In this document: piece after piece, positions 1-38,200 of the stretch
Layout of the letters: every line of letters starts with the position of its first letter
How positions within the stretch are numbered: position 1 is the stretch's first letter
Source: a virus
Reading direction: 5' to 3' (one strand)
DNA: 38,200 bases
IMG/VR virus record: IMGVR_UViG_3300042326_001025
Location: 1-38,200 of that record
Notes under the pieces: model-generated
Seen by the model: only the letters and a program-made list of their open reading frames with translations
What the model was told of the DNA's origin: nothing
Database searches by the model: none
Translations under genes and position numbers: made by a program

Positions 1-186
1 GTTGAAGTTTGTTGGCTTTCCGAAACGAACTGCTAAATTGTTTTCAGAATCAACCAGAATTCTCTGGCCTATCGGACCCCAACGAAACACACCAGCAATA
101 GCGCCGTCAGTAGTAGCTACTGTAGGAACAACTGTGGTTAAATCAATTTCGCTGATATTAACACCTGGACTTAGTTGAAATGGCAT
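1..186 (-). CDS. 18: Tail sheath protein gp18, N-terminal 62 residues (runs off window)
   Basis: The reverse strand reads ATG at 186 and stays open to base 1, giving 62 residues that begin MPFQLSPGVNISEID and continue with TDGAIAGVFRWGPIGQR. The opening 'SPGVxxxEID' followed by 'G(A/V)FRWGPxxxR' is typical of contractile tail sheath subunits of T4-like phages. In that family the sheath polymerises around the tail tube and contracts during DNA injection. A strong Shine-Dalgarno AGGAGA stands just upstream (about 192-197), and a one-mismatch T4-type late promoter lies about 41 bases before the start. It follows the large terminase gene, as gp18 follows gp17 in T4. The rest of the gene lies outside the window. 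Confidence 0.9.
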   Translation of the reverse strand, partial: MPFQLSPGVNISEIDLTTVVPTVATTDGAIAGVFRWGPIGQRILVDSENNLAVRFGKPTNFN

Positions 187-226
187 TTTTTTCTCCTTTT
201 TGCGAGAATGTAGAACATATTTCAAT

Positions 227-234
227 TATTTATT
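227..234 (-). promoter_or_regulatory. Probable T4-type late promoter for gp18
   Basis: On the minus strand this reads AATAAATA, one mismatch from the T4 late promoter element TATAAATA. It sits in the 60-base gap between the gp17 stop and the gp18 start, about 41 bases before the ATG. An identical octamer precedes gp13 in this window. The assignment is by motif and position only. Confidence 0.55.
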
Positions 235-246
235 AAAATTAGTTTT

Positions 247-1896
247 TTAGAAGTCTTGATTCGTCTGCCACATCCAACTTTCCGGAACTAACTTTTCAAA
301 CTCTTCTTGGTCTCCAAAATCTTCTCTGCCGTCGAAAACGAATCCAAAAGGTGATAAATCTTGATCCATATCTTCTTCAGTTTTTTCTCGGAGAGACATC
401 AAAGTGTTTATGTTAGTATAGTCTTTAAAATATTGCTGCTCTGAAAGCCAAGCGAACAAAACAAGACACATTACTAAGTCGTCGTGTTTTCCAGACTCTG
501 CTTCGTACGAGTTACCTTTTTTTGAGAAGGTTGATAATTCGTGAATGGTGTGATAATCATTAACAACAAACTGGTTCTGTTCGATTAATAGTTTGAGCAT
601 AGAACAGCCCACGGACTTAACGAGTTTTGTGGTTCTGATACCCTTGTCAGCTGTACGACCGCTAAACCCAGCAGTAACCTTCTTGCCTGCACGACCAGAA
701 TTTTCCGTAAATAGAATATTTTCATATCCAAAATCATAATGCAACGAATGTGAAACTTGCTCGCCGATGTCATTAATTTCTACCAAAACAGCAGCGTTGT
801 TATAAGCAACCGCTGTTCTGTGTATAATATCTGCATAATCTATTGGTGTAACTCCATTATTTCTGAAAGCACACACTTGATTATATGGCATTTTAGTAAC
901 ATCGATTACTTGAAACGCCGAATAGTCTAATCCTTTACCTCTTGAAACGTCAGCTATAATTAAATAAGCACGACCTTTCTCGGGCTTAATGTATTGATAC
1001 ATACCGTCTTTTTTAGTTATCGGAATTTGCTCTACAAGCTCTTTAAGTTTCCAGCCAGCGATAAGCGTGCCAGAAGAACCAAGGAACTCGCATTCCATTT
1101 CCTGATTGAACTTCTCAATATCAAAGTTCATACCAGAAAGGGTTTGTTCTTTCCACTTATCGTCTCTTCCCGGAACATCGCGCCAATTCACAAGTATAGG
1201 ATTATATCCATTTTTACCTTGGATAGCATTAGCCCAAGTACTATGGAAGTGGTTCAAACCATTAGGGGTTGAAACAAGAATAATTTTAGATTCGGTACCT
1301 GACGAAATAGTAGGATAAACCGAGGTGAAGAACTCATCCCAGTTTTCAATGTGTGCAGCTTCGTCGATAAACAAAAGGTTGATAGTGTAACCACGAATAG
1401 CGCTAGCAGAAGTAGCGGAAGCGATAACACGACTGTTGTTTTCTAGAACGAACGAACCTTTGTTCCATTCTTTCACACCCTGCTGTAGCCACTTAGGTAG
1501 GTGCTGATAAGCAAGCTGAACACGACCGAGAATTTCTCTTGCAGTTTCGCCCTTGTTAGCCAACAAAGCAACAGTTTTGTCTGCATGGAAAATTATGTAC
1601 CAAAGAATAAAACCACAAGTAGTTGTAGACTTACCTGCCTGACGAGCAGTCGTAACGATAGTATAACGATTATCAACGAAAGAGCTTATCATATTTCTCT
1701 GATAAGGATATGGATTAAAAGTTACCAAACCCTCATTTAAGGAAATGATCTTCATATAGTTTTCAACAAAATAAATCGGATCTTCAGAACACTTAACCCA
1801 TTCTTGGATAAGCTCTGGCGACCAATCAATGTCTTCGTTAGCTCTTTTTAGAAGTACATTACCTTTGTACCCCTTGTCGTTTTCAAGCGTCGCCAT
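247..1896 (-). CDS. 17: Terminase large subunit gp17 (packaging ATPase-nuclease)
   Basis: This 549-residue protein is the DNA-packaging motor ATPase and headful nuclease. The ATPase domain shows Walker A ARQAGKST (residues 84-91), Walker B LLFIDEAA (174-181, catalytic E179) and the coupling motif STPNG (209-213). The C-terminal RNase H-like nuclease domain shows an acidic triad pattern: D316 in IIADVSRG, E374/D376 in LVEINDIG, and D472/D473 in GKHDDLV. T4 gp17 is about 610 residues; the difference is a shorter N-terminus before the conserved segment KRANEDIDWSPELIQEWVK. The start overlaps the end of gp16 by 14 bases, suggesting translational coupling. Order 16-17-18 matches T4. Confidence 0.97.
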   Translation of the reverse strand: MATLENDKGYKGNVLLKRANEDIDWSPELIQEWVKCSEDPIYFVENYMKIISLNEGLVTFNPYPYQRNMISSFVDNRYTIVTTARQAGKSTTTCGFILWYIIFHADKTVALLANKGETAREILGRVQLAYQHLPKWLQQGVKEWNKGSFVLENNSRVIASATSASAIRGYTINLLFIDEAAHIENWDEFFTSVYPTISSGTESKIILVSTPNGLNHFHSTWANAIQGKNGYNPILVNWRDVPGRDDKWKEQTLSGMNFDIEKFNQEMECEFLGSSGTLIAGWKLKELVEQIPITKKDGMYQYIKPEKGRAYLIIADVSRGKGLDYSAFQVIDVTKMPYNQVCAFRNNGVTPIDYADIIHRTAVAYNNAAVLVEINDIGEQVSHSLHYDFGYENILFTENSGRAGKKVTAGFSGRTADKGIRTTKLVKSVGCSMLKLLIEQNQFVVNDYHTIHELSTFSKKGNSYEAESGKHDDLVMCLVLFAWLSEQQYFKDYTNINTLMSLREKTEEDMDQDLSPFGFVFDGREDFGDQEEFEKLVPESWMWQTNQDF

Positions 1897-2311
1897 TCTT
1901 CTTCATGTCCTTTAAAACTTTTTGAAGCTCAGCTGTTGAACCAACAAACAGGTTATTATTAATTGTTTTAGCTTTTTCGTTAATTGGGCTATCAGAAGTG
2001 CTTATATCTCTGATTTTAGTTTGTAGATCTAATAGCTTTTCATTAGCTACTAACATTGTGTCCATAAGTTTAGCAAGAACTTCAAACGCTCTTGGGTGTT
2101 GAGAACTATCTGCGATCTGAGCTAATTTTATCATAGCTTCTTGACCGTTTTCGATCATATTATGGATATTTGCTCTAGCCACCTCGAAATCTTGTTTTGC
2201 GCTATCATTATGCGCATCAGCAATCATTTTCGAAACCACATCAACTTCTTTTTCAACAGGTGTTAATCCAAGAGCTTTACCAATCGGATCATCATTATTT
2301 TCTTCGTTCAT
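1883..2311 (-). CDS. 16: Terminase small subunit gp16
   Basis: A 142-residue, mostly helical acidic protein lies directly before gp17 and overlaps it by 14 bases. The central region (about residues 40-105: ARANIHNMIENGQEAMIKLA, then AFEVLAKLMDTM) matches the helical core of T4-family gp16. That protein forms rings and regulates the gp17 motor during recognition of concatemeric DNA. Its start shares an ATGA overlap with the gp15 stop, so gp15, gp16 and gp17 look translationally coupled. Length is close to the T4 protein (164). The call rests on both position and sequence character. Confidence 0.9.
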   Translation of the reverse strand: MNEENNDDPIGKALGLTPVEKEVDVVSKMIADAHNDSAKQDFEVARANIHNMIENGQEAMIKLAQIADSSQHPRAFEVLAKLMDTMLVANEKLLDLQTKIRDISTSDSPINEKAKTINNNLFVGSTAELQKVLKDMKKNGDA

Positions 2312-3171
2312 TCTATCTCATCTGTGTTGTAAACTTGGGTTATATATCCAAAATCATCGCTAATCTCAATGTCAGTATATGCTACCGTGCCTAAACTGGT
2401 GTTTGGTTGACCAAAGTAATTTATAGGATCACCATTAGCAGTTAATCCCGGTTGCACCGTAACTTTTTCTATGATCGTTGTGTTGCCAACTGCAGTTTGT
2501 AATTTACCATCATCAACATTAGGTATGTAAAAATTAGTGTTGACAAACTTAATAATGTTAGACTTTTTAACAGGTCCATACAAATATCCTTTTAATTCTA
2601 AATCTAAAGTCCATATAATGGCTCTTCTTTCTTTAAAATCACCATCATAGTTGTCACTATAACTGATATTGTTTAATATGATCGGTATGTCCATAGTAAC
2701 TTCTACTTCAGGTATCAAATTAACTGTAGTAGTCCAGTCCGGAGTAAAATAGGGAAGTATTTGCTCAATTATTTTAGTTCCATCTTCTGCATTTTTTGCA
2801 TAGATGTAAACTTTAAATTCTATATTGTATGGAACTGGATTGTATTGATATTTAAATTTGCTGGCAGATGTAGCGTCTTTTACTGAGGATTTTCCAATCG
2901 TATTAAGTTTTCTTGTTCCATCATATACCATTTTTCCCATTTCAAAAGAAATAGCAGGAAGAGGAATTGTAGCTGTTTGACGATCAATAGCTGTATCTTG
3001 AATAACACGAGACAGCATTTTATCTTTTGGGGCATATGTAATAGGAATTTTCAACAATGACGTTTGATTGCCGCTAGAATTAGTGCGGGTTATACGTATA
3101 TTATTAAAAAGAGTCCCGGTAAGAATTACATACTTACGTAGTAAACTAAAATAAAACGGTGTACTGAACAT
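2308..3171 (-). CDS. 15: Tail completion / sheath stabiliser protein gp15
   Basis: This 287-residue protein starts MFSTPFYFSLLRKYVILTGT, has LFNNIRITR and 'IPITYAPKDKMLSRV' near residues 20-60, and 'IIEQILPYFTPDWTTTVNLI' in the middle. All of these align with T4 gp15 (for example LFSNIQIKR, PITYASKEHFM, QIVEQILPYFQPHFNTT). In T4, gp15 caps the completed tail and joins it to the neck. The length is near the T4 protein (272). Its start forms a TAATG overlap with the gp14 stop and its end an ATGA overlap with gp16. Confidence 0.93.
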   Translation of the reverse strand: MFSTPFYFSLLRKYVILTGTLFNNIRITRTNSSGNQTSLLKIPITYAPKDKMLSRVIQDTAIDRQTATIPLPAISFEMGKMVYDGTRKLNTIGKSSVKDATSASKFKYQYNPVPYNIEFKVYIYAKNAEDGTKIIEQILPYFTPDWTTTVNLIPEVEVTMDIPIILNNISYSDNYDGDFKERRAIIWTLDLELKGYLYGPVKKSNIIKFVNTNFYIPNVDDGKLQTAVGNTTIIEKVTVQPGLTANGDPINYFGQPNTSLGTVAYTDIEISDDFGYITQVYNTDEIE

Positions 3172-3893
3172 TATATTGTTCTTTCGCTAAACGGATCATA
3201 AGCAGTAAAGTCAACAAACAAATCAGACTCTCTTTGTATCTCATCGTTGTCTGCAGAAGGAATAAGATCATTTATACTAGATCCTTCAAGGACAATAATG
3301 TTGCCTTCTTCATCCAATATCATAGCACCAGTTTCGTCTAATACAGCCCAATGGTATTGATTGGTGTCAAATTTCTTTTGCAGAATATCAATTTCTGGAA
3401 TACCAGTACTCAAAATTTCACCAGCATACTCGAACAATTCACAAGTAACTTCCCAAGTTTGTAAAGAGCCAAGTTGATAAAACATCTCGAACTTGTTTAC
3501 ATATTTAATTTGAAAACATTTCTTATTCAATGGGAAATAAATTAAGTCTCCTTCGTTAGGGCGAACCTGATTAGTAAACGTCCCAATTTCTTCATTGAAT
3601 ATTCTTTGTGCCATAGAAAATACAACTCTGTCTCTAATTTCTAAACCGAACTTAGACATAAAGTTTCCATCGCCCTGAAAACCGTCGACGTTTTTAATAT
3701 AAATTTCTATAGGGTAAGCATTTTCATAACTTGATTGATCATCAGCTCCATAAACAGCATCGTAGTTGTTAAGTTTTCGAGGAATGTAATACATGTCCTC
3801 TCCATAAATTTTTATGGATTCAATAATCAAATTTTCAAGTAAAAGCTGTTCTTGAGAAGATTGAAAGTTATTGAAGAAAAAATTAGTTGCCAT
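3171..3893 (-). CDS. 14: Neck protein gp14
   Basis: A 240-residue protein begins MATNFFFNNFQSSQEQLLLE and carries 'IYGEDMYYIPRKLNNYDAVYG' around residues 29-49, then 'DRVVFSMAQRIFNEE' and 'FQIKYVNKFEMFYQLGSLQ'. These are hallmark segments of T4-like gp14, which with gp13 forms the head-tail neck and lets the filled head accept the tail. T4 gp14 is 256 residues. It lies between gp13 and gp15 as in T4 and shares a TAATG stop/start with gp15. Confidence 0.93.
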   Translation of the reverse strand: MATNFFFNNFQSSQEQLLLENLIIESIKIYGEDMYYIPRKLNNYDAVYGADDQSSYENAYPIEIYIKNVDGFQGDGNFMSKFGLEIRDRVVFSMAQRIFNEEIGTFTNQVRPNEGDLIYFPLNKKCFQIKYVNKFEMFYQLGSLQTWEVTCELFEYAGEILSTGIPEIDILQKKFDTNQYHWAVLDETGAMILDEEGNIIVLEGSSINDLIPSADNDEIQRESDLFVDFTAYDPFSERTI

Positions 3894-3897
3894 TGTA

Positions 3898-4638
3898 TTA
3901 GCCGATCATGTCTGTAACAGGCAAGCTGTAAGTGTAGATCATTTCTTGCTCTAGTTTTTCTCTTTCAGCAGTAGCTTCGTCATATATTTTTTGTCCGTTG
4001 AAAGTCAATCCTCCAGGCATTCTCATGCCTTCGAATTTCTTTAAGTTTTGACCCCACTGTTGCTTGATTAAGCATGCAGCATATCTCAACAACCAACGAT
4101 CAGACCAAGCATCAGTATACGTATCAGGATTAACGACTTCGTAAGCTTCTACAATCAAATATTCACCAATGTTAAGTCTATCCCAATCCATGTCTATATT
4201 TAAACGATTGGTATTTCTATTATATCTTAACGGTTGTTTACCAACTAACAAATATTCAAGGAACTGAATATGTTGTATAGCCATATAGTATGGAACCATG
4301 GACACAGATGTGAGTGTATAAAGGTCATTAAGGGCGATTTGATAACGAATATTAAATAGGTTGTTAGTACCAAGAGCTGACCCGAGATCAAAGATATTAA
4401 TAACCCCAATGATGTTTTCAGGGATAGTGATGTATTGGTTATCTTTGTCTTGTTGTGTAATTTGATATTTGTAGAACGTTTTTGACGAGCCATCGAAATG
4501 ATAGTCCCAATAATAGCGTAAAGCTTCATCGACCCTATCATCCACCTGATCGTCATCGACGTTGATTTCTATTACTGGTTTGCCAAGTCTACGCAAACAA
4601 TTTTCTTTAAATTCAGTTCTGGTCGTTGGCGATGCCAT
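3898..4638 (-). CDS. 13: Neck protein gp13
   Basis: A 246-residue protein starts MASPTTRTEFKENCLRRLGK and continues with 'DDRVDEALRYYWDYHFDGS' and, near the C-terminus, 'SDRWLLRYAACLIKQQWGQN' and 'LPGG'-like 'MPGGLTFNGQ'. This is the conserved pattern of T4-family gp13, the neck protein that seals the packaged head with gp14. T4 gp13 is 309 residues, so this version is shorter, as in many aquatic T4-like phages. A one-mismatch late promoter lies 22 bases upstream, so neck, completion and terminase genes probably form a late transcription unit starting here. Confidence 0.93.
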   Translation of the reverse strand: MASPTTRTEFKENCLRRLGKPVIEINVDDDQVDDRVDEALRYYWDYHFDGSSKTFYKYQITQQDKDNQYITIPENIIGVINIFDLGSALGTNNLFNIRYQIALNDLYTLTSVSMVPYYMAIQHIQFLEYLLVGKQPLRYNRNTNRLNIDMDWDRLNIGEYLIVEAYEVVNPDTYTDAWSDRWLLRYAACLIKQQWGQNLKKFEGMRMPGGLTFNGQKIYDEATAEREKLEQEMIYTYSLPVTDMIG

Positions 4639-4659
4639 TTAACTCTCCGTTTTAATTAC

Positions 4660-4667
4660 TATTTATT
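4660..4667 (-). promoter_or_regulatory. Probable T4-type late promoter for gp13
   Basis: The minus strand reads AATAAATA inside the 40-base gap between the holin gene and gp13. It is identical to the octamer before gp18 and one base from TATAAATA. It would drive gp13-gp14-gp15-gp16-gp17. Support is motif plus position in one of the few intergenic gaps. Confidence 0.55.
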
Positions 4668-4678
4668 TGAAAAGTAAA

Positions 4679-5176
4679 TTACTTTTTCTTTGTTGTGGCT
4701 GTAATAGTAACTTGGGACGGAGCCATGCGCTCTTGTTTTTCCATCATACGACTGCCAAACCAAAAAGCGATAATTGTAGAGAAAAGCGTCATAGTTTCTG
4801 CATCCCATACAGCATCAAGCATTGCAGGCACAGACTGACCAGTTGAAAGCATTACGCATGCAGCTGCGATTTTTATCGCTACGAAAACGAAAAAGAACGA
4901 GTAAGTTATAACAGGGCGGATAGAAGCGCGTAGTGCGTTAATAAACTTTCCACCATCAAGAGACTTATCATGATCAAGAGCAGATTGTCGTGACTGAGCG
5001 TCAGCCTTAACCACCTCAACATTGAAATTGAGATCGGCTTGGCGTTCGGCTGCATCAATTTTGATCTTTGTAAGTTCAAGTTCATACTTAATCTCCTGCT
5101 TACGTTCAAATATTCTCACAATAGAGGGTAGCAAACTGCCCAAAATACCAAATAGTGGTGATAGTAATGCTAACAT
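4679..5176 (-). CDS. Holin of the 3-TM (GTA-type) family
   Basis: A 165-residue protein with a hydrophobic N-terminal helix (residues 1-20, MLALLSPLFGILGSLLPSIV). A charged amphipathic stretch follows (about 22-75, ERKQEIKYELELTKIKIDAA...). Two further membrane segments lie at about 88-110 (PVITYSFFFVFVAIKIAAAC) and 129-146. This matches the '3-TM holin for gene-transfer-agent release' family found in alphaproteobacterial gene-transfer agents and aquatic phages. The inferred role is opening the inner membrane to release the endolysin. It closes a four-gene lysis group that begins with the endolysin at 7282. A Lys-rich tail (TTKKK) faces the cytoplasm if the topology is standard. Confidence 0.8.
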   Translation of the reverse strand: MLALLSPLFGILGSLLPSIVRIFERKQEIKYELELTKIKIDAAERQADLNFNVEVVKADAQSRQSALDHDKSLDGGKFINALRASIRPVITYSFFFVFVAIKIAAACVMLSTGQSVPAMLDAVWDAETMTLFSTIIAFWFGSRMMEKQERMAPSQVTITATTKKK

Positions 5177-5187
5177 ATTTTTATCCC

Positions 5188-6216
5188 TTATTTACTTTCT
5201 GGTAAAATCAATTCTCCACCAATCTTCAAAGCTCTTTCTTTAATCTTTGGATTTTTCTCTCTTATACCTTTAAGAGTTTGTTGCCAGTTTTCACCACCAA
5301 TTTTTCTAGCAATTTTCTCAAGAGTGTCGCCCTTATTAATTTGATATAGGTTCTGAATAGGCTCTTTCTTTTCTGATGGTTTTCTATCACGAGGGACTTG
5401 TCCAAGATAAGAAGCAGTTTTCGCATAACGCTGATGAAATGGATCATCAGATTGCGCTGGAGCATAAGGACCAGCTGAAGTTGGTTTTGGATTAACAGCA
5501 GATGGTGGTACACGATCTTGAAGTTTTTGTTGTGGAACACGATCTTGTATTTTCTGCTGTGGTACACGATCTTGAAGTTTTTGTCGCTTTGGTTCAATGT
5601 AAATCATAGAACCAGGAGTTGTGATTCCAGGACCACTAGGAATTACATCAGAGGGTCTTTCAGGTTTCAACTTTGGTTTTGGTATAGTGGTAATCTTTTT
5701 ACCCGATTGATCATAACCAGCAGCGGTCAAAGCACTATTGGGTTTGCTAGTCACTAAAGGTTTATCAGGTGTAACAATTATTGGAGGAGTTTTTAATGGA
5801 TCAGACTGCTTTGTTTTGTAAGGACCAGAACCTGGCATTGGTGGTTCATTACCAGCTTCTGCCGCAGCAAGACGATCTTTAATTGAGTCTGGATATCCAG
5901 CAGGAGGTGAACGATAATCTTTGCGAAGTTTAATTTCACGCTGAGGATTTATTTTATTGGTAACTTTTGAAGGATCAACAGTTTGTCCGTTACCAAGATC
6001 ATATCTTGAACCAGTAAAATCTACATTATCATTTGGTGTAATTCTACTTGTTCCATCGGCAGCGGGCATCGGCGGAAATTTCATTTGATTTAGGTCTTTA
6101 TTTACCTTGTCAAAACCAGTTTCAATTCGCTTCTGAATTTCTAATCTTTTTCGCTGAACTTGATTTCGTCCTTCATCAGCGGCGGATTGTTCTAAAATAT
6201 CTCTTAGTTTTTTCAT
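5188..6216 (-). CDS. LysM-domain protein with tandem nonapeptide repeats
   Basis: A 342-residue protein. Residues about 1-285 are low-complexity, rich in Pro, Lys, Gln and Asp, and look disordered. Residues about 289-339 form a LysM domain (NLYQINKGDTLEKIARKIGG ... NPKIKERALKIGGELILPES), a peptidoglycan-binding fold. Just past the middle are three tandem nonapeptides of the type QKLQDRVPQ, encoded by 27-base DNA repeats at 5504-5584. No signal peptide or catalytic domain is visible. It lies between the 94-residue membrane protein (TAATG overlap) and the 3-TM holin. A role in lysis, as a spanin-like bridge or cell-wall binder, or as a virion protein touching peptidoglycan is inference. Confidence 0.7.
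   Translation of the reverse strand: MKKLRDILEQSAADEGRNQVQRKRLEIQKRIETGFDKVNKDLNQMKFPPMPAADGTSRITPNDNVDFTGSRYDLGNGQTVDPSKVTNKINPQREIKLRKDYRSPPAGYPDSIKDRLAAAEAGNEPPMPGSGPYKTKQSDPLKTPPIIVTPDKPLVTSKPNSALTAAGYDQSGKKITTIPKPKLKPERPSDVIPSGPGITTPGSMIYIEPKRQKLQDRVPQQKIQDRVPQQKLQDRVPPSAVNPKPTSAGPYAPAQSDDPFHQRYAKTASYLGQVPRDRKPSEKKEPIQNLYQINKGDTLEKIARKIGGENWQQTLKGIREKNPKIKERALKIGGELILPESK
5504..5584 (-). repeat. Three tandem 27-base in-frame repeats
   Basis: Three direct 27-base units at 5504-5530, 5531-5557 and 5558-5584 encode QKLQDRVPQ-type nonapeptides inside the LysM protein. Units 1 and 3 differ by one base; unit 2 differs at several positions. The length is a multiple of three, so copy number can change without breaking the frame. 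Confidence 0.9.
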
Positions 6217-6500
6217 TATTTTTTACCTGTTGGTGTTTGAGTTGTATTTGTTTTTTCTATTTCTTCAACATTCATTATTCTTGTAATCTTTTCTTGCCCG
6301 CGTGTCCATGCTGCAACACCAATGATAGCTGCCATAGCCAAATGATAGAAGCCGCCCTCTTTCAGCGTGATAGGATTCCATTGTTGTTGTGAGAAATACA
6401 TGTATGCAGCAGGGAAAATTATGAAGTCAAATACACAGACAGCAAGATACTGCCATGCAATTGCAGGTCTCCAATATTGTTTAATCCAGCTTTCTTCCAT
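6216..6500 (-). CDS. Small membrane protein of the lysis cassette (putative holin)
   Basis: A 94-residue protein with two hydrophobic segments, about residues 13-36 (AIAWQYLAVCVFDFIIFPAA) and 50-66 (GFYHLAMAAIIGVAAW). A polar, charged C-terminus begins TRGQEKITR. It follows the endolysin by 2 bases and shares a TAATG with the LysM gene. The sequence type (WIKQYWRPAxAWQYLxVCxFDF ... GFYHxAMxAIxGVAAWTRGQEK) is common next to endolysins in aquatic T4-like phages and is usually annotated holin or holin-like. Two candidate holins exist in this cassette; one may be an antiholin or pinholin, which the sequence does not settle. Confidence 0.7.
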   Translation of the reverse strand: MEESWIKQYWRPAIAWQYLAVCVFDFIIFPAAYMYFSQQQWNPITLKEGGFYHLAMAAIIGVAAWTRGQEKITRIMNVEEIEKTNTTQTPTGKK

Positions 6501-6502
6501 GT

Positions 6503-7282
6503 TTACACCATTAGTTTGTTTAAAGTATCAGTATTGATAGAACCTGTTACTGTTAAACCGTTTTTTTGTTGAAATTCTTTAACTGCTTGTTCTGTTTTAG
6601 GACCAAACGCTCCATCAGCAGTTATTTTAGCGCCCTTCCTAATTAACATATTTTGAAGGTCAGCAACGTAAGGAGAGTTATCACCAACTTTAGCAACCAC
6701 GATAGGTGGCACAATAGGATCTGTTGGTGGTGCAGGAGGCGGAACAAAGCTGAAATTTTTAGGTATAACTTGTTTAGATCTAGCCAAGTATTTTTTGCGG
6801 TCGTCGAAACCGTTTAGACCACCGTTAATACGACGAGTAATAAGCTCAACATTATCAGCGTCGGCAAGAGCATTAAGCTTTCTTGACTGCCAATATTCAA
6901 GAGCAGTTAAAACAGAAACCTCTGGAGACTCAGCAAGCTCAGGATTGTTTTCTAAGTCATATCCAATCTTAGCACCGATAGTGCGGTAGTTTGCTCTGCC
7001 TGTAAGCTGGAAAATACCACGACCCTTGTAACGAATGCCGTCGCCTTTCTGAGTATTTCCAAGAGACTTTACTCTTCCTTCATATGCTGCACCTGAAGCA
7101 TATTCTTCGAGAGTGCGGAAAGATGCAGATTCGTGAGCAGCTTGTGAAAGAAAATGACATACACGCAGGTATGTGTTTACTTCATATTTTGGCATATGAA
7201 TGTTTAGATACTTAACCAAAGGATCAATAATCTCGTCCTTTGAGTTTGGTGCTATTTGTTTTAATTGTTGCTTGGTTATCAT
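6503..7282 (-). CDS. Endolysin: GH19 lysozyme/chitinase-like domain plus PG-binding domain
   Basis: A 259-residue cell-wall hydrolase. Residues about 1-170 form a GH19-type domain with SQAAHESASF (candidate catalytic E51), a second acidic site at E59/E60 and the conserved KGRGIFQLTGRANY (86-99). A Pro-rich linker (about 180-194, PPPAPPTDPIVPP) leads to a C-terminal peptidoglycan-binding type 1 domain (about 199-258; LQNMLIRKGAKITADGAFGP). I chose the start at 7282 rather than the in-frame ATG at 7306. It gives MITKQQLKQIAPN, the usual family N-terminus, forms an ATGA overlap with the preceding fibre gene and has AAGGA a few bases upstream. No signal peptide is seen, so export depends on a holin. 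Confidence 0.92.
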   Translation of the reverse strand: MITKQQLKQIAPNSKDEIIDPLVKYLNIHMPKYEVNTYLRVCHFLSQAAHESASFRTLEEYASGAAYEGRVKSLGNTQKGDGIRYKGRGIFQLTGRANYRTIGAKIGYDLENNPELAESPEVSVLTALEYWQSRKLNALADADNVELITRRINGGLNGFDDRKKYLARSKQVIPKNFSFVPPPAPPTDPIVPPIVVAKVGDNSPYVADLQNMLIRKGAKITADGAFGPKTEQAVKEFQQKNGLTVTGSINTDTLNKLMV

Positions 7283-8802
7283 GTTCCTTGTAATCCTATT
7301 ACCCATACGCGAACTTCACCTCGCGCACCTGTGTTTGCTGCAGTGTTAGATGCTCCACCACCTCCTCCTGGGATAATTCCAGCGTATGCGCCCGAAGTGT
7401 TAGCAGCACCGCCAGAACCTGCAAATGCAGAAGTTCCACCAACCATTGTTTGGTTGGAGTTTGCAGCAGCGCCACCACCACCGCCGTATATTGAATTACC
7501 GCCAGAGTTAGCATTTCTTGCGCCACCACCGCCTCCAAATATACTTGATCCACCAGCAGCACCAGATGCATTACCACCTCCACCACCTCCGTAAGTTGAT
7601 GCGCCTCCAGGAGCTCCTGTAGCACCACCCAATGGAGTTCCACCTGCTCCAGTAGTAGCTCCATTACTGAATGTTCCACCACCACCGCCTCCAGTAGTTG
7701 GAGATGCACCCGCACCACCACAAACAGTAAAAGATCCGAAAGAAGAATTTGATCCGCTACCAGCAGTGCCTGTGGCTGTTGTTGTTGTTCTAGAAGCACT
7801 TCCTCCTGTACCAACAGTTACTGCAACAGTTGATCCTAAATCTGACAATTCATATGTTATAATACCAGCACCACCGCCACCGCCGCCAATTGAAACACTG
7901 TTGTTAGAAGAACCACCACCGCCACCAGAGATAGCATAAACTATTACTTGCTCTGTTCCTGTTAATCCTGCTGGAGCTCCAGTTGTGCTTTTAAAAAATA
8001 CACTAGAAGGGATTAATGCAATAGAACCATCGCTTGGTTTTCTCCAACCGACCTGAAATCCATCACCACCTCCACCTTCTTGCATTCTTGCTCTAAACGT
8101 GTAGTATTGTCCAGCTGTTAAACTTATTGAGCCAGAAACTTGTCCTACGCCAGCCGTCCATGAAGCTGCAAAACCATGACCACCATAAAAATTAGCAACA
8201 TTAACGCCATTTACAAAAACGTCCATAGCATCGTCGCCATCACAACCAAAAAAGTATGTACCAGTTTCGGGAGCAAGTATATATCCTTCTACCATCCAAG
8301 AAAATTGACCAGCCGGAAGATATGCAGGTTTAGATCCTGTAGCACCTCCAGCTCCAGTAGTAGCTACATCTGCCCAATTTATGGTAGTAGAATGTGTTCC
8401 GGAACCACCGAAAGTTACTGTTGGACTGACTGTTACAGTGTTGAATAACGCATCTAATCCAGCTTCAGTCGTTGGGTTTGTACTTGTTCCTTGTGTATAA
8501 TATGTGTAAGTTAAACCAGCCGATGCATAATATGGGTTATTCCATGTACCACTAAGAGAAAATTCTTGATAATCAAGGATGCCGCCATAAAATCCATTAA
8601 AGGGTTGACCACCAACAACCAATAATGGAGTATTTAATCCAGAAGAATTAGCTACTACATTACCGACAGTAATTACAGAGCTATTTACTGAGGAATTGCC
8701 TAAAATAATTGCATTGTTTAATACGTTTAAAGATTTTACAATAACGCTACCAGATAAACCTGTATCTGTTACTGTTGCATTAGCTACATTTAATGTTGAC
8801 AT
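7279..8802 (-). CDS. Glycine-rich adhesin with PA14 domain
   Basis: A 507-residue fibre-type protein. Residues 1-70 are the short Asn/Ser/Val-rich stem found at the N-terminus of many fibre genes here (MSTLNVANATVTDTG). Residues about 165-272 form a PA14-like beta-barrel (WMVEGYILAPETGTYFFGCD, then DAMDVFVNG, YTFRARMQEGG, FQVGWRKPSDG, IPSSVFF). PA14 domains in adhesins and glycosidases bind carbohydrate, often with calcium held by adjacent Asp residues; here the matching segment is CDGDDAMD (187-194). Residues about 290-507 are a glycine-rich domain with repeated S-(I/V)-(Y/F)-G-G-G-G-G blocks, ending GARGEVRVWVIG. It is the likely receptor-binding protein nearest the lysis genes. The specific ligand is unknown. 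Confidence 0.8.
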   Translation of the reverse strand: MSTLNVANATVTDTGLSGSVIVKSLNVLNNAIILGNSSVNSSVITVGNVVANSSGLNTPLLVVGGQPFNGFYGGILDYQEFSLSGTWNNPYYASAGLTYTYYTQGTSTNPTTEAGLDALFNTVTVSPTVTFGGSGTHSTTINWADVATTGAGGATGSKPAYLPAGQFSWMVEGYILAPETGTYFFGCDGDDAMDVFVNGVNVANFYGGHGFAASWTAGVGQVSGSISLTAGQYYTFRARMQEGGGGDGFQVGWRKPSDGSIALIPSSVFFKSTTGAPAGLTGTEQVIVYAISGGGGGSSNNSVSIGGGGGGAGIITYELSDLGSTVAVTVGTGGSASRTTTTATGTAGSGSNSSFGSFTVCGGAGASPTTGGGGGGTFSNGATTGAGGTPLGGATGAPGGASTYGGGGGGNASGAAGGSSIFGGGGGARNANSGGNSIYGGGGGAAANSNQTMVGGTSAFAGSGGAANTSGAYAGIIPGGGGGASNTAANTGARGEVRVWVIGLQGT

Positions 8803-8803
8803 T

Positions 8804-9793
8804 TTAACCTGCTGTCTTTGTTATAAACACACGAACTTCGCCGCGACCACCATTACCACCGTTAGTAGTATTCGCTCCACCACCACCCGCCGGAACATAT
8901 CCATCCCTTAATAGTGTAGTGCTTAGTACGATTCCCCCGTTACCGCCAAATATAGAAATTCCACTACCGCCTCCTGCGCCGCCGTAAATAGTATTTCCGC
9001 CGCCAGCAGGAGAGGCGCCACCTCCGCCTCCATAAACTGATGCACCACCAGCAACACTGGTGCTATTTCCACCACCCCCACCACCAAAAGTGCTGGCCAC
9101 TGAATTTGCACCACCCAAAGGACTGCCTCCAGTAAAAGTAGAGCCAGATGAGAACCATCCTCCTCCGCCTCCACCAGCCCAATTAGTAGTTCCATTAGCA
9201 GCAGCTCCACCGTATGCGGTGATCGCCGCAGACACTGTGCTGTTTGGATAAAATATAGAATTTCCTCCAGCAGTCGTTGTTGCGGTAGTTGTATTTCCTA
9301 CTCCACCTGTTGCAACTACTACGTTACAGACAGAGTTGCATTCACCTGCTAACTTATTAACTATAACACACGCACCACCACCACCACCTAAAGAGAAACC
9401 TGTAGAGTTTCCAGTGCCACCACCTCCGCCGCCCCAAAGCATGATTGTCACTAAATCATTATTAGTAACCCAAGATGGTTTTGACCAAGTTCCATTTGCA
9501 GTAAATATTTGTGCGTTTGATATATTTGAACTGTTTGATATGCGATCATATGTTACGCCACCATAAGTCAAATTAGAGGTTGAAAACGCAGTAGTATTAA
9601 TTGTTGTATTAGAAGTAGAATTTCCTAAACTGATAGCAGTTGTGTTTATTGTAACATTTGCTGTGCTATTACCAACTATCATAGTTGTTGTGTTAGCCTG
9701 AATAGTCAAATTACTTGTAGCACTGGTAATAATTAAGTTACCAGCAATAATTACACTATCTGTCGATAATTTAGCAGTATTTACTTGTGACAT
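8804..9793 (-). CDS. Glycine-rich tail fibre/adhesin protein (paralogue 2)
   Basis: A 329-residue protein. Residues 1-95 are an N-S-T-rich fibre stem with repeated GNST(A/S)N(V/T)TINTTA motifs. Then comes NAQIFTANGTWSKPSW (about 93-108), the entry strand of the 'TWxKP' glycine-rich domain, followed by repeated GGGGG blocks and a C-terminus GGRGEVRVFITKTAG. The glycine-rich part is clearly paralogous to the first glycine-rich domain of the 622-residue protein just upstream, including a conserved CNSVCNVVV segment. By analogy with phage adhesins that use packed polyglycine helices, it is probably a fibre tip or adhesin. One base separates its stop from the next start. Confidence 0.75.
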   Translation of the reverse strand: MSQVNTAKLSTDSVIIAGNLIITSATSNLTIQANTTTMIVGNSTANVTINTTAISLGNSTSNTTINTTAFSTSNLTYGGVTYDRISNSSNISNAQIFTANGTWSKPSWVTNNDLVTIMLWGGGGGGTGNSTGFSLGGGGGACVIVNKLAGECNSVCNVVVATGGVGNTTTATTTAGGNSIFYPNSTVSAAITAYGGAAANGTTNWAGGGGGGWFSSGSTFTGGSPLGGANSVASTFGGGGGGNSTSVAGGASVYGGGGGASPAGGGNTIYGGAGGGSGISIFGGNGGIVLSTTLLRDGYVPAGGGGANTTNGGNGGRGEVRVFITKTAG

Positions 9794-9802
9794 GTTTAAC
9801 CC

Positions 9803-11671
9803 TTATGCAAACTCTATAACTACCAATCCATTACCACCGTAAGATCCTGAATCTCCAGAAACTGCGCCTCTATTACCACCAGCAGCAACACCGCTTCTAT
9901 AATCAGCATCAGCATTTCCAGGAGCAGTAGTAGATCCAGACGAACCTTGTGTGTTTGTTACGGATGTTGCGCCAGTAACGTAACTTGAACCGCCACCTCC
10001 TCCACCACCAGAGTCATCGTTACCGTTACCGCCTCGAGCACCACCGCCGCCTCCGTAATAACCAGCACCACCGCCACCACCGGAGCCACGTCCACTTTCA
10101 TAACCACCTCTACCAGATAATCCTGAAGTAGCTGTTATAATACCATCGGAACCATTTAGAGCAGCTGCTCTACTTGCGTTGACAGCATCGCCACCAAAAA
10201 GATAACCACCAGATGATGCAGTAGCACTATCACCCTCGCGCCCGGCACCCCCAGCAACTTGAGATCCGCCGCCACCACCTAGAGCAGTACCTCCGCCGCC
10301 TGATAGACCTGTGGTTCCACCACCACCTCCACCAGAACCGCCAGCGTATGTAGCATCACGACCACCACCTCCGCCGCCACCACCGCCAGCTATAAGTAAC
10401 GGAGTTGAACCTCTGAAAACACCAGACCAAGATCCACCTGAACCACCACCGTTTGGTGCAGTAAGTCCACCTTCTCCGCCTTCAGCAGTAAATGCAAACA
10501 ATGTTTCACCAGCAGTAACTGAAACTGTGCCTTTTACAAATCCTCCAGCACCACCAATACCACCTAAACCAGACCAAGAAGCGCCTCCGCCTCCACCACC
10601 ACCCCAAAGTTTAATTGTGGCTGTTGTGTATCCTGCAGGAACTTTTACTGCTGTTTCTCCAGGAGTAGTAAGAACGTATCTTGTTTGAACTTCATCTAGA
10701 TATCTAAATGTGTATACTCTGACTTCGCCACGAGCGCCAGCACCAGTAATAGTTCCACCACCACCAGGAATCCCAGCAACTGTTAGAGTGCTGTTTGCTC
10801 CGCGACCACCATAAACTGAAGATCCTGCAGCAGCGACAAAAGTGCCACCACCACCACCAAAAATAGAAGAACCCCCAGCAGATGTTTGGTAACCCCCGCC
10901 ACCCCCGCCATAAACTGAAGATCCGCCGATACCGCCCGTAGAAGAGTTTGATCCGGCTCCACCACCAAATGTAGAAGTTCTTGTAGATTCTGTCGCACTT
11001 ATGGTTCCTCCTAGTGGTGCACCACCAGTAGCTGCAACACCCGTAGATGTTCCAACGCCCAACCAACCGCCACCAGCACCACCGCCTGTGGCAGTAGTGT
11101 TAGCAAACCCACCAGCTCCACCGTAAGCAACTAAACTGATTGTGGTATTAGCATAAAAAATAGAGTTTCCACCATTGTTTCCTGGATTTTCGTCGGCAGG
11201 TACTGCTCCACCTACTCCAACAACAACGTTACAAACAGAATTACACTGAATTGCTTTGAAATACCCTTGCACATAAGCACCGCCTCCTCCACCAGCAGCA
11301 GTTGCTCCAGGATCGTGACTGCCTGAACCACCACCACCCCACATTTGAACCATAACAAGCTCGTTGCCTGTGTTAGCCCAAGTTGGTTTTGACCAAGTTC
11401 CATTGGCAGTAAATATTTGCGCGTTTACTGTTTCTGAGTAAATTTTTGTTACGGATACACTATTGACAGTTAAATTCGAAAATGCAACTGGTGTTTTTAA
11501 AGTAATCGAACCAGACTTAATAGAAGCAACGTTACTAGTAAACCCAATATAAGAACCAGGATCTATACCTACGCTAGTAGAGTTTATGCTCTTTGCATAA
11601 TCAGGATCATAAATAGTGTTAGCAGATAAATTACCTGTAACATTCAAAGTTGAAACTCGTAGTTCTGACAT
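9803..11671 (-). CDS. Double glycine-rich tail fibre/adhesin protein (paralogue 1)
   Basis: A 622-residue protein with an N-terminal stem (1-85), then two glycine-rich domains. The first (about 86-310) opens NAQIFTANGTWSKPTW and closes GARGEVRVYTF, and pairs with the 329-residue neighbour. The second (about 325-622) opens with VPAGYTTATIKLWGGGGGGG. It contains LLIAGGGGGGGGGRD, GGGGGAGYYGGGGG and GGGGGSSYVTG, and ends GGNGLVVIEFA. That order resembles the glycine-rich region of ALK-type receptor ectodomains and many bacterial and phage glycine-rich modules, which fold as packed polyglycine-II helices. A perfect TATAAATA late promoter lies 35 bases upstream, so this is the first gene of the adhesin-lysis transcription unit. 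Confidence 0.75.
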   Translation of the reverse strand: MSELRVSTLNVTGNLSANTIYDPDYAKSINSTSVGIDPGSYIGFTSNVASIKSGSITLKTPVAFSNLTVNSVSVTKIYSETVNAQIFTANGTWSKPTWANTGNELVMVQMWGGGGSGSHDPGATAAGGGGGAYVQGYFKAIQCNSVCNVVVGVGGAVPADENPGNNGGNSIFYANTTISLVAYGGAGGFANTTATGGGAGGGWLGVGTSTGVAATGGAPLGGTISATESTRTSTFGGGAGSNSSTGGIGGSSVYGGGGGGYQTSAGGSSIFGGGGGTFVAAAGSSVYGGRGANSTLTVAGIPGGGGTITGAGARGEVRVYTFRYLDEVQTRYVLTTPGETAVKVPAGYTTATIKLWGGGGGGGASWSGLGGIGGAGGFVKGTVSVTAGETLFAFTAEGGEGGLTAPNGGGSGGSWSGVFRGSTPLLIAGGGGGGGGGRDATYAGGSGGGGGGTTGLSGGGGTALGGGGGSQVAGGAGREGDSATASSGGYLFGGDAVNASRAAALNGSDGIITATSGLSGRGGYESGRGSGGGGGAGYYGGGGGARGGNGNDDSGGGGGGGSSYVTGATSVTNTQGSSGSTTAPGNADADYRSGVAAGGNRGAVSGDSGSYGGNGLVVIEFA

Positions 11672-11705
11672 AAAACACCTTTCGGAAACTCAAATTAGTT
11701 TTTAA

Positions 11706-11713
11706 TATTTATA
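11706..11713 (-). promoter_or_regulatory. T4-type late promoter (exact TATAAATA)
   Basis: The minus strand reads exactly TATAAATA, 35 bases before the start of the 622-residue glycine-rich gene. It lies in the only divergent gap of the window (11672-11730). The same AT-rich gap must also hold the promoter of the plus-strand oxygenase gene, for which I see no clear motif. Confidence 0.7.
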
Positions 11714-11730
11714 TATCATAGGAGAGCGAG

Positions 11731-12936
11731 ATGAGCACGCCACAAGAATACTTCAAAAACAACAAGTATGTCCATATCACCAAAATTCTTGATGATAAAA
11801 CTTGTTCAATGTTATCTGAACATCTTATCAAAATATCAAAAGATTTAAAAGAAGGAGACCATCAGTGTCCTTTATCGCCCTCTATTTATGGGGATTCGGT
11901 GTTTGACACTTTGTTAGAAGATTTAAAGCCAGCAATGGAAGAATCAACAGGGTTGAAGTTAAATCCTACTTACTCTTACGCTCGTTTTTATAAGCCTGGA
12001 GAAAAATTAAAACCTCACACCGACAGAAGAGAATGCGAAATTAGCGCAACGATTACGCTAGGATTCGATGGTAACTTATGGCCAATATGGCTGTCAGAAT
12101 CTACTGATTCAAAGGATAATCCTAGAGAATATAGAGTCGAATTGGGTGATGCTCTTATCTATAGAGGTATGGAAATCAATCATTGGAGACAACCATACAA
12201 GGAAGGAAATTGGCAGTGCCAGGTTTTCTTACATTATGTTGATGCTAATGGTAAGTATAAAGATTTAGAGTATGATGGAAGAAAATCTTTAAAAACAACA
12301 AAACAAGAACCAATTTTACAAGCTCAAAAACCAAGAAAAGAATATGACGATAGATTTTGGTATTTTGGTAATAAACAAGAAGAAAAACATCTTTGGGTTT
12401 ACGAAGAAAAATTTTTGTCTAGCGGTTTAATTGATTTAATTGTCGAAGGTGGTAAAAATGAACTAGAACAAGCTACCATAGGTTACGGCGGCAAAGGGGA
12501 ATCAATAAACAAAGACATAAGAAACGCATATGTTGCTGGTATCGATCCTAAAAATTTCGAATGGTTATATAAGTTAATTGAAAAAGAAGTCGCAAAACAA
12601 AATTTAGAAAACTACAAATTTAATTTAGATAAAATAGAACACTTGACATATATTGAATATCATGCTGATGATAAAACTCCTGGCAAATACACCAAACATA
12701 CGGACGGAGTGATACACAAAACAAGAAAGCTTTCTTTCAGCTTGCTTCTCTCTGATCCTAGCGAATATGAAGGCGGAGATCTATTAATTTGGTCTAGTAG
12801 AGGTGCAGAAGCCATGCCTAAGAAAAAAGGATTAATTGCGTTTTTTCCCGCCTATACAGAACACGAAGTAACCCCTGTTACAAAAGGTGTCAGAAAATCT
12901 TTAGTTGGTTGGATTCACGGACCACATTTTACTTGA
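11731..12936 (+). CDS. Tandem two-domain 2OG-Fe(II) oxygenase
   Basis: A 401-residue protein and the only plus-strand gene. It has two double-stranded beta-helix oxygenase domains in one chain. Domain 1 (about 12-172) has HTD (H96, D98) and distal H151 in EINHWRQPY. Domain 2 (about 210-400) has HTD (H323, D325), distal H378 in TEHEVTP and R388 in GVRKSLVGW, the classic 2-oxoglutarate-binding arginine at His+10. The equivalent position in domain 1 is W161, so domain 1 keeps the iron triad but not that arginine. The family hydroxylates protein side chains, nucleobases or small molecules; prolyl-4-hydroxylase-like members are common in aquatic T4-like phages. AGGAGA stands 7 bases upstream. Its end overlaps the opposing gene by 8 bases. 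Confidence 0.88.
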   Translation: MSTPQEYFKNNKYVHITKILDDKTCSMLSEHLIKISKDLKEGDHQCPLSPSIYGDSVFDTLLEDLKPAMEESTGLKLNPTYSYARFYKPGEKLKPHTDRRECEISATITLGFDGNLWPIWLSESTDSKDNPREYRVELGDALIYRGMEINHWRQPYKEGNWQCQVFLHYVDANGKYKDLEYDGRKSLKTTKQEPILQAQKPRKEYDDRFWYFGNKQEEKHLWVYEEKFLSSGLIDLIVEGGKNELEQATIGYGGKGESINKDIRNAYVAGIDPKNFEWLYKLIEKEVAKQNLENYKFNLDKIEHLTYIEYHADDKTPGKYTKHTDGVIHKTRKLSFSLLLSDPSEYEGGDLLIWSSRGAEAMPKKKGLIAFFPAYTEHEVTPVTKGVRKSLVGWIHGPHFT

Positions 12937-13933
12937 GAGTAAATAAAGTAATTCCATTTTCTGTATAAAGCTCTTGTAAATTTTCTTTAGGAAACGTAAT
13001 AAATTCATTATTTCCGTTCCACAATGAAGGCGAAAGAATAATAGTTCTTTTGCCTTTTTGTTTTAATGTTTGCATGTACTGTAAATTGATGGCTGCAGAT
13101 TCTGTATCGTAAAATGGATTAGCGAATATGAAAACATCCCCGTCAATATCGTCAAAATTATCCTTTGTTAGCACATCAAAATACAAATCGTTGTTTATTG
13201 CTGTTAAAACGCAATTTAAATTGACATGAAACTTTTTAAATTTCGTTGAATGGTAGAAAATGTTATCTAGAGCTTTACTACTAAAATTATTTTTATTAAA
13301 ATATGCAGCTGTTAAACTAGAAGTTAAACCTAAAGAAATTATGTTTTTACCAGCAAAATCGTTTAAATTTTGCTTAATGTAATTCATCAATATAGGTTGT
13401 TGTCTAAAATTAGGTTCTGCATAAAACAATAATTCAAAAGCAGTAATACCATCTATTTCATATTCGTTAACATTATCAACGAATATGGCTATGTCATAAG
13501 CAGAATTTTTAAATATCTTATAATATTCTACTAGCTGGTAATTGTCATATTTCTCATTCATAAAATACAAATTTATTTTTGATAGTAAATTCGTAATTTT
13601 TTCTGTTGGCTCGCCTAGATAACTTAGTATTAATGTTTCAATTTCTTGATATAATATATTTCTCCAACCATCTTTCAAGACAAAAGAATGGCATTCTACA
13701 GAGTCATTTAATTTGTTATAGTATAATGTTCCAACGCTTTCCCAATGAGTGTTAGGTCTATTTTCGTAATTATTTTTAAATTCAATTTGATACCAACCAA
13801 GGTTTTTTTTAGTATCATAGTTACAATTTGTCATTTCTATAACTGTATTAGTTACAGGATCTGTATAAAAATATGGTAACTTTCTTGGTGAAATATCATC
13901 ACCATTTTTAAACGCCCATTCTCTGTCAAACAT
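12929..13933 (-). CDS. Uncharacterised 334-residue protein, possible Rossmann-like C-terminal half
   Basis: I do not recognise this family. The N-terminal part (1-110; WYQIEFKNNYENR, HWESVGTLYYN, VECHSFVLKDGW) looks like a beta-rich domain. The C-terminal half alternates strands and helices: GKNIISLGLTSSLTAAYF, a segment ending LYFDVLTKDNF, DGDVFIFANPFYD, and KGKRTIILSPSLW. That pattern fits a Rossmann-like fold such as a class I methyltransferase, but no clear glycine-rich SAM loop is visible, so no function is assigned. It starts directly after the stop of the 104-residue glycine-rich gene (TAAATG) and converges on the oxygenase gene. DNA is notably AT-rich: 14 of 60 bases are G or C in 13261-13320. 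Confidence 0.6.
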   Translation of the reverse strand: MFDREWAFKNGDDISPRKLPYFYTDPVTNTVIEMTNCNYDTKKNLGWYQIEFKNNYENRPNTHWESVGTLYYNKLNDSVECHSFVLKDGWRNILYQEIETLILSYLGEPTEKITNLLSKINLYFMNEKYDNYQLVEYYKIFKNSAYDIAIFVDNVNEYEIDGITAFELLFYAEPNFRQQPILMNYIKQNLNDFAGKNIISLGLTSSLTAAYFNKNNFSSKALDNIFYHSTKFKKFHVNLNCVLTAINNDLYFDVLTKDNFDDIDGDVFIFANPFYDTESAAINLQYMQTLKQKGKRTIILSPSLWNGNNEFITFPKENLQELYTENGITLFTLK

Positions 13934-14248
13934 TTATGCGAACCTACTACCTGCCCCAGAATATGTAAAAGTTATACCTGCGGAATTTGAAATTGCATTA
14001 CCAGAAGTTCCACCAGATCCTCCAGGACCTGTAGCAGCTGGTGCTGGTCCTGGAGGACTGGTTGCGGTTCCGCTGCTTCCATTTGCACCCCAATTTCCTC
14101 CATTTCCACCATTACCTGGAACTCCAGGCTGCGGTGATCCAGTGCCAGCGCCTGCAAATGTTCCAGCACCTGCTGCTGGAGACGCCCCAGGTCCTCCTGC
14201 AGAATTGGTTAATCCTCCTCTGCCTCCACCTCCGCCTCCTCCGGCCAT
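13934..14248 (-). CDS. Short glycine-rich fibre-tip protein (separate C-terminal tip)
   Basis: A 104-residue protein that begins MAGGGGGGGRGGLTNSAGGP, continues as Gly/Ala/Pro-rich sequence and ends GNAISNSAGITFTYSGAGSRFA. The ending is the usual C-terminal strand of glycine-rich phage fibre tips (type 'GN.(I/V)SG...ITWT.TGTR.G'), but no stem precedes it. It has its own strong ribosome site (AAGGAG, 7 bases before ATG), so it is a real separate gene. It would fit directly after the polyglycine run of the Hint-bearing fibre encoded two genes upstream. I infer that the two proteins together represent one fibre tip. The alternative is an independent small capping protein. Confidence 0.65.
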   Translation of the reverse strand: MAGGGGGGGRGGLTNSAGGPGASPAAGAGTFAGAGTGSPQPGVPGNGGNGGNWGANGSSGTATSPPGPAPAATGPGGSGGTSGNAISNSAGITFTYSGAGSRFA

Positions 14249-14249
14249 T

Positions 14250-14900
14250 TTAAAACTCCTTTAATATTACATCAATAGTTGATTTTATTGTTTTAATTTG
14301 AACATCGTTTAAATTTTCAATTTCATTAGTATCATAGTACAATTTTACCTGTTGAGTAAAAGGTCTTGATCCATCTACTTCATCAACTTTCAACATGGTA
14401 AAATTTTCATTTATCCTTTGTAAGGAATATTTATTTTGAAAATAAGATAAACAATTTTCAGTTTCACAAATTATTTTTTTATGTGAAATCATTTCAACAT
14501 TTTTATTCGACCAATATGTAAAATACCTATTGTACAGTCTACAAAGTTTTTCTACGCTGCAACGAACTTCTGCAACATACCCTTCATTATCAGGGTCTTC
14601 AAACGGTAAATATATCTCTGTATGCCCTGTTTCATAATGTACGTCATAAAACAATTCTAAATCATAAGACTTTCGGTATAAACTATCAATCCATTTAAAT
14701 GGATCTTTATATATGATTACCGGAACAACATCGTTTGGCATCTTGTTATACCAACTATCGTGTAAACAATGCTTGTATAATTTACCTTCTATAGTATATT
14801 TTTCAATTACTGTAGAGTTATACTTAAAGTTTTTGTCAAGAAGCTGTTGTAAAAAATTAGTTCCCGATCTGTACAACCCCATAGCGAAAATACAATTCAT
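14250..14900 (-). CDS. Sulfotransferase-like protein
   Basis: A 216-residue protein. The N-terminus holds a sulfotransferase-type 5'-phosphosulfate loop, MGLYRSGTNFLQQLL (residues 7-21), after a short hydrophobic strand. The second nucleotide-binding element appears as VIIYKDPFKWIDSLYRKSY (61-79), matching the 3'-phosphate motif hhhxRDPxxxxxSxyr with Lys in place of Arg. Family members transfer sulfate from PAPS to sugars, lipids or tyrosines; the substrate here is unknown. I chose the ATG at 14900 (ATGA overlap with the fibre stop, GGAAAGG upstream) over an in-frame ATG at 14912. The gene is AT-rich (12 of 60 bases G or C in 14281-14340). It lies between the two pieces of a glycine-rich fibre. 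It could instead be a degenerate P-loop protein with another role. Confidence 0.72.
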   Translation of the reverse strand: MNCIFAMGLYRSGTNFLQQLLDKNFKYNSTVIEKYTIEGKLYKHCLHDSWYNKMPNDVVPVIIYKDPFKWIDSLYRKSYDLELFYDVHYETGHTEIYLPFEDPDNEGYVAEVRCSVEKLCRLYNRYFTYWSNKNVEMISHKKIICETENCLSYFQNKYSLQRINENFTMLKVDEVDGSRPFTQQVKLYYDTNEIENLNDVQIKTIKSTIDVILKEF

Positions 14901-16081
14901 ACGCCTTTCCAAGAAACTCCGATCAATTCTTCATCATACCAGTCATCATTAGCGACAACAAACCCATCCGCTATAAAACCTACTCCTTTGTCTAACATAA
15001 TGCAATAAACAGGTTCTTCTGGATCAGAGTTTATTTCCCATTCGCAGCTAGTTTCTGACCATCCATCTACAGTAGCAAAATTATGAACACCTAAAGGAGA
15101 TAAAATTTTCATATCGTATATCGGGTCGCCAGATTTATACGATGGTGTAGTAATTTCGTCTTGTAACCAGCTATTATAATTGTAAACACCAAAACGTTCG
15201 CCTGTTTCGTCTTTAATCCACAACTCATGATCGTCAGTAATTCTTAATGGTTTTGCATTTTCATTAATTTTTAAACGAACAATTTTTCTGTGTCGTTTTA
15301 ACGTAGTTGGATTTAAATAAAGCACAGTACCTATTTCGCCTGTAAGCGTTTTTAATTTATCTCCAGAAACTATATCACAAATATTTTTTGTGGTGCCATC
15401 ATACATTAATATTTGGCTATCAGCAGCTAAACAAGGAGAAGGGTCCGGTAGTGCTGACGAAGAATCCCAATCTCCACCTCCACCTCCACCACCACCACCA
15501 CCGCCAATAGTACCGGAGTTTACGATAGTATATGTTGCTGCAGAAGTTAGTCGTATTGCATGGCCTCCGGGCGATCCAGGATCACCAGGATCAGTAGCGT
15601 AATTTGTTCCTGATGGTGGAGTAGGAGCAGAAGCAGTCCCACCTGCACCACCTGCACCACCCATTCCTACAATAAATGTGTTTACACCAGTAACTATTCT
15701 GACATTTGCAGGCGCGGAACCAGGAAACGATCCAGATTCTAAAGCAGCGTTAGCAGTTGATGTTGAATATAACACAGTTTGGACAGCAGTAGTTGGTGAA
15801 GGAGAAACAAGAGTTACGTTTGCTGTTGCTCTTTTAATACCAGTCCATCCAGCTGCAGCAATTGCGTCATATATGTTATAATTGGCTGTGTTTGTGCTAA
15901 TGGTAAACGTTTTATAAAATGCACCAGCAACATCAGTTATGCTAATGGCTGTACCTGGAGTCGAAGGTCCAGTGCTAAGAGTAGACCTCATAAAAGCATT
16001 ACTCATACTAAATGCTGTTCCTGGAGTTCCATCTAACTCCAAAGAAATAGCAGCAAAAGAAACATTAGTTGTCGCTACCAT
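14897..16081 (-). CDS. Glycine-rich tail fibre protein with C-terminal Hint (intein-like) domain
   Basis: A 394-residue protein. Residues about 1-90 are a beta-rich fibre domain (ISLELDGTPGTAFSMSNAFM), and about 91-190 lead into a glycine-rich tip (FIVGMGGAGGAGGTA, then TYTIVNSGTI). An uninterrupted run of 11 glycines occupies 193-203. At Cys217 a Hint domain begins (CLAADSQILMYDGTTKNICD) with block-B-like RITDDHELW (T282, H285). It ends with GVGFIADGFVVAND (365-379, candidate terminal Asn378). Sixteen residues follow and the protein stops, with no normal fibre tip after the Hint. Inteins usually end His-Asn followed by Cys/Ser/Thr; here they are Ala-Asn then Asp. Self-cleavage is therefore more plausible than standard splicing. 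No homing endonuclease domain is present. Confidence 0.8.
   Translation of the reverse strand: MVATTNVSFAAISLELDGTPGTAFSMSNAFMRSTLSTGPSTPGTAISITDVAGAFYKTFTISTNTANYNIYDAIAAAGWTGIKRATANVTLVSPSPTTAVQTVLYSTSTANAALESGSFPGSAPANVRIVTGVNTFIVGMGGAGGAGGTASAPTPPSGTNYATDPGDPGSPGGHAIRLTSAATYTIVNSGTIGGGGGGGGGGGDWDSSSALPDPSPCLAADSQILMYDGTTKNICDIVSGDKLKTLTGEIGTVLYLNPTTLKRHRKIVRLKINENAKPLRITDDHELWIKDETGERFGVYNYNSWLQDEITTPSYKSGDPIYDMKILSPLGVHNFATVDGWSETSCEWEINSDPEEPVYCIMLDKGVGFIADGFVVANDDWYDEELIGVSWKGV
14948..15433 (-). other. Hint domain (hedgehog/intein fold) coding segment
   Basis: The segment encodes Cys217 to Asn378 of the fibre protein, about 162 residues, a normal size for a mini-intein or bacterial intein-like domain without endonuclease. 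Key positions seen are C217, T282-x-x-H285 and N378. The penultimate His is replaced by Ala377 and the +1 residue is Asp379. The N-terminal Cys and TxxH allow thioester formation in principle; the C-terminal junction is non-canonical. Confidence 0.75.
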
Positions 16082-16084
16082 AAT

Positions 16085-16633
16085 TTACTTAGACTCCAAA
16101 TTTTCAACTTTCTTTTTCAACTCTTTTACAGCTTCGATCAGAACAGCTACTATGTTTTGATAAGCAATACCAATATTGTCTGAGTTTTCTACAACAACTT
16201 CAGGCAACACTTTCTTAACTTCCTGAGCAATAAGACCTATTTTTCCTTCGCCAGTTTCCTTAACTGTATAAGAAACACCTCTTAGATTACCTACAGTATC
16301 AAGAGCGTTTGTTATTGTCATGATATTGTCCTTAACAGAAATATCCGAAAGAGCGGTAATATCGCCTGTTGCGTAGATAGTTCCATTAACATACAATCTA
16401 TAACCAGTGCTTACAGATCCTGGACCAATGAGAGTGTTACTTCCGAAAAAATTACCAGTTGAGTTAGTAATGTAAGCATTTGCTCCACCTAATCTTACCA
16501 ATGTGGTAGTGTCATTAGCAGTAAAGGCGGCTAAACCTCCAGTAAATAGAGTAATAGTGTTTGAGCCCATATGCTGTATTCTGTTATTGGCTGTAGACTC
16601 AAGATGTATGTTTGCGACCTGTAATGTTGACAT
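16085..16633 (-). CDS. Short fibre protein with S74 intramolecular chaperone domain
   Basis: A 182-residue protein. Residues 1-95 are a short fibre segment that ends YRLYVNGTIYATGDITALSD. The rest is an S74-family intramolecular chaperone/peptidase domain: SDISVKDNI (S96, D97, K101), GLIAQEVKKVLPEVV and a C-terminal coiled coil EAVKELKKKVENLESK. In endosialidases and related fibres this domain trimerises the chain and then cleaves itself off at the Ser of the SD-x-x-x-K motif; the same Ser-Lys spacing is present here. The mature product would be only about 95 residues. It lies 3 bases after the preceding fibre-tip gene. Confidence 0.88.
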   Translation of the reverse strand: MSTLQVANIHLESTANNRIQHMGSNTITLFTGGLAAFTANDTTTLVRLGGANAYITNSTGNFFGSNTLIGPGSVSTGYRLYVNGTIYATGDITALSDISVKDNIMTITNALDTVGNLRGVSYTVKETGEGKIGLIAQEVKKVLPEVVVENSDNIGIAYQNIVAVLIEAVKELKKKVENLESK

Positions 16634-16636
16634 TAA

Positions 16637-17134
16637 TTAAACTCCTAGAGCCATATAATAATATGTGAATGATACTGCATTAGTGGTTCTGACCGTTGCA
16701 GTAGTGGTTGTTGTTGCAGTTACCGCATGACCTACTGCAGTGTTAGTGCCACCAGTCGATTGCGGTGTGATTTGCACTGAATATGGCGTAGCAGCAAATG
16801 TAATTGGGAATGTTATTGTTCCTGAAGTAGAGTTTGCTACAACTGATCCCCACTGTAAAAGTAATCCATTTGGTAGTCTGCTATATCCACTAGTAGTGAT
16901 ACTCGCGCCTGATAAGTTTAAAGCCGAAGCATTAACAGTAAGCATATTGGCATTTGCTGAAACGTTAATCAGGGTAGAGTTGGCAACTATAACATTTGCT
17001 GAAGAATTTGCGCCTAGAGTTATGCCACCAGCAGATCCTAAAACAATTCTAGCAGCTGCAGAATTGCCTGTTTGCATAGTTAAATTTGTTACACCATCTT
17101 TGGTGTTTACTGTAGTTGTTGTTAAGCTTGACAT
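16637..17134 (-). CDS. Short fibre-tip protein with Gp53-like C-terminal domain
   Basis: A 165-residue protein. Residues 1-80 are an N-S-T/A-rich beta-helical stem (QTGNSAAARIVLGSAGGITL). The C-terminal domain begins SGYSRLPNGLLLQWG (82-96) and continues through FPITFAATPYSVQITPQ to a final YYYMALGV. This is the common fibre-tip fold typed 'LPNGLIxQWG ... FPxxFxxxPxxV ... YWIAxGx'. The same tip type ends the 273-residue protein at 36754-37575. The start shares TAATG with the stop of the 1367-residue fibre, so it may be translated with it and attach to its end; that is inference. Confidence 0.75.
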   Translation of the reverse strand: MSSLTTTTVNTKDGVTNLTMQTGNSAAARIVLGSAGGITLGANSSANVIVANSTLINVSANANMLTVNASALNLSGASITTSGYSRLPNGLLLQWGSVVANSTSGTITFPITFAATPYSVQITPQSTGGTNTAVGHAVTATTTTTATVRTTNAVSFTYYYMALGV

Positions 17135-20100
17135 TAGACTATCACTGCCCTTCCACCTGTATCAATTGTTAAGTTAAATCCATCTGCAATGGTCATTGGA
17201 CCTACTGTAAGTGCATTTTCACCTGCAATAATTGTTATATTATTACTTTGTGTATTAGAATTTATTCTATATAAATTATTTCTGCTATCGGTTGCACCAA
17301 TTGCGCCGTTATTGCCCTTGTAATAACCACCGGAGCTAGTGCTTACAATGTTACCCCAAGCACTGTTAGAGAACCCTTCGAAAGTACTACTGTCTGTATT
17401 GAAACGCAACATACCGTTTGCGCCACTAGGTCTTTGCGCAGTAGTACCAATTGGTACAAAAATAGCATCTGTTGCTGTTATTTGCAACGAAACAGAAGGA
17501 GAAGTATTATTAATTCCTACTCTGTTGTTTAGTCCGTCTACAAACAATGCACCAGAATCAAAGTTAGCATTTCCTGTAGCACTAAAGAACGAAAGAGTGC
17601 CAACTTGATTTATGCCTGTATATGCTCCGGACAATCTAGCTGTTGGCAACACGCCAGTAGTTAAGTTTTCAGCATTAGCGTAAAACGAGGCGGCTTGGCC
17701 ATTCAAATTGTTAGAATTGTTTGCTGTTAACGTTCCGATATACGTAGAGTTAACGTGTACGCCTGTGGCGTTTACAACAATACCTGTTCCTTGAACTACA
17801 AAAAGCGTACCCGAAGATGTGATAGTACCACCCGTAATACCATTTCCGGAAGCAACAGAAGTTACTGTACCGCCTGAGTTATCATCTGCTGCCCAGTATG
17901 TTGCAGTGCCATTTGAGTGTAGTACTTGTCCAGCTGTACCAAATCCGCCATTAGCAGAAACGCCCGATGATCCAAGAACGATATTAGCAGAGAAAGTAGT
18001 TATACCAGTTCTTGTAAACGCCGCTGTGGTGTTTACGATATTAGCAGGAATTCTAGCATAATCTAAAGTTCCGCTAGTAATATTTGTAGCATTTAGTGAA
18101 GTTAAGCTTGCACCATTACCAGTAAATCCTGCAGGTGTTATACTTGCGCTTGTAGAATCGTTAGCTAATGATATAGAAATTGCTGTAGTATTAGTACTAC
18201 CACTGCCGATAGTTATGGAACCACTATTAGAAATCGCAATAGTTGGTTTTGTAGTATTTCCAACAAATGTAATACCTGTGCTGTTGGCAACAATGTTTGC
18301 TCCAACAGTATGACTTGCGGCATTAACAGTTGTTGTATACACACCAGAGCTATTTGCTACTGTAACAGCATTAACATTTAAACCCGCAGAAGTAATTACT
18401 GTGTTTATCGTATTGTTACCAAGGAACATAGTAGTAGTGTTTTGTACTGTTCCACCAGTACCAGTACCTATTGCGCCAGAATTGTGTGAAGCGGCATTAA
18501 TTAAACCAGTATGGTATGCACCAATAGAGTTAACTACAAAAGCAGAAGCAACGTTTAGGAATGTTCCAGTAACGTTAAGATTGCTGGAAACAGTTGTATT
18601 CGCACCACCTAATGTAGCACTAGATAACGTGAAGCTGCTACTAGTGTTTACGATGTTAGCAGGAATTCTAGCGTATGCCAATGTTCCGCTAGTAATATTA
18701 TCAGCGTTTAACGATGTAAGAGAAGCACCATTACCGAAGAAACCAGCAGCTGTGATATTTGCACTACCGACAGAGTTTGCTAGAGAAATCAACGCAGTGG
18801 TTTGTGTAGTGGTACCACTACCGATAGTAAACGAGCCAGTGTTAGCTAGAGTTATTGTTGGTGAAGTAGTTGAATTGCCTACAAAAACAATGCCTGTGCT
18901 GTTAGCAACAATATTAGCGCCAACGGTGTGTGAAGCAGCGTTTATTCTTCCTGAATGACTTAGAGTGCTAGCATTTACTGAGAATACAGAGGTTGTTGAT
19001 GCTGAATTATAAACAACAGAAGTATCAAACTTTATATTATGCGATTCGCCAGGATTTGTAGTACGTGAATCGGATATATCAATGTTAGCGCCGCCAGCTG
19101 TCGTAGAAAACGCAACTGCAGAGCTGTTAACAAACGAAACGAAGTAATAAGTGTTGCCTGATAATGGAGCAATAGGCGTATTACCAGAAGGCACCGCGTA
19201 ATAAACTCTATCATTCAATTGCATTCTAATATTTGCGTTAGAAACAGATATAGTATTAGTAGTACTATTGAAACCTGTTGTGTTTGCAACAACATTAATA
19301 TTTGAAGCTTCTGAAGATATGAGTACAGAAGCACCGCCAAGAATTATGTTACTTGACAGTGCAGTTCCTGTACCACCAAGAATAGTGTTTCCTGATAATG
19401 TAAAGCTGCCAGTTGTATTGACAATATTAGCAGGAATTCTAGCGTATGCGAGAGTTCCTGTTGTCAAGTTATCAGCATTCAGTGAAGTTAAAGCAGAGCC
19501 ATTTCCGAAAAAACCAGCAGCTGTGATATTTGCACTTGTGGTAGAATTAGATACAGAAACGTTAACAGTAGTAATATTAACACTACCAGCTGTATTACTG
19601 ATATTCAAACGGGCAAGAGTTTGAGTTGTTGTACTGCTACCAATGGTAACATTACCGCTATTTGCGATTGTTATTGTTGGCGAAGTAGTTGAGTTGCCAG
19701 TCCATACTACTGCAGCAGAATTAATTAATAGATTAGCCCCAAAATTAACGTTACTGTTAAAATAACCAGTGTTGGCGTACAAGATCCAAAGTTGTGACGC
19801 ATTACCAAGATTTATATCATTTGCAGTAGGAGTTAAAGAACCAGTATATTCTGTTGTACCAGTTTGTGTAGTTGTACCTGTGATAAAGAAGTTACCTTGA
19901 ACTCTCAAGTCACCAGAGACGTTAGCAGATCCTGTTACTGTTAACGCAGCATCTGGTCCAGTATTATTGATACCAACTCTGTTATTAATACTATCTACAA
20001 ACAGAACACCGGAATCAACGTTGACATTAGCAGTTCCGATAGAAACGGTATTAATGTTACCAGCAGAAGAATTTACTTGTAGTAAAGAAGAACCTAAAGA

Positions 20101-21237
20101 GACATTACCTGATGTTAGAGTAGATAATGTTCCAACAGAAGTTATACCAGTGTATGCGCCCGAAATTCTAGCTGAGGCAATTGTTCCGCTGGTAATATTA
20201 GCGGCAGCTACAGTTAAGTTAAATCCATTACCAGTAAACCCAGCAGGTGATATGCTTGCGCTTGTAGAATCGTTGGCTAATAATATAGAAATTGCTGTGG
20301 TATTTGTAGTGCTGTTACCAATAGCAATAGAACCACTATTAGAAATCGCAATGGTTGGTTTTGTAGTGTTTCCAACAAATGTAATACCTGTACTATTAGC
20401 TACAATGTTTGCCCCAACAGTGTGTGAAGCAGCGTTTATAGTTCCTGTATGGTAAGCGCCAGTAGAATTTGTAACAAAAGCTGAAGCTACGTTTAAGAAA
20501 GACCCAGTAATATTAACGTTACTAGAAATAGTTGTATTTGTGCCAGCAAGAGTAGTATTACCAGAAAGTGTGAATGATCCAGAAGTGTTTACGACTTGAG
20601 CAGACAAACGAGCATTGAGTAATGTGCCGCTTGTTAAGTTTTCTGCATTCGCGTAATAAGAGGCTGGCTCTCCGGCAAAATTAGTTGAATTATTCGATGT
20701 ACCATTAAAAGCAGTAGAATTTACAGTTGAATTGGCAACTGAATTACCAATGGTAATACTAGCGGGTGTAATGTCAACTTCGATTGTTGAATTGGCGACA
20801 GTTAGTAATACCGTATTAACGCCATTATTTCCCATAAACGCATTGGCAGTAGAATTACCAACTGATATTCTAACGCTAGATAACTGAGAAACGCCGACAG
20901 AAACTGCAGTTGTGTTAACTGTTGTTGTGCCGATTTTCAAGTCAGCTGCAGTTAAATTAGCTGTTGCTGTAGAGTTTGCTATTTGTAATAGGGAACTGTT
21001 TTGTGTGGCATTTACTGAGGCGTTGCCCAGTAAAATATTAGAGGGAATAACTGTGTTGACAACAGTTAAGTTTGCACCCAAAATAACGTTGCCAGAAACA
21101 TTGGCTGTTCCTGTAACTGTTAATGATGCATCTGGTGATGTGTTGTTAATACCTACACGAGCTATATCGCCGTTAGCGAAAATCAAGCTGGTGTTTACTA
21201 TTAAGCCGTTTTTTACGACGAAATCTTTTTCTGCCAT
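17134..21237 (-). CDS. Very long modular tail fibre protein (1367 residues)
   Basis: It starts MAEKDFVVKNGLIVNTSLIF, a common N-terminus of long fibres in aquatic T4-like phages, followed by RVGINNTSPDASLTVTGTAN. The body is built from repeated modules of about 100 residues. Each contains AASHTVGANIVANSTGI, VGNxTxxPTIxxxNxGS, AGFxGNGxxLTSLNADNITS, GTLAYARIPANIVNTxxxFT or close variants. The C-terminus is STSSGGYYKGNNGAIG...NNITIIAGENALTVGPMTIADG and ends TGGRAVIV, homologous to the end of the 818-residue fibre. The fold is probably a trimeric beta-structured shaft. Composition is dominated by Asn, Ser, Thr, Gly and Val. No chaperone domain is present, so folding may need a helper. Exact position on the virion is unknown. 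Confidence 0.85.
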   Translation of the reverse strand: MAEKDFVVKNGLIVNTSLIFANGDIARVGINNTSPDASLTVTGTANVSGNVILGANLTVVNTVIPSNILLGNASVNATQNSSLLQIANSTATANLTAADLKIGTTTVNTTAVSVGVSQLSSVRISVGNSTANAFMGNNGVNTVLLTVANSTIEVDITPASITIGNSVANSTVNSTAFNGTSNNSTNFAGEPASYYANAENLTSGTLLNARLSAQVVNTSGSFTLSGNTTLAGTNTTISSNVNITGSFLNVASAFVTNSTGAYHTGTINAASHTVGANIVANSTGITFVGNTTKPTIAISNSGSIAIGNSTTNTTAISILLANDSTSASISPAGFTGNGFNLTVAAANITSGTIASARISGAYTGITSVGTLSTLTSGNVSLGSSLLQVNSSAGNINTVSIGTANVNVDSGVLFVDSINNRVGINNTGPDAALTVTGSANVSGDLRVQGNFFITGTTTQTGTTEYTGSLTPTANDINLGNASQLWILYANTGYFNSNVNFGANLLINSAAVVWTGNSTTSPTITIANSGNVTIGSSTTTQTLARLNISNTAGSVNITTVNVSVSNSTTSANITAAGFFGNGSALTSLNADNLTTGTLAYARIPANIVNTTGSFTLSGNTILGGTGTALSSNIILGGASVLISSEASNINVVANTTGFNSTTNTISVSNANIRMQLNDRVYYAVPSGNTPIAPLSGNTYYFVSFVNSSAVAFSTTAGGANIDISDSRTTNPGESHNIKFDTSVVYNSASTTSVFSVNASTLSHSGRINAASHTVGANIVANSTGIVFVGNSTTSPTITLANTGSFTIGSGTTTQTTALISLANSVGSANITAAGFFGNGASLTSLNADNITSGTLAYARIPANIVNTSSSFTLSSATLGGANTTVSSNLNVTGTFLNVASAFVVNSIGAYHTGLINAASHNSGAIGTGTGGTVQNTTTMFLGNNTINTVITSAGLNVNAVTVANSSGVYTTTVNAASHTVGANIVANSTGITFVGNTTKPTIAISNSGSITIGSGSTNTTAISISLANDSTSASITPAGFTGNGASLTSLNATNITSGTLDYARIPANIVNTTAAFTRTGITTFSANIVLGSSGVSANGGFGTAGQVLHSNGTATYWAADDNSGGTVTSVASGNGITGGTITSSGTLFVVQGTGIVVNATGVHVNSTYIGTLTANNSNNLNGQAASFYANAENLTTGVLPTARLSGAYTGINQVGTLSFFSATGNANFDSGALFVDGLNNRVGINNTSPSVSLQITATDAIFVPIGTTAQRPSGANGMLRFNTDSSTFEGFSNSAWGNIVSTSSGGYYKGNNGAIGATDSRNNLYRINSNTQSNNITIIAGENALTVGPMTIADGFNLTIDTGGRAVIV
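18030..20440 (-). repeat. Dispersed direct repeats inside the 1367-residue fibre gene
   Basis: Three clear copies and one diverged copy of a roughly 300-base module encode the SHTVGANIVANSTG...AGFxGNG...ARIPANIVNT unit. The best-conserved cores are about 18175-18330, 18780-18945 and 20285-20440; a diverged copy lies around 19400-19740. Copies are nearly identical in protein but differ at many third codon positions. That points to old duplications held by selection, or to gene conversion. Confidence 0.8.
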
Positions 21238-21256
21238 CGTTCCCTTTCCCTTATGG

Positions 21257-21269
21257 CTAGATTATCTAG
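21257..21269 (-). promoter_or_regulatory. Short inverted repeat in a 33-base gap
   Basis: CTAGAT-T-ATCTAG, two perfect 6-base arms around one base, fills the gap between the 103-residue gene and the 1367-residue fibre gene. The arms are too close for a normal RNA hairpin, so a protein-binding or processing site is as likely as chance. No late-promoter octamer is present in this gap. Confidence 0.3.
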
Positions 21270-21270
21270 A

Positions 21271-21582
21271 CTATTGTATTTCCATGTTCCAATCTATCAA
21301 ATCAACTTCGTCATTACTAATACATGCGGCTATCATAGATTCTAATGTGTCACATTTATTTATACAATCTTTCACGCCATTAATTATTCTTAAATTTTCT
21401 TCCGGCGCGTAAATTCCCATACCTGCATTTCTTTGCTTGTAATCCGGATAGTTTTCTAAAATATACGTCGTGCACTGCTGCTTAATGTATAAAACTCTTT
21501 GCTCTTTAGTAAACTCTAGAGTTCTTGTATCAACAGAAGATATTAAATTACCTTCAGAATCGTATGAATCAATCTTTTGCAT
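21271..21582 (-). CDS. Uncharacterised 103-residue protein of the fibre cluster
   Basis: The sequence begins MQKIDSYDSEGNLISSVDTR and looks globular. A central helical part (FTKEQRVLYIKQQCTTYI; YPDYKQRNAGMGIYAPEENL; VKDCINKCDTLESMIAACI) ends in DLIDWNMEIQ. It has three Cys in the middle region. The 'YPDYKQRNA...IY..EE...I...I..CI...D..E..I......E...I.W' pattern recalls small proteins found beside phage fibre genes, some annotated as fibre assembly proteins, but I cannot assign it firmly. It lies between two fibre genes with 7 and 33 bases on either side. A chaperone for the following 1367-residue fibre is possible on position. Confidence 0.6.
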   Translation of the reverse strand: MQKIDSYDSEGNLISSVDTRTLEFTKEQRVLYIKQQCTTYILENYPDYKQRNAGMGIYAPEENLRIINGVKDCINKCDTLESMIAACISNDEVDLIDWNMEIQ

Positions 21583-21589
21583 TTTATCC

Positions 21590-22483
21590 TCAGTAAATAG
21601 CTATTAGCGGTGTTTGAGTAGCAGCTGCGGCTCCGGTTATAGAAGTAACACCAGAATAAACGCCCATTGCAGCGAAAGTAAACGTGCCAAATATGTATGA
21701 ATACATTGGCGTAGCTCCCAAAGTCGACACGCCAATTGTTGGTGGAGCAGTCATAGTTCTTATTGTTGGCGCAGTGGCGTTGCAAACCATGGAAGCCCAA
21801 TAAAGTCCTGGTTTTAATGTCACAACATATGCTCCTGTTTTTACCCCAATTGTCGCTGAAGAAACTAACACATCTGAAGCCAATGGTGAGCCAGTAGGAG
21901 CTCCTGTAGAAGCATTAGCTGCATAAATGTTCATGCGTATTGAAGAAGATGTACCTAGTGTAGTTACTTCGCAAGCCATTGTTGCAGTTGTAATAATATT
22001 AGGAATGTACATTGGCACAAAGTATTGTCTATTTGCAGTTAATGCTAAAGTACCAGCTGCAGCTGTTGATATTGATGGAGCAATAGCTTTTGCGCCAGCA
22101 ACAACACCAACTGTTATTTGTGGATTAAAAGGGCTTGATACTGAACCAACAAAGACATTCGCCGTAATTCTATCAGTAACAACAACGTTGGCCGAAACGT
22201 TCATATTAGCGACATTTGCAAGACCAGTAATTGTTAAATTACTTGACAACACCAAATTGCTTGCTATGTTTGACGATAGATATATTCCTGTTGAATTGGT
22301 TACCATAACGTTTGCAGGAGATCCGGCAGAAACGATAATAGAATTGATTGATGCATTAGGAGCTAAAACTAAACCACCACCAGACAAAACTACTATGTCG
22401 CCAGCACTTGCATTTGCAGTTGATAAAATTAAATCAGTGGTCCCAGAACCTGTTGTTACGGTTGCTACTGCTAATGTTGACAT
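21590..22483 (-). CDS. Tail fibre protein with beta-sandwich tip
   Basis: A 297-residue protein. Residues 1-135 are a fibre stem (MSTLAVATVTTGSGTTDLIL) with N/A/V-rich repeats such as GSPANVMVTNSTGIYLSS. From about residue 148 it changes to a compact beta-rich tip: LALTANRQYFVPMYIPNIIT, VTTLGTSSSIRMNIYAANAS, TGAYVVTLKPGLYWASMVC, ending PLIAIY. This tip type (LTANRxYxVPxxxP...RMxIYxA...LxPGxYWxA) is a known receptor-facing beta-sandwich of phage fibres. The start shares TAATG with the 818-residue fibre stop, so it may be the separately encoded tip of that fibre. Confidence 0.78.
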   Translation of the reverse strand: MSTLAVATVTTGSGTTDLILSTANASAGDIVVLSGGGLVLAPNASINSIIVSAGSPANVMVTNSTGIYLSSNIASNLVLSSNLTITGLANVANMNVSANVVVTDRITANVFVGSVSSPFNPQITVGVVAGAKAIAPSISTAAAGTLALTANRQYFVPMYIPNIITTATMACEVTTLGTSSSIRMNIYAANASTGAPTGSPLASDVLVSSATIGVKTGAYVVTLKPGLYWASMVCNATAPTIRTMTAPPTIGVSTLGATPMYSYIFGTFTFAAMGVYSGVTSITGAAAATQTPLIAIY

Positions 22484-24939
22484 TATACTATACTCACCCT
22501 AGCGCCTGTTTGAATTGTTAAAGTTATACCGGAAGCAATTGTGATCGGACCTGTTGCTGAACCATTTTCACCTGCTACAAATGTGGTACTTGTATTTAAC
22601 GTGTTTGCATTTACACGGAATAAGTTTTGACCACCAACTGCAAGAGAACCGACTGCTGATGTTCCGCCTTTGTAATATCCGCCGCCAGCGGCTGCTGCCC
22701 AATAAGGAGATCCAGTAGCACCATTTGAAGTTAGAACATGTCCAGCTGTGCCTGTGGCACCATTAGCAGAAAATGGAACAGTTGTTGTTAGTTGAGATGT
22801 GTTAGCGATAAATGTTGAACCAACCGTAAGCAATGCGGAGTTAACACTGGTAGTTACATTGGCAAATCCAGTGATAGTTGTGTTGCCCATCGCAGCTGTA
22901 GTAACGCCTGATAGAGCTCCCGCAATTGTTAAACTAGATCCACCTTGGATTGTAGATGTAACGTTAGCAAATCCAGTGATTGTAGTATTACCAGCTGCTA
23001 AAGTAGTAATACCAGAAACTGCACCAGCTAAAGAAGTTGTACCCTCAACTCTAAGCTTAAATGCTGGTGCTGTGTTGCCGATACCCAAGTTACCATTCGC
23101 AACAAAATAAGATGCTGTACCAACAGTAAAGGTGTTTGTTAACGATCCTGTGGCGCTATTTGCAGCGATTGTTGCTATGTAAGTAGCATTAACAAAAGCG
23201 CCTGTAGAGTTAGCGACTATACCCGTATTTGCTAAGATAGAAACAGTACCAGTAGTGGTAATTGTACCACCTGTCATACCGTTGCCAGTAGCAACAGAAG
23301 TAACACCAGAAGAAGTTACATAACCTGCCGAACCTGTAACAGAAGTGACGCGACCAACAGAGTCGACTGTAATCGCTGAAATACCCGAACTGAACGTGCC
23401 ATTACCTGCACTTGTGGCGATGTGTAAACCAGTAGCATTAGCAACTAATGGAGTTTGGGCGTTAACAAATGTGCCAGTTGAGTTTGCCGTGATACCATTA
23501 TTAGCGAGAACATTAATACCAGACGTATTAACAACAACACCCGCACCTGCAACAGCAGTTAATGTGCCTGTGGTTGTAATTGTGCCACCTGTTATACCAT
23601 TACCTGATGCTACAGATGTTACAGTTCCTCCGGCATTATCGTCAGCAGCCCAGTAAGTTGCTGTGCCATTTGAGTGTAGTACTTGACCAGCCGTACCAAA
23701 CCCTCCGTTTGCTGATAGTCCCGAACTTCCTAAAACAACGTTAGCAGAAAAAGTAGTAATGCCAGTGCGCGTAAATGCTGCTGTTGTATTGATTACGTTA
23801 GCAGGTATTTGAGCATATGGAAGAGTGCCAGTTGTTATGTTAGTAGCGTTAGTGTAATAAGCAGCTGCTTGACCACCTAAATTAGTAGAATTGTTTGCAG
23901 TCAATGCACTATTGACATTTAACGCAGATTCAGCTTTACTGTAAGCTGTTGTTGCGTTATTAACGTTGAGATTGCCTTCAGTTTTACTATACGCTGTTGT
24001 TGCGTTATTAACGTTTAGGTTGCCTTCGGTCTTATTATTCAGTAACGAAGCATTACTTGCTGTTCCTGTAAATGATGTAGAGTTAATTGTAACGTTTACT
24101 GTTGCATTACCGATTGTTACATTACTAGCAATAAATGTACCAAGATATCCAGTTTCAAAATAGCTATTACCATTAATGAGACCAATGGTCATACCTTCAA
24201 GATTTGAATTGGCAGTAATTATGTCAATACTATTATTGGTGTATCTCCACTTTGTGGTAGATCCAGTATTACGACCTATTTTCCAATTGTTGTCAGCAAG
24301 ACCACCAAGATAAATCGCGCCAGTATTTGTAGTAATACCAATACCATTTCCGGTAAATGATACGTTTGCGGAGAATGTGTGGATATTTGTCCAAGCATAT
24401 TGTGCATTTACGTTAACACTACCGCCACCACCACTTACAGTTGACCAGTATGTAGATGAACCATTAGTTGTTAAAACTTGACCTGCAGATCCTGTGCTTC
24501 CGTTTGCGCTTACTGCAACACCACCAAGAGTAATGTTACCATTAAAGGTGGTCGGAACAGAAAGACTAAAAGCACTTGTAATACTATTAGCAAAAACTGA
24601 CCAAATTGCTCTTTCACCATATGCGGTATTTGTTGAATAAAAGACGAAGTTGTCATCATTCTGCTGTCTCATACCGACATAAGCAGCCGTGTTGACAGTT
24701 TGGAACCTTATATTTTTATTATTATCAATACTAACTGAATTTGTTATTCTTTGATTAACAAGATTAGCACCAACAGTAATTACAGCAGAACCATTGGATG
24801 TATAGAGAACACCATCCACCATATTTAAGGCGAACTCACCTGCAGCGATGTATTGGGAATTTGTGGCGTATGACCCCGTTGTATTCGGGGTGCGTCCAGA
24901 TGTGCTGGTGCGCTTTACTTGAAAGACGTTATTAGCCAA
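22483..24939 (-). CDS. Long modular tail fibre protein (818 residues)
   Basis: It starts MANNVFQVKRTSTSGRTPNT and then ...AAGEFALNMVDGVLYTSNG, the usual N-terminal attachment-type segment of fibres ('KRxxxxGxxP...l.xGElAlNxxDgxLY'). The body carries GSAGQVLTTNGSSTYWS, repeated KTEGNLNVNNATTAYS (three near-copies around residues 300-345), and a block IPANVINTTAAFTRTGITTF. The segment after that (GTAGQVLHSNGTATYWAADD, then GGTVTSVASGNGITGGTIT) is almost identical in protein to one in the 1367-residue fibre. It ends with YYKGGTSAVG...FVAGENGSATGPITIASG...ARVSIV, also homologous to that fibre. GAGGAG lies 6 bases before the start, downstream of a perfect palindrome. Confidence 0.85.
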   Translation of the reverse strand: MANNVFQVKRTSTSGRTPNTTGSYATNSQYIAAGEFALNMVDGVLYTSNGSAVITVGANLVNQRITNSVSIDNNKNIRFQTVNTAAYVGMRQQNDDNFVFYSTNTAYGERAIWSVFANSITSAFSLSVPTTFNGNITLGGVAVSANGSTGSAGQVLTTNGSSTYWSTVSGGGGSVNVNAQYAWTNIHTFSANVSFTGNGIGITTNTGAIYLGGLADNNWKIGRNTGSTTKWRYTNNSIDIITANSNLEGMTIGLINGNSYFETGYLGTFIASNVTIGNATVNVTINSTSFTGTASNASLLNNKTEGNLNVNNATTAYSKTEGNLNVNNATTAYSKAESALNVNSALTANNSTNLGGQAAAYYTNATNITTGTLPYAQIPANVINTTAAFTRTGITTFSANVVLGSSGLSANGGFGTAGQVLHSNGTATYWAADDNAGGTVTSVASGNGITGGTITTTGTLTAVAGAGVVVNTSGINVLANNGITANSTGTFVNAQTPLVANATGLHIATSAGNGTFSSGISAITVDSVGRVTSVTGSAGYVTSSGVTSVATGNGMTGGTITTTGTVSILANTGIVANSTGAFVNATYIATIAANSATGSLTNTFTVGTASYFVANGNLGIGNTAPAFKLRVEGTTSLAGAVSGITTLAAGNTTITGFANVTSTIQGGSSLTIAGALSGVTTAAMGNTTITGFANVTTSVNSALLTVGSTFIANTSQLTTTVPFSANGATGTAGHVLTSNGATGSPYWAAAAGGGYYKGGTSAVGSLAVGGQNLFRVNANTLNTSTTFVAGENGSATGPITIASGITLTIQTGARVSIV

Positions 24940-24959
24940 TATTGGCTCTCCTCAATCAA

Positions 24960-24975
24960 TCGCTTATATAAGCGA
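24960..24975 (-). promoter_or_regulatory. Perfect 16-base palindrome in leader of the 818-residue fibre gene
   Basis: TCGCTTATATAAGCGA reads the same on both strands and lies about 20 bases before the fibre ATG, just after the stop of the small coiled-coil gene. In RNA it could form a 6-pair stem with a 4-base loop immediately upstream of the ribosome site GAGGAG. No U-run follows, so it does not look like an intrinsic terminator. A processing, stability or protein-binding site is possible. Confidence 0.5.
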
Positions 24976-24977
24976 GG

Positions 24978-25187
24978 TTAAAATTGATCAGAAGTATTTA
25001 CTTCTTTTATTTTCTTTTTATTTAGTTTCTCAACTTGGGACTCTAATTCATTTATTTTTGTTTGAAGTTGTGCATTAACTCGTTCTGTATACCTCAATTG
25101 TGTTTGGAGGAGAATGCGTGATTTCGCATTCTCCCCGATTTCTATTAACAATTGTTCGATATATAAATTTATCAATTCAGGATTCAT
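24978..25187 (-). CDS. Small coiled-coil protein (69 residues)
   Basis: The sequence begins MNPELINLYIEQLLIEIGEN and continues as heptad-patterned helix (LLQTQLRYTERVNAQLQTKI, NELESQVEKLNKKKIKEV). It is almost entirely alpha-helical, with no membrane segment. It lies between two long fibre genes. Genes of this size and type recur between fibre genes in aquatic T4-like phages. A role as fibre assembly factor or trimerising helper is inferred from position only. Its 54-base leader holds AAAGG before the ATG and an AT-rich TATACTATAAT stretch that might act as a promoter. Confidence 0.65.
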   Translation of the reverse strand: MNPELINLYIEQLLIEIGENAKSRILLQTQLRYTERVNAQLQTKINELESQVEKLNKKKIKEVNTSDQF

Positions 25188-25241
25188 TTCACTTGACCTT
25201 TATTCAAATTATAGTATAATCAGTAATGTTCTGATGAAATA

Positions 25242-27503
25242 TTAGAACGTACCACCGTCTAGAGTATCATAAACGATAGCAGTACCGTTAGACTGCACGA
25301 CATAACCAGAAGTTCCAAGAGCTCTTGCAGTTACACCACCAGTGGCGTTTGTAAACAATAGATCATTATTTGATCTACCTGATAGAGACAGAATGTTCGC
25401 CGAAATGTTTACGTTTACAGTAGCGTTTGCTGTGATAGCAACAGAACCAGCATTAGATATTAAACCACCGGAGGTGAGATAAGATTGCAACGTTGCTAGA
25501 GTAAATGCAACCGTGTTAGTAGTGTTAATAATAGCATTTGTGTAAGTACCGTTCGAAGTAAACAGTTTCCAAATGCCAGAGTCAGACTGGTCTCTGAATA
25601 AACCAGAAACAAATGCATTCGCGGTATTACCGTAAGTACCGAAGAAGCCGATGTCGACAGCATCAGTAAAAGTGCTGGTAGAACTTTGATCTTTTGCCAA
25701 AGTGATCATAGAGTCTTCAACAGTTAGTGTAGCAACGTTAAGAGAAACAAGATCACCAAGGACTGTCAAGTTTCCGGAAACTGTTAGGTCTTGGAAGTTT
25801 GTCAGAGCGTTGCTGTTAACTGCTACGTTACCAGAGCCGTCGAATACAAGTCCAGCACCGATCTTAATGTGAACGCCAGTAGTATTAGATACAACCGCAG
25901 AAGAACCGTTAGCCAATACAGCGATGGCATCAGCAGAAACAGAAATACCGTTACCTGCGCCAGCATCAAGAGTTACAGAACCAGAAGAACCACCGCCCGT
26001 TAGACCAGCACCAGCTGTTACACCTGTGATTGTACCAACAGCAGCAGTAGTCCAGTATGGAGAACCAGTAGCACCGTTAGATGCAAGAACCTGAGCCTGT
26101 GATCCCACACCGCCATTAGCAGATAAAGGTATACCAGAAAGCGTAAGCTGAGTCGAGTTAGCAATGAAGTTAGTACTAACTCTGAACGAACCAGCGTTTG
26201 CTGAGCCAGTTGTGCTGAATCCAGAAGCATTAACATAACCAGTAAAGAATCCGCCAGTAGAGTTTACTACAGCGCCGTTAGTGTTTAGTGTTGTAGTGTT
26301 AGCTATAAAAACAGAACCGACAGTAAACGAAGCAGCGTTAGCAGAAGTGCCTATAAGCAAGGCATTTGCAATAGTTACGTTATTAGTACCCTTTGTGAAA
26401 GTAAGACCAGCTGCACCAGCAAGAGATCCACCATCATTATATTGTACTTGTGTAGTTGAACCAGCAACTGTTGTAGGAGCAGCCGCCCAATATGGAGCTC
26501 CAGTAGTTCCGTTTGAAGTAAGTAGCTGACCAGAACTTCCGCTAGTTCCATTAGCAATTAATGGAGCAGTTAATACTAAGTTAGCGCCTAGCGTAACCAA
26601 ACCAGAGATATTGGCTGTACCAGTAACTTGTAATCTAGCATTTGGTGCTGTATTACCGATACCAACGTTACCACCAGCATCAATTTCAACGCGAATTTCT
26701 GATGCGGTAGTACCACCTGTAATGAACTTAATATCAGCAGCAGAAGCTGTACCGATAACTAAATTGTTATTGGAAGCGTACAAGTAAGAATCACCAGCAC
26801 CCATGGCGCTGAACGAAGGATCATCGTAAGTAGAGCTGTTGATGCCAAGATCAAGGAAGTTTACTGTTTCGGTGCCTAAATCATTTTCAAGAACAAAGTC
26901 AGAAGAGGCTCTGTTACCACCATTTGAGTTTTGCATAACAACTTGAACGTAACCGTTCTGTTGACCATGGAAGTGAGCTAGAGCATTAATAGAACCAGTA
27001 TAACCAATCTGTACGTTAACAGAAGAGTTACCGATTGTAATTTGGCCAGTGGTGTTATCGAACACCATGTTATTGGTGCCAGCAAGAACTCCTGAATCAT
27101 TATACTGGAACTGACCGTTAGTGCCTTGTGGGTTAGAAGCCTGTGCGATCTTAGCATCAACAAAGGTTTTAATAGCCCAAGTTGTAGTTAATTCTGTGTT
27201 AGAAGGTGTACCTAAAGTAGTAAGGTTTGCTACGGCATTGATAGCAGTAACAGAGGCACCGCCCAATGTAAGATTTGCTGTTATAACTTTGTCAATACCA
27301 CCAGTTGTATTAGCAACAAGAGCATGATTATTGGTAAGAACGCCTGGAACCATAGCTCCGCCGATGCGAAGCACTCCAGAACCGTCTGGCAAACCTATGT
27401 GTAATGTATTACCAGCTTGTGTAAAAGCTAATTCACCATTACTCAAACCTGTTACGTTTGAGTTAGACGTAGAACGCTTGATTTGAATTTTATTGTTTGC
27501 CAT
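25242..27503 (-). CDS. Long modular tail fibre protein (753 residues)
   Basis: It starts MANNKIQIKRSTSNSNVTGL and then SNGELAFTQAGNTLHIGLPD, a typical fibre N-terminus. Body modules include FQYNDSGVLAGTNNMVFDNT, a beta-helical unit with HFHGQQNGYVQVVMQNSNGG...FLDLGINSSTYDDPSFS, the GNVGIGNTAPNARLQVTGTA unit, and GAGLTGGGSSGSVTLDAGAG. The late module LTVLGDLVSLNVATLTVEDS...IGFFGTYGNTANAFVSGLFR is common in long fibres of marine T4-like phages. It ends VVQSNGTAIVYDTLDGGTF; the last five residues, DGGTF, also end the 90-residue protein just upstream. An exact TATAAATA late promoter lies 30 bases before the ATG, so this gene starts a fibre transcription unit. Confidence 0.85.
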   Translation of the reverse strand: MANNKIQIKRSTSNSNVTGLSNGELAFTQAGNTLHIGLPDGSGVLRIGGAMVPGVLTNNHALVANTTGGIDKVITANLTLGGASVTAINAVANLTTLGTPSNTELTTTWAIKTFVDAKIAQASNPQGTNGQFQYNDSGVLAGTNNMVFDNTTGQITIGNSSVNVQIGYTGSINALAHFHGQQNGYVQVVMQNSNGGNRASSDFVLENDLGTETVNFLDLGINSSTYDDPSFSAMGAGDSYLYASNNNLVIGTASAADIKFITGGTTASEIRVEIDAGGNVGIGNTAPNARLQVTGTANISGLVTLGANLVLTAPLIANGTSGSSGQLLTSNGTTGAPYWAAAPTTVAGSTTQVQYNDGGSLAGAAGLTFTKGTNNVTIANALLIGTSANAASFTVGSVFIANTTTLNTNGAVVNSTGGFFTGYVNASGFSTTGSANAGSFRVSTNFIANSTQLTLSGIPLSANGGVGSQAQVLASNGATGSPYWTTAAVGTITGVTAGAGLTGGGSSGSVTLDAGAGNGISVSADAIAVLANGSSAVVSNTTGVHIKIGAGLVFDGSGNVAVNSNALTNFQDLTVSGNLTVLGDLVSLNVATLTVEDSMITLAKDQSSTSTFTDAVDIGFFGTYGNTANAFVSGLFRDQSDSGIWKLFTSNGTYTNAIINTTNTVAFTLATLQSYLTSGGLISNAGSVAITANATVNVNISANILSLSGRSNNDLLFTNATGGVTARALGTSGYVVQSNGTAIVYDTLDGGTF

Positions 27504-27532
27504 CTAGGATAAACCTCTTTACTTTTTCTTTA

Positions 27533-27540
27533 TATTTATA
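27533..27540 (-). promoter_or_regulatory. T4-type late promoter (exact TATAAATA)
   Basis: The minus strand reads TTATAAATATAAAG in the 39-base gap before the 753-residue fibre gene, with the octamer 30 bases from the ATG. It is the cleanest match in the window to the T4 late promoter, which is recognised by the gp55 sigma-like factor. Confidence 0.72.
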
Positions 27541-27542
27541 AT

Positions 27543-27815
27543 TTAAAAGGTCCCACCATCTAAATCGCCAGTAACATTAGAAAGATCAAGTTTTTGAACC
27601 ACGTACGTATCATTCTCTGCATTATAGACTAATGTAGCGCCGTTGATCTCGTTATTAGCTGAAACATCTGTCAATTTATCTAATCTCGTCACTCCTCCAG
27701 TCACCACAACTGGATTGTTTTTTAAAACAACAGGTGTAGTAGTATCGATAATACCTGCCGTTGCATTAGCTGATATTTGTACTGTTCTTTTTCTGCTTAC
27801 TACTACATTAACCAT
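27543..27815 (-). CDS. Small structural protein ending in DGGTF (90 residues)
   Basis: The sequence begins MVNVVVSRKRTVQISANATA and has a middle of GGVTRLDKLTDVSANNEING. It ends ATLVYNAENDTYVVQKLDLS...DLDGGTF. The 'L.DVs...e.dGatLvYnaendtYvv..' block is the hinge motif seen in many fibre-associated proteins of aquatic T4-like phages. It sits 3 bases after the Ig-like gene. The shared C-terminal DGGTF with the following 753-residue fibre suggests a common C-terminal module. Function is unknown; a virion or fibre-associated protein is likely. Confidence 0.65.
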   Translation of the reverse strand: MVNVVVSRKRTVQISANATAGIIDTTTPVVLKNNPVVVTGGVTRLDKLTDVSANNEINGATLVYNAENDTYVVQKLDLSNVTGDLDGGTF

Positions 27816-27818
27816 TTT

Positions 27819-28148
27819 TTACCTAGTAACTTGAGGTGTTACGGTAACTATCCCTTCTACTATTCGAGAAACCTCTGAACCAGAAGTTATTTCAACATCA
27901 TATACGTATCTACCTGCAATTAAATTAGAAGTTTGATTTGCTGTTAAACTTAAAGTTATCGCCCCAGAAGAAACGTTTATTGCAGTAGAAAACGTAGCAG
28001 CTGCATTAGAAGAAGAATACCATTTTCTTACCTGCGAATTTGCAGTAAAATTTTGTAAATCTAAAGCATCGCCGTTCTCATCTGTTAAAGAAAGATCAGT
28101 TGAAAAAGTAGAACCTTGATCTATTACTAAATTAGCTTTTGTTGCCAT
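27819..28148 (-). CDS. Ig-like/BppU-N-type fibre-associated protein (109 residues)
   Basis: The sequence begins MATKANLVIDQGSTFSTDLS and continues LTDENGDALDLQNFTANSQVRKWY, then VSSGAITLSLTANQTSNLIA, GRYVYDVEITSGSEVSRIVEG and ending IVTVTPQVTR. The pattern 'xxQGxxFxxxLxLxDxxGxPxxLxxxxxxxxxR...LxLxxxxTxxLxxGxYxYDVEhxxxxxxxRhhxGxhxV' is the small Ig-like domain common in phage baseplates and fibres (BppU N-terminal type). It is probably an adaptor or decoration on the baseplate-fibre apparatus. The start shares TAATG with the 199-residue gene. Confidence 0.75.
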   Translation of the reverse strand: MATKANLVIDQGSTFSTDLSLTDENGDALDLQNFTANSQVRKWYSSSNAAATFSTAINVSSGAITLSLTANQTSNLIAGRYVYDVEITSGSEVSRIVEGIVTVTPQVTR

Positions 28149-28747
28149 TAGAAGTTTACTCTAGACATATTTACTGCTGTGTTTGATGAAGTAGGTACCA
28201 TCCACAAAACAACGTGAGAAGTATTTGTGGTAACGTAAAAAGCTCCCAAACTAGCATTGGAAACCATAGAACCATATTCAGTTGAAAAAGCGTTAACCAA
28301 ATTATGAAATGTTAATACTTTCGAAGCTTGATATCCATTAGCGTTATTATCTTTTACGCGAATAAAATACTCAGCACCGCCGTTTTCTGTCATTCTATAA
28401 TTGTCTATTTCTTGCGGAACAAAGCTAGCAGTGTTTATCGATACAGAAGTAACGATTGGTTTAAGTAAGGTCCAGTTTCCATTAGCATTCAAATAATAGT
28501 TGCCATTAGAAACCATGGTTGTATTTGGAACAACAATTACAACGTTTGATGTGCTGTTAGAAACTCTCACAGTATTAGCAATTAGTACGTTTGCTGTAAA
28601 TGCGCCTGTTATAGCAGCGTTTCCTAAAGCAGTATTTGAGTCGGTTGTAACTGCATTAGCTGACATTGCATATGCAAGTTCATTAACTCTGTTAACCAAA
28701 AATTGGAACGTATTAATACTAGCGGTATTTGCTACTTCTATAGTCAT
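28148..28747 (-). CDS. Tail fibre-like structural protein (199 residues)
   Basis: The N-terminal half (1-95) is a stem with repeated Asn/Ala/Val motifs (ITGAFTANVLIANTVRVSNS). The C-terminal domain begins VTSVSINTASFVPQEIDNYR and contains AEYFIRVKDNNANGYQASKV, LTFHNLVNAFSTEYGSMVSN and ASLGAFYVTTNTSHVVLWMV. This 'SaEYhIqVkDn.a..y...Ki...Hn......tEYg...t...La.f' domain is frequent in cyanophage-type fibre and baseplate proteins. It shares an ATGA start with the preceding coiled-coil gene and TAATG with the Ig-like gene. Those overlaps place it in a tightly coupled group of small proteins after the giant DUF4815-type gene. Confidence 0.75.
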   Translation of the reverse strand: MTIEVANTASINTFQFLVNRVNELAYAMSANAVTTDSNTALGNAAITGAFTANVLIANTVRVSNSTSNVVIVVPNTTMVSNGNYYLNANGNWTLLKPIVTSVSINTASFVPQEIDNYRMTENGGAEYFIRVKDNNANGYQASKVLTFHNLVNAFSTEYGSMVSNASLGAFYVTTNTSHVVLWMVPTSSNTAVNMSRVNF

Positions 28748-28956
28748 GACAGTTTCTCTAAAATTTGTTTTAGCATTGATTTGATTACATTCACTTCTTT
28801 ATCGAGAGAATTTACTTTATTTTTAACTTCTTCCATTTCCAAACTTTTCTTTCTAATTTTCTTATACGCATCAAGGCTATTGTTATCTGTATTTAACAAC
28901 GCTTGATTTTTTGTATCTCGAATAATTCCCTCTATTTCAGTCTTAATATAACCCAT
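28744..28956 (-). CDS. Small coiled-coil protein (70 residues)
   Basis: The sequence begins MGYIKTEIEGIIRDTKNQAL and includes LDAYKKIRKKSLEMEEVKNK. The C-terminal half is heptad-patterned (VNSLDKEVNVIKSMLKQILE). It is entirely helical, lysine-rich and without membrane segments. It lies 8 bases after the 2067-residue gene and overlaps the 199-residue gene by ATGA. Similar short proteins ('D..N.ALlN.d...l..YK..R') are common between baseplate and fibre genes of cyanophages. A structural or assembly role is likely, but no mechanism can be given. Confidence 0.65.
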   Translation of the reverse strand: MGYIKTEIEGIIRDTKNQALLNTDNNSLDAYKKIRKKSLEMEEVKNKVNSLDKEVNVIKSMLKQILEKLS

Positions 28957-28964
28957 AATTTACC

Positions 28965-31900
28965 TCACAACTGCAGTGCGATGACTCTTAGATCGCCTAC
29001 TCTGGCTGGTTTAGCAGAGTTTGTACCCTTCAATCCAACTTTAACACCAAACTGTTTTATTCCAACGAATACATCACCACCAATAGTATGAACTTCCGCT
29101 GTTGCATCAGTTCTAAAGTCAATAATGTCAACGTTTGAGAAATTGCTTGTCAAAGTCGTTGCGCCATTGGCAGCTTTAAGCGTTATAGCTGTTGTGTTAA
29201 CGCTATTAATATACAAATAAGTATTTGCTTCAACATATGAAGTACCGCCCGAAGAATTTGTGTAAGTGCCAGAGATTACAACTCCTCCAGGAGGAACAGA
29301 ATAATACACCTCATCATTAGCAGCAAATATACTATCAGCCGAAGGAATTAATATTGAATTAGCAGCTGCATTTATTCCATAAGATCCAGAAGCATTAGAC
29401 CACAAGTTATTTGCATAAATGTTTGTTGCTCTTTTTATGTATTGGACCACACCATTTTCATTCTTATAAGAAGCAGGTATAGTATAATCGAGCTCTATGA
29501 AGTTGTTCTTGTTTGCTTCAGAAGAGAAAAGGTTATTAGCATAGTCCATTTCAATCCACTTATTTTCTTTGAAAATAGCAGAATCATCATCGTGGCGAAG
29601 CTTCATCCAAACTTTAACGTCGCTTCCTGGTGGTTTGTATGCAGTAAGCTTAATTAATAAATCTTCAGCCTCTTGACCATCTGCTAATGTAACTGGTTTA
29701 GAAATATATTTGTTCAATAAATTTCCACCGCTTGAATTTGCTTCACCAGTATCATCATTGTTTATGATATTGTGCACATATATTGACTGAGACTTAGAAA
29801 TATCGATAACTGGAGAAACATATTCACTTACTGTTGTTAGTCTGCTTCTAACGCGAGCAGAGCTATTTGGGCTAGAAGAGCCAAAAGCAGCCAGTTCATT
29901 TACTCTAGACAAAACAGTAACTTCGTTATTGAAACTTGAGTAAGAGTCAGATGTTCCAGGATACCACATCGATGTGCCAATATAAGAATCAAAATCGTTC
30001 AGCGATGAATTTGACAACCAACCAGCTTTTTCAAAAGTCAAAGTTGTGTTGTTAAACACAAGATAATAAGGCTTCAATGTAGTGGTCGAATATTTAAATT
30101 GGTCAAAACTAGAGATTCTACCAGTATGACCTGAATTTGCTCCGAAAATCGCGGCATTGCTGTAGAACTTACCATTACTATCATCAATAATCATAAAGTT
30201 ACTGACACTATCATATGATCTTAATGTACCAGAACCTTTGTCAATTGACAATATTCTTCCAGAAATTGATTTGCTTGTATTGGCAGAATTAAAGACGTTA
30301 AATGTTTCATTAGCTGTAAAGCCATAGTAATCAACATAATAGTTGATTCCAGTTATTCCTATAACATTAGCAGACGTACCAGAAGTTACACCTCTGATTA
30401 TATCAGTCAAAGCAATAGAATTAGCACCACTTGTTGTTGAACTAAAATTCATAAACTCAGAAGATATTACAGGTTCACCTTTGCGGCTAAAATCACCAGA
30501 AGCTGTAGAAAGATTAATAAATTCTGTAGCTCTGTTACCCATTATCAAGGTAGCAGCGCCAACTGTGAACTGTGCTCTGTTAAATCTGACCTTTAAGTCA
30601 ATATCAGGAACCATATCATAGTTCAAGTTATTGTTTGTGGTAAATACTGTACCTGTTAGCTGACGTGATGTTACTGGTTTTTTAGTAAGAACATCAGTCT
30701 CACCAAGTCTAGAAATCCAGAAATAATAATCTGGGTTCAACCCTTCAGTGTGAATAACAAATGCATACTGAGTGTTATTCATTAAGAAAACAGGACAAGG
30801 GAAAGTTACTCTAGTCTTGCCTGTTTCTTCAGTTCCAGATGTGCCGTCCCACAAAGTAACATCAGAATTTTTCAACCAAACTTCTGAATACGGAACTTGT
30901 GTTCTAGTAATACTACCGCCTGAATTCATTTCTCGAATTTCAAACCAAACGCCAAGATTTGCGTGTTTTGCGCTAACCCAAACATCAACAGAAGTTAAGA
31001 AGATACCTTCTTCACCTCTAGGAACATCAACCTTGAAGCTATATGCCATACAAGATGGACCCATAACTTCAACTTTTTGTAGCTGTCTTTGTTCGGTAAT
31101 TTCTTCTTGCTGAATTATTGCCACTTGTGTTGAAATAATTGTGTTTTGCTTTTGGACACTGATGCCCATGGCAGACCAATATTTTTTAGCATAAGAAGTA
31201 GCGTCTATAGAGTTAGTTGGATTATCTGTAACAATGATTTCTTTTGTTCCTGTGCGGAATCTTTTTCCAGTAGCAGGAAGTCTAAGGTATCCTAGAAGCT
31301 CCCCAAATCCATTTGCTCTCCACTCAGAACCTTCTGCGCCAAAAGAAACTACTTGTGTTATATTACCATTCGCAGGTATTGTTCCTGGGACAACATACGA
31401 AGACATGTTTTCGCCATCGAAAAAGCAATAATATCTAGTATTTGCTTTTAGACCCTTTACATAAACCCTAATAACTTGTGGTCTTATATAAGGTTGAACG
31501 CTAACATCAGTAACGAAATTACCAAGTTCTTGTGTGTTTGTTTGCGAGGTTACAGTCGTTACAATACCAGTTCTCTCTGATGATTCAAGAGTTTCAATCA
31601 AGTATCTTCCGTCTTTATCTTTTTTTCCAGCGGACAGTGCAGCTGCATAACTGCTGTATGATCCTTGAAACTTAGACGGATCCGGGTTTCCACTACGATC
31701 GCCAAAATTACGATCATATACGTTATAACCAACCGCATAATTTTCCCACGAACCCCACTCTGTCGTCATAGTTTCTTCAATAGGAATTTCATTGCCATAC
31801 TGTATTACTTTATCAACAGTAGTGGTATCACACCATGTATCTCCTTCTGGAGAAAGTTCCATAGCACCAATATATCTGAAGACGCTCTGCTCAATATTTC

Positions 31901-34900
31901 TTGTTGTAGTTACATTTCTATTTTCTAGTAAAGTAACTTGGGTATAAGGTAAAGTAATAAGATTGCCAGATTGCTGATAATTTGTAGAACCGCTTGATTC
32001 AATTCTGTATTGGAATGAATCTAGCTTGAAGAAAGGTCTAATTATTTGTTCAACTTTATCGACAGCAATTTTATAATCTGGATTAGCTGTGTCGCCCAAA
32101 GAGTGATCGACAAATCCATCTACAAAATAACCGTTTTTAAATCTATCAAGACCTTGGTCGTTCAAAACAGTAAGGTCTATTGCTTTCTTTTCAAGTAAAG
32201 TAAGTAGATTATAGTACTCTAAATTTTCAATTCTATTCTTAAGAACTCCAATTTCTCTCATTGTGTAACGTATATTAGCAATTTTTTTACTAATACAAGC
32301 AATTTTTGGAGTGTTTATGATTCTAGCAAAAGTTTCAGATAAAGAAGGATAAGGAGGAATATAAACGCTAGCAACACCCATCACGTTTTCCGGAACGTTT
32401 GGTGATATCGGAGTAATTCCTGATTCGCCCTTAATTACATTGAATAATCCGTTTTTATCAAGAGTAACAACATCTTTTCTAGGTAAATAGAAAGAATAAT
32501 CTATAGACATATCACTGTCTGGCGCGGGTAATCTTAATCCATCAGTATCAACTATAACCGAAGTTGTAGTTGCTGGGTTAGTTGTTGCAGCTGCCACTGT
32601 TGTGGCACTAGTGGCTGTAATTTGCTTAACAGGTCTAAAGTCTAACGCATCTCTCAAAGAATATTCTGTACCAGCAGCTGATATATACTTTGGTATTTCA
32701 TATGTAAATATTGTGCTATTTGATGTATTTACATCATCGATAGGATAAGAGTCTACAGAAAAATAACCAAATCCAGCAGAATAGTCTGGAGTAAAATGAT
32801 CTAATTCGACTAACATGTGCATATTAGCTAAAGAAATACCACCATTGAACAACAAACGACCATGGTCATAAAGGTTATCTCTTTGACCATTGTCTAATAC
32901 GAAATATGAAGTAACATTAGTACTATTTGCTGTACCGTTTGCAGTTGTAAATGCAGTATTATCCATTCTGATTGAACGGATCTTATAAACATCAGACAAA
33001 CCTAAATTGTATGGTCCAGAACTATTAGAAATATTAGTATTGAGTTTAACATATCTATTAGGATTTAATATTTTTTTAACTTCAGCAGCTGTGGTTCTAT
33101 CAACTCTATAACTAATCTTAGCAGAAACTGCAGTTGGAACAACGTTAGTTGCTACTTCTTTAAAATCTAAAGTTAAAATGCCACTTGCAACTGTCGCAGT
33201 TCTTGTTTGTCCGGTACTACCATTTGCAGTAAGATCAATAATGTCGCCAGCTCTTAAATCTTTGAAGACAAGATTTGCCGATGCAGATGGGCTGACGTTA
33301 GAAGTAACAGTCAACGAAGTAGAATTAGTAATAGAATTGATAAAATACGAATTTCCGTTTACTTTGATACGATTGCCAACAGAAAGTTTATCGAACTCTG
33401 TTGAAACACCTGTGAGTATAAATGATCCTGGAGAACCACCACCAGAAACTGTACCAGGAACTTGAATTAAAGAGTTTGCATTTAACGAAACTATAATTTC
33501 TCTTTTTTCCGCAGAAGAAAGAGTACCTGTGCTATAAGATAATGCTTCTAGAGATGTCGTTACTGTTGTAGTCAATGAAGAAGTATTTGCTACGTTAGCA
33601 GTTTTATCTTCTGAACGTATAAATTGGAACGAAGTATCAACAGTACCAGAGCTAGTTCTGATTGATCTGATGTTAGACGCACCTGTTGAGAAAATTAAAA
33701 CGTTTTGATTGCTTTCGTAAAAAATTGATTTTCCACTAGCTAAAACTACGTCAGCAAAAAACCTATTTGATGCAGTTGTGCTGCCGATAGCCTTAGTATC
33801 TGTTAAAATGTAACCAGAATTCATAGTATAATCGTAAAGATACGCTCTCATTACGGCTGTAGGAGTTCCCATAACTCCTGATTCGTAAATCATAGCCTTC
33901 ATTCTGGCAGTACCAATTATCTTTTGTGTAGCAGGAGAATTTTCTAGATTTGTAACTTCTGAAGTTAATCTAGTTTCTGCATTCAAGTAAAGATTTACTA
34001 CAAAAGCTTCATCATGGTCAACAGAACCTGTTATTTCATTAATGAAGAAATAACCACCAGTTCTAGCATTTACTAGCTGGTTATTAACATCGTTGTAATC
34101 TGTACCTTTGTCTATTACGACATGTTGTGTGGTTATTTTACTTACTTCATAACCCTTAACATATGCAACTCCTGGTCCTACATCAACAGAAAGCTTTGTT
34201 GCGTCTCCGCCTTCGCTTAGTGTGTACAATCCTTCATTGCTACCAGTGTCTAAGTGTTCTCTAGTTCTTACTTCGAGACCTTTAACGTAATAATCTCCAG
34301 ATTCATCAAAAGTTCTTTTTGCTAATTCGTCATAAATTCTTGCATATTGAGAACGTTCATTTGAAGCTTGAATAACTCCATTTTGAATGTCCATAAAGGT
34401 TATGAAGTTTTCGTTATCATAACCTGTTTTATAATCGATTGATGTTAGAAGGCATTCAATTTTATATCTATGTGCACCTGGAGCATTTTCATTAAGAGAT
34501 CCTAAAGCATTATCTGCTAAACTAGGATCTGATAGATCTGTAACAAAACTCTCAGTTAGCTGCAAACCAACTGATTTGGTTGGGTCTGCGCTGTACTTTT
34601 CTATTACTGTAGTTTGTGCTGGGAAAGCAAGGAAATATCCCTTACTGAAAACAACACCCTGACTTACTGAGAAAATAGAACCTGTTCCAGTGTAATTTTC
34701 ATAAGTTGAAGGAACAACAGTAAACCCTAAAGAAGCATCATCAGAAACTGTTACAGCTTCGTCGTTTAAAAACACACTTGATGTTACAGAAGAAGATGTA
34801 TATCTTAATAGGATAGCATAAACGTTATTAATTTCATCATACACTGCAGCTCTAACAACAGCGGTGATACCTGTAGTAGCACCGACCACTGTTTTACCAA

Positions 34901-35168
34901 CAAGACTGGACAAACTACTGGCTAAAGGTTGAATAGATAAAGCCTTGATGTAAGAAACGTCAAGCTCTAGGTCAAAAGCTCCTCCTAATACTATAGAACC
35001 TTCTCTAAAAATATGAGAACCAAATCTTTCAATTTGTTTCTGTAACATAGTTTGCATCTGATTAAGTTCACGAGCTTGTATCGCAACAGATGGACGAAAT
35101 AGGATTTTATAATATTGTTTATCCTGATCGTAATCATCATAATACGGAGGAACGTTAAAATTTGCCAT
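28965..35168 (-). CDS. Giant DUF4815-type baseplate/tail structural protein (2067 residues)
   Basis: The N-terminus, MANFNVPPYYDDYDQDKQYY followed by KILFRPSVAIQARELNQMQT, MLQKQIERFGSHIFREGSIV, is the signature of the DUF4815 family of large phage tail proteins. Recognisable later parts include YFSVDSYPIDDVNTSNSTIF and a mid-region helical stretch (KIANIRYTMREIGVLKNRIE, NLEYYNLLTLLEKKAIDLTV). A jelly-roll region follows (GEEGIFLTSVDVWVSAKHAN...QYAFVIHTEGLNPDYYFW). The C-terminus ends AKPARVGDLRVIALQL. By size and place beside gp8 it probably forms a major baseplate-peripheral or fibre-holding arm, perhaps replacing T4 gp7/gp10 functions. It is the largest gene of the window, 16 percent of its length. 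Confidence 0.85.
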   Translation of the reverse strand: MANFNVPPYYDDYDQDKQYYKILFRPSVAIQARELNQMQTMLQKQIERFGSHIFREGSIVLGGAFDLELDVSYIKALSIQPLASSLSSLVGKTVVGATTGITAVVRAAVYDEINNVYAILLRYTSSSVTSSVFLNDEAVTVSDDASLGFTVVPSTYENYTGTGSIFSVSQGVVFSKGYFLAFPAQTTVIEKYSADPTKSVGLQLTESFVTDLSDPSLADNALGSLNENAPGAHRYKIECLLTSIDYKTGYDNENFITFMDIQNGVIQASNERSQYARIYDELAKRTFDESGDYYVKGLEVRTREHLDTGSNEGLYTLSEGGDATKLSVDVGPGVAYVKGYEVSKITTQHVVIDKGTDYNDVNNQLVNARTGGYFFINEITGSVDHDEAFVVNLYLNAETRLTSEVTNLENSPATQKIIGTARMKAMIYESGVMGTPTAVMRAYLYDYTMNSGYILTDTKAIGSTTASNRFFADVVLASGKSIFYESNQNVLIFSTGASNIRSIRTSSGTVDTSFQFIRSEDKTANVANTSSLTTTVTTSLEALSYSTGTLSSAEKREIIVSLNANSLIQVPGTVSGGGSPGSFILTGVSTEFDKLSVGNRIKVNGNSYFINSITNSTSLTVTSNVSPSASANLVFKDLRAGDIIDLTANGSTGQTRTATVASGILTLDFKEVATNVVPTAVSAKISYRVDRTTAAEVKKILNPNRYVKLNTNISNSSGPYNLGLSDVYKIRSIRMDNTAFTTANGTANSTNVTSYFVLDNGQRDNLYDHGRLLFNGGISLANMHMLVELDHFTPDYSAGFGYFSVDSYPIDDVNTSNSTIFTYEIPKYISAAGTEYSLRDALDFRPVKQITATSATTVAAATTNPATTTSVIVDTDGLRLPAPDSDMSIDYSFYLPRKDVVTLDKNGLFNVIKGESGITPISPNVPENVMGVASVYIPPYPSLSETFARIINTPKIACISKKIANIRYTMREIGVLKNRIENLEYYNLLTLLEKKAIDLTVLNDQGLDRFKNGYFVDGFVDHSLGDTANPDYKIAVDKVEQIIRPFFKLDSFQYRIESSGSTNYQQSGNLITLPYTQVTLLENRNVTTTRNIEQSVFRYIGAMELSPEGDTWCDTTTVDKVIQYGNEIPIEETMTTEWGSWENYAVGYNVYDRNFGDRSGNPDPSKFQGSYSSYAAALSAGKKDKDGRYLIETLESSERTGIVTTVTSQTNTQELGNFVTDVSVQPYIRPQVIRVYVKGLKANTRYYCFFDGENMSSYVVPGTIPANGNITQVVSFGAEGSEWRANGFGELLGYLRLPATGKRFRTGTKEIIVTDNPTNSIDATSYAKKYWSAMGISVQKQNTIISTQVAIIQQEEITEQRQLQKVEVMGPSCMAYSFKVDVPRGEEGIFLTSVDVWVSAKHANLGVWFEIREMNSGGSITRTQVPYSEVWLKNSDVTLWDGTSGTEETGKTRVTFPCPVFLMNNTQYAFVIHTEGLNPDYYFWISRLGETDVLTKKPVTSRQLTGTVFTTNNNLNYDMVPDIDLKVRFNRAQFTVGAATLIMGNRATEFINLSTASGDFSRKGEPVISSEFMNFSSTTSGANSIALTDIIRGVTSGTSANVIGITGINYYVDYYGFTANETFNVFNSANTSKSISGRILSIDKGSGTLRSYDSVSNFMIIDDSNGKFYSNAAIFGANSGHTGRISSFDQFKYSTTTLKPYYLVFNNTTLTFEKAGWLSNSSLNDFDSYIGTSMWYPGTSDSYSSFNNEVTVLSRVNELAAFGSSSPNSSARVRSRLTTVSEYVSPVIDISKSQSIYVHNIINNDDTGEANSSGGNLLNKYISKPVTLADGQEAEDLLIKLTAYKPPGSDVKVWMKLRHDDDSAIFKENKWIEMDYANNLFSSEANKNNFIELDYTIPASYKNENGVVQYIKRATNIYANNLWSNASGSYGINAAANSILIPSADSIFAANDEVYYSVPPGGVVISGTYTNSSGGTSYVEANTYLYINSVNTTAITLKAANGATTLTSNFSNVDIIDFRTDATAEVHTIGGDVFVGIKQFGVKVGLKGTNSAKPARVGDLRVIALQL

Positions 35169-35180
35169 ACTTACTACCTA

Positions 35181-36749
35181 TTAAATTTCTATTGTCAATT
35201 TGAAGACTTCTGTTTGCGTATTTGCGCGATTGACATTATTTATGTTGTCAATGTAAATTGGTTTTAAATCTTTGGTGTATACATCACCAACATGAGATAT
35301 AGCAATGTTACAAACGTAAGAACCTGAAGCATTGGCTAATCCCTCATTATTAATGAAATACTTATCACCAGAGATATGAACTTGTGTTGTATTAGAAAAC
35401 ACAACAATTCCTCTAGCACCGCTATTAACGCCAAGAACAAAATCTCCTGGAGTAAAAGTAGTAGAAGGAGAAACCGAAGCTTTTAAAATTTGATTAAATG
35501 TATTTGTAGTATACTGATCTCCTTTACTAATTGTTCCAGTAGTAAGGTTAGATGTCAAAGAATAAGGATTTCTGATAATACCAATTTTATTGTATAAAAT
35601 GTTTGCGGTTGGTATCGAAGTGCCTTCTGTATTAGAAAAATTAAACGCGATTGCTAATCCTTTAGCGTTCAATTCAGTAATAGGATCGTATGCATGGCCT
35701 CCAGGAGGAGGAACGATAGCATAAACATTTGCCCCGTCACCATAGCTACTTTGAATTTTTACATTAGCCCAAGAAATATTAGTTCCGATATCTAGCATCA
35801 CAACGTTAGAGATAGAGTAGTTTGATGTATTAACTATAGAATATGCTTTAGGATCGGAATCTCCGTCAGTTTCGAAAACGACAGCGGGACTAATCAAGTA
35901 TTGAGTTATACCACTTGTTATTTTAGTAATTTCAAACGGCTTGGTGTTGGCAACAAACACAAACTTACCGCTAGAGTTCGCAACATAATCTGTAATTGTT
36001 CTGATTTGTGATGTTGCTTCTACAGTGTTGTAGATGTATATTGAGTTATTTACGTAAAAATTATCAGAAGAAGAAGCATAGTTTTCTATCTGTACAATTG
36101 TAGAATTCTGTACAGATCTAATGATGCCATTTGTATAAGCAGTGTAGCCACTACCAGAATTTGTTATCATAACAACTTCTACGCCGCTATAAGATGCAGC
36201 AGTTGAAGAAACTATTGCACTGACGTATACAGGGACAAAATTTTCTGAAGAAAATCTGTCGTTGTTATATTCCGTAATAGAATACATATATCTCCACTTA
36301 TATCCATCGCTTGTTTGGAAAGTCGAAGGTTGCGAAGGAGATCCTATTGTGCCTGGATCAATAGTAGAAACTGAACCATTAGCATTATCGATACACTTAT
36401 AGATGTTATAATTACCGCCAATAACTGATGGTGTAGAAATAACATAAAAATTATTATTAGCCAACACTGTATTTGATGTGTTGTCATAACGATCGTAAAA
36501 TTGACCAGAAGCCCAAGTTTTTTTAGATATGACTGGAACGATCTCAGAAGATGTTATCTTTTTACCAAATAACATCAGCCAATCGTTTATGAAATTAATC
36601 GAATAATCTTCGTTCGATATTTCCGGAACGGAACCCGGATATGCTACAGGATTAGCAGCAAAAGCGTAATAATGTGATGTGTTCGAGAACACATTGTCCA
36701 CTATTTCATCAATTACTGCTTTCTTGTAGGAAGGAAGGATTTTACCCAT
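35181..36749 (-). CDS. 8: Baseplate wedge protein gp8-like
   Basis: A 522-residue protein. The N-terminal third matches the gp8 pattern of T4-like phages: YYAFAANPVAYPG, NDWLMLFGKKI, VPVISKKTWASGQFYDRYDN, FYVISTPSVIGGNYNIYKCI and FQTSDGYKWRYMYSITEYN. The C-terminus ILYNKIGIIRNPY...KPIYIDNINNVNRANTQTEV also follows the gp8 plan (ISIITNPL...RPPIIMAMDQTEE in T4). T4 gp8 is 334 residues; the extra length sits in the middle (about 200-430), as in aquatic relatives. In T4, gp8 joins wedge subunits in the baseplate. It lies between a gp10-like fibre and the DUF4815-type gene. Confidence 0.82.
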   Translation of the reverse strand: MGKILPSYKKAVIDEIVDNVFSNTSHYYAFAANPVAYPGSVPEISNEDYSINFINDWLMLFGKKITSSEIVPVISKKTWASGQFYDRYDNTSNTVLANNNFYVISTPSVIGGNYNIYKCIDNANGSVSTIDPGTIGSPSQPSTFQTSDGYKWRYMYSITEYNNDRFSSENFVPVYVSAIVSSTAASYSGVEVVMITNSGSGYTAYTNGIIRSVQNSTIVQIENYASSSDNFYVNNSIYIYNTVEATSQIRTITDYVANSSGKFVFVANTKPFEITKITSGITQYLISPAVVFETDGDSDPKAYSIVNTSNYSISNVVMLDIGTNISWANVKIQSSYGDGANVYAIVPPPGGHAYDPITELNAKGLAIAFNFSNTEGTSIPTANILYNKIGIIRNPYSLTSNLTTGTISKGDQYTTNTFNQILKASVSPSTTFTPGDFVLGVNSGARGIVVFSNTTQVHISGDKYFINNEGLANASGSYVCNIAISHVGDVYTKDLKPIYIDNINNVNRANTQTEVFKLTIEI

Positions 36750-36753
36750 TAAA

Positions 36754-37575
36754 TTACTTTCCTATTGCGGTCCAATACACACCAGTTGATATAGTGCCGT
36801 TGTTTCCTTGTAAAATAATCGCAGTTGAATTAGCGCCAACAATAGCAACGTAAGTATTAACAGTATTTGAAGAAACTGATGCAGAAAATAAGTTTGTGAA
36901 TGCTACACCACCAACTGCAGAGAAAGTTGTGACGTTAGCTGTAGAGTTAACAGCTGCGATAAAGCCATACTGATACAATAAACCGTTTGGTAATACAGTA
37001 TAACCATTAGCAAAGTTTGAAGAGCCTACGCTAGAAGAACCTAAACTGAAAGTGTTTGTAGTTACGTTTGCTTCTCTAATTGAAATTCTTGAAGAGTTTG
37101 CTGTCCAATTAACAGTTGCATTGCCAAGATAAACTGTTGTGCTGTTTGCAAGAACACCACCGACTGTTGCAGAAGCGTTAATGCTTAACGTGTTTTGTGT
37201 TAGAGAGGAGTTTACAGAGGAGTTACCTAAGTTTATAGAAATTGTGTTAATAGTAGCATTACCTAAAGAACTATTACCAAAAATAGAAATTTGCGTAGAG
37301 TTTACTGTTGCATTAGCTGCAGTATTTCCTATACGAATAACTGTGGTATTAGCTACTGTACTTGTATTGACAGTGGTGTTAGTCGAAGTTACAAAACCAC
37401 CTGTGTTGGAAACAACAGAGTTAACTGAAGAGTTACCTATACTAATTGCCCCAGTAGCTGTATACGAAGAATAAACTTCGTCAAAATTTTGGTTTACTTT
37501 ATTAAATGCATCTCGAATTGGATCGCCTGTACCATCATTTGGTGATCCACCAATAAAGACTGTTTGCTTTGCCAA
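36754..37575 (-). CDS. gp10-like N-terminus fused to fibre stem and Gp53-like tip (273 residues)
   Basis: The first 35 residues, MAKQTVFIGGSPNDGTGDPI followed by RDAFNKVNQNFDEVY, match the N-terminal motif of T4 gp10 (KQNINIGNVVDDGTGDYLRK...INENFDELY), which sits at the baseplate wedge tip. Residues about 40-185 are an N-S-T-rich stem with repeats such as LGNATVN and IGNSSVN. The C-terminal domain starts VLPNGLLYQYG (194-204) and ends GVYWTAIGK, the Gp53-like fibre-tip type also seen at 16637-17134. It is therefore a short complete fibre with a baseplate-type anchor. CTCCTTT upstream on the plus strand gives a strong AAAGGAG ribosome site. Confidence 0.78.
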   Translation of the reverse strand: MAKQTVFIGGSPNDGTGDPIRDAFNKVNQNFDEVYSSYTATGAISIGNSSVNSVVSNTGGFVTSTNTTVNTSTVANTTVIRIGNTAANATVNSTQISIFGNSSLGNATINTISINLGNSSVNSSLTQNTLSINASATVGGVLANSTTVYLGNATVNWTANSSRISIREANVTTNTFSLGSSSVGSSNFANGYTVLPNGLLYQYGFIAAVNSTANVTTFSAVGGVAFTNLFSASVSSNTVNTYVAIVGANSTAIILQGNNGTISTGVYWTAIGK

Positions 37576-37587
37576 AGTTTTTCTCCT

Positions 37588-38200
37588 TTAAACGTAATAT
37601 CTATTAACTATGATTCTACCCTCATCTGCTCTGTATTTTGTCTCAGAAGCTAAGAGGTAAGAAATAACTCTACGATCATCCGCTGTTACAGTTGTTCTGT
37701 CCGCGCTTAAAAAACTAGAATAATTTAATATGGTTGCATCTGATTTTACTGAATTGGCAAAATAAACACCAAAAACAGTGATATCAGCAGTTTTATCAGT
37801 AGTATTAACCAGCGCCGGTATACTATTACCTGAATCTGTCGACCATGGGCTAGGAAAAATGGTAACAGAATCAAAAACTAAATTGGCTGTCGATGTACCA
37901 TATAAGAATTTTAAATACTTACCAAATAACTCCGAACCAGAACTGTGGAATGTATCGTATATTATATCTTTGTATTTATTTAATGTTTGTGCGACTCTTA
38001 TCTCATAAGAATAATCTTGATAATAGTAGCTATCTTGTATATATTTATCAGAGTCTAAAAATCCTCTAGTAGTAGAGTAATAACCTGTGCCTCTACCAAT
38101 TGGTCCTTTAATTACTCTTGCTCTAATAATTTTTTCTGATACGTCACCTACGGTGTCAAATTCTACCAAAGAAGATTCTAAACGTGCACCTGAACCATTT
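37588..38200 (-). CDS. Baseplate/tail structural protein, C-terminal 204 residues (runs off window)
   Basis: The frame is open to the right edge. Residues upstream of the TTG at 38169 (GSGARLESS) read in frame, so the true start lies outside and the TTG is internal. The visible part has GPIGRGTGYYSTTRGFLDSD, KYIQDSYYYQDYSYEIRVAQ, TLNKYKDIIYDTFHSSGSEL and ends ADEGRIIVNRYYV. The 'QDSYYYQDYSYEIRV..TLN.Y.D.iydt.HpsG.elFG' segment is typical of large virion structural proteins in aquatic T4-like phages. Its place directly upstream of the gp10-like and gp8-like genes corresponds to gp7 in T4 gene order. I cannot confirm that identity from the fragment. Confidence 0.7.
   Translation of the reverse strand, partial: NGSGARLESSLVEFDTVGDVSEKIIRARVIKGPIGRGTGYYSTTRGFLDSDKYIQDSYYYQDYSYEIRVAQTLNKYKDIIYDTFHSSGSELFGKYLKFLYGTSTANLVFDSVTIFPSPWSTDSGNSIPALVNTTDKTADITVFGVYFANSVKSDATILNYSSFLSADRTTVTADDRRVISYLLASETKYRADEGRIIVNRYYV

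Follow-up and report, generated by a model that had tools for sequence, protein, structure and literature searches.

The phage protein family phrog_2954, annotated as ferrochelatase, almost certainly has an oxygenase fold and a wrong name, as judged from a predicted structure and a conserved iron motif. Here, we describe a marine virus gene in which a member of this family is fused to a second 2-oxoglutarate (2OG)-Fe(II) oxygenase. The misnamed family and its partner are a more consequential result than the missing co-substrate arginine on which a preliminary description of the gene, made from its sequence, had centered.

The stretch of DNA analyzed (the window) is a 38,200-base IMG/VR virus fragment with T4-like genes (terminase, neck, sheath stabilizer, endolysin, tail fibers, and baseplate). 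The open reading frame (ORF) at 11731-12936, preceded by the ribosome-binding site aggagag, is the sole clear plus-strand gene of its neighborhood. Proteins with 97, 95, and 89% identity to its 401-residue product are encoded on the IMG/VR contigs L001, L002, and L003, respectively. The dN/dS ratio was 0.11 to 0.19 for domain 1 (L001 to L003, with L003 spanning this domain in part only) and 0.14 to 0.17 for domain 2 (L001 and L002). The ORF is a genuine gene under purifying selection; an artifactual ORF was rejected on these related contigs (89 to 97% identity) and their dN/dS (0.11 to 0.19). The gene and its parts are as follows.

11731..12936, plus strand: two-domain 2OG-Fe(II) oxygenase gene (401 amino acids [aa], ATG start), kept in L001, L002, and L003; dN/dS, 0.11 to 0.19
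11731..12300, plus strand: domain 1 (aa 1 to 190), predicted double-stranded beta-helix (DSBH) oxygenase fold; phrog_2954, E value of 4e-43; model pLDDT, 95.5; pTM, 0.91
12301..12375, plus strand: linker (aa ~191 to 215), predicted disordered; pLDDT below 50 at 201 to 216
12376..12933, plus strand: domain 2 (aa 216 to 401), PiuC/P4H-like oxygenase with H323, D325, H378, and R388; PF13640, E value of 1e-15; phrog_61

Fold and naming of domain 1

Domain 1 matches phrog_2954 (PHROGs description, ferrochelatase; identical with T4-GC 615) with an E value of 4e-43. No Pfam profile matched it above the cutoff, the best being the AlkB-like PF13532 (E value, 0.01), and its own profile drew weak Tet-like matches alone from PDB sequences (E values of 0.065 and above); because these matches are weak, the family was placed by fold and motif. 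The predicted structure is a DSBH over its full length, as read from strand order and full-length fold matches. The best PDB match was the P. putida prolyl hydroxylase 4j25 (Z, 17.3; rmsd, 2.8; 166 residues aligned), and SnoN (Z, 17.1; rmsd, 3.5; 185 aligned) and PHD2 (Z, 16.9; rmsd, 3.1; 174 aligned) scored similarly. A Z of 8 or more was reached by 833 of the 1,000 PDB chains compared, and the top rows were all 2OG oxygenases. There was no ferrochelatase chain among the fold matches listed, and the model is a 2OG-oxygenase barrel, not a chelatase fold. The ferrochelatase profile (PF00762) had no match at an E value of ≤0.1 in 16 family members, S-PM2p234 included, and the weak best Pfam matches of these 16 were 2OG oxygenases.

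The S-PM2 member (S-PM2p234) already carries the ferrochelatase name, and T4-GC 615 has been listed as "Hyp. with ferrochetalase domain" (PMC3037559). PHROGs and two recent pelagiphage papers use the label for phrog_2954; one of the papers found each phage ferrochelatase adjoined by a 2OG oxygenase and discussed heme (PMC9599517), and the other reported phrog2954 as enriched in seasonal viruses (PMC11561400). The S-CREM1 deposit names its family member 2OG-Fe(II) oxygenase, and the 023Pt_psg01 deposit gives both names. A correction of the label was not found in the open-licence papers searched. Domain 1 has all conserved residues in common with phrog_2954/T4-GC 615 of cyanophages and pelagiphages and differs in being joined, in the window protein, to another oxygenase.

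At least 590 relatives of domain 1 were found in IMG/VR viral contigs, and genome contigs of bacteria and archaea gave another 55. These collections were scanned with a closer 8-row family alignment, the 16-row alignment being too diverse for pattern scans.

Iron site and co-substrate anchor

Residue conservation was counted in 142 aligned domain 1 relatives from phages and bacteria, with the following sites.

11983..11985, plus strand: R85, two residues ahead of the conserved Y87, candidate co-substrate ligand; 141/142
12016..12027, plus strand: HxDR motif (H96-T-D98-R99) with the proximal iron ligands and an invariant Arg; H in 141/141, D in 141/141, R in 140/141
12181..12189, plus strand: distal His motif (H151-W152-R153); H, W, and R each in 142/142
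12211..12213, plus strand: W161, the counted H+10 site; W in 30/33 fused proteins, variable elsewhere

In PHD, 2OG is anchored by an arginine of strand VIII (PMC7864055), likewise in OGFOD1 (PMC4396695), and in JmjC enzymes by a lysine (PMC9712658). The preliminary description had seen two full iron triads in one 401-residue chain and a first domain without this arginine, with Trp161 in its place. Both triads are confirmed (H96/D98/H151 and H323/D325/H378), the domain 1 triad being complete and invariant in the 141 to 142 sequences counted. R388 does lie at H378+10, and W161 lies at H151+10 by count, but the true counterpart of the PHD-type arginine is probably N160 or Q162, because the VII-VIII turn is one residue shorter in most relatives and the conserved face of strand 162-171 falls on even positions (Q164, F166, and H168). 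Neither residue is arginine, nor is W161, and the lack of the canonical arginine therefore stands. Strand parity was used for this placement because the hhalign alignment of domain 1 with domain 2, in which the proximal and distal iron ligands align at low probability, ends before strand VIII.

None of the 142 relatives has arginine at distal His +10 to +14. Lysine occurs at H+10 in 4 sequences (arginine in 0), and H+9 has arginine in 5 and lysine in 15; arginine and lysine are scattered at +8 and +9, and neither is conserved. The strand-VIII Arg (or Lys in P4H) that PHD and P4H enzymes have 9 to 10 residues past the distal His is thus missing from domain 1, and no lysine is conserved at ≥90% anywhere in the domain (142 sequences), as a JmjC-type anchor on strand IV would be. 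Across these sequences, the missing arginine is a trait of the whole domain 1 family and not the lesion of one protein; a mutation special to the 401-aa protein was rejected on the same count (0/142). W161 is variable in single-domain relatives but is kept in the bacterial sister branch as well as in 30 of the 33 fused proteins.

Three invariant basic residues, R153, R85, and R99, lie near the iron motifs of domain 1. Y87 is invariant, and Q164 (140/142), F166 (141/142), and H168 (140/142) are conserved. Odd positions form the conserved face of strand 77-87 (Y81, Y83, R85, and Y87), which places R85 and Y87 on one face. We take Y87 to be the equivalent of the PHD2 co-substrate tyrosine Y303 (..ACY303PG..), which lines the 2OG pocket, and R153 presumably occupies the position of PHD2 V376, two residues after H374. 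By strand parity and this PHD-type comparison, R153 or R85 would face the 2OG pocket. The preliminary description had counted another basic residue filling the site against its own reading, and this objection holds in part, in that R153, R85, or R99 could serve as far as the sequence tells.

In the order of Brevundimonas, 25 of the 299 genomes searched had homologs, mostly in a divergent sister branch (Caulobacterales) with the motifs HxD[RA]..CEHS and [YR]xHGR...W. In the sister-branch sequences examined, R153 is always kept, but Gly or Ala replaces W152, three have Ala in place of R99, and one lacks R85; HGR/HAR or HWR stands at the distal His in all bacterial loci examined, this branch included. 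R153 is the best candidate for a relocated anchor because it is kept where W152, R99, and R85 vary; whether it is the main anchor of 2OG appears evenly balanced on sequence and analogy. The chromosomal loci of the divergent branch (L161 to L182) show HGR, a conserved Trp, and WSAHLFLHWVD. Some genomes of the Brevundimonas order hold several homolog copies, and one locus (L169) has two in tandem.

Domain 2, pairing, and gene context

The PF13640 match of domain 2 is above the cutoff (E value, 1e-15) and, with the 2OG-oxygenase barrel modeled for domain 1, bears out the tandem oxygenase domains proposed earlier. The triad and the H+10 arginine of domain 2 occur in 33/33 fused proteins (an additional HxD at H311 is not the conserved one), and PiuC and P4H structures are among the matches to its profile. 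Domain 2 shares the triad, the H+10 arginine, and an RxS-like motif with PiuC/YbiX PKHD-type hydroxylases and phage phrog_61 oxygenases (PF13640) but is far from them in sequence. In the full-length model (pTM, 0.53), both domains are confidently predicted, and residues 201 to 216 form a disordered linker. The top whole-chain fold matches were the ribosomal prolyl hydroxylases Tpa1/OGFOD1, which likewise have two tandem barrels per chain; they have a metal site in the first barrel only and tightly packed barrels, whereas the window protein has both triads and a linker predicted to be flexible (pLDDT below 50). According to a 2015 paper, tandem barrels were known among 2OG oxygenases in the uS12 hydroxylases alone, and their second barrel lacks a metal site (PMC4396695). 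Recent duplication of one domain of the window protein from the other was rejected, because each is a member of a different family with relatives of its own.

Viral loci were counted in the best 80 of at least 590 viral relatives. Fused two-domain chains (365 to 430 aa) make up 27 of these 80, and a separate domain-2-like gene lies in the ~4-kb flanks of 47 of the 53 unfused loci (within 400 bases in 25 of the 47). The same pairing also occurs in the cultured phages S-CAM8, P-RSM4, S-MbCM6, HTVC033P, and Mosig. Both triads, R388, R85, R99, and R153 are invariant in 33 fused proteins. Because fused proteins fall in two separate clades of the tree (window clade, SH-aLRT 99; cyanophage clade, SH-aLRT 97), fusion probably arose at least twice. 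The phrog_3531 and cyanophage fusions (S-SCSM2R, S-T4, and ACG-2014f) have the same order, a phrog_2954-like domain and then a PF13640-like oxygenase, but form the separate clade, are ~28% identical to the window protein, and probably stem from a separate fusion event. A fused homolog at 2243-3568 of a contig binned as Lokiarchaeota (L138) is closest to that of cyanophage S-SCSM2R, and the contig is probably a phage contig within that bin.

Bacterial pairs were found in a Legionella metagenome-assembled genome (MAG) (L122; genes overlapping by 4 bases), an Erythrobacteraceae MAG (L148), and Brevundimonas (L146). No domain-2-like gene was found in the fetched flanks of the bacterial chromosomal loci L101, L129, and L133, and this stand-alone occurrence speaks against a purely accessory role of domain 1. 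The preliminary description had also taken the opposite-strand location as the mark of an acquired gene. The gene does oppose its neighbors, and its relatives occur in unlike phages, but the inference is weak: most relatives are codirectional with their neighbors, and the HTVC008M oxygenase cassette also opposes structural genes.

Three consecutive Gly_rich_2 proteins are encoded at 7279-11671 of the window, including two putative substrates of the oxygenase.

8804-9793, minus strand: glycine-rich tail-fiber-type gene, putative substrate; PF21722 (Gly_rich_2), E value of 1.6e-9
9803-11671, minus strand: glycine-rich tail-fiber-type gene, putative substrate; PF21722 (Gly_rich_2), E value of 1.9e-9

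The third (7279-8802, minus strand) is a single phage protein with PA14, GLEYA, and glycine-rich domains, of the sugar-binding adhesin type. Next to the oxygenase gene, in the gap between the divergent genes, TATAAATA (11706-11713, minus strand) matches the T4 late-promoter motif by eye, ~35 bases ahead of where the minus-strand gene 9803-11671 starts. The tail-fiber cluster also holds a possible sulfotransferase (14250-14912, minus strand; PF13469, E value of 0.006, below the cutoff), which might decorate fibers or the host surface. The gene at 14897-16081 (minus strand) encodes a tail adhesin that has a Gp38-type domain (PF05268); its C-terminal part resembles a Hint/intein-type domain (CLAADSQILMYDGTTK...GDKL), a part that has no Pfam call for Hint/intein.

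A glycine-rich gene lies at most two genes away at 22/29 fused loci versus 7/53 unfused loci; the association is concentrated in one clade and its cases are not independent, with only 5 of 11 clusters at 70% identity showing it. Neighbors of fused loci match Gly_rich_2 and phage tail collar domains. Because tail genes cluster anyway, location is weak evidence for the substrate. Glycine-rich genes do not adjoin the fusions of the separate cyanophage clade, the S-SCSM2R copy lying by glycosyltransferases. There (L007), the fused oxygenase is directly followed by three glycosyltransferases, one of them assigned to family 25 by annotation, and by a radical SAM maturase, and hydroxylation followed by glycosylation is conceivable.

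In Brevundimonas poindexterae (L146, 442-5932), the domain 1 gene sits inside a lasso-peptide cluster, with the cyclase on one side and the B2 protease on the other. The cluster comprises an HprK-like kinase, a PqqD-like protein, an asparagine-synthase-type cyclase, a short precursor-like ORF, the domain 1 gene, and a Transglut_core3 B2 protease; beyond the protease, on the opposite strand, lies a PF13640 oxygenase, giving two different 2OG-type oxygenases in one cluster. This cluster context is the likeness to CanE, the lasso-peptide Asp beta-hydroxylase, an Fe/2OG enzyme acting on lasso precursor peptides (PMC9266682). The domain 1 loci L148 and L145 adjoin NTP_transf_5 genes, and some phage loci of the family lie near DNA metabolism genes.

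Competing readings and implications

Taking the protein as a whole, we lean toward a bifunctional Fe(II)/2OG oxygenase with two DSBH domains on a flexible linker. Domain 2 would be an ordinary PiuC/prolyl-hydroxylase-like oxygenase. Domain 1, to go by sequence and model, is likely to be catalytically active with 2OG, and an active enzyme with its anchor moved is the likeliest reading, ahead of a dead or regulatory domain. It would bind iron and 2OG and hold the 2OG C-5 carboxylate by a relocated arginine, likeliest R153 on strand VII, with R85/Y87. Less surely, both domains would hydroxylate the same ribosomally made polypeptides, which in the window clade may be the glycine-rich tail adhesins next door. 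The glycine-rich fiber neighbors and the lasso-cluster homolog suggest peptidyl hydroxylation, and together with the NTP_transf_5 neighbors they favor ribosomally made polypeptides as substrates. For the fused form in phages, tail adhesins come to mind first, although as a claim in its own right this is tentative and somewhat more doubtful than probable.

A noncatalytic domain 1, serving in substrate recognition or as a scaffold with domain 2 as sole enzyme, is quite unlikely. Its missing arginine fits such a role, and the leading whole-chain matches, Tpa1/OGFOD1, are known tandem barrels with one dead domain (PMC4396695), but that dead barrel has no metal site, whereas the domain 1 triad is kept in all 141 to 142 sequences; the predicted linker is flexible, and homologs stand alone on bacterial chromosomes (L101, L129, and L133). 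The recognition or regulatory role put forward in the preliminary description consequently no longer leads. Nor does its other suggestion, a different co-substrate. An iron-binding domain 1 with another co-substrate, or a 2OG-independent oxygenase, would explain why the entire family has no conserved Arg/Lys at the canonical strand-VIII site; we consider this very unlikely, given three invariant arginines near the iron motifs, the invariant Y87, active-site residues conserved as in a working enzyme, and the JmjC lysine as precedent for an anchor elsewhere (PMC9712658).

Substrates of the pair other than phage or host polypeptides (small molecules, free amino acids, or nucleic acid) would accord with the weak AlkB-type resemblance (E value, about 0.01), the small-molecule enzymes among the fold matches (SnoN and BesD-like enzymes), and the DNA metabolism genes near some phage loci. 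The AlkB scores are far under the cutoff, however, domain 2 is P4H/PiuC-like, and the lasso-peptide context favors peptides, which makes this alternative unlikely. A ferrochelatase partnered with the adjoining oxygenase in heme or iron supply has the long-standing label in its favor (S-PM2, T4-GC 615, PHROGs, and the papers cited above) but is scarcely credible against 0/16 profile matches, the complete iron triad in a 2OG-oxygenase barrel, and a lasso-cluster homolog with no link to heme.

In the active-oxygenase reading, domain 1 may, with less than even confidence, found a structural subclass of 2OG oxygenases whose anchor arginine is at distal His +2 (strand VII, HWR/HGR) in place of the strand-VIII Arg or strand-IV Lys and which, with the partner oxygenase, would hydroxylate ribosomally made peptides and phage adhesins in two steps. 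The family is well suited to testing which positions 2OG oxygenases can use for their co-substrate anchor. With at least 590 relatives in IMG/VR, phrog_2954 is common in ocean phages. If its members are oxygenases, statements on phage heme metabolism and on seasonal auxiliary metabolic genes would need revision (PMC9599517 and PMC11561400), and the ferrochelatase always found next to an oxygenase would become a two-oxygenase pair. The two-domain gene is a lead toward hydroxylated phage tail adhesins.
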